From NCBI GenBank assembly GCA_900473685.1, contig UCNE01000015.1, positions 186,001 to 250,000 on the forward strand: a stretch of DNA of 64,000 bases, given 5' to 3'. The first letter of the stretch is position 1. Each line of letters opens with the position of its first letter. Position numbers and translations under genes: made by a program. Shown in pieces: positions 1 to 64,000 of the stretch. The notes under the pieces were generated by a model, which worked only from the letters and a program-made list of their open reading frames with translations, ran no database searches and was not told the origin of the DNA. Origin of the DNA: Hyphomicrobiales bacterium. GTDB lineage: Bacteria > Pseudomonadota > Alphaproteobacteria > Rhizobiales > Rhizobiaceae.

Positions 1-70
1 GGATGGTTTTTGGACCTGTCAACGCTAACCCCCGGCGCCTGTGCCCCATGAAGGCACATCAGGAGTATTC

Positions 71-1774
71 ATGTCTCAAGCTAACCCCACCCGCGACGAT
101 TTTGCCGCGTTGCTGCAGGAATCCTTTGCTACGCAGGATCTTGCCGAAGGCTACGTCACCAAGGGTATTGTTACGGCCATCGAGAAGGACGTCGCTATCG
201 TTGACGTCGGCCTCAAGGTCGAAGGCCGCATCGCTCTGAAGGAATTCGGCGCTAAGGCCAAGGACGGCACGCTGAAGGTCGGCGATGAAGTCGAAGTTTA
301 CGTCGAGCGCATCGAAAATGCGATGGGCGAAGCTGTTCTGTCGCGCGAAAAGGCTCGCCGCGAAGAGAGCTGGGTCCGCCTCGAAGTCAAGTTCGAAGCT
401 GGCGAACGCGTCGAAGGCGTCATCTTCAACCAGGTCAAGGGTGGTTTCACCGTCGATCTGGATGGTGCCGTTGCCTTCCTTCCGCGCTCGCAGGTCGACA
501 TCCGTCCGATCCGCGACGTCACTCCGCTGATGCACAACCCGCAGCCCTTCGAAATCCTCAAGATGGACAAGCGCCGCGGCAACATCGTCGTTTCGCGCCG
601 TACGGTTCTCGAAGAGTCGCGTGCTGAACAGCGTTCGGAAATCGTCCAGAACCTCGAAGAAGGCCAGGTTGTTGACGGCGTCGTCAAGAACATCACCGAT
701 TACGGTGCGTTCGTTGACCTCGGCGGCATCGACGGCCTGCTGCACGTCACCGACATGGCATGGCGCCGCGTCAACCATCCGTCGGAAATCCTGAACATCG
801 GCCAGCAGGTCAAGGTTCAGATCATCCGCATCAACCAGGAAACCCACCGCATCTCGCTCGGCATGAAGCAGCTCGAGTCGGATCCTTGGGATGGCATTGG
901 TGCCAAGTACCCGGTCGGCAAGAAGATCTCCGGTACCGTCACCAACATCACCGACTACGGTGCATTCGTAGAGCTGGAGCCGGGCATCGAAGGCCTGATC
1001 CACATCTCCGAAATGTCCTGGACCAAGAAGAACGTACACCCCGGCAAGATCCTGTCCACGACGCAGGAAGTCGACGTTGTCGTTCTCGAAGTCGACCCGA
1101 CCAAGCGCCGCATCTCGCTCGGCCTCAAGCAGACGCTCGAGAACCCGTGGCAGGCATTCGCGCACAGCCATCCGGCTGGCACGGAAGTTGAAGGCGAAGT
1201 CAAGAACAAGACCGAATTCGGCCTGTTCATCGGTCTCGACGGCGACGTTGACGGCATGGTGCACCTGTCGGATCTCGACTGGAACCGTCCGGGCGAGCAG
1301 GTCATCGAGGAATACAACAAGGGCGACATGGTCAAGGCCGTCGTTCTCGATGTAGACGTCGAAAAGGAACGCATCTCGCTCGGCATCAAGCAGCTCGGCA
1401 AGGACGCAGTCGGCGACGCTGCTGCTTCCGGCGACCTGCGCAAGAACGCCGTTGTTTCGTGCGAAGTTCTGGCTGTCAACGACGGTGGCATCGAAGTGAA
1501 GCTCGTCAACCACGAAGACCTCACCTCGTTCATCCGCCGTGCCGATCTGTCGCGTGACCGCGACGAACAGCGTCCGGAGCGTTTCTCCGTTGGTCAGGTT
1601 GTCGACGCCCGCGTCACCAACTTCTCCAAGAAGGACCGCAAGGTCATGCTGTCGATCAAGGCTCTGGAAATCGCTGAAGAGAAGGAAGCCGTCGCACAGT
1701 TCGGTTCGTCCGACTCGGGCGCTTCGCTCGGCGACATCCTGGGCGCAGCCCTGAAGAACCGTTCGGGCGAATAA
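71..1774 (+). CDS. rpsA: 30S ribosomal protein S1
   Basis: Ribosomal protein S1 (567 aa) binds mRNA at the small subunit and helps initiation on structured or weak-SD messages. Repeated S1 (OB-fold) domains are visible; the central ones share the pattern GxVxNxTDYGAFVDLGGIDGL and each ends in an RISLGxKQ motif. The start at 71 follows AGGAG by five bases. An in-frame ATG at 41 would add ten residues without a Shine-Dalgarno and is less likely. Length and six-domain layout match the family. A strong terminator follows, so this is the end of its transcription unit; the usual upstream neighbour cmk would lie outside the window. Confidence 0.97.
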   Translation: MSQANPTRDDFAALLQESFATQDLAEGYVTKGIVTAIEKDVAIVDVGLKVEGRIALKEFGAKAKDGTLKVGDEVEVYVERIENAMGEAVLSREKARREESWVRLEVKFEAGERVEGVIFNQVKGGFTVDLDGAVAFLPRSQVDIRPIRDVTPLMHNPQPFEILKMDKRRGNIVVSRRTVLEESRAEQRSEIVQNLEEGQVVDGVVKNITDYGAFVDLGGIDGLLHVTDMAWRRVNHPSEILNIGQQVKVQIIRINQETHRISLGMKQLESDPWDGIGAKYPVGKKISGTVTNITDYGAFVELEPGIEGLIHISEMSWTKKNVHPGKILSTTQEVDVVVLEVDPTKRRISLGLKQTLENPWQAFAHSHPAGTEVEGEVKNKTEFGLFIGLDGDVDGMVHLSDLDWNRPGEQVIEEYNKGDMVKAVVLDVDVEKERISLGIKQLGKDAVGDAAASGDLRKNAVVSCEVLAVNDGGIEVKLVNHEDLTSFIRRADLSRDRDEQRPERFSVGQVVDARVTNFSKKDRKVMLSIKALEIAEEKEAVAQFGSSDSGASLGDILGAALKNRSGE

Positions 1775-1796
1775 GCCTTAGCGTTCAAATAGAGAA

Positions 1797-1827
1797 GCCC
1801 GCGGAAAGCGATTTCCGCGGGCTTTTT
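1797..1827 (+). terminator. Rho-independent terminator of rpsA
   Basis: A perfect 11-bp stem, GCCCGCGGAAA paired with TTTCCGCGGGC around a four-base loop, is followed by a T-run. It lies 22 bases after the rpsA stop codon and before the convergent gene. Confidence 0.93.
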
Positions 1828-1855
1828 CATGTCCTGTTTCCGGTGGCGGATCGGT

Positions 1856-3709
1856 TCAGCCGTAGCCGCCCATGCGCCGGTAGAGATCATAGGCGGCGTC
1901 GCCATCGTTCTCGCGCTCGTCCGGATCGGCGTGCTGCAGGACGGGCGTTTCCTCGCTCTGGGTCTCAGGCTGGCTGCCGCCTTCGTCCTGCTGACCTTGA
2001 TCCTCTTCATCCGCAAACGCCTGTTTTTCCTCGTCTTCAACGTCGATGGCGCGAGCCTCCTGCGCCTTTGCCGGCAAATACGGGATCATCGCGAAGGGGA
2101 TTGCGTCGCGGATAATGCCCGCGTCGGGTAGCCGTGGCGTCAGGGCTTCGCGCACATTCTCTTCCGCCGTCGCCGAATGCGGCAGCATCTGGCGGCTCGC
2201 CGCCTTTTCCTCTGGTCCATCCAGCATCGTGTTCCAGGCATCGGGTTCGAGCCCGGCCATCTCCATCTGATCGCCGATATCGCCGGTGAGCAACGAAGCG
2301 TCCGGCAACATTTCAGCGTTCTCGGAGGCTTCCAGTTGCGCAAACAGCATTTCGGCGCTCATGTCAGCCGCATCGCCTGCAAGTGTTGCAAACAGCGGAT
2401 CGGATGTCTCGGCGCCCGGCAACGGCAGGCTGGCCTCGACCAGCGCCTTCAGCATCTGCGCAAGGCTCTTTTCCGGGCGGTCCATCTCCATCTCGGCCGA
2501 AGGTGAGGGGATGTCATCGGCGCCGGTGAAGGATTGATCCTGCGCCTCGATCTCCAATTCCCACTCGCCAAGATCGTGACCCGTGAAGCCATCGACCTCG
2601 TCGGGATTGCGCGCAACGGCCGTTCTGGCTGGCGGCATTTCCGCCTCGGCCGGTGCATCCGTCTCAGTCTGCGAGGCGGAGAGATCGCCGCCATCGATGC
2701 GTGCTTCATTCCTATCCGGACCGGCGGATTGAACGGGTTGCTCGGCTGCTTCCTTCGGCTCGAAAATGTCGAGTTGCAGTTCTTTCACCATCTCCGCTTT
2801 CAGCTGGTCATCCATGCCGGAAGCGATCGTGGCGACCAGAGACAGGGCCTCCGGATCGGCGGCGAGAAAGGCGGCGGCGGCGCGCAGGAGCGGAATCGTG
2901 TCGGAACTCGCCTTGGTGGTCTGTTGCGGTTGCCCGCTGGCGGCGGCGGCGCTGCCGCGCGGCGTCTGGGCCTTTGCAGGTTGCTCCGAGCGCAGTGCCG
3001 TTGCCGGCGTGTCCTCGTTGATGCCTTCCTCGAAGGCAATGACGGCTGGCGCGGCATCATCACCGCCAAAGGCCTTTTTCAAGGCGGCCTGCAACAGCCC
3101 GGGATCGGCAATAGCGGCAGGGTTTATTACCATCGTTTGCGGATTGAATGCTGGTGTCTGCCGGCCCGGGACAGGCGTCTGACCATGCCCTTGTGGCACG
3201 TTGATGTTGGGCAGCAGCTTGCCGTCCGGCTGCGTGCTACCGGCGCGCGGTACCATGGGCGGCTGGAAGGGTCTGTCCAGCAAGCGTGGCAACTCGATGA
3301 TCGAGGGCATTTTCAGCACTTCGGCAAGCATCTTGATGACAATCGCCAGATTGCGCTGGCCCAGTTGCTTTTCCAGGGCCGCCCGCGCCGCCGGTGGCAG
3401 TGTTTCGATAAAGACGGCCAGCCGCTTGCTGAAATCGCGAAGCGTTTCCTGCGGCAGCGGTGGAAATTTCAGGATTTTCGACAATGTGTCGAGCAACCGG
3501 ATCAGTGCATCCTTTGGCAGAGGCTCGCTTCCCAGCAGGTGCCGGTTCAGCGTTTCCAGAATTTTCAAAACCGCTTCCGACTGATGTCCCGAGATCCGGC
3601 CTGGCATCGCGACCGGCAACGCCCGCTCTCGCGGTGTGACCGCTTCGACGGCGATTGCCGCCTGTGCCGCCGCAATCGGTGTCTTGACTGAGAGAAGGGG
3701 CATCAGCAT
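1856..3709 (-). CDS. Large acidic hypothetical protein
   Basis: I do not recognise this 617-aa protein. Residues 30-150 are predicted to be helix-rich and amphipathic (leucines around RLLDTLSKIL and LAIVIKMLAEVL). The middle is rich in Pro, Gln and Ala. The C-terminal 300 residues are strongly acidic (Glu, Asp, Met) and look disordered. There is no signal peptide or membrane span. The start at 3709 is chosen because GGAG lies six bases upstream; an ATG 45 bases earlier has no Shine-Dalgarno. The Pro/Gln-rich middle recalls flagellar hook-length proteins (FliK), but I see no clear hook-domain motif, so no function is given. It ends convergent with rpsA. Confidence 0.75.
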   Translation of the reverse strand: MLMPLLSVKTPIAAAQAAIAVEAVTPRERALPVAMPGRISGHQSEAVLKILETLNRHLLGSEPLPKDALIRLLDTLSKILKFPPLPQETLRDFSKRLAVFIETLPPAARAALEKQLGQRNLAIVIKMLAEVLKMPSIIELPRLLDRPFQPPMVPRAGSTQPDGKLLPNINVPQGHGQTPVPGRQTPAFNPQTMVINPAAIADPGLLQAALKKAFGGDDAAPAVIAFEEGINEDTPATALRSEQPAKAQTPRGSAAAASGQPQQTTKASSDTIPLLRAAAAFLAADPEALSLVATIASGMDDQLKAEMVKELQLDIFEPKEAAEQPVQSAGPDRNEARIDGGDLSASQTETDAPAEAEMPPARTAVARNPDEVDGFTGHDLGEWELEIEAQDQSFTGADDIPSPSAEMEMDRPEKSLAQMLKALVEASLPLPGAETSDPLFATLAGDAADMSAEMLFAQLEASENAEMLPDASLLTGDIGDQMEMAGLEPDAWNTMLDGPEEKAASRQMLPHSATAEENVREALTPRLPDAGIIRDAIPFAMIPYLPAKAQEARAIDVEDEEKQAFADEEDQGQQDEGGSQPETQSEETPVLQHADPDERENDGDAAYDLYRRMGGYG

Positions 3710-4058
3710 CGCAATCTCCGTCACGTTCGAGTTGAGGCCAGATCTGTTTGGCATGCCAATAAAAGGGCCGGATGCCTTAGGGCATATGTCAGGGGGTGAA
3801 GGCGCTTCATGCGCATGCCCGACGGCTCATTCACGGCCAGACCAGACTGCGGCGGCTGCTTCGGAACCAGGGTGGCCGAGCATTGTATGGTTCCATATTA
3901 GCGCCGAATGATTGATAGAATATTAACCATACCGGATGCAGCCACTGGGGATGGAAAGGCGCCTGCTTTGCTCTTGCCGCCCTTTCATCGCTCGCGTACA
4001 TCTCGTGCTACCGCCGTCGATTATGCGGCGCGCATGGAATTGCTTTCGGGGGAATGCG
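3710..4058. other. Divergent intergenic region
   Basis: This stretch separates the minus-strand acidic protein from plus-strand nadV and must hold both promoters. It is AT-rich around 3895-3935. No convincing -35/-10 pair, riboswitch or small gene was found. Confidence 0.5.
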
Positions 4059-5441
4059 ATGAACCTGACCAACCTGATCCTCAACACCGATAGCTACAAG
4101 TTCAGCCATTTCCTGCAATATCCTCCGGGCACACGAGGTATCTCCGCCTATATCGAGACACGTGGTCATCCCGATCAGGCCGATGTGCTGTTCTTCGGCC
4201 TGCAGATGTTCCTCAAGGAGTATCTCGGCAAGCCGGTTACGCGCGCCGATGTCGATGAGGCGGAAGCGATCGTCTTTGCCCATGGCCTGCCGTTCCATCG
4301 CGCCGGCTGGATGCGGATCGTCGACCATTTCGGCGGTTATCCGCCGCTTGAAATCCAGGCGCTGCCGGAAGGTACTCTGCTGCGCCGCGGCGTGCCGATG
4401 GTGCAGGTGGTCAATACCGATCCGGAGAGCTTTTGGCTGACATCTTATATCGAGACCGCGCTGTTGCGCGCCGTCTGGTACCCGTCATCGGTCGCCAGCA
4501 ATGCCCGCAAGATCAAGCAGATCATCCGGCCGATCCTTGAGAAAACCTGCGACGATCCGGACGCCGCCTTGCCATTCCGGCTGCACGATTTTGGCGCGCG
4601 CGGGGTTGGCGCGCAGGAACAGGCCGGTCTTGGCGGCGCGGCCCATCTTGTCAATTTCATGGGCACAGACACGATGACCGGCGTGCTCTATGCCCGGCGC
4701 TACTATGGCGCCGAAATGGCCGGGTTCTCGATCCCCGCCTCCGAACATTCGACGATGACTGCCTGGGGTGTCGAGCGGGAAGCGGAAGCCTATGCCAATA
4801 TGATTGATCGCTTTGCCGGTGGTGGCATGTTCGCCGTCGTGTCGGATAGCTACGATATCAACTACGCGGTCTCGGAAATCTGGGGCGAGCAATTGCGCGA
4901 AAAGGTCAGGGCCAGCGGCGGCACGGTGGTGATCCGGCCCGACAGCGGCGACCCGATCGAGACACCGGTGCATGTGATCAAGCAGCTCGATTATCATTTC
5001 GGCTCGGCGTTGAACGGCAAGGGCTACAAGGTGCTCGACAAGTCCGTCCGGGTCATCCAGGGCGATGGTATTTCCAATGCTGATATCAGCCAGATTCTCG
5101 GCCGGCTGGAAGCGTTCGGCTTTTCCGCCGAAAACATCGCCTTCGGCATGGGCGGTGGCCTGTTGCAGAAGGTCAACCGCGACACCTATTCCTTCGCGAT
5201 GAAGACCAATGCGCGGCTCGACGAGACCGGCAGGTGGCACGACGTCTTCAAGCGCCCCGCCACCATGAACGTCAAGGCGTCGAAGGCGGGCCGGCAGGCG
5301 GTGGTCAGCGGCCTTGGCGGCCTTGAGGCGGCGCGTCTCGACGAGCTCAAGGACCGGCGCAATTATCTGGAGACAGTCTGGAAGAACGGCGACTTGCTGC
5401 GCGACTGGAGTTTTGAGGAAATCCGCGCCCGGGCCAAATAG
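4059..5441 (+). CDS. nadV: Nicotinamide phosphoribosyltransferase (NadV/NAMPT type)
   Basis: The 460-aa protein resembles the NAMPT branch of phosphoribosyltransferases, which make NMN from nicotinamide and PRPP in NAD salvage. Visible signatures are LNTDSYKFSHFLQYPPGT at the N-terminus, HDFGARGVGAQEQAG, the GTDT motif whose Asp in NAMPT favours nicotinamide over nicotinate, SEHSTMTAWG with the catalytic His at residue 230, VVSDSYDI, RPDSGDP and FGMGGGLLQK. The start at 4059 has GGGGGA upstream; longer readings begin in non-coding sequence. Many annotations call such proteins nicotinate phosphoribosyltransferase, but the motifs fit NadV better. It stands alone on its strand with a small DUF gene behind it. 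Confidence 0.88.
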   Translation: MNLTNLILNTDSYKFSHFLQYPPGTRGISAYIETRGHPDQADVLFFGLQMFLKEYLGKPVTRADVDEAEAIVFAHGLPFHRAGWMRIVDHFGGYPPLEIQALPEGTLLRRGVPMVQVVNTDPESFWLTSYIETALLRAVWYPSSVASNARKIKQIIRPILEKTCDDPDAALPFRLHDFGARGVGAQEQAGLGGAAHLVNFMGTDTMTGVLYARRYYGAEMAGFSIPASEHSTMTAWGVEREAEAYANMIDRFAGGGMFAVVSDSYDINYAVSEIWGEQLREKVRASGGTVVIRPDSGDPIETPVHVIKQLDYHFGSALNGKGYKVLDKSVRVIQGDGISNADISQILGRLEAFGFSAENIAFGMGGGLLQKVNRDTYSFAMKTNARLDETGRWHDVFKRPATMNVKASKAGRQAVVSGLGGLEAARLDELKDRRNYLETVWKNGDLLRDWSFEEIRARAK

Positions 5442-5502
5442 GATATTGCCTGGCGGCCAGTGCCGCCCCATCTTGGTTCTGGTCTACCGTGGAGCCCTGA
5501 AG

Positions 5503-5838
5503 ATGACGGTTCGTCCACCACAATCGCTGTCACCATCCTTTACCAAGGATGGCGCCCTCAACCTGCTCGAATACGAGCTGATGTCGGAGCGGGCCGATGC
5601 GCTCGGGCGGCATGGATTGAAAGTCGAAAAAGCGATCGCCGCCTTGAGCGTGCTCAGCGATCCTCAAACCACGACGGCGCGGCGCGAACAATTGCTCGAC
5701 GATGCCGCCGATGTCGTCTGGGCGTTCTTCATCCAGCGCGAAATCTGCGGCCTGCGCTCAAACCGCGACGCCGTCCAGCGCTATGGCATCCCGAAGGAGG
5801 TGATGGCGCGCCTTGGCATCGTCAGGCGCAAGCCGTAA
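5503..5838 (+). CDS. Small conserved protein, DUF6665-like
   Basis: This 111-aa soluble, mostly helical protein has LLEYELMSERADALGRHGLKV at its core, followed by a region ending DDAADVVWAFFIQREICGLR. A GGAG sits nine bases before the ATG at 5503. It resembles small rhizobial proteins catalogued as DUF6665, but that name is from memory and the function is unknown. It lies 61 bases after nadV on the same strand and may be cotranscribed. It ends convergent with the next gene, with the two stop codons directly adjacent. Confidence 0.72.
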   Translation: MTVRPPQSLSPSFTKDGALNLLEYELMSERADALGRHGLKVEKAIAALSVLSDPQTTTARREQLLDDAADVVWAFFIQREICGLRSNRDAVQRYGIPKEVMARLGIVRRKP

Positions 5839-7185
5839 TCAGGCGGCCTTCGCTGCTTCGGCCTGACGCTTGAGAATCTCGTAAATGCCGTTTTCATCGA
5901 GGCTGACAGGCAAAATGCCGCCTGCTGCCTCACCCACCGGTGCTGCGGCGTCGCCGGGGCCGGCGCGAGCAAGCAGAACGGCCGCATCGGCCTCTTCCTT
6001 GGCTTCCTCGGAGGCGTCCGTCGTTCCGGCTTCGCTATCGATCGAAGCTGACCCGCTCGCCACGCTGCTGCTGGTCGCGGTGCTTTCGGCCTCTTGCTCG
6101 ATCTCTGCGATTTCGGCGCCCGCTGCAAGGGTCAGCAGCAGGTCGCCCGATGTGACGACCTCTGCGGCCGGCTTGCCATCAGCGGCCGGCACATCGGTCT
6201 TGCCGGGGGCGTTGCGGACGGCGTCATTGACCTTTTCGATCGTGTCCTGAACCTTCTGGACGTCTTCCAGCTTTTCGCCCGCCTCCAGCTTGCGGATATC
6301 CTCTTCGCGCTCCTTGCGCGTTTCGGCATTCTCGACGCGGGTCGGGTCCGGCTGATGGGTTCTTTCCAGCTTCAGTTCTTCGATGGATTTCGGATCGGCG
6401 ATATCCTCCAGCCGCTGGATCGCGACCTGCGTATCCTCGACCGAGGTACCATCGGTGCGGGCGGAGTCATCAAGGACTTCCTGGATAATTTTGGCCTGAG
6501 TGCCGTAGGGATGCTTAATGGCATCAACGATCTGGGCCGCGGTCAGGCCCAGATCCCGCAAGCCGGTCTTGGTTTCAAGCTCTTCGATGCTTGCCGGCAT
6601 TGACTTGCGCACGTCGGCCATCGCCTCGCCGATACGCTTGCTGTAATCCTTGTCGTTCCCGCCCTCGTTTTGCGTGAGCCCATAGCGGGTCACAAAGCGG
6701 GCGGCCATCTTCGTCATTTCGGTTGACTGTTCCGCGGTGCCATTCAGCACGGCGTCGATGTCATCGACCGAGACCCGGAACCGGGCCAGCGTGACCTCAC
6801 GCGGTTGACCGGGAATACCGCCGTTCGCTTCTCTCTTGCCGATCATCGAGACCAGCGTCAACGTATCGGCAACGCGTGTCCCGAAATCCGTGTCGGTTTC
6901 ACCTTCGTCCCGGCTCACGCCCAAAACGTTCAAAAAGCGCGAGATCAGTTCCGCCATCGGATCGTCGTCGCTCTGCAGGGCGCCGAAGAAATGGGCGTTG
7001 ACCTTGTCGTTCAGGGCCGCATGGCTCTTGCTGGCCGAAATGCGCGCCTTGAGGATATCGTCCTCTTTGGTTTCCTTGCGCGCCTTCTTTTCGTCTTCGA
7101 CCCGCTTCTCCTCAGCTTGGTCGATCATCGACTGCATCAGCGTCGTGGTAATGGTTGCGGCACTGGACTGAAGAGGCGTGATCAT
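5839..7185 (-). CDS. Acidic hypothetical protein with internal repeat
   Basis: This 448-aa protein is not recognised. After a charged N-terminus rich in Lys and Glu, two modules of about 80 residues follow in tandem. Each begins RF(L/V)xxxG(V/L)(S/T)xxEGxxDxD(F/Y)xxR and ends in a helix containing DAVL or DAIK. The rest is Glu-rich, then Ala/Ser/Thr-rich, and probably disordered. No signal peptide or membrane span is present. The start at 7185 is chosen for GGAG five bases upstream; the frame stays open 17 codons further without support. A structural or cell-envelope-associated role is possible but unproven. Confidence 0.72.
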   Translation of the reverse strand: MITPLQSSAATITTTLMQSMIDQAEEKRVEDEKKARKETKEDDILKARISASKSHAALNDKVNAHFFGALQSDDDPMAELISRFLNVLGVSRDEGETDTDFGTRVADTLTLVSMIGKREANGGIPGQPREVTLARFRVSVDDIDAVLNGTAEQSTEMTKMAARFVTRYGLTQNEGGNDKDYSKRIGEAMADVRKSMPASIEELETKTGLRDLGLTAAQIVDAIKHPYGTQAKIIQEVLDDSARTDGTSVEDTQVAIQRLEDIADPKSIEELKLERTHQPDPTRVENAETRKEREEDIRKLEAGEKLEDVQKVQDTIEKVNDAVRNAPGKTDVPAADGKPAAEVVTSGDLLLTLAAGAEIAEIEQEAESTATSSSVASGSASIDSEAGTTDASEEAKEEADAAVLLARAGPGDAAAPVGEAAGGILPVSLDENGIYEILKRQAEAAKAA

Positions 7186-7275
7186 GGCTGCTCCGCGCGG
7201 TCTGCAACGTGGGATGTCGTTAACAGTAACCAGCAACCATTAATGTCCGATTAACCTATTTTCGCGGTCATTACA

Positions 7276-8148
7276 TTAGGATGCCTTCATGTGTTGTCTG
7301 GAGGGGTTTGGCGCTTGCGGCTTGCAGACGATCGTCACCAAAACGAAGCTGACATAGAGCAGCAGATACCAGGAGCCCAGTTTCTGCAGCGATACCATGT
7401 GCCATTCGGTTTGGCCGGGATAAAGCCATATGCCGGTGGCCGTTCCAATATTCTCGGCAATCCAGAGAAAGATGCTGGTGAAAAAGGCTGCCAGGACCAG
7501 CGGCATCCAGCGGGCTTTCCGCTCCACGGTAAAATAGATCCGTACCCGCCCGAAAAGCAGCAGAGTGGCCGCAAAAAGGCCGATGCGCATATCGGTTACA
7601 TAGTGATGGCTGTAGAAATTAATGTAGATGGCCGCGGCCAGAAGGGCGGTCAGCGCGAAAGGCGGATAGTGGGTAAAGCGCATGTCGAAAATGCGGATGG
7701 CGCGGGCCATATAGCTGCCGACGGATGCGTACATGAAGCCGGAGAAGAGCGGCACACCGGCAATCTGGAAGAACGCATCCTCCGGATAGACCCAGGATCC
7801 CATCTGGACCTTGAAGATCTCCATGCACGTTCCGGTCACATGGTAGATCAGGATAACCTTGGCCTCCTCCCAGCTCTCCATCTTCAGGCGCAGGAAGGTG
7901 ATTTGTATGCCCAGTGCGGCTAGAAAGAGCGCATCGTAGCGGTTGAGTACCCAGCCGTCGTTCCAGACCAGCTTGGTGACGATGATCAGAAACAGCACAA
8001 GCGCGCCGAACAGGCATGACCATGCCTGTTTCAATCCGAACAGAACGAACTCGGCGAGACCCGGCGGCAGCCTGTTCAGCTGTTGACGGATCCACACCCG
8101 CACGGGTTCAAGGACAGGTCCTGTCTGATGTTCGTTTAGAGGCCGCAT
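7276..8148 (-). CDS. DUF817 family membrane protein
   Basis: The 290-aa protein has about eight hydrophobic helices and the DUF817 hallmarks: LKQAWSCLFG, TGTCMEIFKVQMGSW, LFSGFMYASVGSYM, and WIAENIGTATGIWLYPGQ near the C-terminus. Family members such as Bacillus YoaT are inner-membrane proteins of unknown function. Its ATG shares one base with the stop of the upstream nuclease gene (TGATG), so translation is probably coupled. The frame is open further upstream, but that part is the nuclease gene read in another frame. Confidence 0.87.
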   Translation of the reverse strand: MRPLNEHQTGPVLEPVRVWIRQQLNRLPPGLAEFVLFGLKQAWSCLFGALVLFLIIVTKLVWNDGWVLNRYDALFLAALGIQITFLRLKMESWEEAKVILIYHVTGTCMEIFKVQMGSWVYPEDAFFQIAGVPLFSGFMYASVGSYMARAIRIFDMRFTHYPPFALTALLAAAIYINFYSHHYVTDMRIGLFAATLLLFGRVRIYFTVERKARWMPLVLAAFFTSIFLWIAENIGTATGIWLYPGQTEWHMVSLQKLGSWYLLLYVSFVLVTIVCKPQAPNPSRQHMKAS

Positions 8149-8774
8149 CAGCTGTGCGCGAAAATATCCGTTTCGTCCCAGCCCAGCAAGTCGAGCTTGG
8201 AGCGGGTCGGCAGGAAGGCGAAGCAGGCATCGGCATGCTCGGCACGGCCATCGCGGATCAGGCGTGCCGTCAGCTTGTCGCGCAGCGCATGTAGATGCAG
8301 CACGTCGGATGCGGCATATTCCAGCTGTGCCTGCGAGAGTTTTTCGGCCGCCCAGTCGGACGACTGCTGCTGCTTGGAAATGTCGACCTCGAGCAGTTCC
8401 TTCAGATTGTCCTTCAGGCCGTGCCGGTCCGTATAGGTTCGGGTTAGCCGCGAGGCGATCTTGGTGCAGAAGACTGGCGTCGTGGTCACACCGAACGTGT
8501 GAAACAGCACGGCGATATCGAAGCGGCCGAAGTGAAAGATCTTCTGACGGGTCGGGTCTTCCAGCATGGCGACGAGGTTCGGGGCCTGCGTCTGGCCCTT
8601 GGCGATCCGGATGACGTCCGCCGAACCATCGCCGGGCGAAAGCTGTACCAGGCAAAGCCGGTCGCGGCGCGGAACAAGGCCGAGCGTTTCGGTGTCGATG
8701 GCGATGGCGCCCTTGTAGCGGGCGGCGTCTTCAACTGAAATGTCGCCTTCGTGAAGCCGTATTGCATTTGCCAT
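8148..8774 (-). CDS. Short RNase D-like 3'-5' exonuclease
   Basis: This 208-aa DEDD-type exonuclease has Exo I at IAIDTETLGL, Exo II at HFGRFDIAVLF and Exo III at LEYAASDVLHL (the Tyr four residues before the Asp marks the DEDDy type). It lacks the HRDC domains of full RNase D, so it is the short single-domain form common in alphaproteobacteria. It should trim structured RNA 3' ends. The chosen start, MANAIRLHEGD, matches related proteins; the ATG 15 codons earlier has no ribosome site. It is translationally coupled to the DUF817 gene. Confidence 0.88.
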   Translation of the reverse strand: MANAIRLHEGDISVEDAARYKGAIAIDTETLGLVPRRDRLCLVQLSPGDGSADVIRIAKGQTQAPNLVAMLEDPTRQKIFHFGRFDIAVLFHTFGVTTTPVFCTKIASRLTRTYTDRHGLKDNLKELLEVDISKQQQSSDWAAEKLSQAQLEYAASDVLHLHALRDKLTARLIRDGRAEHADACFAFLPTRSKLDLLGWDETDIFAHS

Positions 8775-8909
8775 GGAAAACCCCACATCAGCCGGACGAA
8801 GTTCCGCGCTTTGGTTCAAGTTGTTGGGCTATAGCGCAACTTCACCGGAAGCGATACCGTCTCCTTGCGCCCGAAGGAGACCTACAGCGTTCATCGGGCA
8901 TCGGTTGGA

Positions 8910-9233
8910 ATGGTGATGTTGACCCTGCAGACTGTTTTTCTCTCCACTGCCCTGGTTCTGTCCGCTGTCCCGGCAGTCGCTGCGCCACTGTCCACGGCAC
9001 CTGTCGAGCTTGCCCAGGTCTATACCGATCTACCCGGTGTGAAGACGCCGGAGGAGGCTTTCGATGCCAAGCGAATCTATTGCGAACAGACGGTTGTCGA
9101 GCGGGAGGGGCATCCAACCTTTGCGCCGCGCTACCGGACCATCAACAATTGCCGCCAGGGCAACGGTCCGGTGTTCCAGTCTCCCGGTACGCCCCGCTCG
9201 CTTGACCGCTACATGCGCGGCCTCGATTATTAG
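8910..9233 (+). CDS. Small secreted hypothetical protein
   Basis: A 107-aa protein with a clear signal peptide: a hydrophobic run (LSTALVLSAV) ends in AVA, the likely cleavage site near residue 24. The mature part of about 80 residues has two cysteines (RIYCEQ and NNCRQG) that could form a disulfide in the periplasm. No domain is recognised. The start is uncertain: a TTG at 8865 and ATGs at 8910 and 8916 share the frame, and none has a strong Shine-Dalgarno. It is divergent from the RNase D-like gene. Confidence 0.65.
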   Translation: MVMLTLQTVFLSTALVLSAVPAVAAPLSTAPVELAQVYTDLPGVKTPEEAFDAKRIYCEQTVVEREGHPTFAPRYRTINNCRQGNGPVFQSPGTPRSLDRYMRGLDY

Positions 9234-9338
9234 GCAAGCCCTCGCGTCCGGCCGCCTTGCAAAATGGCCGTTGATCAATACAACTTCGGCCAAGAGGAAT
9301 GCCGGGCCTTTCCCACGTCCGGCGAGGGAGACGCTATC

Positions 9339-10370
9339 ATGCCTGAAACGCAACGGCCTCTGGCCATCTGCGCGCCGGAACCACGCACGCTTGATCTGAT
9401 TTTCACACCGGCGGCACTGGAGCAGCTGAAAGCCAAATATCGTATTGTCGAAGCCGATCCCGAAAATATCGCAGGGCTGAGTGGCGATATTCTCGGCGAA
9501 GCCCGCTACATCATCGGTCAGCCGCCCTTGAGCGCCGAAACGCTGGCGCGCATGCCAAAGCTTCGCTGCATCCTCAATGTCGAAAGCAACCTGATCAACA
9601 ACATGCCTTATGATGTGCTGTTTGCCCGCGGCATTCATGTGGTGACGACGGGGCAGGTGTTTGCCGAGCCGGTCGCCGAGATGGGCCTTGCCATGGCACT
9701 GAACATCGCCCGTGGCATTGTCGATGCTGATGTTGATTTCCGCGAGGGCCGTGAGCTCTGGGGTGGCGAAGGCAATGCCAAGGCGCGGCTCTTGTCCGGC
9801 GCCGATGTCGGCATCATCGGTTTCGGCGATCTCGGCAAGGCGCTGAACCGCGTGCTTTCCGGGTTCCGCACCAATACCCGCGTCTACGACCCCTGGATGC
9901 CGGCCTCGATCCTCATCGACAACGGCGCCACGCCATCCAGCCTGGAGGATGTGCTGACAAAGAGCGATTTCATTTTCGTCGTCGCGGCGGTTACCAGCGA
10001 GAACCAGCATTTCCTCGGCGCCAAGGCTTTTGCGAGCATGCGGCCGGGTGCGGCCTTCATCCTGCTCAGCCGCGCCAATGTCGTCGATTTCGACGCGCTG
10101 ATGGCGGCGGTTGCAAGCGGCCATATCGTGGCGGCGAGCGACGTCTATCCGGACGAGCCGTTGTCGCTGGATCATCCTGTCCGCAGCCTCAAAGGTTTTC
10201 TCCGCTCGGCCCACCGGGCCGGCGCGCTCGACAGCGCCTTCAAGAAGATGGGAGACATGGTGCTGGAGGACATGGACCTGATGGACCGCGACCTGCCGCC
10301 GATGCGCTGCAAGCGGGCGGAGCGCGAAACTGTGTCGCGCATGCGCTCCAAGCCCGTGATGGTCAACTGA
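9339..10370 (+). CDS. D-isomer-specific 2-hydroxyacid dehydrogenase
   Basis: The 343-aa NAD-dependent oxidoreductase has the Rossmann motif VGIIGFGDLGKAL, the substrate-domain segment LRCILNVESNLINN, and the later SRANVVDFDAL and SDVYPDEPL regions that carry the catalytic Arg and Glu in this family. The His expected near the C-terminus may be in RSAHRAGA. It should interconvert a 2-keto acid and a D-2-hydroxyacid; the substrate cannot be told. The start at 9339 has GGGAG upstream. It overlaps the convergent MFS gene by eight bases at the stops. Confidence 0.85.
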   Translation: MPETQRPLAICAPEPRTLDLIFTPAALEQLKAKYRIVEADPENIAGLSGDILGEARYIIGQPPLSAETLARMPKLRCILNVESNLINNMPYDVLFARGIHVVTTGQVFAEPVAEMGLAMALNIARGIVDADVDFREGRELWGGEGNAKARLLSGADVGIIGFGDLGKALNRVLSGFRTNTRVYDPWMPASILIDNGATPSSLEDVLTKSDFIFVVAAVTSENQHFLGAKAFASMRPGAAFILLSRANVVDFDALMAAVASGHIVAASDVYPDEPLSLDHPVRSLKGFLRSAHRAGALDSAFKKMGDMVLEDMDLMDRDLPPMRCKRAERETVSRMRSKPVMVN

Positions 10371-11640
10371 CCGTCACGGGTTTCAGCTTGGCCGTTCCTG
10401 CCGAGAGCACCAAAGGGGCGGCCATCAGGCAAAGGGCGCCGGCGATCATCAGCGCGGGCAGGTAGCTCGCGTAATTGTCACGGATGAAACCGCCGCCGAA
10501 GGCCGCAAAGGCGGCGCCGATCTGGTGGCCGGTGAAAACCCAGCCAAACACCATATTGGCCCGCTCGCGGCCAAAATGCTGGGCGGTGAGTTTCACCGTC
10601 GGCGGGACGGTGGCCACCCAGTCCAGGCCGTAGAAAATGGCGAAGATCGACAGGCCGAGAAATTCGAAGCCGGTGAAGGGCAGCCAGAGCAGCGACAGGC
10701 CGCGCAGGCCATAATACCAGAACAGCAGCCAGCGATTGTCGTAGCGGTCGGAAAGCCAGCCGGAGGCAACCGTGCCGGCGAAATCGAATACGCCGATAAT
10801 GGCGAGAATGCCGGTCGCGGTGATCGCCGTCATGCCGTAATCGGCGCAGAGCGAGACGAAATGCGTCTGGATCAGCCCGTTGGTCGAAGCGCCGCAGACG
10901 AAAAATGACAGGAACAGCACCCAGAAAATCCGCGTCTTCGAGGCCTCGATCAGCACATCAATGGGCGAATTGGTCTTGAGCGAAGCGGCGGCTGGCGGAT
11001 CGTCGACCACCTGGCCATAGGGGCGCAGCCCGAGGTCAGACGGGCGGTCGCGCATGAACAGCAACATGGCGGTGGCGCAGATAAACAGCATGGCGAGAAT
11101 GAACATGATGGCAGCGCGCCAACCGTAAGCCTCGGTCAGAGCCGCGATCAGCGGCATGAAGACCAGCTGGCCGGTGGCGGTGCTGGCCGTCAACAGGCCG
11201 ATGACCAGACCCCGGCGGGCCGTGAACCAGCGGGTGGCGACAGTTGCGCCCATCACCATGGCCGTTAGCCCGGTGCCCGTGCCGACAACGAAGCCCCAGA
11301 GCACGACCAACTGCCAGACCTCGCGCATGAACAACGACAGGCCCATGCCGATGAAGACGACGGTCAGTGCGCTTAGCGCCATCAGCCGCATGCCGAAACG
11401 GTTCATCAGCGCCGCGGCGAACGGCGCCATCAGGCCGAACAGGATGAAGCGCATGGCAAGGGCTGCCGAGATTTCCGTCGCCTCCCAGCCGAATTCCTTC
11501 TGCAGCGGCAGGATCAGGACAGAGGGCGCGCCGATTGTGCCGGCGGTGACCAGCATGGTGAGGAATGCGGTGGCCGCAACGATCCAGCCATAGTGGATGT
11601 CCCGTTGTTCAAGCCGTCTGGAGAGTGTTGTGGAGAGCAT
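10363..11640 (-). CDS. MFS transporter
   Basis: The 425-aa protein has 12 predicted transmembrane helices, with the MFS loop 2-3 signature around LMNRFGMRLMAL and a second-half counterpart near SGWLSDRYDNRW. The opening, DIHYGWIVAATAFLTMLVTAG, resembles the monocarboxylate/oxalate-formate antiporter group, so an organic acid substrate is plausible. The start is the ATG at 11640; an in-frame TTG five codons upstream lacks support. An HxlR regulator lies upstream on the same strand across a 231-bp AT-rich gap and may control it. Confidence 0.86.
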   Translation of the reverse strand: MLSTTLSRRLEQRDIHYGWIVAATAFLTMLVTAGTIGAPSVLILPLQKEFGWEATEISAALAMRFILFGLMAPFAAALMNRFGMRLMALSALTVVFIGMGLSLFMREVWQLVVLWGFVVGTGTGLTAMVMGATVATRWFTARRGLVIGLLTASTATGQLVFMPLIAALTEAYGWRAAIMFILAMLFICATAMLLFMRDRPSDLGLRPYGQVVDDPPAAASLKTNSPIDVLIEASKTRIFWVLFLSFFVCGASTNGLIQTHFVSLCADYGMTAITATGILAIIGVFDFAGTVASGWLSDRYDNRWLLFWYYGLRGLSLLWLPFTGFEFLGLSIFAIFYGLDWVATVPPTVKLTAQHFGRERANMVFGWVFTGHQIGAAFAAFGGGFIRDNYASYLPALMIAGALCLMAAPLVLSAGTAKLKPVTVS

Positions 11641-11704
11641 GGGCAGTGGTCTCAACGGGCGCCGGCATCATCAGCGATGCGGCGCAATGACTATCAATAT
11701 AAAA

Positions 11705-11739
11705 GTCACTAATATAAAAACTTTCATTATGCAAGTGAC
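11705..11739. promoter_or_regulatory. Candidate operator upstream of MFS gene
   Basis: Inverted arms GTCACT (11705-11710) and AGTGAC (11734-11739) flank an AT-rich centre. The neighbouring sequence repeats ATATAAAA twice. This is the most AT-rich part of the gap between the HxlR gene and the MFS gene. HxlR binding is inferred from position only. Confidence 0.35.
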
Positions 11740-11871
11740 AGAAAGGAAGATGAAGGTCGGATTGGGGCCGAGAAACTGCCCGGGAACTGCGGAAGCGGAA
11801 AAGCGTACGGAGACGGTCTCCATCTGAAAATCTTAGCGGAGTTTGCCGCAGCCTCGGGAAACGGAAAAAAA

Positions 11872-12318
11872 TCAGGCCTGGCGGACTGATTTCAGGGAGA
11901 AGTTTTCGGCGTCGATCGGTTTGCCGGTGAGGCTGTCGATATAGACCGGTTGCGCGACTGCTCCGGTTTCAGTGTCGGTCAGCCTCATGGTCACGCCGCG
12001 ATCGCCGAAATGCCGGTTGCCGAACATCGACAGCGCAATCAGCAAAGGCTGCAACTCGCGCCCCATGCCGGTCAGCAGATATTCGTAGCGCACAGGCCGG
12101 TCCTGATAGGCGCGCTTTTCCAAAAGGCCCGCTTCGACCAGCGATTTCAGCCGGCGGGTGAGGATGTTCGGGGCAATGCCGGTGCTTTTCTGGAATTCGT
12201 CGAATTTCGTGCGGCCGAAGAAAACGTCCCGCAGGATAAGAATGCTCCACCATTCGCCGACCCGGTCGAGGGTGCGGGCGATGGGGCAATTCATCTCGTC
12301 AAAATTCCGGCGCTGCAT
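11872..12318 (-). CDS. HxlR family transcriptional regulator
   Basis: This 148-aa winged-helix protein shows the HxlR pattern: an N-terminal CPIARTLDRVGEWWSILILRD, then FDEFQKSTGIAPNILTRRLKSLVEAGLLEK as the recognition part, and the wing YQDRPVRYEYLLTGMG. The conserved early Cys at residue 11 is present; in related proteins (HypR, QorR) it senses electrophiles or oxidants. The ATG at 12318 follows AAGGG. It lies upstream of the MFS gene on the same strand, which suggests local regulation. Confidence 0.88.
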   Translation of the reverse strand: MQRRNFDEMNCPIARTLDRVGEWWSILILRDVFFGRTKFDEFQKSTGIAPNILTRRLKSLVEAGLLEKRAYQDRPVRYEYLLTGMGRELQPLLIALSMFGNRHFGDRGVTMRLTDTETGAVAQPVYIDSLTGKPIDAENFSLKSVRQA

Positions 12319-12364
12319 GGCCCTTATGTAGAGCCTCGGCTTGCATCCTGCAAGTTGCCCGGTC

Positions 12365-12571
12365 CTACGTGCCGTTCATTCGGTGCATCGCTTCGAGGAT
12401 AGAGCCCTTGGTGCCGTGACCGGCCTTGTAGAGGCCGAGCATCACGGTTGCGGCATCACGGCCGCCGTCGCTGTCGAGGGGTGTGCGATTTTTCGCGCAC
12501 CATTCTTCCAGGGCGCCACAGACCACTTCGATGTCACTCTGGTTCAAGGCCATGTCCGATAGAAACGACAT
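12365..12571 (-). CDS. Small conserved hypothetical protein
   Basis: A 68-aa acidic, soluble protein containing LNQSDIEVVCGALEEWCA and a Gly-rich turn. An AGGGTAAAG lies just before the ATG at 12571, giving a credible ribosome site. No domain is recognised. Its 5' leader contains an imperfect hairpin (see the separate entry). Small proteins of this kind recur in rhizobia, but I cannot name a function. Confidence 0.68.
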   Translation of the reverse strand: MSFLSDMALNQSDIEVVCGALEEWCAKNRTPLDSDGGRDAATVMLGLYKAGHGTKGSILEAMHRMNGT

Positions 12572-12580
12572 TACTTTACC

Positions 12581-12615
12581 CTATCGTTCGAAACACACCC
12601 GGTTTGAACCGATAG
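12581..12615 (-). promoter_or_regulatory. 5' leader hairpin of small gene
   Basis: CTATCGGTTCAAAC and GTTTCGAACGATAG form an imperfect stem with one bulge on each side around a seven-base loop. The 3' arm runs directly into the AGGG of the ribosome site, so folding could limit translation. No T-run follows, so it is not a terminator. Confidence 0.4.
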
Positions 12616-12722
12616 TGTAGAACCTTGGGGAGCGCTTGCAATTCCAAGATTTTGGGGTGGTAGGCACGGAGAATGCGTCATCGGGCAGGGTAACCGCCGA
12701 TGGCAGCGCCTGCTCTGTCAGA

Positions 12723-12911
12723 TCATTCCGCCCGGGCGGCGGATGCTTCCACCAGCGACGCTGCGATCGCCATGGCCAGCAGCTTGCCCTTGGCCCTGAC
12801 TGCGCTGCTATCGAAATCGCGCGCCGACAGAGCGAGGTCCATACCCTCGCGCATCAGGATTTGTTGTGCTCTGTAAACGGCCCAGTTTTCGACGTCGTCG
12901 TGCTTCTGCAT
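12723..12911 (-). CDS. Small hypothetical protein
   Basis: A 62-aa helical protein (AVYRAQQILMREGMD near the start, AMAIAASLVEASAA at the end). A G-run and CAGGCG precede the ATG at 12911. The C-terminal Ala-rich helix may be amphipathic. No family is recognised. The call rests on the ribosome site and sensible composition. Confidence 0.5.
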   Translation of the reverse strand: MQKHDDVENWAVYRAQQILMREGMDLALSARDFDSSAVRAKGKLLAMAIAASLVEASAARAE

Positions 12912-13235
12912 TGCGCCTGCCCCCCCCCGGCCAAATCATTTAGCGTTGTCGTTCGGCTCTCAATCCGGCCTGAACGCAGGCACAAGAGGCGAATCAGCTG
13001 AGCACGGAAACAGAATGCGACATTTCCTTGAAATCGAAAGCAGAATTTTTCGGTGATGACTTATTGCAGGTAGGTATTGCCTCACACATTCCACAACCGG
13101 CCTTGCAAGAGGTCGAAAACGGCGCGGACAGCGGCGAACGACCAGCATGCGCGGTCAAGCGCAGCTTGACCCACACCACTATGCAGAGGGCTTCGCCCGG
13201 CGTCTGGGGCCGCGGATCGGCCACGCCTTCCGCCG
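12912..13235. other. Intergenic region without recognised gene
   Basis: It holds a run of eight C near 12912 and a GTG-started minus-strand frame (12994-13224) that shows no homology and is probably spurious. No terminator or RNA gene was found. Confidence 0.4.
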
Positions 13236-13649
13236 CTAATCGCTGTGCGATTTCCCGTTGCCGCGCACCACGCTCGCATCCTTCGTCTCACCCTCGAAAG
13301 CCTGCGGGAAATTCTTGCGGGCGAGAGGCACGTTCAACTTCAGCAGTGCCTCATAGGAGGCCGGGTCAAAACCGCGTTCCGCCGGTAGCAATTCACGACC
13401 AAACAGGCGGCACAGCCGTTCGCCATCGAGATTGCCACGCTGGAAAGGCGCCGTGCCAAAATATTGAAAGAGGGCTTGGACGAATTCGGTATCGGCCAGT
13501 GCGATCGTTTGATCCATCGTCCTGTGCCGTGGCCAGGCGCTCAGGGGCGTAACCTTGGAATTCGCCCGGCGCAGGGTGAATTGCCACTGGGTGCCAAGCA
13601 TTCCGGCTGGAAAGCCACGATGCTTGGGCATTTCAGAAGTCTTGGCCAT
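13236..13649 (-). CDS. Hypothetical protein, tandem paralogue B
   Basis: This 137-aa protein is clearly related to the gene just upstream. Both start MAK..EMxKHRGFPxGM, share an (F)TxRRAN segment, then FxxFGTxPFxRGNLDxxRLxxLFGRE and FDPxSYEALL, and end RKNFPxAFE. The function is unknown; there is no signal peptide or known catalytic motif. It starts four bases after the stop of paralogue A, with GAGGTG inside A's end as ribosome site. This copy has diverged more and carries an extra C-terminal tail of about 15 charged residues. Confidence 0.72.
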   Translation of the reverse strand: MAKTSEMPKHRGFPAGMLGTQWQFTLRRANSKVTPLSAWPRHRTMDQTIALADTEFVQALFQYFGTAPFQRGNLDGERLCRLFGRELLPAERGFDPASYEALLKLNVPLARKNFPQAFEGETKDASVVRGNGKSHSD

Positions 13650-13653
13650 TGCA

Positions 13654-14031
13654 TCACACCTCAAACACGTCTTCGAAAGCTTCCGGAAAATTCTTGCGGC
13701 CGATCCTTTCGTCGATCCGCAGCAAGGCTTCATACGATGTCGGGTCGAACGGGTCTTCGGCCGGCACGACCTCGCGGCCGAACAGCAGGTTGAGCCGCCC
13801 GGCATCGAGATTGCCGCGCTCGAACGGCTCGGTGCCGAAATGGTGCCAGAGCGCATGCAGGAAAGCGGCATCGACTTTCTGCTCGATCGAATTGGGGCGG
13901 GCAAGGCGCTGCAGCGCCTTGAGCGGGGTTACCCCCTTCTCGTTTGCCCGCCGGATGGTGAAATGATGACCATGGCCCGGCATGCCGGAGGGAAAGCCCC
14001 TGTGTTTCGTCATCTCGGGCCTTTTGGCCAT
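13654..14031 (-). CDS. Hypothetical protein, tandem paralogue A
   Basis: This 125-aa protein forms a tandem pair with the next gene (see paralogue B for the shared motifs). It is basic in the first 30 residues, with a His-rich stretch (GHGHHFTIRRAN), and acidic at the end. It follows the YghU-type gene by 12 bases on the same strand, so all three are probably cotranscribed. I do not recognise the family. The role may relate to thiol or glutathione chemistry by association only. Confidence 0.75.
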   Translation of the reverse strand: MAKRPEMTKHRGFPSGMPGHGHHFTIRRANEKGVTPLKALQRLARPNSIEQKVDAAFLHALWHHFGTEPFERGNLDAGRLNLLFGREVVPAEDPFDPTSYEALLRIDERIGRKNFPEAFEDVFEV

Positions 14032-14043
14032 GCTAGTCTCTCC

Positions 14044-14949
14044 TTACGCCTTTACAATCTTGTCCTGCGTCTTCGTGTCGAAGTCGGAGGCGTCGTGGCG
14101 TTCATGCAATTGTTCGGCCGCATCGCCGCTGGTGCGGTTGACCATGCGGCCGCGCTTGACCGCCGGGCGGGCGGCAATTTCGGCCGTCCAGCGCTGGACG
14201 TTTTTATAGCTCTGCACATCGAGGAATGTGCCGGCATCGCCATAGGCCTGGCCGAGCGCCAGATTGCCGTACCACGGCCAGATGGCCATGTCGGCGATCG
14301 TGTACTCGGTGCCTGCCATGAATTGATTGTCGGCCAGATGCCGGTCGAGCACGTCGAGTTGGCGCTTCACCTCCATGGCATAACGGTCGATCGCATACTG
14401 GATGTGCATCGGCGCATAGGCATAGAAATGGCCGAAGCCGCCGCCGAGGAACGGGGCGGAGCCCATCTGCCAGAACAGCCAGTTGAACGTCTCGGTGCGG
14501 GTGCGCAGATCAGTCGGCAGGAAGGCGCCGAATTTTTCGGCGAGATAGACCATGATCGAAGCGGATTCGAAGGTGCGCACCGGTGCGCCGCCGCCCTTTG
14601 GCGCATGGTCCATCAAGGCCGGGATCTTCGAATTCGGATTGACGCCGACGAAGCCGGAACCGAACTGGTTGCCATCGCCAATCCTGATCAGCCAGGCGTC
14701 ATATTCGGCACCCGGGTGCCCGGCCGCCAGCAATTCCTCCAGCATGATCGTCACTTTGACCCCATTGGGAGTGCCGAGCGAATAGAGTTGCAGCGGATGT
14801 TTGCCGACCGGCAGCACCTTGTCATGCGTCGGCCCTGCGATCGGCCGGTTGATGCTGGCAAACGCACCGCCATTGGACTTGTCCCAGGTCCAGACTTTCG
14901 GGACTTCATAGCCTGCGGGAAGATTGTTGGCGGGGGATTTTTCGGTCAT
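14044..14949 (-). CDS. yghU: Glutathione-dependent disulfide-bond oxidoreductase (YghU type)
   Basis: The 301-aa GST-fold enzyme opens with VPKVWTWDKSNGGAFASINRPIAG, as in E. coli YghU. The thioredoxin-like domain contains LYSLGTPNGVKVTIMLEEL, the NPNSKIPALMDH turn and the ESASIMVYLAEKFG glutathione-binding segment. The helical domain has the TIADMAIWPW motif typical of GSTs. YghU-type proteins reduce disulfides with two bound glutathiones. AAGGA lies eight bases before the ATG at 14949. The two unknown paralogous genes follow in the same unit. Confidence 0.92.
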   Translation of the reverse strand: MTEKSPANNLPAGYEVPKVWTWDKSNGGAFASINRPIAGPTHDKVLPVGKHPLQLYSLGTPNGVKVTIMLEELLAAGHPGAEYDAWLIRIGDGNQFGSGFVGVNPNSKIPALMDHAPKGGGAPVRTFESASIMVYLAEKFGAFLPTDLRTRTETFNWLFWQMGSAPFLGGGFGHFYAYAPMHIQYAIDRYAMEVKRQLDVLDRHLADNQFMAGTEYTIADMAIWPWYGNLALGQAYGDAGTFLDVQSYKNVQRWTAEIAARPAVKRGRMVNRTSGDAAEQLHERHDASDFDTKTQDKIVKA

Positions 14950-15028
14950 GAATGTGGTCCTTGCTACCGGGAGAGCGCGCCCGCTCAGCAGGCGTTGTAA
15001 CGTCAATATAGGGAGGCGGTTTCCCGCT

Positions 15029-16561
15029 TCACAACGGGATCGTGTCGTGTTTTTTCCAATGCGTTGTAACCTGCTTGTTCCTAAGCGAGGCAAACGCCCG
15101 GGCGATTCTTCTACGTGACGAATGCGGCATGATCACCTCGTCAATAAAACCGCGTTCGGCGGCGACGAAGGGGTTGGCGAAGCGGGTCTCGTATTCCTTC
15201 GTCCGGGCGGCGATTTTTTCGGCGTCGGAAAGTTCGGAGCGGTAGAGGATTTCGGTCGCGCCCTTGGCGCCCATCACGGCGATCTCGGCGGTCGGCCAGG
15301 CATAGTTGATGTCGGCGCCGATATGTTTCGACGCCATGACGTCATAGGCGCCGCCATAGGCCTTTCGCGTGATCAAGGTCACCATCGGCACCGTCGCCTG
15401 GCTATAGGCGAACAGCAGCTTGGCGCCATGCTTGATGACGCCGCCATATTCCTGCGCCACGCCGGGCAGGAAGCCGGGAACGTCGACCAGCGTCAGGATC
15501 GGGATCGAGAAGGCATCGCAGAAGCGGACGAAACGGGCAGCCTTGCGGGAACTGTCGATGTCGAGGCAGCCCGCCAGCACCATCGGCTGGTTGGCGACGA
15601 CGCCGACCGTTTGGCCTTCCAGCCGGAGAAAACCGGTGATGATGTTCCGGGCAAAGGCTTCCTGCAGCTCGAAGAAATCGCCTTCGTCGGCGATCGCATG
15701 AATGAGTTCCTTCATGTCGTAGGGCTTTGCCGAACTATCCGGGATTAGCGTGTCCAGCCGGTTTTCGAGGCGGGCCGGATCGTCGTGGAAGGGGCGCACC
15801 GGCGGCTTTTCGCGGTTGTTCAGCGGCAGGAAATCGAACAGCAGCCGGACCTGCTCCAGGGTCTCGATGTCGTTTTCATAGGCCGCATCGGCGACCGAGG
15901 ATTTTTTCGTGTGTGTGCCGGCACCACCAAGTTCTTCAGCGGTGACGATCTCGTTGGTGACGGTTTTCACCACATCCGGGCCGGTGACGAACATGTAGGA
16001 TGTGTCGCGCACCATGAAGATGAAGTCGGTCATGGCCGGCGAATAGACGGCACCACCGGCGCAGGGACCCATGATCACGGAGATCTGCGGGATGACACCG
16101 GACGCTTCGGCATTGCGGCGGAACACTTCGGCATAGCCGGCAAGCGAGGCGACGCCTTCTTGGATGCGGGCGCCGCCGGAATCGTTCAGCCCGATCACCG
16201 GCGCGCCGTTGCGCACCGCCATATCCATGATCTTGCAGATTTTTTGGGCGTGGGTCTCGGAGAGGGAACCACCGAGTACGGTGAAATCCTGGGAGAAGAC
16301 ATAGACCTGACGGCCGTTGATCGTACCCCAGCCGGTGACGACGCCGTCACCCGCGACCTTCTGCTCGGCCATGCCGAAATCGACGGCGCGGTGGGTGACA
16401 TACATGTCGTATTCTTCGAACGAACCTTCGTCGAGCAGCACCTCGATGCGCTCGCGCGCCGTCAGCTTGCCCTTGGCATGCTGGGCATCGATGCGTTTTT
16501 GCCCGCCACCGAGACGCGCCTCGACCCGGCGCGCTTCCACGCTTTCAATGATAGTGCGCAT
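15029..16561 (-). CDS. pccB: Propionyl/acyl-CoA carboxylase beta subunit
   Basis: The 510-aa carboxyltransferase subunit moves the biotin-bound carboxyl group to an acyl-CoA, usually propionyl-CoA, giving methylmalonyl-CoA. Landmarks are [50 protein letters not shown], the oxyanion-hole stretch [13 protein letters not shown], and [15 protein letters not shown] with [12 protein letters not shown]-like sequence in the second half. GGGAGGAAAC precedes the ATG at 16561. The biotin carboxylase partner (pccA) is not in the window. It lies downstream of the amide operon on the same strand, 126 bases away. Confidence 0.94.
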
Positions 16562-16687
16562 GTTTCCTCCCGTCGACTTTGTCTCCCTGCTTAGCCGGAA
16601 ATACGACCGAAGGAAATCAGCGATGGTGCCGGCGAGAGGTTCCTTGGACAAAAGGACGAGTCACTGGCCGAGAGCAAATGTTCCCCG

Positions 16688-18370
16688 TCACGCCACCTGC
16701 CGTAAGGCCGGATCCGGGATCGGAACGGCTGCCATCAAGGCGCGGGTATAGGCATCCGCCGGATTTTCGAAGACGGAGCGGCGTGATCCCATTTCGACGA
16801 TGCGGCCGGCGCGCATGACCGCGACATTGTGGGACATGCGCTCGATTACCGCCATGTCGTGCGAGATCAGGAGATAGGCGAGCCCCATCGTTTCCTGCAG
16901 TTCCAGCATCAGATCGAGCACGCGGGCGCGCACGGAAACGTCGAGGGCCGCGACGCTCTCGTCGGCGACGATCAGTTTCGGGCCAAGCGCCAGCGCCCGG
17001 GCGATGCAGATGCGCTGGCGCTGGCCGCCGGAGAATTCATGCGGATAGCGGCTGGCGGCATCCGGCTGCAGGCCGACACGGCGTAGCAGCTCGGCGACGC
17101 GGTCGTCGCGTTCGCCCTTGTTGGCCAGGCCATGGATGATCAGCGGTTCGGCAATCGCGGCACCGACCGCCATGCGCGGATCAAGCGAGGCGTAGGGATC
17201 CTGAAAGATCATCTGGGCGCTGCGCCGCACCGGCCGCATCTGGCGCTGGTTGAGGCCGCCGATATTCTGGCCATCGATCACAACGTCGCCGGTAAAGGGA
17301 ATGAGGCCGAGAACCGCCTTGCCGGTGGTGGATTTGCCCGAGCCGCTTTCGCCGACGAGGCCGAGCGTCTGGCCGGGCAGGATATCGAAGGAGACCGCGC
17401 TGACGGCGGATGCGGGCGGCTTCTTGCCTGAAAGCCAGCCGGTTGCCTTGCCATAGGTTACGTCCAGCCCGCGCACAGTGAGCACCGGCGTGCGATCCAG
17501 CACAGGCGTCTCAGCCACCACCGGGCTGATACGCGGCGGCCCGTCGGTGCCGGCATGGGCGCCGAGCCGGGGCACGGCGGCAAGCAGGTCGCGGGTGTAG
17601 GGCTGCGTTGGTGCATTGAAGATCGGCAACGCATTGCCCTGCTCGATGATCCGGCCGCTCTGCATGATGACGACGCGGTCGGCCATCTGGGCGACGACGC
17701 CCATGTCGTGGGTGATGAGAATGATCGAGGCGCCGAATTCCCGCTTCAGCTCGTCCATCAGCTTGAGGATCTGCGCCTGCACCGTCACGTCGAGCGCCGT
17801 CGTCGGTTCGTCGGCGATCAGCACTTTCGGACGGCAGGAGAGCGCCATGGCGATCATCACACGCTGGCGCATGCCGCCGGATAGTTCGTGCGGATATTGT
17901 TTCAGCCGTCTTGCCGGATCTGTCATGTGCACGGCATCGAGCATCCGCAGCGCCACTGCATCGGTGCTGCCGCCGTCCGATCCCTGATGTTCGCGAATGG
18001 CCTCGGTCAATTGTGCCCCGATCGTCATCACCGGATTGAGCGAGGTCATCGGCTCCTGAAACACCATGGCGACATCACCGCCGCGAACGCCGCGCATGGC
18101 GCTGTTGGACAGACGCGACAGTTCGCGGCCTTGAAGCGCGATGCTGCCGGAGGCGATCTGCAACGACGCCTTGGGCAGAAGCCCCATGATGGCAAGCGAC
18201 GTCACCGATTTGCCGGAACCGCTTTCACCGGCGATGCAGAGCGTTTCCCCAAGCTTCAGATCGAAACTGACATCATCGAGAACCCGCCTGCGGCCTTCCG
18301 GCGTGCGGGCATCGACGCAGAGCTTGTCGACGGTGAGGACGGATGGGGAAACGGGGGCAGCAGATGTCAC
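16688..18370 (-). CDS. Double ABC ATPase of peptide/opine type
   Basis: This 560-aa protein fuses two ABC ATPase domains, equivalent to DppD plus DppF. Domain 1 has Walker A GESGSGKS, signature LSGGMRQR and Walker B VLIADEPT. Domain 2 has GESGSGKSTTG, FSGGQRQR and LIVADESVAALD. Both are followed by the oligopeptide-type C-terminal motif (QPYTRDLLAAVP and DAYTRALMAAVP). It starts with GTG at 18370, overlapping the acetamidase stop as GTGA, so translation is coupled. It should energise the two permeases encoded upstream in the operon. Confidence 0.92.
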   Translation of the reverse strand: MTSAAPVSPSVLTVDKLCVDARTPEGRRRVLDDVSFDLKLGETLCIAGESGSGKSVTSLAIMGLLPKASLQIASGSIALQGRELSRLSNSAMRGVRGGDVAMVFQEPMTSLNPVMTIGAQLTEAIREHQGSDGGSTDAVALRMLDAVHMTDPARRLKQYPHELSGGMRQRVMIAMALSCRPKVLIADEPTTALDVTVQAQILKLMDELKREFGASIILITHDMGVVAQMADRVVIMQSGRIIEQGNALPIFNAPTQPYTRDLLAAVPRLGAHAGTDGPPRISPVVAETPVLDRTPVLTVRGLDVTYGKATGWLSGKKPPASAVSAVSFDILPGQTLGLVGESGSGKSTTGKAVLGLIPFTGDVVIDGQNIGGLNQRQMRPVRRSAQMIFQDPYASLDPRMAVGAAIAEPLIIHGLANKGERDDRVAELLRRVGLQPDAASRYPHEFSGGQRQRICIARALALGPKLIVADESVAALDVSVRARVLDLMLELQETMGLAYLLISHDMAVIERMSHNVAVMRAGRIVEMGSRRSVFENPADAYTRALMAAVPIPDPALRQVA

Positions 18371-19311
18371 GCGAACACGATCCTTGGGAAATAGAAGGAG
18401 ACGACCCAATTCGGCATATCGACGATTTCGCTGATTCTGAGATCGCCGCAGACCGAGCAGAGCATGTAGGCATCGACGGGGTTCATGCCGTGTTCGGAGC
18501 CGAGCAGGTCGATCATCCGCATCAGCGCCTCGCGGGCACCGGTCATCAGGTCCGGACCGATGCCGGTGGTGACTTCATAGCCCATGCCGTCGAGATGGCG
18601 GGTGACGGGCTCGGTGGTGGTGAAGCGCGGGCTTTGCAGACGCGCATCCTTGACCAGCTCGATCGTCGCCTCGACTTCCATCTGGCTTTCGATGGCGGTG
18701 CCGCAGACTTCGCCGTCGCCTTGCGCGGCGTGGGTGTCGCCGATCGAAAACAACGCGCCATCGACTTCGACCGGCAGATAGAGCGTCACGCCCGAGGTCA
18801 GGTCACGGATATCGAGATTGCCGCCGACGCGGCGCGGTGGCACGACGGAATGCAGGCCGGGCTCGGCTGGCGCGACGCCGATCGTTCCGGCAAAGGGCTT
18901 CAGCGGCACCTTGCCGCCGGGACCGTAGAGCGACGGCGCCATGCTGTGCGGATCGTAGGACCACATATGCAGGGCCGGCTCCTTGAACTGTTCCGCGAGC
19001 AGGCCGAAGCCCGGAATATTGGCGGTCCAGCCGACACCGGACGGAATGAAGCGGCGGATCGTTACCTTGAGCGCATCGCCGGGCTTTGCACCTTCGACAT
19101 AGACCGGGCCGGTGACGGGATTGATCTTGTTGAAATCGAGCCCCGCCAGGGTTTCGAGCGTCGATCCGGCACCCAGCTGGCCGCCGGAGGAATCCAGGCA
19201 TTCGAAATGGATGGTCTCACCGGGCTTGGCGACCACAGCCGGCGGGAAATCCTTGTTCCAGCCGAAATTATGCTGGGCGCGGTGAATGGTATGGGTGCAG
19301 GCGACGCACAT
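18367..19311 (-). CDS. Acetamidase/formamidase family protein
   Basis: The 314-aa hydrolase belongs to the FmdA/AmdA family, which releases ammonia from short amides such as formamide or acetamide. Visible motifs are an early THTIHRAQHNFGWN, the metal-site region EVCGTAIESQMEVEATIELVK preceded by GDTHAAQGDG, and the C-terminal DAYMLCSVCGDLRISEIVD. GAGGAAAC precedes the ATG. It sits in an operon with an AmiC/AmiR pair and a transporter, which supports an amide substrate. Related proteins annotated as formamidase are usually longer, so exact specificity is open. Confidence 0.88.
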   Translation of the reverse strand: MCVACTHTIHRAQHNFGWNKDFPPAVVAKPGETIHFECLDSSGGQLGAGSTLETLAGLDFNKINPVTGPVYVEGAKPGDALKVTIRRFIPSGVGWTANIPGFGLLAEQFKEPALHMWSYDPHSMAPSLYGPGGKVPLKPFAGTIGVAPAEPGLHSVVPPRRVGGNLDIRDLTSGVTLYLPVEVDGALFSIGDTHAAQGDGEVCGTAIESQMEVEATIELVKDARLQSPRFTTTEPVTRHLDGMGYEVTTGIGPDLMTGAREALMRMIDLLGSEHGMNPVDAYMLCSVCGDLRISEIVDMPNWVVSFYFPRIVFA

Positions 19312-19348
19312 GATGTTTCCTCGGATTGGTTTTTTGTTTTGCGGCTTT

Positions 19349-19461
19349 GCCCCTCATCCGGCCTATCGGCCACCTTCTCCCCGTGGACGGGGAGAAGGGA
19401 GAAGCGGCAAACTCCGTCGTCCCCTCTCCCCGCATGCGGGGAGAGGGTTAGGGTGAGGGGC
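19349..19461. repeat. RIME-type rhizobial intergenic palindromic repeat
   Basis: A 113-bp element starts GCCCCTCATCCGGCC and ends AGGGTGAGGGGC, giving inverted ends. Inside are two palindromes, CTTCTCCCCGT/ACGGGGAGAAG-like at 19374-19397 and CCTCTCCCCGC/GCGGGGAGAGG at 19423-19446. It matches the RIME consensus I know from rhizobia. It lies inside the operon between the binding-protein and acetamidase genes. Confidence 0.85.
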
Positions 19462-19469
19462 AATCTTGC

Positions 19470-21092
19470 CTATTCGTCCTTCACGAAGATCGCGTCGTAG
19501 TTGATGACGCGGGTCGGATCGACGTAGATGTCGCCGTCGCCGCCCATGCGCGGCGACTTGGCGACGACGCGGCGTTCGTTGGTGACGGGAATCCACGGCG
19601 CATCCGCCATGATATCGGTGAAGATCTTGCCCCATTCGGCCTGACGCTCGGCAGCCTTGGCCGGATCCGACATCGAATCGGCGGCAATGGCGCGGGCATC
19701 CAGTTCCTTGTTGCAATACCACGACCAGTTCCAGCCGCCCTGGACAGCGCCGGAGCAACCAAGGATCGGGCCGTAGAAGTTGGACGGATCCGGGAAGTCG
19801 GCGATCCAGGCCATGCCGCCCGACCAGATCATCGGTGCTTCGCCTTCGGTGCCGCCAGCGGCGATCACGTTGGCCTGCGCCAAGGCGCGAACCTCTGCCT
19901 TGACGCCGATAGCGGCCAGATCCTGCTGGATCGCCTGGGCGATGCGCGGTTGCGGATCGGTGTTGGTCGAGTAGAGGATCGTCTCAAAACCGTCCGGGAA
20001 ACCGGCTTCCGCGAGCAGCGCCTTGGCCTTTTCGACGTCGAAGGCATAGCCGGTGAAGGCCTTGTCATAACCCGGCATCAGCGGTGGCAGCGGCTGGTTG
20101 GCAGCGGTGGCGCGGCCGTTGAGGATGCGGGTGATACGCTCCTTGTTGATCGCCATGTTGAGGGCCTGGCGGACCTTCACATTGTCGAACGGAGCAACCT
20201 TGGTATTCAGCGTGATGTAGCCGGTGTGCAGCTGCGCACCATCGACGATGATCTCGGCGCCCTCAGGCGAGTTCTTGATCTCGAGGAACTTGGCTGGCGG
20301 CACGCCGTCCCCGGCGATATCGACTTCGCCCTTCTGCAGGCGCAAGAGCGCCACCAGCGGCTCCTGGCCGACTTCGACGGTGAACTTGTCGATATGCGGC
20401 ATGTCTTTCACGAAATAATCCGGGTTGCGCTCGAACACGAGACGCTGGCCGACGGTCCATTCCTTCAAGACGAACGTGCCTGAACCGACGGGCTTCTTGC
20501 CGAAATCACCTGCCGCAGCCTCGACGGCTTCCTTCGGCACGACGGACGCAAAGTTGATGGCGAGAACATGCAGGAAGGTGGCATCCGGGCGCGACAGCGT
20601 GAAGATCACGGTCGAATCATCGGGCGTTGCGATCCCTTCGAGCGTCGCCGACGTGCCGCCGCTGACGGCGTCAAAGCCCTTGATGGCGCCGAAGAAGCCG
20701 GCTCCGGGACCTTGCGTCTTCGGGTCGATGGCGCGCTCGATCGAATATTTGACGTCGGAGGCCACCAGTTCGCGGCCGTTGGTGAATTTCACGCCCTTGC
20801 GCAGCTTGAACGTATAGGTGAGGCCGTCGGGCGAAACGGTGAAGCTCTCGGCGAGCGACGGAATCAGGTCCGGTGTGCCCGGCGTATAATCCATCAGGCG
20901 CGAATAGAGGCTCTTGATCATCGACCAGTTGACCCAGTCATAGCCGACGGCCGGATCGAGCGTGGCAATGTCGTCCTTGTAGGTGATGACGACATCGCCG
21001 CCCTGCTTGATAGCATCCTGCGCGAAGGCGGGCAGCGGCGTGAGGGCAAGCGCCATCGCGATTGTCGAGTGTCTAAGCCAGCGTTTGAACAT
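19470..21092 (-). CDS. ABC transporter family 5 substrate-binding protein
   Basis: The 540-aa periplasmic protein is of the peptide/nickel/opine class (SBP_bac_5). The signal peptide ends PAFA|QDA. Family signatures are DIATLDPAVGYDWVNWSMIKSLYSRLMDY, LAESFTVSPDGLTYTFKLRKGVKF and the DVKYSIERAIDP segment. GGGGAA sits before the ATG. It captures the substrate for the two permeases upstream and the double ATPase downstream. In this AmiC/AmiR-linked operon the ligand may be an amide-bearing compound rather than a peptide, which is inference. Confidence 0.93.
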   Translation of the reverse strand: MFKRWLRHSTIAMALALTPLPAFAQDAIKQGGDVVITYKDDIATLDPAVGYDWVNWSMIKSLYSRLMDYTPGTPDLIPSLAESFTVSPDGLTYTFKLRKGVKFTNGRELVASDVKYSIERAIDPKTQGPGAGFFGAIKGFDAVSGGTSATLEGIATPDDSTVIFTLSRPDATFLHVLAINFASVVPKEAVEAAAGDFGKKPVGSGTFVLKEWTVGQRLVFERNPDYFVKDMPHIDKFTVEVGQEPLVALLRLQKGEVDIAGDGVPPAKFLEIKNSPEGAEIIVDGAQLHTGYITLNTKVAPFDNVKVRQALNMAINKERITRILNGRATAANQPLPPLMPGYDKAFTGYAFDVEKAKALLAEAGFPDGFETILYSTNTDPQPRIAQAIQQDLAAIGVKAEVRALAQANVIAAGGTEGEAPMIWSGGMAWIADFPDPSNFYGPILGCSGAVQGGWNWSWYCNKELDARAIAADSMSDPAKAAERQAEWGKIFTDIMADAPWIPVTNERRVVAKSPRMGGDGDIYVDPTRVINYDAIFVKDE

Positions 21093-21124
21093 TTTTAAGT
21101 TCCCCTTTTTGGTTGCTGATTTGG

Positions 21125-22045
21125 TTAGCGCGCACGAATGCGCGGATCGATGAGTGGTGCGATCAGATCGGCGACGAGATTGCCGATGACGATGGCCAGC
21201 GCGGAGACAAGCGTCACGCCCATGATGATCGGGATATCGACCTGCTGGATCGCCTGCCAGGCGAGCTGGCCGATGCCCGGCCAGCCGTAGACGGCCTCGA
21301 CCACGACCACGCCGCTCATGAACTGGCCGATATCGATGCCGATCATTGCAATGATCGGCAAAAGCGCATTCGGCAGCGCATGGCGAAAGACGATACGGGC
21401 GGATGACAGGCCCTTGGCGCGGGCGGTGCGGACATAATCCTGATTGAGCACGTCGATCATTGCCGAACGGACCATGCGCGCATACCAGCCGGCGCCGAGA
21501 ATGCCGAGCGTGGTGGCGGGCAGCACGACATGGGCAAACGTGCCGAACCCGCTCATCGGGAACCAGGCGAGCGTGACCGCGAAGACATAGAGAAGCAGAA
21601 GGGCTGCGACGAACTGCGGTGCCGATACGCCGACGAAGGACGCCATCATCACCAGCCGGTCGACCGGACCGCCGCGGCGGACAGCGGCGATGACGCCGAG
21701 AATGAGCCCGAGCGCAACTTCAACGAAGATGCCCGCCGCCATCAGGATGAGCGTCGCCGGAAGCCGGGCCGCGATCAATGCGCCAACATCGGTCTTCTGC
21801 GCATAGGAGCGGCCGAGATTACCCTCGGTCAGGCCCATCAGATAGTTCCAGAATTGTGAGAGCAGCGGCTGGTCGAGGCCGAGTTCGTGGCGGATGTTGG
21901 CGACCGTCTGCGCCGTGGCGCTGCGTCCGGCGATCATCCGGGCGGGATCGGCGGGCAGGGCGTAGAGCAGCAGGAAGGTGATGGCCGCGACACCGAACAG
22001 GATCAGCGCCGTCTGGACGAGCCGCCGCAAAATGAGGAACGCCAT
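21125..22045 (-). CDS. ABC transporter permease, DppB type
   Basis: The 306-aa inner-membrane protein has six predicted helices. The N-terminal FLILRRLVQTALILFGVAAITFLLL and the DPAR motif are typical of DppB/OppB proteins. The EAA loop reads DYVRTARAKGLSSARIVFRHALPNA. The ATG at 22045 comes one base after the stop of the DppC-type gene (TGAGATG). It pairs with that gene to form the membrane channel of the importer. Confidence 0.93.
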   Translation of the reverse strand: MAFLILRRLVQTALILFGVAAITFLLLYALPADPARMIAGRSATAQTVANIRHELGLDQPLLSQFWNYLMGLTEGNLGRSYAQKTDVGALIAARLPATLILMAAGIFVEVALGLILGVIAAVRRGGPVDRLVMMASFVGVSAPQFVAALLLLYVFAVTLAWFPMSGFGTFAHVVLPATTLGILGAGWYARMVRSAMIDVLNQDYVRTARAKGLSSARIVFRHALPNALLPIIAMIGIDIGQFMSGVVVVEAVYGWPGIGQLAWQAIQQVDIPIIMGVTLVSALAIVIGNLVADLIAPLIDPRIRAR

Positions 22046-22046
22046 C

Positions 22047-22895
22047 TCAGCCCCTCCCGCGTTGGGTGGGGTCAAGGATATCGCGCAGCGCATCGCCGAC
22101 CAGATTGAAAGAGAGCGCGGTCAACAGGATGACGGCGCCGGGGATGAATACCAGCCAGGGGGCGGCCTGGAAATAGCTCTGGCTTTCGAAGATGATATTG
22201 CCCCAGGACGGTGTCGGCGGCTGCACGCCGATGCCGAGGAAGGAGAGCGTCGCTTCCAGAAGCACGGTGGTGGCGATGCCGAGCGTGCCCCAGACGATCG
22301 CCGTCGGCATCAGATGCGGCAGGATGTGATGGAACAGGATACGCAGATGGCCAGCCCCCAGCGAGCGTTCCGCCAGGATGAAGTCGCGTTCCACCAGCCC
22401 GCGGGTTTCGGTATAGACGATGCGGGCGACCTGCACCCAGTTGACCAGCGCAATCACCATGGCGACGATCCAGAGGCTGGGGCGCAAAAGCGCTGCCAGC
22501 ACGATGGCCAGGAGCAGGGCTGGAAATGCCATCATCAGATCGGTGAAGCGTATCAGCGCATTGCCGACAAGGCCGCGCATGTAACCGGAGAGGATGCCGA
22601 TCAGAAGACCGATCGCCACGGCGATGCCGTTGGCGACGAGGCCAATGATCAATGATGTGCGGGCGCCGTAGAGAAGGCGCGAAAACAGGTCGCGGCCGAG
22701 CGTATCGGTGCCGAGCAGGAATTGGGCGCTCGGCGGCATCGGCGCGCCTTCCAGTGTCAGACCGTCAAACATCTGTTCATCGGGGTTATAAGGCGCAATC
22801 AACGGTGCCGCGACCGCCATGAAAATGACGAGTGCGACGATCGCCAAGCCGAACAGCGCTGACGGCTGGCGGATCATGCTTTTCAGTATGCGCAT
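22047..22895 (-). CDS. ABC transporter permease, DppC type
   Basis: The 282-aa inner-membrane protein has the DppC/OppC features: an early PSALFGLAIVALVIFMAVAAPLI helix, the LLGTDTLGRDLFSRLLYGARTSL segment, and the EAA loop ERDFILAERSLGAGHLRILFHHILPH. The ATG shares one base with the stop codon of the ANTAR gene (TGATG). The frame is open for 28 more codons upstream, but those overlap the ANTAR gene and are not used. Confidence 0.92.
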   Translation of the reverse strand: MRILKSMIRQPSALFGLAIVALVIFMAVAAPLIAPYNPDEQMFDGLTLEGAPMPPSAQFLLGTDTLGRDLFSRLLYGARTSLIIGLVANGIAVAIGLLIGILSGYMRGLVGNALIRFTDLMMAFPALLLAIVLAALLRPSLWIVAMVIALVNWVQVARIVYTETRGLVERDFILAERSLGAGHLRILFHHILPHLMPTAIVWGTLGIATTVLLEATLSFLGIGVQPPTPSWGNIIFESQSYFQAAPWLVFIPGAVILLTALSFNLVGDALRDILDPTQRGRG

Positions 22896-23476
22896 CAACC
22901 GGCCTCCGGCAGGGGCTCGGCGCCACCGAGGATGGAGGCTGCGACCTGCTCCATCGGCATCCGGCGCTGCATCGCGCAATTGCGCAGGATCGTGTAGGCG
23001 AATTCCTCATCCACCTTGCGCACGGCAATGATGCGCTCGACGGCGGCGTGAACCAGCGGCCGCAAGCGCACGCGCTCTTCCAGATGCTTCATTTTCTCGA
23101 TGACCGCCTTTCGTTCATGGTGAATGCCGAGCGCCATGACCAGAGCCGGATAAACGGCGGAGGAACCCAGCGGCTTGGCGATAATGGAGCCCGCACCCTG
23201 TTCCATCGCCCAGGCAATCCGGCCCGGCGCTTCCGAACCAAGCAATGTCACCAGTGGTAAAGGTGCATTCCCGCCGGTCCACGGCAGAAGGCCGTCCCAG
23301 CCCTGATCGGCATCGACAAGCACGAAATCCGGCAGGTCGGTGGCATCAAGCGGTTGCCATTGGACCGTCACCTGAAAGCCGATCAGCCTCAATTGCCGGG
23401 TCAGGCGCTCGGTGTTGCTGTCTTCGCGGTGCAGGACCGTTGCGCGCCAGCCTGTGAAATTCGGGGTTTCCCTCAT
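22895..23476 (-). CDS. AmiR-like ANTAR antiterminator
   Basis: This 193-aa protein has a degenerate receiver-like N-terminal domain (FVLVDADQGW without the usual phosphoacceptor pocket), a coiled coil around ERKAVIEKMKHLEERV, and a C-terminal ANTAR domain (VERIIAVRKVDEEFAYTILRN and ending PMEQVAASILG). AmiR binds nascent leader RNA through ANTAR and prevents termination; its partner AmiC inhibits it until an amide is bound. It overlaps the AmiC-like gene by four bases (ATGA), as expected for a pair made in equal amounts. Its target is probably the leader at 24617-24697. Confidence 0.88.
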   Translation of the reverse strand: MRETPNFTGWRATVLHREDSNTERLTRQLRLIGFQVTVQWQPLDATDLPDFVLVDADQGWDGLLPWTGGNAPLPLVTLLGSEAPGRIAWAMEQGAGSIIAKPLGSSAVYPALVMALGIHHERKAVIEKMKHLEERVRLRPLVHAAVERIIAVRKVDEEFAYTILRNCAMQRRMPMEQVAASILGGAEPLPEAG

Positions 23477-24609
23477 GACACGATCCTCAACGGCGACGGC
23501 ATCCGGCTGCGGCGGTTGGTGAGATAAGGATCGGCGGCGATCGCTGGCTGAGAGGCGATAATGTCGAAACCACCTTCATCGTTGATCCGGCCGAGATGGA
23601 ACGGCAGGGCGGCGTGGCGCGTGTCGGGATTGATCAGGAGTGGGCCCAGCACAGTCGGCGTGGGCGCAGCCGAAAGCTGGCGGGTGACGGCGAGCGGGTC
23701 ATCGGTCCCAGCGGTGATGATTGCGTCGGCGCAGAGCTTGACCGAGGCATAGGCACTGGCAAAAACGCTCGATATACGCCTCTGGCTGCCAAACTTGGCG
23801 GCAACTTGCGCTTTGAAGGCGGCATTCTCGGGCGTTGCGACCGTATCGAAATAGGCGGCCGCGCAGAGTTGGCCGGTGGCGACGCCAAGGCCGATATAAG
23901 GGAGTTCGCTTTCCTGCAGGTCGCAGCTGACGACCGGGCAGTTTTCCGGTCGGAAGGCCGGATCGCGGGCGCCGAGTGCGCGGATCGCGGCCAGGAAGGC
24001 ATAGCTGGAGGGGCCGATGAAATTGTTGAGGATGAAGCTTGGCCGCCGCTGCTCGATATCCAGCACGATGCGCTCGACGGCGGTTTCCTCCAGTGGTAGA
24101 TAGCGCTCTCCAAGCACCTCGCCGCCGGCTTCCTCGATCAGTTCGCGGGCCAGCCGGTTCATTTCCCAGCCCCAGACGTAATTGGCCCCGACCAGATAGG
24201 GACGACGGCCAAAGCGCGGGATCAGGTAGTCGAACAGTGGCAAGAGATGCTGGTTGGGACAGCCGCCGGTATAGATGACATTGTCATTGGCCTCGAAGCC
24301 TTCATAGGGGCACATGTACCAGAGCAGGCCGTCATGTTTTTCGACGAGCGGAATGACTTCCTTGCGGGCGAGCGAGGTGATGGTGCCGACGATATGACGG
24401 CAGCCGTGATCGCGCAGCATCGAGCGGGCGCCTTCGAGATAGGCGGTAATATCGGCATGCGGGTCGATGACGACCGGTTCGATAGCGCTGCCATGGAGCG
24501 CGCGGATTTCCTCGATCGCAAAATCGGCGCCGTCGCGCGCATCGCGTCCGATCTCGGCATAGGGGCCGGTCGTCGAATAGAGGATGCCAATCCGTACCGT
24601 GTCTTTCAT
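23473..24609 (-). CDS. AmiC-like amide-sensing binding protein
   Basis: This 378-aa protein has the periplasmic-binding-protein fold (branched-chain amino acid/amide type) but no signal peptide, so it is cytoplasmic like Pseudomonas AmiC. Motifs are RIGILYSTTGPYAEIGRDARDGADFA, LWYMCPYEGFEANDNVIYTGGCPNQ and LVGANYVWGWEMNRLARE, all found in the AmiC/UrtA-like group. AmiC senses short amides and releases the antiterminator AmiR when ligand binds. It is the first gene of the operon, right after the leader terminator, and overlaps the ANTAR gene. Confidence 0.88.
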   Translation of the reverse strand: MKDTVRIGILYSTTGPYAEIGRDARDGADFAIEEIRALHGSAIEPVVIDPHADITAYLEGARSMLRDHGCRHIVGTITSLARKEVIPLVEKHDGLLWYMCPYEGFEANDNVIYTGGCPNQHLLPLFDYLIPRFGRRPYLVGANYVWGWEMNRLARELIEEAGGEVLGERYLPLEETAVERIVLDIEQRRPSFILNNFIGPSSYAFLAAIRALGARDPAFRPENCPVVSCDLQESELPYIGLGVATGQLCAAAYFDTVATPENAAFKAQVAAKFGSQRRISSVFASAYASVKLCADAIITAGTDDPLAVTRQLSAAPTPTVLGPLLINPDTRHAALPFHLGRINDEGGFDIIASQPAIAADPYLTNRRSRMPSPLRIVS

Positions 24610-24616
24610 CGATCCG

Positions 24617-24670
24617 CCAAAACCAAAAACCCCACGACAGCTGCCCCATCATCGGGGGAGCGTCATGGGG
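24617..24670 (-). terminator. Leader terminator (attenuator) upstream of amiC-like gene
   Basis: In RNA sense, CCCCATGAC pairs with GTCGTGGGG (nine pairs, one G-U), continuing inward through GCT/AGC and CCCC/GGGG to a six-base loop. TTTTTGGTTTT follows at once. It ends only eight bases before the first start codon, so it must be an attenuator and not the end of another gene. Confidence 0.85.
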
Positions 24671-24697
24671 CCAAACTGCCCGTCGACCCTGAGGGTC
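24668..24697 (-). promoter_or_regulatory. Competing leader hairpins, candidate ANTAR target
   Basis: Two small hairpins precede the terminator in RNA sense. The first is GACCC-TCA-GGGTC (24685-24697). The second is GGGC-AGTTTG-GCCC (24668-24681), with a six-base loop starting with A. The second shares three bases (24668-24670) with the terminator's 5' arm, so the two structures exclude each other. The loop lacks the G at position 4 of the classic ANTAR consensus. Confidence 0.55.
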
Positions 24698-24728
24698 ATG
24701 TGAAGGAGATGCTTAATCTGTTGGCAGG

Positions 24729-24758
24729 ATTAAAATACGGGCAATGCTCCGGTGTCAA
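24729..24758 (-). promoter_or_regulatory. Predicted sigma-70 promoter of amide operon
   Basis: In minus-strand sense TTGACA (24758-24753) is followed by TATTTTAAT (24737-24729). Spacing is 15-17 bases depending on the -10 hexamer chosen. Transcription would start near 24722, giving a leader of roughly 110 bases that contains both hairpins and the terminator. Confidence 0.6.
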
Positions 24759-24770
24759 GCGTGATTCGCG

Positions 24771-25075
24771 TGAGACCCGTTGTCTCGCGCCAGGCCGGGG
24801 TTTCCATATCTCTCGTGAGGGGCGCGTGCGGCGCAACAATCGTGCGTAATGCGCGTCATTTCGACCTTCTTTGAAAATCCGTAGTGATACTCCTTGCAGT
24901 CTTGATGGATCATCCCTACCTGACAGATCTGAAATGTTACCGGTCACACCCTATGCGGTTCCCGAGCGGGCCGGTGTGCCATTTCAGGTAGTGAGGGTAC
25001 TCACGATCCTGCCTTTCAGGGCGTTGCGTTTCGGCAACACTCAAAATCCCAACAATCAATGTGACGAGATTATGA
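24771..25075. other. Intergenic region between divergent units
   Basis: It separates the amide operon promoter from the porin promoter. I see only weak inverted repeats (CACACC at 24945 and GGTGTG at 24973) and no gene with a ribosome site. Confidence 0.4.
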
Positions 25076-25111
25076 CTGTAATTTTGATTGTTACAGTTGT
25101 TTGGCTATGTA
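25076..25111 (+). promoter_or_regulatory. Porin promoter with overlapping inverted repeat
   Basis: TTGATT (25084-25089) and TATGTA (25106-25111) form a promoter with a 16-base spacer. A perfect inverted repeat, CTGTAA (25076-25081) and TTACAG (25091-25096), brackets the -35 element and could be a regulator site. The gene starts 119 bases downstream, leaving a long 5' leader. Confidence 0.5.
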
Positions 25112-25229
25112 ATCTCGGCGTGCGGTTTCGGCCGCTGCCATTGTGGCTTGAATCGATATCTGGGGTCGGGGGACGCTGAATTTTCAGCCACGAAAACCTG
25201 TGCCCAATCGAAACTTGATTGGATCCTAA

Positions 25230-26231
25230 ATGACTATGAAGGCTATTCTTTTTGCCTCCGCTGCGGCCTTGACCGCAGCAAACGGCGCCTATGCCGCCGA
25301 TGCTATCGTTGCTGCTGAACCTGAGCCGATGGAATATGTCCGCGTCTGCGACGCGTTCGGCACGGGCTACTTCTACATTCCGGGCACGGAAACCTGCCTG
25401 AAGCTCGGCGGTTACATCCGTTTCCAGACCGACTTCGGTCGTGATCAGTCCGGCACGTCCGACTGGAACACGTTCACCCGTGCACAGCTCGAATTCGAAG
25501 CCAAGAACGACACCGAATTCGGCACGCTGTCCAGCATGGTTGCGCTGCGTACAAACGCCCGGAATTCTTCCGGTTCCTCGGTCAACAATACCTTCCTCGA
25601 CCAGGGTTACATCGAAATCGCTGGCCTGCGCTTTGGTATGCAGTACAGCTGGTGGGATGACGACTTGAGCGGCGAAACCGATTCGATCGCCAGCCACGAG
25701 ACCCGTCACAACGCCATCCGCTACCAGTACGAAACCGACGCCTTCAAGGCCGGTATCGCCGTGGAAGAGCTGGAAGACACTGCACGTCCGAACAACGTTG
25801 GTATCACCGGTCAGGTTTCCGGTACGGTCGGCGTTGTCACCGCTTACCTGCTTGGCGGTTATGACACCGACCAGGAAGAAGGCGCTATCCGTGCGATCAT
25901 CTATGCCGATCTCGGTCCGGGCCAGCTCGGCATCTACGGTGCATATGCTACCGGTGCCAACTACTACTACGAAGAGTCCGAGTGGACGGTTGGTGCTCAG
26001 TACGAACTGAAGGTTAACGAAAAGTTCTCGATCACCCCTGGTGTTCAGTACTTCAGCAATATCGACCTGAACGGCAACGACTTCGGTGGTGGTGATGCCT
26101 GGACCGGCGGCGTGACCGTCGACTACAAGATCACCGACGGTCTGAAGACCAAGGTGAGCCTCCAGTATCATGATGAAGACAATGGTGACGATGAAGTGTT
26201 TGGCTTCGTCCGTCTGCAGCGCGACTTCTAA
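25230..26231 (+). CDS. Outer membrane porin (RopA/Omp2 family)
   Basis: The 333-aa porin has a signal peptide ending AYA|ADA. It has the rhizobial porin N-terminus PEPMEYVRVCDAFG.GYFYIPGTETCLKLGGYIRF, whose two cysteines may pair. Alternating beta-strand sequence follows and it ends in the terminal Phe (VRLQRDF) needed for BAM-dependent insertion. It forms a general diffusion channel. ATGs at 25230 and 25236 are both possible; neither has a strong Shine-Dalgarno. A paralogue with almost the same first 40 mature residues lies at 47719-48795. Confidence 0.94.
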   Translation: MTMKAILFASAAALTAANGAYAADAIVAAEPEPMEYVRVCDAFGTGYFYIPGTETCLKLGGYIRFQTDFGRDQSGTSDWNTFTRAQLEFEAKNDTEFGTLSSMVALRTNARNSSGSSVNNTFLDQGYIEIAGLRFGMQYSWWDDDLSGETDSIASHETRHNAIRYQYETDAFKAGIAVEELEDTARPNNVGITGQVSGTVGVVTAYLLGGYDTDQEEGAIRAIIYADLGPGQLGIYGAYATGANYYYEESEWTVGAQYELKVNEKFSITPGVQYFSNIDLNGNDFGGGDAWTGGVTVDYKITDGLKTKVSLQYHDEDNGDDEVFGFVRLQRDF

Positions 26232-26248
26232 GTTACGCTTCGGTATCC

Positions 26249-26276
26249 GGCTAGCCGCGCAGAGGCGCGGCTAGCC
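26249..26276 (+). terminator. Hairpin after porin gene
   Basis: A perfect 12-bp stem, GGCTAGCCGCGC with GCGCGGCTAGCC around AGAG, starts 17 bases after the porin stop. There is no T-run, so it may protect the mRNA 3' end or act as a weak or Rho-assisted terminator. Confidence 0.6.
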
Positions 26277-26369
26277 ACCGGTTCGTCACGGATTTGGCTG
26301 ACCTCCGATCAGTGACGGGGACGGTCCGGTTCCCTCCGGCCGTCCCGCACGGCCGCATGGACTGTGGCT

Positions 26370-26831
26370 TTAGAGCGCAATCGCTCTTCCCAGTGGACAC
26401 TTGCCACCATCGATGCTTGCCAGTTCAGAGATGGCATCTTCCACCGACTTTTCTCCGAGAAGACCAAGCAGCACCTGCTCGGCGTCCTTGCTGAGCTTTG
26501 CCGACCACTCGTTCATGTTGCTCGAAATGAAGCAATCGGCGGGAATGTCGTCGCGTGTGCCCCAGATTTTCTTGTCCGGCGTAACCGCAAGGTAAATCTC
26601 GCTCAGGTAAATCGCGCCGGCAGGCCGTCCAAGTCTATAGCCGCCCTGATAGCCTTCAGACGACACAAGAATGTTTTTGTGCATCAGCGGCGCGACCAGT
26701 TTGCGCACAAGACTGGGCTTGGCATCGAGCTTCGCTGCCAGCGCATCGCTCGTCGAGCGCGTGTTATTCTTTTCATTGACGGCAACAGTAATAATAATCT
26801 GCAGAGCCGAAGAGAAGCGTGTGTCCATCAT
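26370..26831 (-). CDS. Rrf2 family transcriptional regulator
   Basis: This 153-aa winged-helix protein has the Rrf2 opening MDTRFSSALQIIITVAVNEK, the recognition region SDALAAKLDAKPSLVRKLVAPLMHKNIL, and the wing GYQGGYRLGRPAGAIYLSEIY. The three clustered cysteines that bind Fe-S in IscR/NsrR are absent; single Cys residues sit in DCF and GGKCP. It is therefore closer to the YwnA/HypR-like group. The start is open: an upstream ATG at 26885 has GGAGAG seven bases away and would add 18 hydrophobic residues, while 26831 fits the family. Confidence 0.82.
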   Translation of the reverse strand: MMDTRFSSALQIIITVAVNEKNNTRSTSDALAAKLDAKPSLVRKLVAPLMHKNILVSSEGYQGGYRLGRPAGAIYLSEIYLAVTPDKKIWGTRDDIPADCFISSNMNEWSAKLSKDAEQVLLGLLGEKSVEDAISELASIDGGKCPLGRAIAL

Positions 26832-27227
26832 GAGAGCACATACTAATGCACGCTTTTGAAAAAACCAGATGGTTAGTGCGGACATAGTAAAACTCTCCAG
26901 CGCTTTAGCGCCAGAGGCATGGTTTTCAATACAACTGCGCCCGCCGGATTGGATCGCCAACCGTTCCGGGAGAATGCGGCCCCGATTACATCGGGCGTCG
27001 GACATGAAGTGTATGTGGGATTGGGGAGATTCGATTTCAATAGGGGTAATCCTCATATTGAGGTCCCCTCAGTGAAAATTGTATTAGCCGTACCCGCCCT
27101 GGGGAGGTGTTCGTACAGATTTTGGCGAAGAAGGGATCCTACGGCGTGATTCGATGGGGCGTATTAGAAGGCGCCTATGCCGGCTGGCGCAACCGGCATG
27201 CTCTTGAAAGCGCTATTCCCTGAAAAC
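26832..27227. other. Intergenic region upstream of Rrf2 gene
   Basis: It contains the possible extended start of the Rrf2 gene (26885, GGAGAG) and its promoter. No RNA gene or further coding region was recognised before the terminator at 27228. Confidence 0.4.
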
Positions 27228-27256
27228 AAAAAAAGCCCGGCGAACCGGGCTTTTTT
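27228..27256 (-). terminator. Terminator downstream of tRNA-Leu
   Basis: GCCCGG and CCGGGC enclose a CGAA/TTCG loop, flanked by seven A on one side and six T on the other. It works in either direction; on the minus strand it ends the tRNA-Leu transcript 39 bases after the gene. Confidence 0.85.
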
Positions 27257-27294
27257 GATCTTCAAAACTGCCTTGGCAGTTTCGAATATGAAAT

Positions 27295-27381
27295 TGGTGC
27301 CCAGAAGAGGACTCGAACCTCCACACCCTTTCGAGTACCAGCACCTGAAGCTGGCGCGTCTACCAATTCCGCCATCTGGGC
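27295..27381 (-). tRNA. tRNA-Leu (anticodon CAG)
   Basis: This 87-nt class II tRNA begins GCCCAGATGGCGGAATTGG and ends TCTGGGCACCA, with the CCA encoded. The anticodon stem CCAGC/GCTGG encloses TTCAGGT, anticodon CAG, which reads CUG. A long variable arm follows, and the T-arm has GTTCGAGTC. It is followed by a terminator. Confidence 0.96.
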
Positions 27382-27485
27382 GACGAGCGGGGGTGTACGG
27401 GGCTGGCGCTTTTGTGTCAACAGCGTTTTTGAAGTTTTCTTGAAAATGTGCAAGAAAGTTGAGCAAACTGTTGAAGAGCAATGAT

Positions 27486-27511
27486 TTTCCACGAAATGAT
27501 TTCGCTGGAAA
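27486..27511 (-). terminator. AT-rich hairpin after phosphohexomutase gene
   Basis: TTTCCACGAAAT and ATTTCGCTGGAAA pair with one bulged base, 9 bases beyond the stop of the minus-strand gene. No clear T-run follows, so terminator function is uncertain. Confidence 0.35.
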
Positions 27512-27519
27512 TCCCTGAA

Positions 27520-28959
27520 TCAAACCGTGCCGCGTTGCGCGCCAAAGGCGCGGATACAGGCAAGCCCCTGCTCGAGCACCCGGCTTGCCTGATCGGCGGT
27601 TTCCGCTTCGGCATAGCAGCGCATTTCCGGGGCGTTGCCCGATGGCCGGAAGTGGACGACGCTGCGGTCCGCGAGCGTGACGCGCAATCCATCAATGTCG
27701 CTAAACGAGACCGGCTTTCCGATAGGCGCAAGAAAACTGGCCAGATTGTCCCCTCCAGACCGTAGATGGCTCATCAGGGCGGCGCTGGTCTCCAATGGAA
27801 AATTCTCGATCCGGTCGCTGAGCGCCACCGGCAGGGCAGTGTCGGCTGCAAGCGACGAGAGAGGCCGCTGGCGCTGTGCGGCAAGCGAAAGCACAGCCAG
27901 CACCGGCAGAAAGCTGTCGCGCGTTGGCAGGGCGCTGAGCGTGGCGCCGTTGAGGGTGAAGTCGGTGGCGGTCAAGGTGCCGCCATTGGCTTCGAAGCCG
28001 ACAACGCCGGTTTCGCCGTTGCGGACAGCCTCCCGCATGCCTTCGATGACAAATGGCGAGCCAACGCGGGTACGCAAAATTGCGAGGCCCGGCTGACCCT
28101 CAAGGCCCGAATTGGAGGTGACAGGCGTTACCGCAACCGTAGCACCGGTAAATTGTGCCGCGATCAGGCCCAAAAGATCGCCGCGCAACGGCTGGCCGGT
28201 TTCATCGCTGACGAGCGGACGGTCGCCGTCACCATCAGCCGAGACGATCGCGTCGAGTTCATGCTCGGTAGCCCACGCCTTCAGCAAATCGATGGTTGCC
28301 GGAGAAACGGCTTCGGTATCGACGGGTATGAATTCGGCGGAGCGGCCGAGCGGCACCACGTCGGCGCCGTATCCGGTCAGCAGTTCGACAAACAGATCGC
28401 GCGCCACCGTACTGTGCTGGTAGACGCCGACCTTCAGGCCGGACAGGGCACCGGCGGGCAGGATCTTCGCGTTGCGGGTGAGGAAAAGCGCTTCCGCCTG
28501 GCGGGCGTGATCGGCAGCCGCGCCTGGCGTCGCATCGATCGGGGTGGGGTCGGCCATGAGTGCTTCTGCCTGTCTGCCGATTGCCTCCTCGTCGATCTTG
28601 GAAATTTCCCCGTCCGGGCGGTAGAACTTGATGCCGTTGCGATCCGCGGGGATATGCGAACCGGTAATCATCAAGGCGGCGGCGCCGATGTCCAATCCAT
28701 AGAGGGCCAGCGCCGGCGTCGGTACCGTCCCGCAATCAAGGACAGTCAGTCCGGCGCGGGTCAGTGCGCCGGCGCAGATCGCTGAAATTGCCGGACTGGA
28801 CGCACGAAAGTCCCGGCCAAGCAGGATCGGATCACCCGGTTTGGCTTGGCCGGACGAAAGCAGGTAACGGGCAAACGCCGTCGCATAGATGGCGGCAGCG
28901 GGACCATTGAGGTCGATGGAAAGGCCGCGCAGGCCGCTGGTACCGAATTTCAGGCTCAT
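27520..28959 (-). CDS. Phosphomannomutase/phosphoglucomutase-type phosphohexomutase
   Basis: The 479-aa alpha-D-phosphohexomutase has the N-terminal FGTSGLRG, the phosphoserine loop MITGSHIPADRNGIKFY, the Mg-binding DGDGDRP, the sugar-selecting GFEANGG (GEMSG-like in mannose/glucose enzymes), and the phosphate-binding RPSGNAPEMRCY near the C-terminus. It interconverts 1- and 6-phosphosugars for polysaccharide synthesis; rhizobial relatives are called NoeK or phosphomannomutase. GGAGG lies five bases before the ATG. It appears to be a single-gene unit. Confidence 0.9.
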   Translation of the reverse strand: MSLKFGTSGLRGLSIDLNGPAAAIYATAFARYLLSSGQAKPGDPILLGRDFRASSPAISAICAGALTRAGLTVLDCGTVPTPALALYGLDIGAAALMITGSHIPADRNGIKFYRPDGEISKIDEEAIGRQAEALMADPTPIDATPGAAADHARQAEALFLTRNAKILPAGALSGLKVGVYQHSTVARDLFVELLTGYGADVVPLGRSAEFIPVDTEAVSPATIDLLKAWATEHELDAIVSADGDGDRPLVSDETGQPLRGDLLGLIAAQFTGATVAVTPVTSNSGLEGQPGLAILRTRVGSPFVIEGMREAVRNGETGVVGFEANGGTLTATDFTLNGATLSALPTRDSFLPVLAVLSLAAQRQRPLSSLAADTALPVALSDRIENFPLETSAALMSHLRSGGDNLASFLAPIGKPVSFSDIDGLRVTLADRSVVHFRPSGNAPEMRCYAEAETADQASRVLEQGLACIRAFGAQRGTV

Positions 28960-29167
28960 TCCATCCTCCGTCTCGCTGACAGGATTTGATAGTCATGCGA
29001 GTGACTTACAGGCAATATTGGCGCATTCTGCAAATTGTGAAGACCGGGACATCGATTAACACTGAATTGGCAGTCGGATGATCAGGCACGAATAAAACAA
29101 AAATACTGGCCGTTCTATGAAACAGGGATACCAATCGAGTAAACCCCTTTGGGGAAGTGAGGAGCAA

Positions 29168-29605
29168 ATGGCGGGATTTCGAAATTTCGTTATTGGCTGT
29201 GTGTTGAGCGCAGCCTCCATCATGGTGCCTATGGTTCCGGCGCAGGCCGTTCCTCTGGCGGCCGCGGGCGTGAAGATCGACCGGCCGGCTGATATCCAGA
29301 GTGTTGACTATCGCCGGCGCTATCCGGAGTATCGCGGCGGTTACCGCCCCTACCGGCCATACTATGGTTACCGTCCATATCGGCCCTATTACGGCTACCG
29401 GCCTTACTATCGGCCGTACTACCGCCCGGGTGTCAACGTCTACATTGCCCCGCGGCCGATCTACCGTGACCGCTACATTCGCCGTTCCTACGGCAATTCG
29501 CATGTGAACTGGTGCCTGTCCCGGTACCGGTCCTACAATCCGGCCAGCAACCGGTTCCTGAGCTATGGTGGTATCTACAAGGTCTGCTACTCCCCCTACC
29601 GTTGA
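29168..29605 (+). CDS. BA14K family secreted protein
   Basis: The 145-aa protein has a signal peptide (hydrophobic run VIGCVLSAASIMVP, cleavage near AQA), then a low-complexity Tyr-Arg-Pro region with tandem YRPYRPYYG units between about residues 55 and 90. It ends in a BA14K-type domain, HVNWCLSRYRSYNPASNRFL, with two cysteines. BA14K proteins are small periplasmic or surface proteins of Rhizobiales, first known as Brucella immunogens, and are linked to lectin-like binding. GAGGAG precedes the ATG at 29168. Confidence 0.88.
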   Translation: MAGFRNFVIGCVLSAASIMVPMVPAQAVPLAAAGVKIDRPADIQSVDYRRRYPEYRGGYRPYRPYYGYRPYRPYYGYRPYYRPYYRPGVNVYIAPRPIYRDRYIRRSYGNSHVNWCLSRYRSYNPASNRFLSYGGIYKVCYSPYR

Positions 29606-29622
29606 GACACCTCGCGTGAATT

Positions 29623-29651
29623 GAGAACGGCGGGGTTCCCCGCCGTTTCTC
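29623..29651. terminator. Shared hairpin between convergent genes
   Basis: ACGGCGGGG and CCCCGCCGT form a nine-pair stem with a TT loop, flanked by GAGA and TTCTC that extend it. It lies 17 bases after the BA14K stop and 8 before the end of the convergent YqaA-like gene. Confidence 0.65.
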
Positions 29652-29659
29652 GTTGAGGG

Positions 29660-30097
29660 TTAGCCTGCCACGGCGCCCGAGGCCCAGAGCAGGGCGGCGT
29701 AGCGCAACGCCTTGCCGATCGTCACATAGACGAGGAAGGTGAGAAACGGCGTGCGCAGCAATCCTGCTGCGAGTGTCAGCGGGTCGCCGACCACCGGTAA
29801 CCAAGAGAAAAGCAGAACCGGCTGGCCATAGCGGGCAAACAAGGCCTCAGCTCTTTGCCGATTTTTCGGGCTGACCGGAAACCACCGGCGGCCCTCGAAA
29901 CGCAAGAGAAAGCGGCCAAGCACGAAATTGACGACAGCCCCCAGCACATTGCCTGCCGTTGCGGCCAGAAAGAGAACAATGAGCTGCGCATCCGGTTGCC
30001 CGGCAGCAAGGATCAATGCGGCTTCGGAGACGCCCACCAGCAGAGTTGCCGAGAGAAAGGCGGCGCTAAAGACGCCGAAAAGCAGGCCTGCGGTCAA
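29660..30097 (-). CDS. YqaA/DedA-like inner membrane protein
   Basis: The 145-aa protein has three or four hydrophobic helices and a shortened VTT-type core: the first helix contains LLVGVSEAALI, a middle segment reads NVLGAVVNFVLGRFL, and GQPVLLFSWLPVVGDPLTLAAGLLR holds the conserved Pro-Gly-Asp turn. Such proteins resemble E. coli YqaA, whose role is unknown. The start is a TTG four bases after the upstream stop; no ATG fits, and the ATG overlapping that stop is out of frame. It is probably cotranscribed with the SelW-like gene. Confidence 0.8.
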   Translation of the reverse strand: MTAGLLFGVFSAAFLSATLLVGVSEAALILAAGQPDAQLIVLFLAATAGNVLGAVVNFVLGRFLLRFEGRRWFPVSPKNRQRAEALFARYGQPVLLFSWLPVVGDPLTLAAGLLRTPFLTFLVYVTIGKALRYAALLWASGAVAG

Positions 30098-30101
30098 GGC
30101 A

Positions 30102-30383
30102 TCAAGTCCGGTCTGTGTGACCGAGATCGCGCTCGGGCTCGATCACATCGCGGACACGCTGCTTCAATTCCTTCGGTCCCGGAAAGCCGCCGTCGCGTTT
30201 GCGTTCCCAGATCAGGGTTTCGCCAACATGGATTTCAAAATTGCCGCCGGTGCCGGGAATGAGGGCGACTTCGCCGAGGCTATCGCCAAAGGTGGAGAGC
30301 AACTCCTGCGCCATCCAGGCGGCGCGCAGCAGCCAGTTGCACTGGGTGCAGTAAACAATGGCGATGCGCGGCTTTTCTGTCAT
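30102..30383 (-). CDS. SelT/SelW/SelH family redox protein
   Basis: This 93-aa thioredoxin-fold protein is of the Rdx type, with the CxxC motif in IVYCTQCNWLLRAAWMAQELL near the N-terminus and the C-terminal GETLIWERKRDGGFPGPKELKQRVRD that defines the SelW-like family. It has two cysteines where eukaryotic SelW has Cys and Sec. A redox role in the cytoplasm is expected; the partner is unknown. The start at 30383 follows ACGGA by eight bases. In-frame ATGs further upstream have no support. Confidence 0.87.
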   Translation of the reverse strand: MTEKPRIAIVYCTQCNWLLRAAWMAQELLSTFGDSLGEVALIPGTGGNFEIHVGETLIWERKRDGGFPGPKELKQRVRDVIEPERDLGHTDRT

Positions 30384-30572
30384 GGCGGTTTCCGTGGCGA
30401 TATCAGGCTGGCGGACGTTATCCATCGGCGGACTGGGCCGCAACAGCACACGATCAAGAATGCCTCACAAAATTGTCAACTCAATTTATCATGTTTTAGC
30501 GGGAGCCTCCCTTGATCGGTGCAATTTTCGCGGCAACAGAATGCTGCGTTGCAAAAATCAAGAGGAGCCAAC

Positions 30573-31022
30573 ATGACTGACCTTATATCGACCCGGCCGC
30601 CAGCCATGCTGCCCGCCCTGCAGCGGTTCTATCTGCCGCTCGATACGACGGCCGAAACCCTGCTGCGCGTGGTTGCGGGCGTTCTGCTCGTCACCCACGG
30701 CTATGGCAAGATCATCAATCCGATGGGTGCCGTCGGCATGGTCGAAAGCCTGGGCTTCTATCCCGGCGTCTTCTGGTCACCGCTGCTGGCGGCTACGGAA
30801 TTCTTCGGTGGCATCCTGATCGCGGTCGGCCTTTTCACTCGCCCGGCATCCTTTGCCGCGATGATCGTTCTGCTGGTGACTGTGTACTTCCACGGTATCG
30901 TTCAGGGCGAAGGGCTTGGCGGCGCCGAGAAATCCATCCTCTGGGCGGCGATTTTCTTCTTTTTCACGATCCGTGGATCCAACACCCAGTCGGTCGATGC
31001 GAAGATCGGCAAGCAGATCTGA
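30573..31022 (+). CDS. DoxX family membrane protein
   Basis: The 149-aa protein has four transmembrane helices with the DoxX hallmarks LLRVVAGVLLVTHGYGKI, the GxxGMVESLGF loop, and AATEFFGGILIAVGLFTRPAS. DoxX-type proteins are small inner-membrane proteins linked to thiosulfate oxidation or redox stress, with exact function varying. GAGGAG precedes the ATG at 30573. A strong terminator follows. Confidence 0.9.
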   Translation: MTDLISTRPPAMLPALQRFYLPLDTTAETLLRVVAGVLLVTHGYGKIINPMGAVGMVESLGFYPGVFWSPLLAATEFFGGILIAVGLFTRPASFAAMIVLLVTVYFHGIVQGEGLGGAEKSILWAAIFFFFTIRGSNTQSVDAKIGKQI

Positions 31023-31038
31023 GACTTGAAAGATTGGC

Positions 31039-31075
31039 GCGCCGCGGATGGAAACATTCGCGGCGCTATTTTTTT
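31039..31075 (+). terminator. Terminator of DoxX gene
   Basis: GCGCCGCGGATG and CATTCGCGGCGC form a 12-pair stem (one G-T) with a GAAA tetraloop, followed by a long T-run. It starts 16 bases after the stop. Confidence 0.92.
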
Positions 31076-31110
31076 GTCTGAATTCTTCTGATTGGCGGCA
31101 AGCCAGACAG

Positions 31111-31135
31111 CAAAATGGCGGCCGAAGCCGCCATT
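31111..31135 (-). terminator. Terminator after infB
   Basis: In minus-strand sense AATGGCGGC, loop TTCG, GCCGCCATT, then TTTTG. The nine-pair stem with a UUCG loop ends the rimP-nusA-infB transcript about 30 bases after the infB stop. Confidence 0.85.
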
Positions 31136-31165
31136 CTGAAACCGATATGTTTAGCCCGGAAGCGC

Positions 31166-33874
31166 TTACAGCGTGCGGGTGATATGCTCGACGCGGAAGC
31201 ACTCGATGGTGTCGCCGGCACGGATGTCTTCGTAGTTCTCGAAGGCCATGCCACATTCCTGGCCCATCGGCACTTCGGAAACTTCGTCCTTGAAGCGCTT
31301 GAGGGTCTTGAGCTTGCCTTCGTGGATAACGACGTTGTCGCGAACCAAGCGGACGCCTGCACCACGTTCGACCTTGCCTTCGATGACGCGGCAACCCGCG
31401 ACCTTGCCGGTCTTGGTGATGTTGAACACTTCCAGGATTTCGGCATTGCCGAGGAAGGTTTCGCGGCGCTCCGGCGAGAGCAGGCCCGACATCGCTGCCT
31501 TCACGTCATCCACCAGATCGTAGATGATGTTGTAGTAGCGGATCTCGATACCGGCGCGTTCTGCAGCCGTACGGGCCTGGGCGTTGGCACGAACGTTGAA
31601 GCCGATGATGGCCGCGTTCGAGGCTTCCGCCAGCGAGATGTCGGACTCGGTGATGCCACCGGCACCCGAATGCACGATGCGGGCACGAACCTCGTCGGTT
31701 CCCAGCTTGTCGAGGGCACCGGCAATGGCTTCGATCGAGCCCTGCACGTCGCCCTTGATGACCAGCGGGAATTCCTTGAGGCCGGTATTCTGCAGCGTCA
31801 TCATCATCTGCTCAAGCGAACCACGCTGGCCGGATGCACGGGCAACAGCCTTGTCGCGGGTCAGGCGCTGACGATACTCGGAGATTTCGCGGGCACGGCT
31901 TTCGTTCTCGACGACGGCGAACTTGTCACCCGCCAGCGGCGTACCGGAAAGACCGAGGATCTCGACCGGCATTGACGGAGGCGCTTCCTTGACGTGTTCA
32001 CCCTTGTCGTTGACGAGGGCGCGCACGCGGCCCCACTGGTCGCCGGCAACGATGATCTGGCCAGGCTTCAAGGTACCCTTCTGAACCAGAACGGTGGCAA
32101 CCGCACCGCGGCCGCGATCGAGCTGGGCTTCAACGACGGTACCTTCTGCCGTGCGATCGGCATCGGCGCGCAGGTCGAGAATTTCGGACTGCAGCAGGAT
32201 GGCTTCGAGCAGCTTGTCGATGCCAAGGCCGGTCTTGGCCGAGACTTCGACGTCCAGCACTTCACCGCCCATGGTTTCCACGAACACTTCGTGTTGCAGC
32301 AGCTGGTTGCGCACCTTCTGCGGATCCGCTTCGTGCTTGTCGACCTTGTTGATTGCCACGATGATCGGAACGCCGGCAGCCTTTGCATGGCTGATGGATT
32401 CGATCGTCTGCGGCATGACGCTGTCGTCGGCCGCAACCACGAGGATCGCAATGTCGGTCGCCTGGGCGCCACGGGCACGCATCGCGGTAAAGGCGGCGTG
32501 ACCGGGGGTGTCGATGAAGGTGATCTTGTTGCCGTTCTGCTCGACCTGATAGGCGCCGATATGCTGGGTGATGCCACCGGCTTCGCCCGAAACGACATGG
32601 GTCTTGCGAATGGCGTCGAGCAGCGAGGTCTTGCCGTGGTCGACGTGACCCATGATGGTCACGATCGGCGGGCGTGGCTGCATGTCGCCATCGTCGCGGG
32701 CATCGAACAGGCCTTCTTCGACGTCGGATTCCGAAACGCGCTTGACGGTATGGCCGAATTCGCCGGCGATGAGTTCTGCAAGGTCGGCGTCGATGACGTC
32801 GCCCGGCTTCATCATTTGGCCTTCCTTCATCAGGTACTTGATCACATCGACGGCCCGTTCGGCCATACGCTGCGACAATTCCTGAATGGTGATGGTTTCC
32901 GGCAGAATCACTTCGCGCATGACCTTTTCGCGCGTTTCCTGCATCTGGCTGCGGCGGAACTTCTCCTGGCGGCGGCGCATGGCGGCCATCGAGCGGCCGC
33001 GCGGGTTACCGTCGTCGTCGAGAGCGGCGGTCAGCGTCAGCTTGCCCTTGCGGCGTTCCTCTTCCGTCTTCGGACGGGCAGGGGCCTTGGCAGGCTCCGG
33101 ACGAACGACCTTGCCGCGCACCGGCGTGGTGGCGCCACGGTTCGGACGTGCCTCTGTCTCTTCGCCTTCAGCCTTGCGGCGGGCGGCGAGTGCCGGGGTG
33201 ACTGTCGACGGTGTCGTTGCAGGCTTTGCGGCTTCGGCACGTGCCTGGTCTTCCGCCTTGCGTGCGGCGACGGCGGCTGCCTCGGCTTCAGCGGCCTTTG
33301 CCGCTTCAGCTGCGGCCTTTTCGGCTTCGCGTTCCGCAGGGGTGCGGGCCGCTTCTTCAGCGGCGAGACGGGCTGCTTCGGCCTGTTCGGCCTTCAGGCG
33401 CTCGGCCTCTTCGGCTGCACGGCGTGCCTCTTCGGCGGCGCGGCGTTTGGCGTCTTCGGCATCGCGGATCTGGGCTTCTGCAAGCGCGCGGCGGCGGGCG
33501 TCGATCTCACCAGCGGAAAGCTGATTGAGAACTACACCGACCCGCGGGCGATTGCTGTTGTCCTGGCGATTGTCCTGCTGGCGCGGCTGCTGCTGTGGCT
33601 GGGCCGGGCGCGCAGGCTGTTGTTGCTGCGGCACGGGCGCCGGGCGCTGAGGCTCGACAACGCGTGCGACAGGTACCACCGGTGCTGCGACCGGAACGAC
33701 CGGCTTTTCGTCTTCCGGCCGCATCGGCCGCCGCTTGCGTGTCTCGACCACGACAGCCTTCGTGCGGCCGCGCCCCATGTCCTGGCGAACAGTTCCCTGA
33801 CTCACCCCGGAAGGCTTCAGGGTAAGCGTCTTCTTGGCTCCGCCGAATGTCTTGTCGTCGTTGTTGTCGGTCAT
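31166..33874 (-). CDS. infB: Translation initiation factor IF-2
   Basis: The 902-aa GTPase places initiator tRNA on the ribosome. The N-terminus is a long Ala/Glu/Arg-rich, coiled-coil-like region up to about residue 270, as in other alphaproteobacterial IF-2s. The IF2_N domain ([25 protein letters not shown]) follows. The GTPase domain has G1 GHVDHGKT at residues 409-416, then [15 protein letters not shown], and NKVDK. The C-terminal initiator-tRNA domain ends [17 protein letters not shown]. It closes the operon rimP-nusA-ylxR-infB; a terminator follows and rbfA is not next to it. Confidence 0.97.
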
Positions 33875-33978
33875 TCCGTTCCGTTCCTAAGATCAGGGCC
33901 GGATGCGTATCACCAGACCCCGCCGTTCAATTTCTGTTTTGCAATTGCGGTTGTGCCGGCCTGCGCCGGTAACCCGCG

Positions 33979-34665
33979 TCATTGTGTCGGCAAGCCAGTT
34001 TCGGCGCCAACGGCTCGAGCGGGGACGGTTCCCCGGTATCTTTCGAGCATGTTTGCGCGCTTCACTACACCCTCACCCGCCTGCCCTGCAAGCGCGCAAG
34101 CATGGATAAAAGCATTCTGGCCTAAAAGCCCTTCCATTTCGGCCTCGGTGAAGAAGCGAAAGGAGGGTATTTCCTGTCCGTCATCGACGACAAAGCTCAT
34201 CGCCTTGCGCGCCTGGTCTATCTTGCGCACACCGTCGGCTGCGGCATCCACCGCATGGAAGGTGGCGAGCGCCGCCAGTCCACGCACGGCCTGCTCGACT
34301 TTCGAGGCGCCGGTAACGAACTGTGCCGCCTTACGCGCCAGGTTCATCATGCCGCCAAGCTGCATCGACAACAGCCGGTCCACCTCGTCGGCAAGCTCCG
34401 GTCCAGCGGTCACATCCGCCTTCTTGAGCCCGCGGGCAAACAGCTTCTTCGCGATTGCCTTTTCAAGCACCGCGCGTTCCGCCGTTACCCAACAGCCGCG
34501 ACCCGGCAGCTGCTTCTTCAAATCCGGCACCACTCGGCCGTCAGGCCCGGCGACAAAGCGGATCAGCGTTTCCGGTGTTCCGCTCTGCCGTGTCACGATG
34601 CACATGCGGCCGTTCACTGCTTCACCATCAACGTCCCCGACAGGGTCCTTGTCTTCAATCAACAT
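33979..34665 (-). CDS. YlxR-L7Ae fusion RNA-binding protein
   Basis: This 228-aa protein joins two domains. Residues 10-85 are YlxR/DUF448 (RMCIVTRQ, then PDLKKQLPGRGCWVTAERAVLEKAI). From about residue 110 the sequence LGGMMNLARKAAQFVTGASKVEQAVRG resembles the L7Ae/YlxQ fold. In Firmicutes ylxR and ylxQ are separate neighbours between nusA and infB; here they are one gene in the same place. It probably binds RNA and modulates ribosome assembly or transcription. The start used is the ATG at 34665; a TTG four codons earlier is possible. Confidence 0.87.
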   Translation of the reverse strand: MLIEDKDPVGDVDGEAVNGRMCIVTRQSGTPETLIRFVAGPDGRVVPDLKKQLPGRGCWVTAERAVLEKAIAKKLFARGLKKADVTAGPELADEVDRLLSMQLGGMMNLARKAAQFVTGASKVEQAVRGLAALATFHAVDAAADGVRKIDQARKAMSFVVDDGQEIPSFRFFTEAEMEGLLGQNAFIHACALAGQAGEGVVKRANMLERYRGTVPARAVGAETGLPTQ

Positions 34666-34710
34666 GGCGATCTTCAAGCAGCATCAGCCCGGATCACGGT
34701 CAGAACGCCT

Positions 34711-36318
34711 TCAGGCGTCCTGTTCCGCGCCTTCCACGACTTCGAGTGCTTCTTCTTCACGTGCCAGGTCTTCTTCAGTGATCCAGCCGGCAGCGAGGCG
34801 CGCCTGCAGGACCATGCGTTCGGCATCGACGCGGGAGATTTCGAGCTTGGAGAAAAGGCCTTCAAACTTCTTCGTCTCGCCGTCCTTGCGTTCCGACCAG
34901 CCGACGAGATCGTCAGCGGCGCAGCCTGCAAAGTCTTCCATCGTCTTGATGCCGTCTTCACCAAGCGCAACCAGCATCTGGCCAGTCATGCCGTTGATCG
35001 AGCGAAGGTCGTCGGAAACACCCAGTGCAACGCGCTTGGCGTCCATTTCGGCCTCCAGGCGTTCCAGATATTCGCGGGCGCGGGTCTGCAACTCGCTGGC
35101 TGTGTCTTCGTCGAAGCCTTCGATCGAAGCGATTTCGTCGAGCTCGACATAGGCAAGCTCTTCAACTGCGGCAAAGCCTTCCGATGCCAGAACCTGGCCA
35201 ACCATCTCGTCGACGTCGAGGGCTTCCATAAACAGCGCTGTGCGTTCGTTGAATTCCTTCTGGCGGCGTTCCGATTCCTCGGCTTCCGTCATGATGTCGA
35301 TATCCCAGCCGGTCAGCTGCGATGCGAGGCGGACGTTCTGGCCGCGGCGGCCGATGGCCAGCGACAGCTGTTCATCCGGAACCACGACTTCGATACGCTC
35401 TGCATCCTCGTCGAGAACGACCTTGGAGACTTCAGCCGGCTGCAGCGCGTTGACGATGAACGACGCCGGATCCTGGGACCACGGAATGATGTCGATCTTT
35501 TCGCCCTGCAATTCGCCGACAACGGCCTGAACGCGCGAACCACGCATACCAACGCAGGCGCCGACCGGATCGATCGACGAGTCGTTGGAGATGACGGCGA
35601 TCTTGGCGCGCGAACCCGGGTCACGGGCAACCGAACGGATCTGGATGATGCCGTCGTAGATTTCCGGAACTTCCATGGTGAACAGCTTCACCATGAACTG
35701 CGGATGGGTACGCGACAGGAAAATCTGCGGGCCACGCTGTTCCCGGCGCACGTCGTAGACATACGAGCGGACGCGGTCGCCGTAGCGCATGTTTTCGCGC
35801 GGGATCATTTCGTCGCGGCGGATGATGCCTTCGCCGCGGCCGAGATCGACGATGACATTGCCATATTCGACGCGCTTGACCGTGCCGTTGACGATTTCGC
35901 CGATGCGATCCTTGAATTCGTCGAACTGGCGGTCACGCTCGGCTTCGCGAACCTTCTGGACGATGACCTGCTTGGCCGACTGGGCGGCGATACGGCCGAA
36001 ATCCATCGGCGGCAGCGGGTCGGCGATGAAGTCGCCGAGAATGGCGTCCGGATTGCGGTCGCGGGCCAGTTCCAGCGGGATCTGGGTCGAGTAGTCCTCG
36101 GCAATCTCGACGACTTCAAGCAGGCGCTGAAGCCGGATTTCGCCGGTCTTGGAATTGATGTCGGCGCGGATGTTGCTTTCCGAACCGTAGCGCGAGCGGG
36201 CGGCCTTCTGGATCGCGTCGGCCATGGCGGCCAGAACGATTTCGCGGTCGATCACTTTTTCGCGCGCGACGGCATCCGCGATCTGCAGAAGTTCGAGCCT
36301 GTTAGCACTCACTGCCAT
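34711..36318 (-). CDS. nusA: Transcription termination/antitermination protein NusA
   Basis: The 535-aa protein binds RNA polymerase and controls pausing, termination and antitermination. The N-terminal domain opens [21 protein letters not shown]. An S1 domain follows ([27 protein letters not shown]), then two KH domains ([19 protein letters not shown] and [21 protein letters not shown]). The C-terminus holds helix-hairpin-helix repeats ([38 protein letters not shown]). GGAG lies eight bases before the ATG. It sits between rimP and ylxR in the canonical order. Confidence 0.97.
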
Positions 36319-36376
36319 ATTAAAGTCTCCGTCTGATTGCCGGGGCCTCACTTAGAGGCGTCCCGCGCCCATGAAC

Positions 36377-36994
36377 TCAATTGATCGGCGAATCTTCGTC
36401 TTCGAAGTTTTCATTGGCTGCCTGGGCAGCCTTCGCCTTCTTGTCTGCTGTCAGCGCATCGCGGATCAGGTCGTCCGTGAGGATCAGCCTGCCTTCGGCG
36501 AATGCCGTAAAGGGAATGACCACCTGCGGGTCTTCGCCGGGAGCCGGCTGGTCGCGCTCGATGGTAAAGCCTTCGCCGTCGGCCGAGATGATCTTGCCGC
36601 GGAAACGCTTGCGGCTGTCGACCAGAACCGAGGTTTCGCACTTGATCAGATGGCCAGCCCAGCGGCTGAAATCTGACTTGCGCACCATCGGCCGGTCGAT
36701 GCCCGGCGACGATACTTCCAGATGATACTCCCGGTCGACTGGATCTTCCACGTCGAGAACAGGCGAGATCGCCGTCGAGATCGCCTCGCAATCTTCCACG
36801 GTCATCGTGCCGTCAAGGCGCTCGGCCATGATCTGCAGCGTCGCACCGTTCTGCGAGGATAGGCGCACGCGCACCAGTTGATATCCCATCGGAACCAGCA
36901 CCGGCTCGATGATATCGGCGATGCGGCGATCGGTGCCGGTCTCGGTGACCAGGCGCGGTTCCTGTGTGTTTTCTGCCGTTGTCGTATCGGACAA
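36377..36994 (-). CDS. rimP: Ribosome maturation factor RimP
   Basis: The 205-aa 30S assembly factor contains [23 protein letters not shown], the [23 protein letters not shown] helix, and the signature [14 protein letters not shown] followed by an SH3-like C-terminal domain. There is no ATG at the front. The TTG at 36994 has GGAGAG six bases upstream and gives an MSDTTTAEN start; another TTG five codons earlier would contain that ribosome site. It is the first gene of the operon and lies just behind a leader terminator. Confidence 0.93.
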
Positions 36995-37020
36995 ACGATG
37001 CTCTCCCAAAACATCGGTAA

Positions 37021-37053
37021 CAAAAAAGAGCGGGTCCTGACGGGCCCACTCTT
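37021..37053 (-). terminator. Leader terminator upstream of rimP
   Basis: In RNA sense AAGAGTGGGCC pairs with GGACCCGCTCTT (one bulge) and is followed by TTTTTTG. It lies between the operon promoter and the rimP start, 27 bases before the start codon, so it is an attenuator. A rimP-leader RNA of this kind has been described by bioinformatics in alphaproteobacteria. Confidence 0.75.
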
Positions 37054-37079
37054 CATCAACCGATCAAGAATTTGAGGGT

Positions 37080-37108
37080 CATATACGCTCGATTATCGGC
37101 AAATGCAA
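37080..37108 (-). promoter_or_regulatory. Promoter of rimP-nusA-infB operon
   Basis: TTGCAT (37108-37103) and TATATG (37085-37080) in minus-strand sense are exactly 17 bases apart. Transcription would start near 37072, giving a leader of about 78 bases that includes the terminator. The ffs promoter uses the same -35 hexamer. Confidence 0.75.
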
Positions 37109-37260
37109 GTTATCCCGCTCTTCGGGGCGCAAAACGCGGATGCTGACCGTGAAGTGGTGAAATCCTGCCGGTGGTTGTGCTTTTGCTTGCCCGGCCAGTC
37201 ATCTGGCTTAGATTGGGTGTCACAAAGACGATTCAAATACAGACAGGGTGGGAAAGCGCG

Positions 37261-38889
37261 TTGCCGCATCGACTATCGCCATTGGCGCCGTTCAAGCATG
37301 ATACGTTCCGGGTCATCTGGGTGGCGAGCCTCGCCTCCAATTTCGGCGGGCTTATCCAGGCCGTCGGCGCCGCCTGGATGATGACCTCCATCACAGATTC
37401 GGTAAACATGGTGGCGCTGGTGCAAGCCTCCACCTCGCTGCCAATCATGCTGTTTTCGCTCATTTCCGGCGCGCTCGCCGATAATTTCGATCGCCGCCGC
37501 ATCATGCTGGTCGGCCAGTGTTTCATGCTCTGCGTGTCGGCGCTGCTGACGCTCTGTGCCTATTTCGGCATTATCACGCCCTGGCTGCTGCTGCTGTTCA
37601 CCTTTCTGATCGGTTGCGGCACGGCACTCAACAATCCATCCTGGCAGGCCTCGGTCGGCGACATGGTGCCACGCGAGGTGCTGCCAGCGGCCGTCGCACT
37701 GAACAGCATGGGGTTCAACATCACTCGCTCGGTCGGCCCTGCCATCGGCGGCGTCATTGTCGCTGCGGCCGGGGCAGCTGCCGCCTTTGCCGCCAATACG
37801 CTCAGCTATTTCGCCATCATCTATGCACTGCTGCGCTGGCGTCGAGAGGAAACGTTGTCGACGCTGCCGCGCGAATCGATGGGCCGGGCGATTTCCGCCG
37901 GACTGCGCTATGTCGCGATGTCGCCGAATATCGGCAAGGTTCTGGTGCGCGGCTTCGTTTTCGGCCTGTCCGCCAGCGCCATTCTCGCGCTTCTGCCGCT
38001 GGTCGCCCGCGATCTGGTTGCCGGCGGGCCGCTGACCTACGGCATCATGCTCGGGGCCTTCGGCCTTGGTGCCATCGGTGGGGCTCTGCTCAGCGCCCGG
38101 CTGCGTGAGCACCTGTCGAGCGAATGGATCGTGCGCATCGCCTTTGCCGGTTTCGCCGTCAGCAGCGTGGTGACGGCGCTCAGTCCCTATGGCTGGCTCA
38201 CCAGCCTCGCACTTCTGCTTTCGGGGGCAGGCTGGGTGCTGGCACTGTCGCTGTTCAACACAACCGTGCAGCTTTCGACGCCGCGCTGGGTGGTTGGCCG
38301 CGCGCTGTCGCTCTACCAGACCACGACCTTCGGCGGCATCGCTTCGGGGAGCTGGCTGTGGGGGCAGTTGGCCGAGGGCCATGGCCCGGCAAACGCCCTG
38401 ATCATTTCGGCCTGTCTGATGATCGTTGGCGCTGCCATCGGTTTGCGCCTGCCGCTGCCGGAATTCCAGTCGCTCAATCTCGATCCGCTCAACCGGTTTT
38501 CCGAGCCGCTGCTGAAGCTCGATCTGAAGCCGCGCAGCGGCCCGATCGTGGTGATGATCGATTACGAGATCGCTGATGAGGACGTTCCACAATTCCTCAC
38601 CGCGATGGCCGAACGGCGGCGTATCCGGATCAGGGACGGTGCAGGCCAGTGGGGGTTGATGCGCGATCTGGAAAACCCGACCACCTGGACAGAGACCTAT
38701 CATGTGCCGACCTGGGTGGAGTATGTCCGCCACAACCAGCGCCGCACACAGGCCGACGCAGAGATCGGCGACAGGCTGACAGCGCTGCATCGCGGCGCTG
38801 CCGCCCCCCGCGTCCACCGGATGATCGAGCGCCAGACCATCCTCCCTTACGAGTACGAGCGCTACAAGCAGCAGATGGACATGCACTGA
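37261..38889 (+). CDS. MFS exporter of EntS/transmembrane secretion effector type
   Basis: The 542-aa protein has 10-12 helices and the PF05977-type layout: LAPFKHDTFRVIWVASLASNFGG at the start, LADNFDRRRIMLVGQ as loop 2-3, and NPSWQASVGDMVPREVLPAAVALNS. A soluble C-terminal part of about 140 residues follows, with DYEIADEDVPQFLTAM and WVEYVRHNQRRT, typical of the longer members. No ATG fits; the TTG at 37261 follows GGTGGGA and gives the family start, while the frame remains open 30 codons upstream. The substrate is unknown. Confidence 0.85.
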   Translation: MPHRLSPLAPFKHDTFRVIWVASLASNFGGLIQAVGAAWMMTSITDSVNMVALVQASTSLPIMLFSLISGALADNFDRRRIMLVGQCFMLCVSALLTLCAYFGIITPWLLLLFTFLIGCGTALNNPSWQASVGDMVPREVLPAAVALNSMGFNITRSVGPAIGGVIVAAAGAAAAFAANTLSYFAIIYALLRWRREETLSTLPRESMGRAISAGLRYVAMSPNIGKVLVRGFVFGLSASAILALLPLVARDLVAGGPLTYGIMLGAFGLGAIGGALLSARLREHLSSEWIVRIAFAGFAVSSVVTALSPYGWLTSLALLLSGAGWVLALSLFNTTVQLSTPRWVVGRALSLYQTTTFGGIASGSWLWGQLAEGHGPANALIISACLMIVGAAIGLRLPLPEFQSLNLDPLNRFSEPLLKLDLKPRSGPIVVMIDYEIADEDVPQFLTAMAERRRIRIRDGAGQWGLMRDLENPTTWTETYHVPTWVEYVRHNQRRTQADAEIGDRLTALHRGAAAPRVHRMIERQTILPYEYERYKQQMDMH

Positions 38890-39040
38890 TAAGGCATGAG
38901 GTTGCGCAGCACGTGTCATCTCGCCACAGGCCGGTTTTGCATCCGCAACACCGGCCTTCCTGTTCCCGGTTGCGCCGCTATTTTCAAAAAAAGTTCCGGG
39001 GATGACGTCGTCCGCCGGTTTAAAAATATTCATCCATATG

Positions 39041-39070
39041 GTTGACTATTGTGTGTGTTATATATTCAAC
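39041..39070 (+). promoter_or_regulatory. Candidate ArsR operator
   Basis: GTTGA (39041-39045) and TCAAC (39066-39070) form an inverted repeat, each followed by CTATT or ACTATT, in an AT-rich stretch directly before the regulator gene. This matches the usual self-regulated ArsR arrangement. Confidence 0.5.
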
Positions 39071-39085
39071 TATTAAGGTGAATAA

Positions 39086-39427
39086 ATGGACGAAGATGAT
39101 CTGTCACGAGTTCTCAAGGCCGCGGGCGATACGACCCGGCGACGCATCCTGACGCTGCTTGTTCAGGAGGGTGCATTGAGAGTGACGGCGCTTGCTGCCC
39201 ATTTCGACATGTCGCTGAATTCCGTCTCCAAACACATCAAGGTGCTGGAGGAGGCAGGGCTTGTCACCCGCCGGACCTTGGGCCGCGAGCATTTTATCGC
39301 AGCCGAGCTCGATCCGCTGAAACTGACCGAGAACTGGTTCGCGCAATTGAAATCGATCTGGGAACTGCGCCTTGCGGCGCTGGAAAACTTACTCGTTTCA
39401 AAGGACGAAGACGATGAAAGAGCTTGA
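39086..39427 (+). CDS. ArsR family transcriptional regulator
   Basis: The 113-aa winged-helix protein has LKAAGDTTRRRILTLLVQEG, the recognition helix region MSLNSVSKHIKVLEEAGLVTRR, and a C-terminal helix. It has no CxC metal site, so it is the metal-independent type often paired with SRPBCC proteins. AAGGTG precedes the ATG. Its last 14 bases overlap the SRPBCC gene, so both are translated from one mRNA. Confidence 0.92.
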   Translation: MDEDDLSRVLKAAGDTTRRRILTLLVQEGALRVTALAAHFDMSLNSVSKHIKVLEEAGLVTRRTLGREHFIAAELDPLKLTENWFAQLKSIWELRLAALENLLVSKDEDDERA

Positions 39428-39848
39428 ACTGACAGTGAGCCGCACAATCGCGGCATCGCGCGAAAAAGTGTTCAACGCCTGGCTTTCACCGGTGATGCTG
39501 GCAAAATTCATGGCACCGCCCTTCGGAAGTTCGCAGCCGAGCAAAGTCAAGAATGACCCGGTGAAGGGCGGACGGTTTTCCATCGTCATGGTGACGCCCG
39601 AAAAGGAAATTCCACATGCGGGCACCTATCTGGAGATAGATCCGCATTCGCGCCTGTCCTTTACCTGGGAATCGCCCTACTCGCTCGACGACAGCGTCGT
39701 CACCATCGATCTGGCCAAGGTCGATGCCGATACCACGGAAATCACCTTGAAGCAGGTGAAGTTCAAATCCGAGGAGGCACGCCAAGGCCATGAAGCGGGT
39801 TGGACCTCGATCCTGGACTTGCTGGAAACGAGCCTTGCCACTGCCTGA
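39414..39848 (+). CDS. SRPBCC (AHSA1-like) domain protein
   Basis: The 144-aa protein has the START/AHSA1 fold: SRTIAASREKVFNAWLSPVMLAKFM at the front, GGRFSIVMVTPEKEIPHAGTYLEI, then LSFTWESP, and a C-terminal helix with EEARQGHEAGWTSILDLLE. These proteins bind hydrophobic ligands or act as Hsp90-like co-chaperones; the ligand is unknown. AAGGA within the end of the ArsR gene is its ribosome site. An ATG 14 codons earlier is not supported. Confidence 0.9.
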   Translation: MKELELTVSRTIAASREKVFNAWLSPVMLAKFMAPPFGSSQPSKVKNDPVKGGRFSIVMVTPEKEIPHAGTYLEIDPHSRLSFTWESPYSLDDSVVTIDLAKVDADTTEITLKQVKFKSEEARQGHEAGWTSILDLLETSLATA

Positions 39849-39887
39849 TGGCCCGATCGGGCGGGATCGAATGCGGTTTCGTCCGGT

Positions 39888-41186
39888 CTAAAATTTTCCC
39901 AACAGGTTTTTCTGCGGAAAACAGGTCGGCTCGATACCGTTCTTTGCCTGCCAGACGCCGATCGAGCGCCGGGTTTTGTAGCCGGCGAGGCCGTCCGCCT
40001 TGCCGATATCGTAGCCCTGTCCTTCCAGCCCCTTCTGCATCTTCAGGACATCCGAGCGCAGCATCTTGCCGACATCGCCGAACTCGCGCTTGAACGCGCC
40101 GCCACCCGAGGCGATCCGGTCGGCAAGGTTGCCGATGAATAGGGCGTAGAGGTCGGAGTTGTTGTACTCCTTGATGACGTAGAAATTCGGCGTGACGATG
40201 AATTCCGGTCCATGGCGCCCGGCAGGGACCAGCATCATGCCTTCGGCCTTGGCTTCACTGGCCGGAAATGCCTTTCCGGATGCGCGCTCGATGCCATCGG
40301 ATGCCCACTGCGAAATCGGCTTGGCCAAATCCGGACCTTCCTGCGCGCAAGTGACATTGGCCGGTATATAAACCTCGAAACCCCAGTCGCGGCCACGCTG
40401 CCAGCCCTTTTTCGACAGATAGTTGGCGATCGAGGCAAGTGTATCCGGCGTCGATTTCCAGATGTCACGCCGCCCGTCACCATCGAAATCGACGGCATAC
40501 TTGAGGAAGCTGGTCGGCAGGAATTGCGGCTGGCCCATGGCGCCTGCCCAGGAGCCGCGCATGTCGGCTTCTTTCACATCGCCGCTGTCAAGAATATGCA
40601 GGGCAGCGATCAGTTCGCGCTTGAACAGATCGCCACGCGTCGACATGAACGCCTTGGTGGCGAGCACATCCATAATCGGATGCGGGATTTTCGCCCGGCC
40701 GAAGCCGGATTCGCGGCCCCAGATGGCAACGACGACCGCACCCGGAACGCCGTATGTCTTCTCGATCCGCCGCAGCGTCGCGGCGTTTTCCTTGGCGAGG
40801 CTGCGGCCGGTCGCAGCAAGCCCCTGTAGTCTCTGTTCGGAGAAATAGGCGCCGGGCGAAGAAAACTCCGCCTGGCTCTGCTTCTGTTCACCGGGCGGCT
40901 TGCTGCCCGGGGGCACCAGATCCGGCAGGTCCCAGTTAAGCTTCACATCGGCAAAGGCGGCCTTGAAAGCCGCGGCGGTGATGCCCGATTTCTGCGCTTG
41001 CGGCCACAGGTCCGTCTGCAGCCATTGGCGGAATTGGGATTCGGTTTCCGCTTTGGAGGCGGCGAGGGCGGGGATCGGGGAGACTGCGAGGAGGGTAGCT
41101 GCGATCAGCGGCAGAATGCGCGGGGACTTACCGTGTTTCAGCGGGCTTTCTTTGGCTTCGAACGGGGCGTCTCTAAACTCCGTCAT
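39888..41186 (-). CDS. Lytic murein transglycosylase (MltB type)
   Basis: The 432-aa periplasmic enzyme cleaves peptidoglycan glycan strands. A hydrophobic signal segment (ILPLIAATLLAVSPIPALA) is preceded by about 26 residues. The SLT_2 domain has the catalytic Glu in AIWGRESGFGRAK, then SWAGAMGQPQFLPTSFLKYAVDFDGDGRRDIW. A peptidoglycan-binding domain follows at the C-terminus (KMQKGLEGQGYDIGKADG). The ATG at 41186 lies in the end of a palindromic repeat that also supplies GAGGGCGAGG. The frame stays open to an ATG at 41396 that overlaps the recR stop. Confidence 0.9.
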   Translation of the reverse strand: MTEFRDAPFEAKESPLKHGKSPRILPLIAATLLAVSPIPALAASKAETESQFRQWLQTDLWPQAQKSGITAAAFKAAFADVKLNWDLPDLVPPGSKPPGEQKQSQAEFSSPGAYFSEQRLQGLAATGRSLAKENAATLRRIEKTYGVPGAVVVAIWGRESGFGRAKIPHPIMDVLATKAFMSTRGDLFKRELIAALHILDSGDVKEADMRGSWAGAMGQPQFLPTSFLKYAVDFDGDGRRDIWKSTPDTLASIANYLSKKGWQRGRDWGFEVYIPANVTCAQEGPDLAKPISQWASDGIERASGKAFPASEAKAEGMMLVPAGRHGPEFIVTPNFYVIKEYNNSDLYALFIGNLADRIASGGGAFKREFGDVGKMLRSDVLKMQKGLEGQGYDIGKADGLAGYKTRRSIGVWQAKNGIEPTCFPQKNLLGKF

Positions 41187-41298
41187 CCTCGCCCTCGTGG
41201 CGGGGATCCAGTTGCGCCATGTCCATGGCGCAGAAGACTCTTTCACGCGACGGACGTCGCGTGGCTGGATTCCTGTGACAAGCACAGGAATGACGGAG
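41178..41298. repeat. 121-bp palindromic intergenic repeat
   Basis: Perfect nine-base inverted ends (CTCCGTCAT and ATGACGGAG) enclose nested palindromes, including GCGCCATG/CATGGCGC and CTGTGACAAGCACAG-like arms. Read from the minus strand it encodes the VIPVLVTGIQ peptide that commonly appears in misannotated rhizobial proteins, so it is a dispersed family. It overlaps the start of the transglycosylase gene. Confidence 0.8.
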
Positions 41299-41392
41299 GA
41301 CATAACGGCGATCCCTCTCTTGAATGCAGAGTTTGCCGTAGTGTCGGTCTCCGCGGGCGAACCGAGGCCGTTTTTCACCAGCGTCATCTTCC

Positions 41393-41998
41393 TCAAATCG
41401 CCGTCCTCGCCCTCAATGCCGCCGTCAGCGTGCCTTCGTCCAGATAGTCCAGCTCGCCACCGACCGGCACGCCATGGGCAAGCCGGGTGATCTTGACGCC
41501 GAGGCCGTCGAGCTGGTCGGTAATGTAATGGGCCGTCGTCTGGCCTTCGACGGTGGCGTTGACGGCAATGATCAGTTCGCGCACACCGCCCTTGGCCACT
41601 CGCTCGACCAGGCCCTTGATGTTCAGGTCATCCGGCCCGACGCCGTCGAGCGGTGACAGCGTACCGCCAAGCACATGATAGGCCGTGTTCATCGCGCTGG
41701 CCCGTTCCAGCGCCCACAAATCCGAAACGTCTTCGACGACGATGATCACCGAGTTGTCGCGGCGGTCGTCGGAACAGACGCTGCAGGGATCGATCGTATC
41801 GACATTGCCGCAGCACGAGCAGATGCGCACCTTGCGATGTGCTTCGCCCATGGCATCGGCCAGAGGGCCGAGCAGCTGGTCCTTCTTCTTGACCAGGTGA
41901 AGGGCGGCGCGCCGGGCCGAACGTGGCCCGAGCCCCGGCACCTTTGCCAGCAGCTGGATGAGTTTTTCAATTTCGGGACCGGTGACTCGCTTTGCCAT
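41393..41998 (-). CDS. recR: Recombination protein RecR
   Basis: The 201-aa protein forms with RecO and RecF the complex that loads RecA at gaps. It has the helix-hairpin-helix [20 protein letters not shown], the zinc finger [16 protein letters not shown], and a TOPRIM domain ([16 protein letters not shown], then [14 protein letters not shown]). The start at 41998 gives the usual length; its ribosome site is weak. In many bacteria it follows dnaX-ybaB directly; here two plus-strand genes lie between. Confidence 0.96.
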
Positions 41999-42056
41999 GC
42001 GGGGTTTCTACTCCATATCTTCCCGGAACGGAATCGCTGAAAAGAAAGTGCCGTCC

Positions 42057-42668
42057 ATGAAAATCCTCGCCGTCTGCACCGGCAATGCCGAAATCCTGCC
42101 CGGAAAGTCCTACAGGACCGGCATCTTCAAACATCCTGTCGAAGCCGCAGTAATGATCGACCGGGAAGGGCTGATCGGTGACAAGATCTGCAACCGCAAG
42201 CATCATGGCGGTGTCGACCAGGCCGTCTATGCGCTGGGCTCCGTCGATCTCGACTGGTGGTCGAAGGAACTTGAGCGGGAACTGGAACCGGGCATTTTCG
42301 GCGAAAATCTGGTGATTGAGGGCGCCGATAGCCGCAAGATTTCCGTCGGCGACCGGTTTGTCACCGATACCGTCGAGCTTGAGGTCACATCCGCCCGCAT
42401 CCCCTGCGCAACATTGGCGGTCCGCATGGACGATCCCTTTTTTGCAAAACGCTTCGCCAAGGCCGGGCGGCCGGGTTTCTATTGCCGCGTGCTCAAGGAT
42501 GGTGTCGTTCAGGCAGGTGACGCCGTCACCTATCAGGCCTATTCCGGTATGCCGGTGCTGATGCCGGAGCTGCTGCAGACATACGGCAAGAACCTCTCTG
42601 ATGAAGACCGCGCCCGTTATGTCGCGGCGCCGATCCATCATAAGCTGCGAGCCAAGCTCAGCGGCTGA
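42057..42668 (+). CDS. MOSC domain protein
   Basis: The 203-aa protein shows the MOSC pattern: GLIGDKICNRKHHGGVDQAVYAL near residue 45, then GIFGENLVIEGA, a conserved RIPCATLAVRM with the single reactive Cys, and GRPGFYCRVLKDGVVQAGD. MOSC proteins handle sulfur on the molybdenum cofactor; the stand-alone YiiM-like ones reduce N-hydroxylated compounds. It is divergent from recR. The start at 42057 has no strong Shine-Dalgarno but fits homologous lengths. Confidence 0.9.
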   Translation: MKILAVCTGNAEILPGKSYRTGIFKHPVEAAVMIDREGLIGDKICNRKHHGGVDQAVYALGSVDLDWWSKELERELEPGIFGENLVIEGADSRKISVGDRFVTDTVELEVTSARIPCATLAVRMDDPFFAKRFAKAGRPGFYCRVLKDGVVQAGDAVTYQAYSGMPVLMPELLQTYGKNLSDEDRARYVAAPIHHKLRAKLSG

Positions 42669-42881
42669 ACTATCTGGTTTGGCGGCTCGTGACCTTAACC
42701 ATCTGCTTAAGTTCCGCTTTCTTTCAACGGGGTCTCCACCTATGAGAAAGCCTGTTGCACAGGGGCATTCTGGCCCGATGCGATAAAGCGATGCCTATGC
42801 AGACACGGAAAGACCGCAGCGAATCTGGTCGTGACCAGAGCGCCGGATTGGTGTGTCTATGGGCGGGTAGGGGTTGGGCGG

Positions 42882-43754
42882 ATGAACTGGTTCACTGGAA
42901 TTGCTGGTAACACCGGGCGAACAGGCGCGATCATTGCCGCCGCCTTCTTGACGGCGGCCATCCAGGCCCGGGGCGCTGAAGCCGGAGAGTGCAGCCCGGC
43001 GCGACAGTCGGGCGGTTCCGAAGTGTCCCGCCTGCAGCGCCAGATCGCCGCGAACCGGGCTCTTCTGGTGAAGTATAGCTGTGCTGCGCAGGCAACCTTT
43101 GCCTGCCGCGAAATTGCCGGCCGCATTGCGCAGACCAGCGTCCAGTTGGCGCGCTTGCCGGGTGCTTCGCAGCCAGCTTGTGCGAAACCCGCCGTCTTGG
43201 CGCGGCTACCGGCCCGCCGTACCCAGCCGGTGGCTACTCGCAAAGCCGCAGCCGGGTATGCTCTTGGCGCCAAGATCGAAACACGATGTGTCCGGCTCTC
43301 TGACGGCTATTCCTTTCCGACACCGAATTCCGGCTACAACACCGCCAATGACATGGAAGCGATCGCGGCGCAGTGCAAATTCATCTGCGATGATCCGGCC
43401 ATGGATGTCTATCGCATGACGGGTACCGACCGGAACACGGACGCAATGATTTCGGTAACGACGGGGACGGCTTACATGGAGCTGCCGAATGCCGGTGCAT
43501 ATCGCACGGCATCACCGCTCAAGACCTGCGATATGAACCGCTTCTACAAGACGGTGCTGGCAAAGACACCGGCCACTGGCGCCGGCGGCCCGGAAGAGGT
43601 GGATTTGAGTTCCGGGACGCTGCAATCGGCAGAAGATGCCGTCATGGATGTGGCGCTGCTGGGCGATACCAGCCTTCGCGGCACGACGAGCTTCGTCCCC
43701 ACGCCGCCGCGCAGGATCCGCGTTGTCGGCGCAGCTTTTCTGCCTGAGGAATGA
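42882..43754 (+). CDS. DUF2865 domain protein
   Basis: The 290-aa protein has an N-terminal hydrophobic segment (AIIAAAFLTAAIQARGAEA), probably a signal peptide. Residues 30-75 contain SEVSRLQRQIAANRALLVKY, a short coiled coil. The conserved DUF2865 part follows: TRCVRLSDGYSFPTPNSGY, then AAQCKFICDDPAMDVYRMTG. Several cysteines suggest disulfides in the periplasm. Function unknown; the family is common in Rhizobiales. The ATG at 42882 follows GGGCGG closely. It is convergent with ybaB. Confidence 0.82.
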   Translation: MNWFTGIAGNTGRTGAIIAAAFLTAAIQARGAEAGECSPARQSGGSEVSRLQRQIAANRALLVKYSCAAQATFACREIAGRIAQTSVQLARLPGASQPACAKPAVLARLPARRTQPVATRKAAAGYALGAKIETRCVRLSDGYSFPTPNSGYNTANDMEAIAAQCKFICDDPAMDVYRMTGTDRNTDAMISVTTGTAYMELPNAGAYRTASPLKTCDMNRFYKTVLAKTPATGAGGPEEVDLSSGTLQSAEDAVMDVALLGDTSLRGTTSFVPTPPRRIRVVGAAFLPEE

Positions 43755-43769
43755 GGCGGTGCTGACCGC

Positions 43770-44093
43770 CTAGAAAGGCAGTTTCATGCCGGGCGGGATC
43801 GGCAGGCCGGCGGTCAGTGCCTTGGTCTTTTCAGCGGTGATGGCCTCGGCCTTGTCCTTGCCGTCTTTGTGGGCGGCAACGATCAGGTCTTCGAGGATTT
43901 CGACATCGTCTTCCTTGAACAGCGACGGATCGATCTTCAGGCTCTTGAGGTTGCCCTTGCCGTCCATGCGAACGGTGACGAGGCCGCCGCCGGAGGAGCC
44001 GTCGACTTCGAGTGCAGAAATTTCTTCCTGCATCTTTTCCATCTTGGCCTGCATTTCCTTGACCTTGCCCATCATGCCCATGATGTCGCGCAT
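43770..44093 (-). CDS. YbaB/EbfC family nucleoid-associated protein
   Basis: The 107-aa DNA-binding protein starts [22 protein letters not shown], the usual YbaB opening, and continues with [24 protein letters not shown] and [17 protein letters not shown]. It forms dimers that bind DNA. AGGA lies seven bases before the ATG at 44093; another ATG six bases upstream is possible. It follows dnaX on the same strand with a 38-base gap, the conserved order. Confidence 0.93.
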
Positions 44094-44131
44094 CGTCATG
44101 TCCTCTTCCAAATGTCTCGATAAATCTTAAA

Positions 44132-46012
44132 CTAGTGCTCGATATCGTCGCCGGGAAGGATGTCGCCATCTGCGGATTCGGCGGCGGCTATGGCCACCGG
44201 CTCGTTTTCCTCTTCCGGCTCCGGTCCCTTGATCCGCACGTCGGTAATCTTGGCGCCGGGGAACTTGGCGAGAATGGCGGCAACGTCCGGATCCTGGCGC
44301 GCGTCGCTGACACGCTTCTCCTGCGCCCGCGTTTCGGCTTCAAGCAGCGTCGGTGCGCCGGGCTCGCGGCTGAGGATCACCATCCAGCGGATGCCGGTCC
44401 AGTCCTCGAGCTTTTTCTGCAGTTCGGCAACCAGCGTCTTCGGTGCGTCTTCCGGTAGGTTGATTTCCAGCCGCCCGGGCTCCAGGTTCACCAGCCGCAC
44501 GAAACCGCGCACCAGCGTCTTCAGCTTGATATCGCGGTTGGTGCCGCAAAGTTCGGCGATGTCGCTGACGGAGCGGACCGGAACTTTAGGTTCGGCTTTC
44601 GCCACCGGTGCTTCAAGCGGCCGTTGCTCGATCTGTCCGACAGGCATGGCTTGTGGTGGCGCGACGTCCGGCACGGCGCGCAGCATGGTCGCGCCGTTTC
44701 CGGTGGCTCGTTGCACCGGCGGCATGTCATTGCCACGCGCCTGGGTGGAGTTTCCGCCGAAGGCCTGCGCGCCACCGCCATTGCCGCCATTCGGGGCGGA
44801 CGGCTGACGCGGCGCATCACCGTTGGAGAGTTCAAGCAAACGCCGCGCCGCATCTTCCGGCGAGGGAAGGTGGGCGGCATGGGCAAGCCGGATCAGCACC
44901 ATTTCGGCGGCACCGGCCGGGCGCGATGAGCTTTCCGTTTCCGGAATGCCCTTCAGGAGCATCTGCCAAATTCGCGACAGCGTGGTCACGGCAATGCTGG
45001 ACGAAAACTCCGCGCCACGGGTGCGCTCGATTTCGCTCAGTGACTGATCGTTGACGGCGTCCGGCACATATTTCAGCCGGGTGACGAGATGGGTGAAGTC
45101 GGCGAGGTCGGTGAGCACGACCGCAGGGCTGGCGCCAGCCTCATATTGCCCGGCGAATTCGTTGAGTGCTGCTGCCACGTCACCTTTGACGATATGCTGG
45201 AACAGGTCGACGATGCGGGCGCGGTCGGCAAGGCCAAGCATCGAGCGCACGGCTTCGACTTCGACCACGCCGCCGCCATGGGCGATCGCCTGGTCGAGCA
45301 GCGACAGGCCGTCACGCGCCGAACCTTCGGCAGCGCGGGCAATCATCGCCATGGCATCCGGATCTGCCGAAATGCCTTCCTTGCCGAGAATGGTGGTGAA
45401 CAGGCCGACGAGGTCCGACGCGCCGATGCGGCGCAGGTCGAAGCGCTGGCAGCGCGACAGCACCGTTATCGGCACCTTGCGGATTTCGGTGGTGGCGAAG
45501 ATGAACTTCACATGCTCCGGCGGCTCTTCGAGCGTCTTCAGCAGGCCGTTGAAGGCCTGGGTCGAGAGCATGTGCACTTCGTCGATGATGTAGACTTTGT
45601 AGCGGGCCGAAACCGGACGGTAGCGCACCTGCTCGATGATCTCGCGGATATCGTCGATACCGGTATGCGAGGCGGCGTCCATCTCGATCACGTCGACATG
45701 GCGGCCTTCCATGATCGCCTGGCAATGCTCGCCGGGAATGCGCAGGTCGATCGTCGGCTTGTCGATCTCGGGCGTCTTGTAGTTCAGCGCACGGGCAAGG
45801 ATGCGGGCGGTGGTGGTTTTGCCGACACCGCGAACGCCGGTCAACATATAAGCTTGCGCGATCCGGCCGGTCTCGAACGCGTTGGTGAGCGTGCGCACCA
45901 TCGGTTCCTGGCCGACCATCAGGTCGGAGAAATCCTTCGGCCGGTATTTGCGCGCAAGCACGCGGTAGGCGGCGGGTTTTTCGGATGTCGGGATCAGACT
46001 ATCTTCGCTCAT
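44132..46012 (-). CDS. dnaX: DNA polymerase III subunits gamma/tau
   Basis: The 626-aa clamp-loader ATPase has LARKYRPKDFSDLMVGQEPMVRTL, Walker A GVRGVGKTTTARIL, Walker B VYIIDEVHMLS and sensor ATTEIRKVPITVLSRCQRFD. Between Walker A and the MDAASHTGIDDIRE segment only one cysteine (GEHCQAI) remains, so the zinc-binding set of four seen in E. coli DnaX is lost, as in other alphaproteobacteria. A Pro/Gly/Asn linker near residue 400 leads to the tau-type C-terminal domain. AAGGGCG precedes the ATG. Confidence 0.96.
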   Translation of the reverse strand: MSEDSLIPTSEKPAAYRVLARKYRPKDFSDLMVGQEPMVRTLTNAFETGRIAQAYMLTGVRGVGKTTTARILARALNYKTPEIDKPTIDLRIPGEHCQAIMEGRHVDVIEMDAASHTGIDDIREIIEQVRYRPVSARYKVYIIDEVHMLSTQAFNGLLKTLEEPPEHVKFIFATTEIRKVPITVLSRCQRFDLRRIGASDLVGLFTTILGKEGISADPDAMAMIARAAEGSARDGLSLLDQAIAHGGGVVEVEAVRSMLGLADRARIVDLFQHIVKGDVAAALNEFAGQYEAGASPAVVLTDLADFTHLVTRLKYVPDAVNDQSLSEIERTRGAEFSSSIAVTTLSRIWQMLLKGIPETESSSRPAGAAEMVLIRLAHAAHLPSPEDAARRLLELSNGDAPRQPSAPNGGNGGGAQAFGGNSTQARGNDMPPVQRATGNGATMLRAVPDVAPPQAMPVGQIEQRPLEAPVAKAEPKVPVRSVSDIAELCGTNRDIKLKTLVRGFVRLVNLEPGRLEINLPEDAPKTLVAELQKKLEDWTGIRWMVILSREPGAPTLLEAETRAQEKRVSDARQDPDVAAILAKFPGAKITDVRIKGPEPEEENEPVAIAAAESADGDILPGDDIEH

Positions 46013-46082
46013 CGCCCTTTTTTCCCCAAGACGGGGCCGCTTGGCTGCAAATCGTGTCCGGAGAGGACAGAAGGAAAAGGGT

Positions 46083-46178
46083 GGGAGGCTGGCACGATGA
46101 CCCGTGCCTGGCTCGTTGGGGCTGCTTCCTTCCGGACCTGACCCGGTTGGCGAGTGGCTCGTCCACCACCAACCTCCC
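46083..46178 (-). ncRNA. ffs: Signal recognition particle RNA (4.5S)
   Basis: The minus strand holds the SRP domain IV core GTCAGGTCCGGAAGGAAGCA with the GGAA tetraloop and flanking asymmetric loop. The ends GGGAGG and CCTCCC pair, giving a single long hairpin of 96 nt. The predicted promoter places the transcription start exactly at 46178. It lies just upstream of dnaX, as in many alphaproteobacteria. Confidence 0.93.
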
Positions 46179-46184
46179 GGCTCT

Positions 46185-46213
46185 CATATCGGCAATATCG
46201 AAACCAAATGCAA
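46185..46213 (-). promoter_or_regulatory. Promoter of ffs
   Basis: TTGCAT (46213-46208) and GATATG (46190-46185) in minus-strand sense are 17 bases apart. The expected start, seven bases past the -10, coincides with the RNA 5' end. Confidence 0.65.
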
Positions 46214-46281
46214 GCCACGCCTTCAAAAAACTGCTATCGTTGTTGAAACAAAAGAAAAATCACCCTTCCCGGGAGACCCAT

Positions 46282-46686
46282 TTGCCTGCCTTCGAGATTG
46301 ATGAACGCCTTCAACGCGATGGATTGCTGATCACCACGCTCGGCCTTTGCCAGCTTCGGATCAACAATGACCGCCGCTGGCCCTGGCTTGTGCTCATTCC
46401 GCAGCGCGATGGCGTGTCGGAAATCTTCGATCTGACGCCGCTCGATCAGGCGATGCTGACATTCGAGACCAACATGGTTGCAGCCGCATTGAAAAAGGCG
46501 ACGGGGGCGACGAAAATCAACGTTGGCGCGCTTGGCAATATCGTCCGTCAGCTTCATGTTCATGTCATCGCCCGCAGTGAGGGTGACGCCAACTGGCCGG
46601 GGCCGGTCTGGGGCTTCGGTTCGGCCGAACCCTGGGACGACGACGCGCGCAAGGCATTCGCAGCACGGATAGTGGAAAATCTCTGA
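46282..46686 (+). CDS. HIT domain protein
   Basis: The 134-aa HIT-superfamily protein has the His triad variant QLHVHVIARSEGDANWPGPVWG near the C-terminus; the first two triad histidines are present, the third position reads Val-Ile-Ala. Such proteins hydrolyse or transfer nucleotides (AppppA or adenylyl groups). The start is a TTG at 46282 with GGGAG upstream; no suitable ATG exists and the frame further upstream overlaps ffs. It ends two bases before nudC, so the two nucleotide hydrolases are coupled. Confidence 0.85.
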   Translation: MPAFEIDERLQRDGLLITTLGLCQLRINNDRRWPWLVLIPQRDGVSEIFDLTPLDQAMLTFETNMVAAALKKATGATKINVGALGNIVRQLHVHVIARSEGDANWPGPVWGFGSAEPWDDDARKAFAARIVENL

Positions 46687-46688
46687 CC

Positions 46689-47663
46689 ATGACGAAATCG
46701 ATCTTCGATCTGCACAGCCCGCATCCAGAGCCGAGCACGCTCGTCGCCTTTTCCGAAAATCACCTGGATAGACAATCGGAACATCGCCCCGACGATTGCG
46801 TCGAAGTGGCTTTCCGCAAGGACGGCGCACATGTCTTTGCGTTCTCCAGCGGCAAGCTGGTGGTCAAGCATGACGAGAAAATCATCGACCCGCTGTTTGC
46901 CCCCTATGAACTGGCCGGTCTGGAGCCGGTTCTCGACGATGCCATCCTGCTCGGTTTCCTGCCCAACGGCGAGCCGCGTCTGGCGGTTCCCGTCGGCCTG
47001 ACCGAAGAGACGCTGCCGGAACCCTTCAAGCTCGCCGATGGCCGCACGCTTTATCGCCAGCAGATGCTGACGGACGAGCTGCTCGGCCAGTTTGCGCAGG
47101 CCTCCAGCCTGATCGCATGGAACGCCACCAATCGCTTCTGTGGCAAATGCGGATCGGCCATGGAAAGCAAGGGTGGCGGTTATCGGCGCATCTGCTCCGC
47201 CTGCGGTCACATGGTGTTTCCGCGCACCGATCCCGTCGTCATCATGCTGACGATCGATCTGGAGCACGACCTCTGCCTGCTGGGCCGCAGCCCGCATTTT
47301 CCGGAAGGCATGTATTCCTGCCTGGCCGGCTTCGTTGAGCCGGGCGAAACCATGGAAAACGCCGTGCGGCGCGAGACGCTCGAGGAATCCGGCATCCGGA
47401 TCGGTCGCGTCCGCTACCACGCCTCGCAGCCGTGGCCGATGCCGCATACGCTGATGATCGGCTGTTACGCGGAGGCAAAATCGCGCGAGGTTCACCGGGA
47501 CGAGCAGGAACTGGAAGACTGCCGCTGGTTCACGCGGGAGGAAACGGCAGCGATGCTGGCGCGCAATACCGGCGTGACGTTGGCGGCAGGGGAGTTGGGG
47601 CCGCCGCCGAAGGGTGCCATCGCCCATCAGCTGATGCGCGACTGGCTGGACTGGCCGCGATAA
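46689..47663 (+). CDS. nudC: NAD(+) diphosphatase / NADH pyrophosphatase
   Basis: The 324-aa Nudix hydrolase cleaves NAD(H) to NMN(H) and AMP, and in E. coli also removes NAD caps from RNA. The zinc ribbon reads FCGKCGSAMESKGGGYRRIC plus SACG. The Nudix box is GFVEPGETMENAVRRETLEE, followed by SQPWPMPHTLMIG, the SQPWPFPxS-type motif that marks NudC. It begins two bases after the HIT stop. Confidence 0.95.
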   Translation: MTKSIFDLHSPHPEPSTLVAFSENHLDRQSEHRPDDCVEVAFRKDGAHVFAFSSGKLVVKHDEKIIDPLFAPYELAGLEPVLDDAILLGFLPNGEPRLAVPVGLTEETLPEPFKLADGRTLYRQQMLTDELLGQFAQASSLIAWNATNRFCGKCGSAMESKGGGYRRICSACGHMVFPRTDPVVIMLTIDLEHDLCLLGRSPHFPEGMYSCLAGFVEPGETMENAVRRETLEESGIRIGRVRYHASQPWPMPHTLMIGCYAEAKSREVHRDEQELEDCRWFTREETAAMLARNTGVTLAAGELGPPPKGAIAHQLMRDWLDWPR

Positions 47664-47668
47664 ACGCA

Positions 47669-47696
47669 ACCGGCGCCCGCCAGGGTGGACGCCGGT
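47669..47696. terminator. Hairpin between nudC and porin gene
   Basis: ACCGGCG and CGCCGGT enclose a 14-base loop, followed by AAAATTT. It lies between convergent genes, so it may end either transcript; the stem is short. Confidence 0.4.
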
Positions 47697-47718
47697 AAAA
47701 TTTCAGCCGGTCGCCGGT

Positions 47719-48795
47719 TTAGAAATTGCGCTGAAGGCGAACGGTGCCACCAACGGCACTGCCATTGCCACGCAAGCCGCCGAATTCCGTGTAGTTGATT
47801 TCCGGTTGGACCTTCAGCATGCTTGTGACCATGTATTCGACGTTGAGGGCGGCGGCGAATGTGCCGTCTTCCTCATAAGCGGCCTGGCCGTTCAGAGAGG
47901 CCTTGTCGGTCATCTGCGCGCTGAAGCCGCCCCATAAGGCCCAGTCGCCATCCCATGGGCCATAGTAATTGCGCTTGCGGGTACCACCGGGGCCCTTGTC
48001 ATTGTCCCAGTCCGACTGGTAGCCGCCCATGACGAAGATGCCAAAGGTATCGTTGAATTTGACGTCGACACGCAGCTTGCCGCCTAAGGCTTCGGCCTCG
48101 GTGTCATAACCACCGATGAAGGCAATCCCCATGCCCTCTTCCTTGTAATAGCGCAGGCCGCCGATGACATGCGGAAAGTCGTCCCCACGATAGGAAGCCG
48201 ACGGCACGGGGGTAAAGCCGGTATCATAGCTGCCGGCGCCTTCCTCGAGACCGAGCAGGGCAGAAAATCCGACATCCTCGCCATACACGTAGCTGACCTG
48301 GTTGGTCCGGTCGCCGGTATAGTCGATGACGTCGTCGTTGATGATGTTGCCGGCCGAGTTCAGCCAGGTGTCGAAACGTGAGTCTGCATAACCGGCGCGG
48401 AAACCGGCAATCTCGATATAGGCGCCGTTGAGATAGGTCCGGGTGTCGTTGACATTGTTTGCGTCGCTACGCAGGTCGATAAAGCTGCGCAACGTGCCGT
48501 ATTCGGTGTTGGAGCGCGCATCGAACGTGATGTTGCCGCGGGTAAAAGCATCCCATCCGTTGTTCTCGCCCGAATAGGGGCTCTCGCCATAGTTGGAATC
48601 GAAGCGGAGATAGCCGCCGATCTTCAGGCAGGTTTCGGTGCCGGGAATATAGAAATAGCCTTTTCCGAACGCGTCGCAGACGCGGACATATTCCATGGGC
48701 TCCGGTTCGGCAGCGACGATGGCATCGGCGGCGCGCGCCCCGGTGGAGATCATCAAAGCGGCGGTGGAGCAGAGAAGAAGGGTCCTGATTGCCAT
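47719..48795 (-). CDS. Outer membrane porin, second copy
   Basis: The 358-aa porin is a paralogue of the one at 25230. After a signal peptide (cleavage near ARA|ADA) the stretch AADAIVAAEPEPMEYVRVCD is identical in both, followed by the GYFYIPGTETCLK block. The rest has diverged, with extra loop sequence, and it ends VRLQRNF with the terminal Phe needed for outer membrane assembly. AAGG lies seven bases before the ATG at 48795; a longer reading frame is not supported. Confidence 0.93.
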   Translation of the reverse strand: MAIRTLLLCSTAALMISTGARAADAIVAAEPEPMEYVRVCDAFGKGYFYIPGTETCLKIGGYLRFDSNYGESPYSGENNGWDAFTRGNITFDARSNTEYGTLRSFIDLRSDANNVNDTRTYLNGAYIEIAGFRAGYADSRFDTWLNSAGNIINDDVIDYTGDRTNQVSYVYGEDVGFSALLGLEEGAGSYDTGFTPVPSASYRGDDFPHVIGGLRYYKEEGMGIAFIGGYDTEAEALGGKLRVDVKFNDTFGIFVMGGYQSDWDNDKGPGGTRKRNYYGPWDGDWALWGGFSAQMTDKASLNGQAAYEEDGTFAAALNVEYMVTSMLKVQPEINYTEFGGLRGNGSAVGGTVRLQRNF

Positions 48796-48957
48796 GTATC
48801 GACCTTTGCCACGCCCATGCGTTGCGGGCGCCTGTCGTTGCCGGAAGGGCACGGCGCGCCGCGAATCAGGTAGCGCGCAATGCGACGATCAAATGGTTTC
48901 GTCACAAAACAATCACGTTTTCGCTTTTATTTCCAGCCGCTAATTCTTGCGGGTTTT

Positions 48958-49812
48958 CTACAGAACAAGCCGCATCGGATGGGCTAGATAAGAGCCGAGA
49001 ATGCGGACCTTTTCGGAAAAGTAGCGCAACTCGTCCAGGGCATGGCGCACATTCGCATCATCCGGATGTCCCTCGATGTCGGCATAAAACTGGGTGGCAA
49101 TGAATTTGCCGCCGAGTTGATAGCTTTCCAGCTTGGTCATGTTGATGCTGTTGGTTGCAAAACCGCCGAGCGCCTTGTAGAGCGCCGCCGGAATATTGCG
49201 GACGTTGAAGACGAAAGTCGTGACGATGACATCGCTGTCCGCGTGCCGCTTGATGTGCTTTGCGTCACGCGACAGCACGACGAAGCGGGTGACGTTGTTT
49301 TCCGTGTCCTCGACATTCTCGGCAACAATCTCGAGCTTGTAGAGATCGGCCGCCAGCCGTGGAGCGAGAGCGGCCATCGACCGGTCACCCATCTCCGCCA
49401 CCAGCTTGGCGGCACCTGCCGTGTCGCCCGCGACAACTGGTTTCCAGCCATTGGCGCGGACGATCTTGCGGCACTGGCCGAGAGCATGGATATGGCTGTG
49501 CACGGTGCGGATCTCGTCGCGCGAAACGCCGGGAAGCACCATCAGCTGGAAGCGGATCGGCATGAAATATTCGCCGATGATGTGCAGCCGTGATTCGGGC
49601 AGCAGGTGATGAATATCGGCGACGCGGCCGGCGATCGTGTTTTCGATCGGGATCATCGCCAGATCGGCCTCGCCGTTTTCGACGGCCAGGAAGGCATCCT
49701 CGAAGGTCTGGCAGGGCAGCGGTTCCATGTCCGGGAACATGTCGCGGCAGGCCATGTCGGAATTGGCGCCGTAGTCGCCCTGAAAGGAAATCCGGTTGGT
49801 CTTGGTGATCAT
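48958..49812 (-). CDS. pheA: Prephenate dehydratase
   Basis: The 284-aa enzyme converts prephenate to phenylpyruvate in phenylalanine synthesis. Motifs are SFQGDYGANSDMACRDMFPD, PIENTIAGRVADIHHLL, and the catalytic Thr-Arg-Phe in ENNVTRFVVLSRD. The C-terminal ACT domain includes NIPAALYKALGGFATNSINMTKLESYQ (GALV/ESRP-like), which binds Phe for feedback control. There is no chorismate mutase domain, so it is monofunctional. It follows kdsB with a 12-base gap. Confidence 0.95.
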   Translation of the reverse strand: MITKTNRISFQGDYGANSDMACRDMFPDMEPLPCQTFEDAFLAVENGEADLAMIPIENTIAGRVADIHHLLPESRLHIIGEYFMPIRFQLMVLPGVSRDEIRTVHSHIHALGQCRKIVRANGWKPVVAGDTAGAAKLVAEMGDRSMAALAPRLAADLYKLEIVAENVEDTENNVTRFVVLSRDAKHIKRHADSDVIVTTFVFNVRNIPAALYKALGGFATNSINMTKLESYQLGGKFIATQFYADIEGHPDDANVRHALDELRYFSEKVRILGSYLAHPMRLVL

Positions 49813-49824
49813 GATGCTATCCAA

Positions 49825-50577
49825 TCAGGCTTTGGTGGCGAGAAGGCGCCGGGCTTTTTCAAGGTCGGCCGGCGTGTCGACGCCGAGCGGCACCGATTTG
49901 ACGACTTCGACGTCGATGCGCATGCCGGCTTCCAATGCCCGCAACTGCTCCAGCGATTCGCGTTTTTCCAGCGTCGAAGGCGGCAGCGACACGAATTTTT
50001 CAAGTGCTGCACGCCGGTAGGCGTAGAGACCGATGTGATGATAGAGCGGGCCGGCGCCATGTGGCGCGGTGGTGCGGGTGAAATAGAGCGCCTTTAGCCG
50101 CGTCTCCGACAGCGGCGAGCCGACCACCTTGACGACGTTGGGATTAAGTTTCTCTTCCTCGTCTTCGATCTCGACGGTCAGCGTGGCGATATCGACATCC
50201 GGGTTTCCCAGCGGCCGAAGGGCGGCGCGAATGGTTTCCGGTTCGATGGTCGGCAGATCACCCTGCACATTGATAATGATCTCCGCCTTGCGCTCCGGAT
50301 CGCTCTTCAAAAGCGCCTCGTGGATACGGTCGGAGCCGGACTGGTGATCAACCCGCGTCATGACAGCCTCGAAACCTGCAGCGGTGACAGCATCAAACAC
50401 CTCCTGATGATCGACGGCGACAACGATCCGGCCGGCTTGCGCGTCCTTTGCCCGCAGGGCGACCTGGACGATCATCGGCAGGCCGCAGATATCTGCCAGC
50501 GGCTTGCCCGGCAGCCGCGTCGAGGCCATGCGCGCAGGGATCAGGATAAGGGTTTTGTCCAAATTGTCGCTGTTCAT
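49825..50577 (-). CDS. kdsB: 3-deoxy-manno-octulosonate cytidylyltransferase
   Basis: The 250-aa enzyme activates Kdo with CTP for lipopolysaccharide core synthesis. It shows [23 protein letters not shown], the [14 protein letters not shown] segment, [15 protein letters not shown] and [17 protein letters not shown] lies seven bases before the ATG at 50577; longer frames lack support. It is divergent from the cytochrome c gene and cotranscribed with the dehydratase gene. Confidence 0.95.
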
Positions 50578-50734
50578 GCTTAGGCCTTCAAAACGCGCCG
50601 GAAAAGTGTCAAAAGGACTCAAGGCCGGGGCTTATAATGTCTGTTGCAACACAAAGCCAAAAGACATAGGTTCCGCGCGATTTCAAGATAGGCTGGCGTT
50701 TTGTTCGCGCCGGTTGCAAGGGGAGCATTTGCGG

Positions 50735-51433
50735 ATGAACTCATATGTAAACATGGGCGTGGGTGCCTTCCTCGGTACGGTCTTTGTTTTGATGTCCGTA
50801 TCGATCGCATCGGAAGGCATCTTCCATTCGGAAGTTCCCGAAAAGGAAGGCTTTGCCATCATCGCCGAAGAGGGCGGTTCGGATGCTGGCGCTGGCGCCA
50901 CGGCGGAAGTCGAAGTCGATATCAAGCCGTTGCTGCTCGCTGCAGACGCTTCGGCCGGCGAAACCGTCTTCAAGAAATGCGCAAGCTGTCACACCGTGGA
51001 TAAGGGAGGGGCCAACAAGGTTGGTCCTAACCTGTGGGGTCTCGTCGAGCGTCCGATCGCTTCGCATGAGGGCTTCTCCTATTCGGCCGGCATGAAGACT
51101 TTCGCCGAAGCCAACAAGACCTGGACCTACGATCATCTGAGCTTCTTCATCGAAGCGCCGAAGAAGCATGTTCCCGGCACTGCCATGGGTTTTGCCGGTT
51201 TGAAGAAGCCGGAAGAACGCGCCAACCTGATTGCCTGGCTGCGTGAGCACGCCGACGCGCCGGTGGCGCTGCCATCCGCAACTGCTGCCGCGGCGCCTGC
51301 CGCTGAAGGCGAAGCTGCAAAGCCGGCTGCCGAAGCTGAAGCCGCCAAGCCTGCAACGGAAGCCGAAGCAGCAAAGCCGGCGATTGAAGGCGACGCAACG
51401 AAGCCAGCCACAGAAACGGCACCTGCTCCGTAA
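50735..51433 (+). CDS. Membrane-anchored cytochrome c (CycM type)
   Basis: The 232-aa protein has an N-terminal membrane helix ([19 protein letters not shown]) without a clear cleavage site, a class I cytochrome c domain with CASCH at residues 82-86 and the Met ligand in GTAMGF at about residue 151. An Ala-Glu-Lys-Pro tail of roughly 45 residues follows, built from repeats of EAEAAKPAx. Rhizobial CycM carries electrons between the bc1 complex and cytochrome oxidase. AGGGGAG lies upstream of the ATG at 50735. Confidence 0.92.
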
Positions 51434-51464
51434 GGATACATCCTGAACAGCGATGGAAGAAACC

Positions 51465-51492
51465 AAAGCCCGGCCAATGCGCCGGGCTTTTT
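51465..51492 (+). terminator. Terminator of cytochrome c gene
   Basis: AAAGCCCGGC and GCCGGGCTTT pair around CAATGC and are followed by TT. It begins 31 bases after the stop. Confidence 0.85.
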
Positions 51493-51512
51493 CGTGTTTG
51501 GACGATCTCTGG

Positions 51513-52457
51513 CTAGAGCAGGATATAGGCCCAGGCGGAAACCGAGATGACGCCGAGTGCGGTGGTGATGGTAATCGTCGATGATGCTAGGCCATGCCCG
51601 ACATTGAAATGATTGGCGATCAGCCAGGCATTGACACCGGTTGGGACGGATGATGTCAGCACCAGCGCTGCCGTCCAGTTGCTGTTGAGGCCGAGCAACT
51701 GGCAGGCGCCGTAGACCGTTGCCGGAAGGACGATCAGTTTCAGCGCGCTGGTGATCGAGGCAAGGCCGGTATTGCCGGCAAGACCGTATTTGTCGACCGC
51801 CATACCGATCGAGATCAGAGCCGCCGGAGCGGCGACACCTGCCAGCTGGTCGACGACGATCTTGACCGGCCCACCGAGCGGCATTCCGATGAGATGAACC
51901 ACCGCACCAAGTGCAAGCCCGATGACCAGTGGATTGCGCACCAGGTTGCGCAGGATGCCCTTGAGGAGCTTGAGTGGGCTCTGGCCGGGCTTACCGCTGG
52001 TCTTGCGCTCGGCCCGCTCCATCAGGATCGTGCCGGCAATCATCATGACCGGCAGGTGCACGGACAAGAGAATGGACAGCGCCACGACACCTTCATCGCC
52101 GACGCTGCGCGAGACCAGCGGCAGGCCGATGAACACGGTATTGGCAAAGGCTGACGAGACGCCGGCCAGTACGCCGATGCGCGCATCCTTCTTGAAAAAC
52201 AAAGTCGCTGCAAAATGCCCCAGGGTCCATGTCACGGCGACACCGGAAAAATAGGCAACCCAGAGCGGCCAGGGCGAGCCATCCTTGAAATCGGCCTCGG
52301 CGATCGTGCGGAACAACAGAACCGGCACCGCCACCCGAAAGACGAAATCGCCAAGCGCGTCTCCCACGGATGCCTTCAGATAATTCATCCGCACGATCAG
52401 CCAGCCGAGCAGGATCAGGACGAAAATTGGCAGCACGTTCAGAAAGACATCGGACAT
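51513..52457 (-). CDS. AEC family transporter
   Basis: The 314-aa protein has about ten transmembrane helices in two inverted halves, typical of the auxin efflux carrier family: VFLNVLPIFVLILLGWLI at the start, SSAFANTVFIGLPLV in the first crossover region, and TSSVPTGVNAWLIANHF in the second. Bacterial members such as MdcF export or import organic anions like malonate or malate. GAGG precedes the ATG at 52457. No neighbouring gene hints at the substrate. Confidence 0.9.
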   Translation of the reverse strand: MSDVFLNVLPIFVLILLGWLIVRMNYLKASVGDALGDFVFRVAVPVLLFRTIAEADFKDGSPWPLWVAYFSGVAVTWTLGHFAATLFFKKDARIGVLAGVSSAFANTVFIGLPLVSRSVGDEGVVALSILLSVHLPVMMIAGTILMERAERKTSGKPGQSPLKLLKGILRNLVRNPLVIGLALGAVVHLIGMPLGGPVKIVVDQLAGVAAPAALISIGMAVDKYGLAGNTGLASITSALKLIVLPATVYGACQLLGLNSNWTAALVLTSSVPTGVNAWLIANHFNVGHGLASSTITITTALGVISVSAWAYILL

Positions 52458-52597
52458 AAGACGCAGCCTCTTAGCAAGATGAACGTCCGCCTTAGACCCA
52501 TTCGCCCAGCTGTCGCAACCCGGCGCATCGTATGGGCGGGGCGAAACGCATATTTCACGCAAGGCTTATATGCCAGGATGTTGAAGGAGGTTGCCAG

Positions 52598-52858
52598 ATG
52601 ATCGAAAAATGGTGGCTAGAGCCTGTCGTCCTCGAACTTGATGGGATAGGACGTTACCGCGTCGTTCGAAACACACGTGAGGCGGCGCAGTGCCTGCTCG
52701 AAAAGTGGCCGGTACAGGAGGGCACCGCCTATAGAACAGCAATCCGGACATGCTGTTGCGTGTTGCGAGGCGAGCAGCCGATGGATTATGCCCGCCAGGA
52801 TTTCATCGCCGCCGCCGCCGCCGCCGAAGCCTTCATTCATGTCCAGCCGGGCACCTGA
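52598..52858 (+). CDS. DUF982 domain protein
   Basis: The 86-aa protein has the DUF982 outline: WWLEPVVLELDGIGRYRVV, REAAQCLLEKWPV, then AIRTCCCVLRGEQPMDYARQDFI and a C-terminal Ala-rich helix. A full AAGGAGG precedes the ATG. The family is almost confined to Rhizobiales and often occurs in many copies per genome; its function is unknown. Three consecutive cysteines (TCCCV) are unusual. Confidence 0.88.
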   Translation: MIEKWWLEPVVLELDGIGRYRVVRNTREAAQCLLEKWPVQEGTAYRTAIRTCCCVLRGEQPMDYARQDFIAAAAAAEAFIHVQPGT

Positions 52859-52938
52859 CATTCCCTTCCGCAATCGCATATCAGATATTCGGAACATTCG
52901 GGAAAAACTAGCGTTGTCCCTTGGGAAGGGCAATTGCC

Positions 52939-53196
52939 ATGCACAAGCAGATTTACATTCACCAGGACGATCATCCGGACCTGACCGGTGACGAACTGGC
53001 CGATAAAGTCTTGCGCTATATCCAGTATACGGCGCTGATTGATGTATCTCAGCTGTCTGTGACGGCTGTCGGGCGCACGGTTGTTCTCAGCGGCTACGTT
53101 TCTTGCGAAACGGAAATTGGCTGCGTCGAGCAGGCCGCCGCCGCGGTGATTGGCGTGCATCTGATCGAAAACAAGGTTGAGGTGATGAAGCAATGA
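52939..53196 (+). CDS. BON domain protein
   Basis: The 85-aa protein consists of one BON-like domain: ELADKVLRYIQYTALID, LSVTAVGRTVVLSGYVSCET and a final GVHLIENKVEV. It lacks a signal peptide, unlike OsmY, so it is cytoplasmic or needs another route. BON domains bind membranes or lipids. AAGGG lies eight bases before the ATG at 52939. Confidence 0.82.
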   Translation: MHKQIYIHQDDHPDLTGDELADKVLRYIQYTALIDVSQLSVTAVGRTVVLSGYVSCETEIGCVEQAAAAVIGVHLIENKVEVMKQ

Positions 53197-53394
53197 GCAA
53201 GCGGTTGCGCCGCCTCTCGGCTCGAACTCGCTTTTGATCCGTGAATGCACCCCGGAAATCCACTCAACGGTAGTGCCTAAACAAAGGCACCGATCCGCGC
53301 TGTTCGCCAGCCGGAGCCCTTTGAAAAAGCGGAGATTTTTCTCAGGTGGGCGGCAGGCAGCACGCCTATTGGCTGTGTGTTGCCCGCCTCACTC

Positions 53395-54690
53395 TCAATT
53401 CGACGGCGTATTCTGCGCCCGCAGCGGGTCTCTCTCGCTTTGCAGCGTGCCGCCGACGTCTCCGGGTTTCCGCTTCGGTACGGATTTCATGTTTCCGGAC
53501 AGAAGATCCACAGGCGTCGCAACGGTGGTTGCAGCGACCTTGCCGACGGTGTTGACGGTGCCGGCAACCAGGGCGGTGATGCCATCGCCGAGGCCTACGT
53601 CGGAATCCGTCAGCGTCTGGCCAGTAACAAGCCGCTGACCGATCAACTGCACGATTTCTGGGCTTTCGGCGAATTTTCCGTGGTTGAGGCGGTCGGTGGA
53701 TTTCACCTTGGTCAGGTCGACAACGGTGATGCCGGCCTCTTCGAGCTTGCTTCTATAGGGCTCTTCGGCGGGATTGATCTGCCCCAGCCGTTGCACGTCG
53801 CCGGAAATATAACGCGACAACGCCAATGCGCGATCGTCCTGCGAGACGAAAATGGTGAAGTTCGGTTTGTTCTTGCCAAGCTCGGTCCATTGCCGGGAGA
53901 ACACGTCGACATCGATATCCGGCGAGGCGAGGATGACGTTCTCGATCTTTTTCGGCAGGCCGCCGTCACGGATCGCCATCTGACGGATCGATTCCATCGC
54001 CAGCCAGGTTCCCATCGAATGGGCAAGGATGGTGATATCCTTGATGTTCTTGTCCTCGACCAGCCCTTTCAGCGTGTTCTCCAGCGAGGTGCGCGAATAG
54101 TTCGTGCTTTCCTTGTCGTAATTATAATCGAACACCTTGGCGCGCGATGGCCAGGTGAAAAGAACCGGGGTCACGTCAGCGCCGGAATCGTGGACGATCT
54201 GGGCAAAACGGAAGACTGAATCCTCGTAGGTATTGTTGAAGCCATGGATGAAGACCATCGCATGGCCGCCACTGGAATGCGTGCGCACCCACTCATGGGC
54301 TTGCTGGACAGTTGCCACGGGCTGGACGCGGACGACCGCGAAATCGGTGGCTGGATTGGGGGGCAGCTTCTTCGGCCATTGCACGGTGCCCGAAACACGC
54401 GCCGTGCTGGGGGGGATGGACACCGCAACGTCGGTGATCGAGGGGTGGACGCTGCGTTCACCGGAAAACAGGGTGGCCGGATCGTCGGAAGGTTGCCGGC
54501 TGGTCGCCACCAGCATGTTGACGACGGAATTTCCCTTGGGCTCGGCGGCTATATTGAGGGGCTGCATCACCCCTTTGACATGGCCGCCACAGGCAGTGAG
54601 CGCCACAACAAGCGGTAGAGTGATGGCAAGGCGCCGGAAAAAGCCCCAGGATGAAGACGTCGCAGGCCTGCTGATCGATGCTGAGGTCAT
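53395..54690 (-). CDS. Lipoprotein alpha/beta hydrolase (DUF900)
   Basis: The 431-aa protein has a lipoprotein signal with lipobox LTAC near residue 33. The hydrolase part contains HAMVFIHGFNNTYEDSVFRFAQI (oxyanion region), FTWPSRAKVFDYNYDKEST, and the nucleophile elbow ILAHSMGTWLAMESIRQ, all DUF900 signatures. A conserved Asp (SPDIDVDVF) could complete the triad. It should be tethered to the membrane, facing the periplasm. The C-terminal 80 residues are Thr/Val-rich. GGAAG precedes the ATG at 54690. Confidence 0.88.
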   Translation of the reverse strand: MTSASISRPATSSSWGFFRRLAITLPLVVALTACGGHVKGVMQPLNIAAEPKGNSVVNMLVATSRQPSDDPATLFSGERSVHPSITDVAVSIPPSTARVSGTVQWPKKLPPNPATDFAVVRVQPVATVQQAHEWVRTHSSGGHAMVFIHGFNNTYEDSVFRFAQIVHDSGADVTPVLFTWPSRAKVFDYNYDKESTNYSRTSLENTLKGLVEDKNIKDITILAHSMGTWLAMESIRQMAIRDGGLPKKIENVILASPDIDVDVFSRQWTELGKNKPNFTIFVSQDDRALALSRYISGDVQRLGQINPAEEPYRSKLEEAGITVVDLTKVKSTDRLNHGKFAESPEIVQLIGQRLVTGQTLTDSDVGLGDGITALVAGTVNTVGKVAATTVATPVDLLSGNMKSVPKRKPGDVGGTLQSERDPLRAQNTPSN

Positions 54691-54928
54691 GGATACGCTT
54701 CCAACAAAAACACAAGATTTGACAAGGCAGCCTGCAATTCTGACGTGAAGAGAGTCCACAGTCGGCCCTCGCCGTCAAGACTGAACCAGACAACCTGGCC
54801 GCTCAGGCCTATCCATGACACAGGTTCATATTGTATTTTTGACACAGCCCAGGTGAGGCCTGTGACCCGGACTGGTACAACGCTGGTGCTGTACTTCGGC
54901 TTTACTTTGGTCGAGTGGCCGGCCGCGC

Positions 54929-55171
54929 CTATCCCGACAGGCCCTGCAATCCCAAAGCCGCATTTCGGCGCAGATCCGCGATCGCAATCCTTAGTTCCGG
55001 CTCTTCCCATCCCGCCGCCAGGCCGCTTTCGACCAGCTTTGCCTCGACGTCCTCCTCCGTCAGGGATGCTTCGTTCGACAAGTGTTCGAGCGCTGTTTGC
55101 AGCGCTTCTTCACAGTCGAGGGCGCGTTCCGGATGACCGATGGGGCGTTTGGGGGATGCGATATAAGTCAT
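54929..55171 (-). CDS. Small hypothetical protein
   Basis: The 80-aa acidic protein contains ERALDCEEALQTALEHL and LTEEDVEAKLVESGLAAGW, suggesting a compact helical fold. The ATG at 55171 is eight bases from GGAG; the ATG at 55177 is too close to it. I do not recognise the family. The sequence is well balanced for a real gene and the ribosome site is strong. Confidence 0.68.
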   Translation of the reverse strand: MTYIASPKRPIGHPERALDCEEALQTALEHLSNEASLTEEDVEAKLVESGLAAGWEEPELRIAIADLRRNAALGLQGLSG

Positions 55172-55674
55172 GCTCATTTCTCCTTGGCGGTGGCATAGGG
55201 CCGTGCTGGAAATTCGCTGGAAGCCGACTGTCGATTGCCCTGATGGTGTAACGCAGACGCGCGCCTGCGCAAAGCTGAACTTGATGCAATCGAGGCGCCG
55301 CGCTTGCAAACGCCAGACATGGGATGAACCTGTTACAGAACAGTGCCGGGTTGCCCATCGATCAGATATCATCGTGGAGGCCGCGTGCAGTCAATCCGCC
55401 GGGAAGAAGCCATCCCTGTCACACCACGTTTCCTGCGAGGTGTTGCGAGCCCTACGCACCCAGCTTGGTTGCTTGTCCACAGGCAACCATCCCGCCAAAA
55501 GACGTAGGCGCGGTATGCTTTCCGCGAGCTGTCCTTAATCTGTTCAGCAACCGTTTCATGATTGTTTTCCATGGTACCATTTTTGGCCCTGTCAGGAGAA
55601 CGAAACCAGACTTGGGTTCGGTTGCCTTTGCTGGCGAAGTCTCCCTTCCACTACAGCCCGGTGCATGACACCCG
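55172..55674. other. Intergenic region without recognised gene
   Basis: This 500-bp stretch has several short open frames, none with a ribosome site. A minus-strand frame at 55369-55572 begins plausibly (MENNHETVAEQIKDSSRKAY) but loses protein-like composition later. No RNA gene or terminator seen. Confidence 0.4.
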
Positions 55675-55980
55675 TCATTTTACCGGCCGCACCAGTGATA
55701 CGACGCGTGGCTTGGAAGGCGCATCCAGCCATTCGATCCATTTGTCTCTTTCCTCAACCGTGTCGAAGAACCGCCAGCGTTTGTACTCGTCATCAGTGGC
55801 TTCCAGCATCTCGCCGATTGACGCCAGTTCCAAGGGTAGCGGCACCTCGTTGCCGTCGAAGCGGATAAAGTAAACACCCTCGGCAGCGAGGCGAATAACC
55901 TGGCCCGTTCCATAGCTTCCATCGGGGTCGTCGACCGTGAAGTACATGCCGGTCAAAGTGTCAAATACTGTTTTGCTCAT
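55675..55980 (-). CDS. Small acidic hypothetical protein
   Basis: The 101-aa protein reads as an all-beta start (MYFTVDDPDGSYGTGQVIRL, then GVYFIRFDG) with a helical second half containing EYKRWRFFDTVEERDKWIEWL. No signal peptide. The start at 55980 has CGGA upstream. The family is not recognised; the layout suggests a small beta-barrel with a helix. A longer frame upstream is not supported. Confidence 0.68.
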   Translation of the reverse strand: MSKTVFDTLTGMYFTVDDPDGSYGTGQVIRLAAEGVYFIRFDGNEVPLPLELASIGEMLEATDDEYKRWRFFDTVEERDKWIEWLDAPSKPRVVSLVRPVK

Positions 55981-56195
55981 GAGTTCCGAATGCCAACCAT
56001 CATAAAAATTCTCTGCCCGTGAAATTCGCCCAGACACGCGCCAAAGGCAAGGGCCAGTCTGCAGTCGGGGCCTCGCCACGAGGCACCACCAGACAATGTC
56101 ATTGCACTTGGAGCAGCTTATCGTTGATGCGTGCGGTTCGTCAGGGACGCAAGCGGAATGACTTGATCACATCAGCAGCTTAGTCAAAGAGAAAA

Positions 56196-56285
56196 TGGCG
56201 GACAGAGCGGGATTCGAACCCGCGATACGCTCTCACGTATACACACTTTCCAGGCGTGCGCCTTCAACCACTCGGCCACCTGTCC
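56196..56285 (-). tRNA. tRNA-Ser (anticodon GGA)
   Basis: This 90-nt class II tRNA starts GGACAGGTGGCCGAGTGG and ends CTCTGTCCGCCA with the CCA encoded. The anticodon stem CACGC/GTGTG encloses CTGGAAA, anticodon GGA. A long variable arm precedes the T-arm GCGGGTTCGAATCCCGC. Acceptor pairs fit, with a final G-T. Confidence 0.96.
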
Positions 56286-56558
56286 GTTTTGTCAATCGCA
56301 CCGGTGGTTGGGACCGATGGATCAGAGACAAGCGCTTGCTTTCTCTTGGGCCCGTTTGGCTGAGCCAAATCGGGGTGTCGCAGGGGGAAACCTGCGGACG
56401 GCGCGATATATACCGAGGAACTCGGTGGGATCAACTGATTTCTGACAGTTTTTTGACTTCTTGCGATCTGCACCTATGAAAAGGTGGGATTGCACTTCAT
56501 CGAGCCTGTGCTTATTGCTTGCGATGTCCGGTCAATACGGCCGGTTTGTGGAGGCGGA

Positions 56559-56876
56559 ATGCGGTTTTTGCTGCGGTTTGCGAGTTTTCTGGCCCTGGTC
56601 ATGGGCGTTCTTGTCGCATCCGTCGATGCCATCCAGTCGGTCTCGGCATCCCAGCCGGTGTTGACGTCCTTGGCGGTCGCGTTAGCGGCTGGGGGCGGCT
56701 CGACGCAGTCGCTGGTGCAGAGCCTGGAGCGCCCGCATACGAATGTTGCCTTTCTCGATCCGGTGATCCGCTGGTCGCTGCAGCAGCCAGCCTTTGCATT
56801 CCTGCTGCTGATTGCGCTGCTGCTTTGGGTAATTGCCTACAAGCGCCCGCCGGCCGCCGGCAGGTTCTCTGCCTGA
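56559..56876 (+). CDS. Small two-helix membrane protein
   Basis: The 105-aa protein has two hydrophobic segments, MRFLLRFASFLALVMGVLVA at the front and FAFLLLIALLLWVIAYKRP at the end. Between them is a polar loop of about 50 residues rich in Ser and Ala. GGAGGCGGA lies directly before the ATG. The first helix may be a signal anchor. I do not recognise the family. Confidence 0.72.
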   Translation: MRFLLRFASFLALVMGVLVASVDAIQSVSASQPVLTSLAVALAAGGGSTQSLVQSLERPHTNVAFLDPVIRWSLQQPAFAFLLLIALLLWVIAYKRPPAAGRFSA

Positions 56877-57096
56877 ACGCTTCCATGCAGGTTTTGCGCA
56901 CGCAGCGCGTATTGCCGATGGACTGGTTCCATTCGGCATTCACCGCATGGCGAAAAGGACACAGTGCCCGGGAAACCAAGCGTTCGCGGGCATTTCAGTG
57001 ATTGCAAACATGCCGGTTCTGGACTAATTGAAACTTGATTATAAAAAGTAGGTTTTAATTCCAGCCAGCAGCAGATGCTGTCTCCATCGAGACCCA

Positions 57097-57981
57097 ATGA
57101 CCTTTCAACCGCGCATGAACAACAGAATTTCCGGTTTTTCCGTCATCGGCGGGCTGAACCGGCGCGCGTGGAATGGCATTGTCGCCGATCTCTGGGATGT
57201 CGAATGCGCGCCGGCCGCTGGTGGGTTTTATGTCGCCGACGACCCGCGGCTGTTCATCGTGCTCGATGCCAAGGGCGGTGGCCGGCGCAATATCCGGCTG
57301 CGGCAGACACAGCAGGCTGTTGCACAAGACAGCCGCCGGCAGGTCATTTCCTACATTCCGGCCGGAATGGAGCTCTGGGCGGAAATGGTTGACGTGAGCT
57401 ATGTCCGTCATCTCGATCTGCATTTCAACGCCGATATCCTCAGCCGCCGGCTGATGGAAGACCTTGATGCCCGCAAGCTGGAAACACCGCGGCTGATGTT
57501 TTCCGAGCCGCGTTTCCTGGCGCTGGCCGAACTGATCGCTGCCGAATGCACCAATCCGCAACCGCTGCACGATCTCTACGGCGATGGCCTTTCGGTGGCG
57601 CTGTTTGTCGACGTCATGAAGTTGGGCCCGGTGCGAACGCGCAAGCGCAGCGAACTCGCCTCCTGGCAGTTGCGCCGGTCGATCGACTATATCGAGGAAA
57701 ACTGCCTGCGCGGCATCCGGCTGGAAGAGCTGGCGGCATTGACCGGCCTGTCGCAATCCTATTTCAGCCATGCCTTCAAGGCCTCGACCGGCCTGCCACC
57801 CCACCAGTGGCAGATGAAGGCCCGCATCGAGCGCGCCAAGCAGCTGATGCTCAGGGGTGAATTGCCGATGAGCGTCGTTGCTGCCGAGACCGGCTTTGCC
57901 GATCAGGCACACTTTAGCCGCGTGTTCCGCAAGACCGTTGGTGCGGCGCCAGCAGCCTGGGCAAAAAGTCAGCGGTCCTGA
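57097..57981 (+). CDS. AraC family transcriptional regulator
   Basis: The 294-aa regulator has a ligand-binding N-terminal part and a C-terminal AraC/XylS domain with two helix-turn-helix motifs: GIRLEELAALTGLSQSYFSHAFK, then MSVVAAETGFADQAHFSRVFRK. It lies 181 bases upstream of the TonB-dependent receptor on the same strand, the arrangement known for siderophore-responsive activators such as PchR. Activation of the receptor gene when its siderophore is present is a reasonable inference. The ATG at 57097 has only a weak ribosome site; 57115 is an alternative. Confidence 0.9.
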   Translation: MTFQPRMNNRISGFSVIGGLNRRAWNGIVADLWDVECAPAAGGFYVADDPRLFIVLDAKGGGRRNIRLRQTQQAVAQDSRRQVISYIPAGMELWAEMVDVSYVRHLDLHFNADILSRRLMEDLDARKLETPRLMFSEPRFLALAELIAAECTNPQPLHDLYGDGLSVALFVDVMKLGPVRTRKRSELASWQLRRSIDYIEENCLRGIRLEELAALTGLSQSYFSHAFKASTGLPPHQWQMKARIERAKQLMLRGELPMSVVAAETGFADQAHFSRVFRKTVGAAPAAWAKSQRS

Positions 57982-58162
57982 GCATTTGCGCTTTGCTTGA
58001 GCATAACGCGGAATATGGACCAGAATCGTTCAAGAACCGCAGTCAGAAACAATCCGAACCCATGATAGTTGAGTTAAAGACTCCGCTTATATTTGTGGAA
58101 ATACAGGATTGCGTACCGCCGATGGGGAAGCGCGCCTGGTTTCAAGCTGGGGTGATGAATTC

Positions 58163-60334
58163 ATGCAGATCACGGGGACTGGTCTTAACCGGGTGTTGAT
58201 GGCGAGCGCGGCGGTTGCGGCAATTGCCGTCTCGCAGCCGGCCTATGCGCAAGAAGCGGCAACGGGAAGCGCCACGACACTGGAGCGCCTGACTGTCGAG
58301 GGCGGCAAGGGCGGCAAGCCCAGCGAGGGCGACGCCACCGGCCCGCTCGATGGCTATGTGCCGAAGGCAACGGGTACGGGATCGAAGACCGCAACGCCGG
58401 TTTCGGAAATTCCACAATCGGTGTCGATTATCGGCCGCAAGGAGCTGGACGATCGGGGCGTCGTCACCAAGATCGATGAGGCGCTGCGCTACACCGCCGG
58501 TGTTTCCACCGAGCCTTTCGGCAGCGACCCGGACACCGACTGGTTCTACATCCGCGGCTTCGATGCCACCCAGACCGGCGTCTTCCTCGATGGTCTGAAC
58601 CTCTATTCCTATGGCTTCGGCGGTTTCCAGACGGACGCCTACATGATGGAACGTGTCGAGATCCTGAAAGGCCCGGCCTCCGTTCTCTATGGTGGCTCGA
58701 ACCCTGGCGGTATCGTTGATCTGGTGCGCAAGCGCCCGCAGGCGGAATCGGCCTATTTCACGGAAATCGGTATCAACAATTTCGGCAACGCCTTCTTCGG
58801 TTTCGATGCCAACGACAAGCTGAATGCTGACGGCACGATAACCTACCGGATTACGGGCAAGGTCGCAGGCGGCGACAATTATTCGGACTATTCCGAGGAT
58901 TTGCGCGGTTTCATCATGCCGCAGATCACCTACGCGCCGGATGATGCGACATCGCTGACGGTGTATGCGATCGCCTCAGCCTTCGACCAGACGCATGTCG
59001 GTAACGGCTTCCTGCCCTATCAGGGCACGGTGACCAACGCACCGTTCGGCAAGATCGACCGCGACCTGTTCACCGGTGAGCCGGATCACGATTTTGGCCG
59101 CTACGACCAGCAGATGTTCGGTTACGAATTCAGCCACGAATTCGACAATGGCTGGAAGCTCTCGCAGAACCTGCGCTACAGCCATCTCGATAAGGCCGAA
59201 GAGCTGGTTTATCCCTACGCTTACACCGCGGCCTACGATCTGGCCCGTCTCGGCTTCAAGCATGATACATCGGTTGACAGTTTCAGTGTCGACAACCGGG
59301 CTGAAAAGGAATTCTCGACCGGGCCTCTCAATCATTCGCTGCTGCTCGGCCTCGATTACAAGAACTTCAAGATCGACCAGACCCAGGCTTCAGCATTTCC
59401 GGCTCCGGATCTGGATCCAACGAACCCGATTTATGGCGGTGGTCCGCTGGTTTATGGCGCCCCCTATCTCGACGGTGTGACGCGGATGAAGCAGACCGGC
59501 ATTTATGCGCAGGATCAGGTCCGGTTCGGCGATGGATGGCTGCTCACGCTGAACGGCCGCTACGACTATGTCGATATCGACAATGCTTCCCGGCTTGCCA
59601 CCGGCTCCTACAGCACCACGGATAGCGCGGTGAGCGGCCGTGCCGGTCTTGCCTATGAGTTCGACAATGGCCTGACGCCGTATGTTTCGGCCGCGACCTT
59701 CTTCAATCCTCTGGTCGGAACGTCCTTCACGGGCGGCGCGCTTGAGCCGGAAGATGGCCATCAGATCGAAGGCGGCATCAAGTACGAGCCGACTTTCATC
59801 GATGGCCTGTTCACGGCCTCGGTCTATCATATCGTCAAGAAAAACGTGGCGCTCACCCGCCCCGATTTCCTGCAGGAACAGCTTGGCGAAGTGACCTCCA
59901 CCGGTCTGGAACTGGAAGGCAAGGTCAATCTCAATCAGAACTGGAGGCTGATCGGCTCCTATACCTACAACGATCTGGAGATCACAGAAGATCTCAATGC
60001 GGCGCTGATCGGCAACCGGCCTTATCTGATCCCGGAACATCAGGCGGCTCTGTGGGTCGAGTATCTCGTGACGGATGGTGCGATGGAAGGTGTCAGCATC
60101 GGTGGTGGCCTGCGCTATCAGGGCGAGTCTTTCGCCGATATGGCAAACACTGCCAAGGTTCCGGATGCCGTGGTTGCCGATGCGGCCATCCGCTACGAAA
60201 AGAACGGCTGGGGTGCGGCGCTCAACGTCACCAACCTGTTCGACAAGGAATACGTCAAGGGTTGCCAGGGGCTGTTCACCTGCGGCTACGGTGACCAGCG
60301 GACTGTGACCTTGAAGCTCAGCAAGTCCTGGTAA
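58163..60334 (+). CDS. TonB-dependent siderophore receptor
   Basis: The 723-aa outer membrane receptor has a signal peptide ending AYA|QEA. The plug domain shows the TonB-box-like TTLERLTVEG, EIPQSVSIIGRKELDD, the DWFYIRGFDATQTGVFLDG segment and ERVEILKGPASVLYGGSNPGG. A 22-strand barrel follows, with NVTNLFDKEYVKGC and a terminal aromatic residue (LKLSKSW). This is the ferrichrome/FhuA-FoxA-type class. The ATG at 58163 is eight bases from a GGGGTGAT. Iron (Fur/RirA-type) control is likely but no clear box was found. Confidence 0.93.
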   Translation: MQITGTGLNRVLMASAAVAAIAVSQPAYAQEAATGSATTLERLTVEGGKGGKPSEGDATGPLDGYVPKATGTGSKTATPVSEIPQSVSIIGRKELDDRGVVTKIDEALRYTAGVSTEPFGSDPDTDWFYIRGFDATQTGVFLDGLNLYSYGFGGFQTDAYMMERVEILKGPASVLYGGSNPGGIVDLVRKRPQAESAYFTEIGINNFGNAFFGFDANDKLNADGTITYRITGKVAGGDNYSDYSEDLRGFIMPQITYAPDDATSLTVYAIASAFDQTHVGNGFLPYQGTVTNAPFGKIDRDLFTGEPDHDFGRYDQQMFGYEFSHEFDNGWKLSQNLRYSHLDKAEELVYPYAYTAAYDLARLGFKHDTSVDSFSVDNRAEKEFSTGPLNHSLLLGLDYKNFKIDQTQASAFPAPDLDPTNPIYGGGPLVYGAPYLDGVTRMKQTGIYAQDQVRFGDGWLLTLNGRYDYVDIDNASRLATGSYSTTDSAVSGRAGLAYEFDNGLTPYVSAATFFNPLVGTSFTGGALEPEDGHQIEGGIKYEPTFIDGLFTASVYHIVKKNVALTRPDFLQEQLGEVTSTGLELEGKVNLNQNWRLIGSYTYNDLEITEDLNAALIGNRPYLIPEHQAALWVEYLVTDGAMEGVSIGGGLRYQGESFADMANTAKVPDAVVADAAIRYEKNGWGAALNVTNLFDKEYVKGCQGLFTCGYGDQRTVTLKLSKSW

Positions 60335-60357
60335 GTCCGGGTTGAATGAAAATATCG

Positions 60358-60389
60358 AAAGCCGCGGCGCTCTGGTGCCGCGGCTTTTT
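60358..60389 (+). terminator. Terminator of siderophore receptor gene
   Basis: AAAGCCGCGGC and GCCGCGGCTTT pair around an eight-base loop and are followed by TT and a T-rich stretch. It starts 23 bases after the stop. Confidence 0.9.
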
Positions 60390-60643
60390 CATTTGCAGCG
60401 AGTGCAGTTGCCTAAATGGTGATGCCGGTTCACCGGTCAATTCAATGATTTTGCCGGGTTTTTGAGCCATTTACCTTTTTTTACCAATTGAAAAATTTCG
60501 GGTGAATTTTGCTTTGAGGCATGCAAGGATGCGCGCCAGCCAAACATCCCCAAAAAGGGGAGTGGTGGTTCCGCAGACATGCTCCCGAAAGAGGAGCTTG
60601 CGGGAGGACCCAACAAGATCAATAGCAACAACAGGGCTGCACA
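60390..60643. other. Upstream region of BMP-type binding protein gene
   Basis: It contains a small hairpin (GCTCC/GGAGC) near 60581 and must carry the promoter. I looked for a purine riboswitch because of the nucleoside-type transporter and saw no conserved core. Confidence 0.4.
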
Positions 60644-61636
60644 ATGAAAAAAACCCTCCTCGGTCTCTTTGCCTTTTCGATGATGTCGGCCACGGCTCTT
60701 GCTGCCGACGTCAAGCCGGCGCTCATTTTCGATCTCGGCGGCAAGTTCGACAAATCCTTCAACGAAGCAGCCTTCAACGGCGCGGAAAAATTCAAGACCG
60801 AAACCGGCATTGAATACCGCGAGTTCGAAATCAGCAACGACGCCCAGCGCGAACAGGCGTTGCGCCGCTTCGCTGGCGACGGCAACAATCCGATCGTGGT
60901 TGTCGGCTTCAACTGGGCGCCGCCGCTGGAGAAGCTGTCGGCCGAATATCCGGACACCAAGTTCGCCATCATCGACACCGTCGTTGAAAAGCCGAACGTC
61001 AAGTCGATCGTCTTCAAGGAGCAGGAAGGCTCGTATCTCGTCGGCGTTCTCGCCGGTCTCGCTTCCAAGTCGAAGACCGTCAGCTTCGTCGGCGGCATGG
61101 ATGTTCCGTTGATCCACAAATTCGCTTGTGGCTACATCGGTGGCGCCAAGTCCACCGGTGCTGACGTCAAGGTGCTCGAAGCCTATACCGGCACGACGCC
61201 GGATGCCTGGAACGACCCGGTCAAGGGCGGCGAAATCGCCAAGTCGCAGATTGATCAGGGTTCTGACGTCGTCTATCACGCTGCCGGCGGTACCGGCGTT
61301 GGCGTGCTGCAGGCGGCCGCAGATGCTGGCAAGCTCGGCATCGGCGTCGATTCGAACCAGAATGGCCTTCAGCCTGGCAAAGTCCTGACCTCGATGCTGA
61401 AGCGCGTCGACGTTGCCGTCTATGAAGCCTTCAAGGCTGCCAAGGATGACAAGTTCGAGTTCGGCACGTCGAACCTCGGCCTCAAGGAAGATGGCGTCGG
61501 CTTTGCGCTCGACGACAACAACAAGGCGCTGATCACCCCGGACATGCTGACGGCGGTCGACAAGGTCAAGGCCGACATCATTGCCGGCACGGTTCAGGTT
61601 CATGACTACATGTCGGATGAAGCCTGCCCCTATTGA
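60644..61636 (+). CDS. BMP family nucleoside ABC substrate-binding protein
   Basis: The 330-aa periplasmic lipoprotein-like protein (signal MKKTLLGLFAFSMMSATALA|AD, no lipobox Cys, so soluble) belongs to the Bmp/PnrA family. Motifs are LGGKFDKSFNEAAFNGAEKF, the VVGFNWAPPLEKLS segment, EQEGSYLVGVLAGL, and VVYHAAGGTGVGVLQAAAD. These proteins bind purine nucleosides. Its ATPase and permease partners are encoded at 62209 onward; the slyX gene on the other strand and a terminator lie between. Confidence 0.92.
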   Translation: MKKTLLGLFAFSMMSATALAADVKPALIFDLGGKFDKSFNEAAFNGAEKFKTETGIEYREFEISNDAQREQALRRFAGDGNNPIVVVGFNWAPPLEKLSAEYPDTKFAIIDTVVEKPNVKSIVFKEQEGSYLVGVLAGLASKSKTVSFVGGMDVPLIHKFACGYIGGAKSTGADVKVLEAYTGTTPDAWNDPVKGGEIAKSQIDQGSDVVYHAAGGTGVGVLQAAADAGKLGIGVDSNQNGLQPGKVLTSMLKRVDVAVYEAFKAAKDDKFEFGTSNLGLKEDGVGFALDDNNKALITPDMLTAVDKVKADIIAGTVQVHDYMSDEACPY

Positions 61637-61655
61637 TCTCTAGGGATTGAATAAG

Positions 61656-61689
61656 AAAAGCCGCCGGTCCCCTGGTTCGGCGGCTTTTT
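61656..61689 (+). terminator. Terminator of BMP-type gene
   Basis: AAAAGCCGCCG and CGGCGGCTTTT pair around an 11-base loop, with a further T. It also has A residues on the left, so it may serve the convergent slyX gene too. Confidence 0.88.
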
Positions 61690-61717
61690 CGTGTCGTCAG
61701 GAAGAAAAATAGCCGGC

Positions 61718-61927
61718 TCAATAATGCGGCGGACGGGTATTTGCCGGTGCTTCCAGGCTCTGCTCCTCAAGGCTGAGGAAGCGCTCGGTCAGCCGGTCGA
61801 GCTTCGCCCTGACCTGCTCGACCACCGTCCATTGTTGCGTCAACTGGTCGGACAGTTCCTCGATCGTCTTTGCCTGATGCGCGATCGTTTCCTCGAGCCG
61901 GATCATACGTTCGCTGTCATTGCTCAT
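61718..61927 (-). CDS. slyX: SlyX family protein
   Basis: The 69-aa protein is a short coiled coil: MIRLEETIAHQAKTIEELSDQL, then TERFLSLEEQSLE, ending in the SlyX hallmark PPHY. The function of SlyX is unknown. AAGGA precedes the ATG at 61927. It sits between the two halves of the nucleoside ABC importer on the opposite strand. Confidence 0.9.
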   Translation of the reverse strand: MSNDSERMIRLEETIAHQAKTIEELSDQLTQQWTVVEQVRAKLDRLTERFLSLEEQSLEAPANTRPPHY

Positions 61928-62090
61928 GGTTTTTCCTTGCGGGAAGTCATTCGTTTGCATGCCTTTCCCTATCATATCCACATGATCGATAAAGTCTGAC
62001 GTTCGGCAATATTGCGTTTCGCGCGGAAGTGCGTAAATCGCGCTGGACTCTCCCGAATGAACTGGGAAGAGTAGACTGGCTTTCGATTTT

Positions 62091-62137
62091 TTGACTTACG
62101 CGTCCGAAATTCGATGCTAAACTTATACCAACTGGTA
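62091..62137 (+). promoter_or_regulatory. Promoter and palindromic operator of nucleoside importer
   Basis: TTGACT (62091-62096) and TGCTAA (62115-62120) form a promoter with an 18-base spacer. The palindrome TACCA-AC-TGGTA (62126-62137) covers the expected transcription start, a position that suits a repressor. The regulator is not in the window. Confidence 0.5.
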
Positions 62138-62208
62138 AAAAAATCGATGCCCGGACTGCCGCCGTCAAAGCGGAGAGAACCGGGCCGACTTGGGGAACAT
62201 GGGTCAAT

Positions 62209-63744
62209 ATGAGCGATATTGCCATTGAGTTGCGTGGTATCGACAAGAGCTTCGGCCTTGTCCATGCCAACAAGAATATCAACCTGACCGTCCGCAAGGG
62301 CACCATTCACGGCATTATCGGTGAAAACGGCGCTGGTAAATCGACGCTGATGTCGATCCTCTACGGCTTCTATCAAGCCGACAAGGGCGATATCGTCATC
62401 GATGGTAAAACGGTGACGATCAAGGATCCGAACGCGGCGATTGCCAGCGGTATCGGCATGGTCCACCAGCATTTCATGCTGGTCGAGAATTTCACTGTGC
62501 TCGAGAATGTCATGCTCGGCGCCGAAGACAGCCAGATCCTCAATACCAGCATTTCCAAGGCCCGCGTCGAGCTGAAGCGGCTGGAAAAGGAATATGCGCT
62601 GGAGGTCAATCCGGATGCGCTGATCGAGCAATTGCCGGTCGGCCTGCAGCAGCGCGTCGAAATCCTCAAGGCCCTCTATCGCAAGGCCGATATCCTCATT
62701 CTCGATGAGCCGACGGGCGTGCTGACGCCGCCGGAAGCCGATCATCTGTTCCGCATTCTCGGCCAGCTGAAGGATCAGGGCAAGACGATCATCTTCATCA
62801 CCCACAAGCTGCGCGAGATCATGGCGATCACCGACGAGGTCTCCGTCATGCGCCGCGGCGAGATGGTGGCGACGCGCAAGACCAAGGAAACCTCGGTCGA
62901 GGAACTGGCCGAACTGATGGTCGGCCGCCGCGTGCTGTTGCGGGTCGAAAAGGGCGCTGCCAATCCGGGTGAGGTAAAGCTCGCGGTCGAGAACCTGACG
63001 GTGCGCGATAGCCGTGGCGTCACCATGGTCGACAATGTCTCCTTCAACCTGCGGGCCGGTGAAATCGTTGGTATTGCCGGTGTCGCCGGTAATGGACAGT
63101 CCGAACTGCTGGAAGCGATTTCCGGTATCCGCAAGGCCGTCGGCGGCAAGGTTCTGCTCAATGGCCAACCGATCGATGTCACCGCCCATGTCGATCCGCG
63201 CGACCTGCGCGACCGCGGTCTCGCGCACGTGCCGGAAGACCGCCACCATGTCGGCCTGGTGCTGAAGTTCGAGGAGGCCGAAAACGGTATCCTCGGCTAT
63301 CACCACGACAAGCGTTACCTCAAGGGCGTCTTTCTCAACACCAAGGCGATCCAGGCGGATGCCGAGGAAAAGATCAAGAAATACGATATCAGGCCGCCAA
63401 ATCCGCGGCTGAAGACCGCCAATTTCTCCGGCGGTAACCAGCAGAAGATCGTGCTGGCGCGCGAAATGGAGCGCGGCCCGGATGTGCTGATCATCGGCCA
63501 GCCGACGCGCGGCGTCGATGTCGGCGCCATTGAATTCATCCACAAGCGGATCATTGAAATGCGCGACCAGGGCAAGGCTGTCCTGCTCGTCTCCGTCGAA
63601 CTCGATGAAATCCGCGCCCTGTCTGATCGTATCATCGTCATGTTTGCCGGCCGTGTCGTCGGCGAGCGCGATCCGGACGCGACTGAAGGGGAACTCGGCC
63701 TGCTGATGGCCGGTGTCGAAGGCCGCAAGGAGGCCGCCGAATGA
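62209..63744 (+). CDS. Nucleoside ABC transporter ATPase, double domain
   Basis: The 511-aa protein fuses two ABC domains, as in NupA/YufO and sugar-type ATPases. Domain 1 has Walker A GENGAGKST, the signature region PVGLQQRVEILKAL, and Walker B ILILDEPTGVLTPPEA. Domain 2 has a degenerate Walker A (GVAGNGQSEL), signature FSGGNQQKIVLAREM and VLIIGQPTRGVD in place of the Walker B Asp-Glu, so it is probably not catalytic. It overlaps the permease gene by four bases (ATGA). No strong ribosome site precedes the ATG. Confidence 0.93.
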   Translation: MSDIAIELRGIDKSFGLVHANKNINLTVRKGTIHGIIGENGAGKSTLMSILYGFYQADKGDIVIDGKTVTIKDPNAAIASGIGMVHQHFMLVENFTVLENVMLGAEDSQILNTSISKARVELKRLEKEYALEVNPDALIEQLPVGLQQRVEILKALYRKADILILDEPTGVLTPPEADHLFRILGQLKDQGKTIIFITHKLREIMAITDEVSVMRRGEMVATRKTKETSVEELAELMVGRRVLLRVEKGAANPGEVKLAVENLTVRDSRGVTMVDNVSFNLRAGEIVGIAGVAGNGQSELLEAISGIRKAVGGKVLLNGQPIDVTAHVDPRDLRDRGLAHVPEDRHHVGLVLKFEEAENGILGYHHDKRYLKGVFLNTKAIQADAEEKIKKYDIRPPNPRLKTANFSGGNQQKIVLAREMERGPDVLIIGQPTRGVDVGAIEFIHKRIIEMRDQGKAVLLVSVELDEIRALSDRIIVMFAGRVVGERDPDATEGELGLLMAGVEGRKEAAE

Positions 63745-64000
63745 GCAATCCATACGCAAAACTGCCGGGCTGGGCCGAATACGGCCTGATCCCGCTGATC
63801 AACCTTGTTGTCGCCTTTCTGGTGGCCGGTCTCGTCGTGCTTCTGGTCGGCGAAAATCCGCTGAATGCCGCCTATCATATGATCAACGGCGCTTTCGGCC
63901 GTGGCGAATATATCGGCTTCACGCTGTATTATGCCACGACCTTCATCTTCACCGGCCTGTCTGTTGCCGTTGCCTTCCATGCCGGCCTGTTCAATATCGG
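63741..64000 (+). CDS. Nucleoside ABC transporter permease (partial)
   Basis: Only the first 86 residues are in the window; the gene runs off the right edge. GGAGG lies eight bases before the ATG, which overlaps the ATPase stop. The visible part has a first membrane helix (LIPLINLVVAFLVAGLVVLL), then the ENPLNAAYHMINGAFG loop and a second helix with FTGLSVAVAFHAGLFNIG, the usual opening of BPD_transp_2-type permeases. Confidence 0.92.
   Translation, partial: MSNPYAKLPGWAEYGLIPLINLVVAFLVAGLVVLLVGENPLNAAYHMINGAFGRGEYIGFTLYYATTFIFTGLSVAVAFHAGLFNI

Follow-up and report, generated by a model that had tools for sequence, protein, structure and literature searches.

Leader RNAs that are read by ANTAR proteins have been described for the EutV, NasR and AmiR systems, and the published rule for them is an A at position 1 and a G at position 4 (A1 and G4) in both of two hexaloops (PMC3369931, PMC8934654, PMC3369936, PMC8164766). 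In the account given for EutV, Tyr164 stacks on G4 and Arg142, Lys149 and Glu160 form hydrogen bonds to the same base; Arg168 and Met172, the latter as a plug, make further contacts, Asn173, Arg175 and Arg177 act on the stem and phosphate, and Lys143 and Lys147 contribute from the other chain (PMC8934654). A change of G4 in the eutP leader is reported to lower both induction and binding (PMC3369931), and at Lys347 of NasR even an arginine is reported to cost about tenfold in affinity (PMC7496416). In Pseudomonas aeruginosa, AmiC is described as releasing AmiR on amide binding (PMC3369936). A search of open-licence PMC papers found none on the Rhizobiaceae leader described here.

The window (the whole stretch of DNA that was analysed, 64,000 nucleotides) carries on its minus strand, downstream of this leader, a seven-gene operon in which Pfam recognizes an AmiC-like protein, an AmiR-like protein, ABC transporter genes and an acetamidase/formamidase-family enzyme (Table 1). 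The Peripla_BP_5 protein adjoins the protein with AmiR_N and ANTAR domains, an arrangement that was taken to define an AmiC-AmiR pair, and the best PDB match of the window AmiR by sequence is P. aeruginosa AmiR (1qo0). No NCBIfam model above cut-off gives a name to AmiC, AmiR or the enzyme: the AmiC-like protein matched UrtA best, below cut-off, the AmiR had no match, and the enzyme scored only 122 bits against the formamidase model, for which the cut-off is 500 bits. The designation of an amide operon therefore rests on family likeness and the AmiC-AmiR pair, from which we judge that the operon probably serves amide use.

With the amiE system of P. aeruginosa the locus has in common an AmiC sensor, an AmiR with pseudo-receiver and ANTAR domain, an operon for an amide enzyme and, by all appearances, an antitermination leader. 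The P. aeruginosa leader precedes amiE, whereas that of the window precedes amiC, and the regulator genes therefore sit behind the switch; moreover, both amiE loops have A1 and G4 by published description (PMC3369931), whereas the P2 loop of the window is without G4. With the eut leaders of Enterococcus faecalis it has in common the order of P1, P2 and terminator, the overlap of P2 with the 5' arm of the terminator, a short linker and an ANTAR protein as the presumed reader. In the RNAs read by EutV each of the two hexaloops has A1 and G4 (PMC3369931, PMC8934654), but in the window family P1 has neither A1 nor a fixed loop size, and P2 combines A1 with U4 in the window; EutV is phospho-activated, whereas the window AmiR has an adjoining AmiC-type partner. 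The NasT/nrtA-type leaders of the same bacterial family (names from context) are alike in their ANTAR protein, in the overlap of P2 and terminator and in occurring partly in the same genomes; they differ in that their P2 loops have A1 and G4 and that NasT retains the equivalents of Lys149 and Asn173 (30/30).

Table 1. Features of the amiC leader and the operon behind it; positions are those of the window.
Feature	Position	Strand	Sequence, basis or remark
Promoter -35-like TTGACA	24753-24758	minus	Sequence
Conserved TATTTT(A) block, -10-like	24732-24737	minus	Alignment; 15 nt after TTGACA; candidate
Upstream stem P0	24707-24719	minus	AGAU-UAAGC-AUCU; weak in the window, stronger and co-varying in many relatives
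Conserved CACAU immediately 5' of P1	24698-24702	minus	Alignment
Hairpin P1	24685-24697	minus	GACCC-UCA-GGGUC; family-wide, arms GAC/GUC, rarely GGC/GCC, enclosing 6-8 nt
Hairpin P2 (putative antiterminator)	24668-24681	minus	GGGC-AGUUUG-GCCC; hexaloop A1 G2 U3 U4 U5 G6
Switch point, three bases common to P2 3' arm and terminator 5' arm	24668-24670	minus	C24670-C24668; sequence
Terminator hairpin	24630-24670	minus	5' arm begins CCCCAUGACG at 24670; 3' arm ends at 24630
Terminator U-rich tract	24617-24629	minus	UUUUU GG UUUU GG; sequence
amiC-like ligand-binding sensor	23473-24609	minus	Pfam Peripla_BP_5 above cut-off; name from context
amiR-like protein, AmiR_N pseudo-receiver and ANTAR	22895-23476	minus	Pfam, both above cut-off
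ABC permease, OppC/DppC type	22047-22979	minus	Pfam; present in 80/80 related loci
ABC permease, OppB/DppB type	21125-22093	minus	Pfam; present in 80/80 related loci
SBP_bac_5 substrate-binding protein	19470-21092	minus	Pfam; present in 78/80 related loci
Acetamidase/formamidase-family enzyme (putative)	18367-19311	minus	Pfam FmdA_AmdA above cut-off; 78/80 related loci
Double ABC ATPase	16688-18409	minus	Pfam; present in 77/80 related loci

A preliminary description of this leader had claimed a 54-base intrinsic terminator, a small hairpin (GGGC-AGTTTG-GCCC) that overlaps the terminator's 5' arm by three bases, and a second hairpin just upstream. Terminator and U-tract indeed span 54 bases (24617-24670), the overlap consists of C24670-C24668, and the second hairpin is P1; the gap to the amiC ATG (24609), given there as eight bases, is seven (24616-24610). 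The 86-nt leader folds into P1 plus the terminator with a z-score of -2.5, and taken separately the window hairpins have energies of -5.8 (P1), -6.0 (P2) and -28.3 kcal/mol (terminator); termination is predicted to be the default fold because the energy of the terminator outweighs that of P2. A four-T run occupies the position of the U-tract in 84 of the 84 leaders aligned below, and in 81 of them TTGAC is followed 14-16 nt on by the -10-like block (regular-expression search; three unmatched). A promoter scanner returned nothing above threshold at the window leader, and the list of a simple terminator scanner did not include the amiC-leader terminator. A long-range pairing of UUGCCCGU with ACGGGCAG, which appeared in the first fold, was rejected because the segment sits between the -35-like and the -10-like block, where transcription has probably not yet begun.

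The complete layout (three-pair P1, four-pair P2, a hexaloop starting with A and an overlapping terminator with a T-tract) was turned into a scan once the site had been seen; this found one site on both strands of the window, the amiC leader, and none in 10 dinucleotide-shuffled windows. Among 4227 Rfam covariance models none matched the window leader at E up to 10 or at gathering score; two weak matches (E up to 10) fall inside amiC, outside the leader, and at gathering score there was likewise none at the leaders of four relatives (L033, L041, L064 and L097). Elsewhere on the minus strand of the window, Rfam placed a Small signal recognition particle RNA (46081-46177) and two tRNA genes (27298-27381 and 56199-56285). 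In one relative (L064, 1165-1389) a Cobalamin riboswitch precedes the AmiR operon by several kb.

Relatives were collected by scanning species genomes with a 13-sequence AmiR profile, from which the best 80 of 141 were taken; in all 80 of these, an AmiC-like gene lies directly upstream of amiR and the same kind of leader precedes amiC, and in 77 all five further operon genes are present, the other three loci showing two or four. An unclassified Rhizobiales isolate has an AmiR 97% identical to that of the window; Rhizobium sp. Root1334 and Pararhizobium polonicum, the latter placed in the Rhizobiaceae, have AmiR proteins with 91% identity to it. Together with the window and three further loci (L013, L014 and L015), the 80 relatives gave an alignment of 84 leaders, referred to here as clade 1. 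The preliminary description had set conservation of the competing hairpins in relatives as a test, and P2 and the terminator are kept in 84/84 leaders and P1 in 83/84, with compensatory changes; the single leader lacking the P1 consensus is L112. The linker between P1 and P2 measures three letters in 83 of the 84, and the energy of P1 drops to zero in some relatives.

Since many of the 84 species are closely related, the leaders do not amount to 84 independent tests, the cell counts given here are not independent, and kinship alone can beat the shuffles; with that reading, P1 and the terminator were paired in 97.7% of cells, two-sided changes occurred at 7 of 14 pairs (shuffle mean 2.4) and in 43 cells (shuffle mean 6.8), and neither count nor the covariation score was reached in any of 500 shuffles. 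When the partner was slid by one to three columns, pairing of P1 and terminator fell to 31-50%. The number of further pair types did not rise above the shuffles, 225/500 and 203/500 of which reached the count in the P1-plus-terminator and P1-plus-P2 tests, respectively. For P1 and P2 together, 98.8% of cells were paired; P2 itself is nearly invariant in clade 1, three of its four pairs never varying and hence being uninformative. The fourth pair is informative because its 3' base (alignment column 110) also sits in the terminator. In 73 leaders the P2 partner, the shared base and the terminator partner read G/C/G; in the other 11 the shared base is U, with P2 and terminator partners G/G (6), G/A (2), A/G (2) or A/A (1), and both pairings survive in 11/11. 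Survival of both pairings is what a real either-or switch would predict, and with the three shared bases it bears out the earlier claim that only P2 or the terminator can form at a time.

The hexaloop of P2 begins with A in 84/84 clade-1 leaders, followed by G (75) or A (9) at position 2, U (79) or C (5) at position 3, U (76) or A (8) at position 4, U (78), G (5) or C (1) at position 5, and C (69), G (14) or U (1) at position 6; G4 occurs in 0/84. What the preliminary description had seen in a single loop, A at position 1 and T instead of G at position 4, is lineage-wide. In P1, the three-base arms enclose 7 letters in 61, 6 in 16 and 8 in 6 of 83 leaders (L112 left out), and the first letter is U in 64 and C in 19, never A; a P1 hexaloop with A1 and G4 is absent. 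Of the features of dual-hexaloop ANTAR RNAs, the leaders do have two tandem hairpins with a short linker before an intrinsic terminator, and a P2 that overlaps the 5' arm of the terminator and is mutually exclusive with it. The site is best viewed as an ANTAR-like antiterminator variant outside the A1/G4 dual-hexaloop family, because two sequence features that define the canonical RNAs fail. Comparison of leaders before amiC-amiR thus supports the earlier suggestion of a variant site with the layout of an ANTAR antitermination site, at which binding and read-through would take place; beyond it, P1 too departs from the canonical loop, and the variant loop is accompanied by changes in the ANTAR domain.

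The genome of origin (5.5 Mb, 49 contigs) encodes two ANTAR proteins, the AmiR described here and a putative NasT; the latter was named from its sequence and the two nitrate/sulfonate-type binding proteins that follow, NCBIfam giving no name. The leader of this NasT-NasS locus (L182, about 6780-6880, between NasS-type and NrtA-type genes) has the P2 loop AUCGAC, with A1 and G4, and a terminator. Among NasS-linked leaders of the same bacterial family, an anchored P2 with A1 and G4 was found in 25/30, the anchors (GAC/GUC and GGC/GCC) having been chosen post hoc; near the gene, the anchored search yielded no A1/G4 loop in L194, L197 (which has another loop, AUUUGC), L201, L209 and L219.

The residues of EutV that contact the loop were mapped onto the AmiR-like and NasT proteins with MAFFT, the numbering of chain 6wsh_A being shifted by two to match the named residues. 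The equivalents of Arg142, Arg168 and Met172 are retained in 101/101 AmiR-like proteins, that of Tyr164 in 84/84 of clade 1 and 8/17 of clade 2 (the more distant loci described below), and that of Glu160 is E in 78 and D in 6 clade-1 proteins. At the position of Lys149, which corresponds by spacing to Lys347 of NasR, 84/84 clade-1 proteins have V, I or L and 17/17 clade-2 proteins V, T, I or M, versus K in 30/30 NasT; the Asn173 equivalent is found in 0/101 AmiR-like proteins versus 30/30 NasT, and at Arg177 101/101 AmiR-like proteins have P, T, S or A, versus K or R in 29/30 NasT. The G4 base and a residue that grips it are thus missing together, although the contrast between AmiR and NasT is one deep split on the tree and cannot prove co-adaptation. 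Partial loss of the EutV/NasR contacts (Lys149/Lys347 and the Asn173, Arg175 and Arg177 set) could also mean weaker RNA binding.

Clade 2 comprises 17 loci (L016-L032) of the same GTDB family, whose AmiR is 37-44% identical. These loci share with clade 1 the AmiC-AmiR gene pair and, in 16/17, a P2-like hexaloop hairpin and terminator before amiC; in many of them a P1-like hairpin precedes P2 by a few bases, in several with ACAU-like letters ahead of it (both by eye), and in some, e.g. L017, L020 and L023, no P1 was identified with confidence. Thirteen P2 loops were found by script and three by eye (L020, L024 and L026), L032 being dropped as it offered no credible site; among these 16, A1 is present in 15, G5 in 15, both in 14 and G4 in none. 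Clade 2 differs from clade 1 in this G5 and in its stems, most of which are GGC/GCC (also in P2) instead of GAC/GUC and GGGC/GCCC. G5 was considered as the ancestral state of the loop and this was dropped: on the AmiR tree, built from 105 rows by a quick method and with 42 of its 102 inner branches left open, G5 changes at least five times and the five clade-1 members with G5 are nested, so no direction is claimed.

At the level of the class, four loops were obtained (AAUUGC, AUCGGA, AAAUGA and GAUCAG), that of L115, AUCGGA, having G at positions 4 and 5; three further loci gave none. A strict rule that presence of Lys149 means G4 was dropped because amidase-type loci are mixed. Burkholderia arboris (L260) keeps the lysine, with loops AAAGAA in P2 (by script) and AGCGUU in P1 (by eye), a Paraburkholderia locus (L259) has no lysine (by eye) and P2 AACAGA, and L177 has glutamine with P2 AAAAAA and P1 AACAGC (by eye), all three of which fit. 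Rhizobium etli 8C-3 (L258) has the lysine, one loop with G4 (AACGAC, by eye) and a P2 of AACAGG, a mixed case, and Roseibium (L261), with the lysine and the loops AACAGC (by eye) and ACCAUA (by script), neither with G4, speaks against the rule. The P2 loops of L171 and L183 (AACAAG) and of L186 (AAUAAA) are also without G4; among ten AmiE loci, only L183 and L186 show a hexaloop-terminator site. In loci with a more classical AmiR and amiC first (L174, L175, L178, L180 and L181) no site was seen by eye within 260 nt upstream, and likewise none by eye in L172 and L176. Two plasmid loci, L258 (985-1206, pRsp8C3a of R. etli 8C-3) and L261 (957-1176, Roseibium aggregatum), seem by eye to carry two tandem terminators between the ANTAR gene and an operon that includes urtB-E and an amidase; A-starting hexaloops of differing sequence precede each terminator.

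A further element, P0, lies between the -10-like block and P1 (24707-24730 in the window, and at the same place in L033-L112). In many relatives the loop of a small upstream hairpin (GCCU...AGGC) can pair there with the bases right before ACAUGAC, in variants such as UGCGGAU/AUCUGCA, UGCAGA/UCUGCA, UGUGG/CCACA and UUCGUUU/AGACGAA. Stems of five or more uninterrupted pairs at the chosen score limit were present in 62/84 leaders. Across 35 distinct loops, native partners gave 20 stems, compared with a mean of 8.2 and a maximum of 16 in 5000 swaps, and the mean score was reached in 0 of 20,000 swaps; shuffling within sequences was less telling, 25/84 leaders reaching p 0.05. P0 is strong in some species, such as Neorhizobium alkalisoli (L097), but weak in the window and its nearest kin, L013 and L014 seem by eye to have a plain hairpin instead, and the small GCCU/AGGC hairpin is partly supported, several of its pairs being mismatched in many leaders. 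If both helices coexist, P0 and the small hairpin together would possibly form a pseudoknot near the 5' end.

From 53 leaders a P1-P2 covariance model was built, with which genomes were searched. The genome of origin contains one strong site, the window leader itself (E 1.2e-14; next 0.89), and no convincing second target, the five further matches having E 0.9-7.7 (150 of 4751 first-look candidates scored). Among 199 Rhizobiaceae genomes, 30 had a model match at E 0.05, of which 13 had E at most 3.1e-9; the next best match after these was at E 9e-4, and the weaker matches, in 17 genomes, ran from there to 0.05. The 13 strong sites occur once per genome, about 1.2 kb upstream of amiR and before amiC, and their genomes are exactly the 13 of 199 in which a clade-1 AmiR (58% identity or more, E at most 1e-71) is the best match. 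Because the model was trained on several of the 13 or on sequences near them, it is mainly the 186 genomes without a strong site that form a free test, under strict filters and with 32 candidates scored per genome. A second weak model match (G149:C4:22018-22055, E 0.023) lies on the contig and strand of that genome's weak ANTAR match. With strong sites confined to the 13 genomes with clade-1 AmiR and a single one in the genome of origin, the element is tied to this AmiR; it looks like the protein's only strong target, with amiC-amiR placed behind their own switch.

Together these data make it very probable, in our judgement, that the amiC leader is an AmiR-controlled transcription antitermination switch of an autoregulated operon, with a P2 loop that would be read by a code other than A1/G4. 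Behind this stand the competing structures, their conservation, the compensatory changes, the occurrence matched to the type of AmiR and the single strong site in the genome; binding by AmiR, control by AmiC and its ligand, and a rise in read-through are inferred, in line with the known ANTAR systems. By analogy with P. aeruginosa, AmiC would hold AmiR when inducer is absent; the strong terminator would form in the nascent leader, and transcription would halt just before amiC. On binding its ligand, AmiC would free AmiR, whose ANTAR dimer would grip the emerging transcript at P1 and at the hexaloop of P2, and P2 would be held; the terminator could then not close, because P2 takes its first three bases, and the operon, including amiC and amiR, would be read.

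The same leader might instead be governed by translation. A start codon in the conserved CACAUGAC (AUG in 82 of 84 leaders, UUG in one, lacking in one) would allow a ribosome on a short ORF to choose between P2 and terminator, and P2 does fall at the same frame position in 61/83 leaders; but over the whole set it lies in frame 0, 2 or 1 in 61, 16 and 6 leaders, the predicted peptides end after 8-29 codons in 34, whereas in 49 no stop codon is reached within the leader, none of the 83 has AGGA, GGAG or GAGG, taken as Shine-Dalgarno-like, within 16 nt upstream, and the corresponding letters of several clade-2 leaders are CAUA, with no AUG (by eye). Leader-peptide attenuation is not supported by frame, peptide length or Shine-Dalgarno search, and we regard it as very improbable. 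No more credence is due to a plain constitutive attenuator, or a terminator for transcription from upstream, with the P2 overlap an accident: a strong terminator before a gene would suffice for the fold energy, but the window has this layout only once and the shuffles not at all, the stem and hexaloop of P2 rank with the best conserved parts, both pairings survive where the shared base changes, and the site occurs together with amiR. A working switch could also be driven by something other than AmiR, either NasT, named from its sequence and neighbours and the one other ANTAR protein of the genome, or a small molecule acting on a riboswitch. Control by NasT is made unlikely by the loop contrast, the leader beside NasT having the A1/G4 loop AUCGAC and related leaders A1/G4 in 25/30, and by occurrence, since NasS-type genes are found in 50/101 family genomes versus strong sites in 13/199; the leader matches neither a riboswitch nor any other RNA family of Rfam, and a driver of either kind strikes us as highly unlikely.

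An ordinary ANTAR site, in which loop position 4 is irrelevant and AmiR reads RNA as EutV does, with no separate code, seems to us unlikely but deserving of real weight. The window AmiR retains the equivalents of Tyr164, Arg142, Glu160, Arg168, Met172 and Arg175, the AmiR of the Roseibium locus has Lys149 and yet no G4 loop was found there, and the contrast of AmiR and NasT amounts to a single deep split. Against this, G4 is absent from 84/84 leaders instead of drifting, the Lys149, Asn173 and Arg177 equivalents are altered in 101/101 AmiR-like proteins and kept in 30, 30 and 29 of 30 NasT, and a G4 change in the eutP leader reduces induction and binding by the published report (PMC3369931). 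Going further than an AmiR-controlled switch, we propose tentatively, with chances that we put a little short of even, that Rhizobiaceae AmiR-like proteins recognize RNA by a second ANTAR code: a P2 loop of A1-G2-U3-U4-U5-[C/G]6 without G4, a P1 that would serve as a clamp indifferent to its loop and, to match, an AmiR that has lost the lysine for G4 as well as the asparagine and arginine for stem and backbone, so that AmiR and NasT signals would be kept apart in one cell, with P0 (perhaps a pseudoknot) as a third element in many relatives. The AmiR system is possibly orthogonal to that of NasT.

Searches for ANTAR targets use the A1/G4 rule in two hexaloops; this rule fails in 84/84 clade-1 leaders, and such searches would therefore miss real sites like these. 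The leaders are candidate orthogonal antiterminators for synthetic circuits, and AmiR and NasT, present in one cell, offer a ready comparison for the ANTAR residues that set RNA specificity. The ANTAR family of regulators has been credited with a single RNA code and may in fact use two or more.
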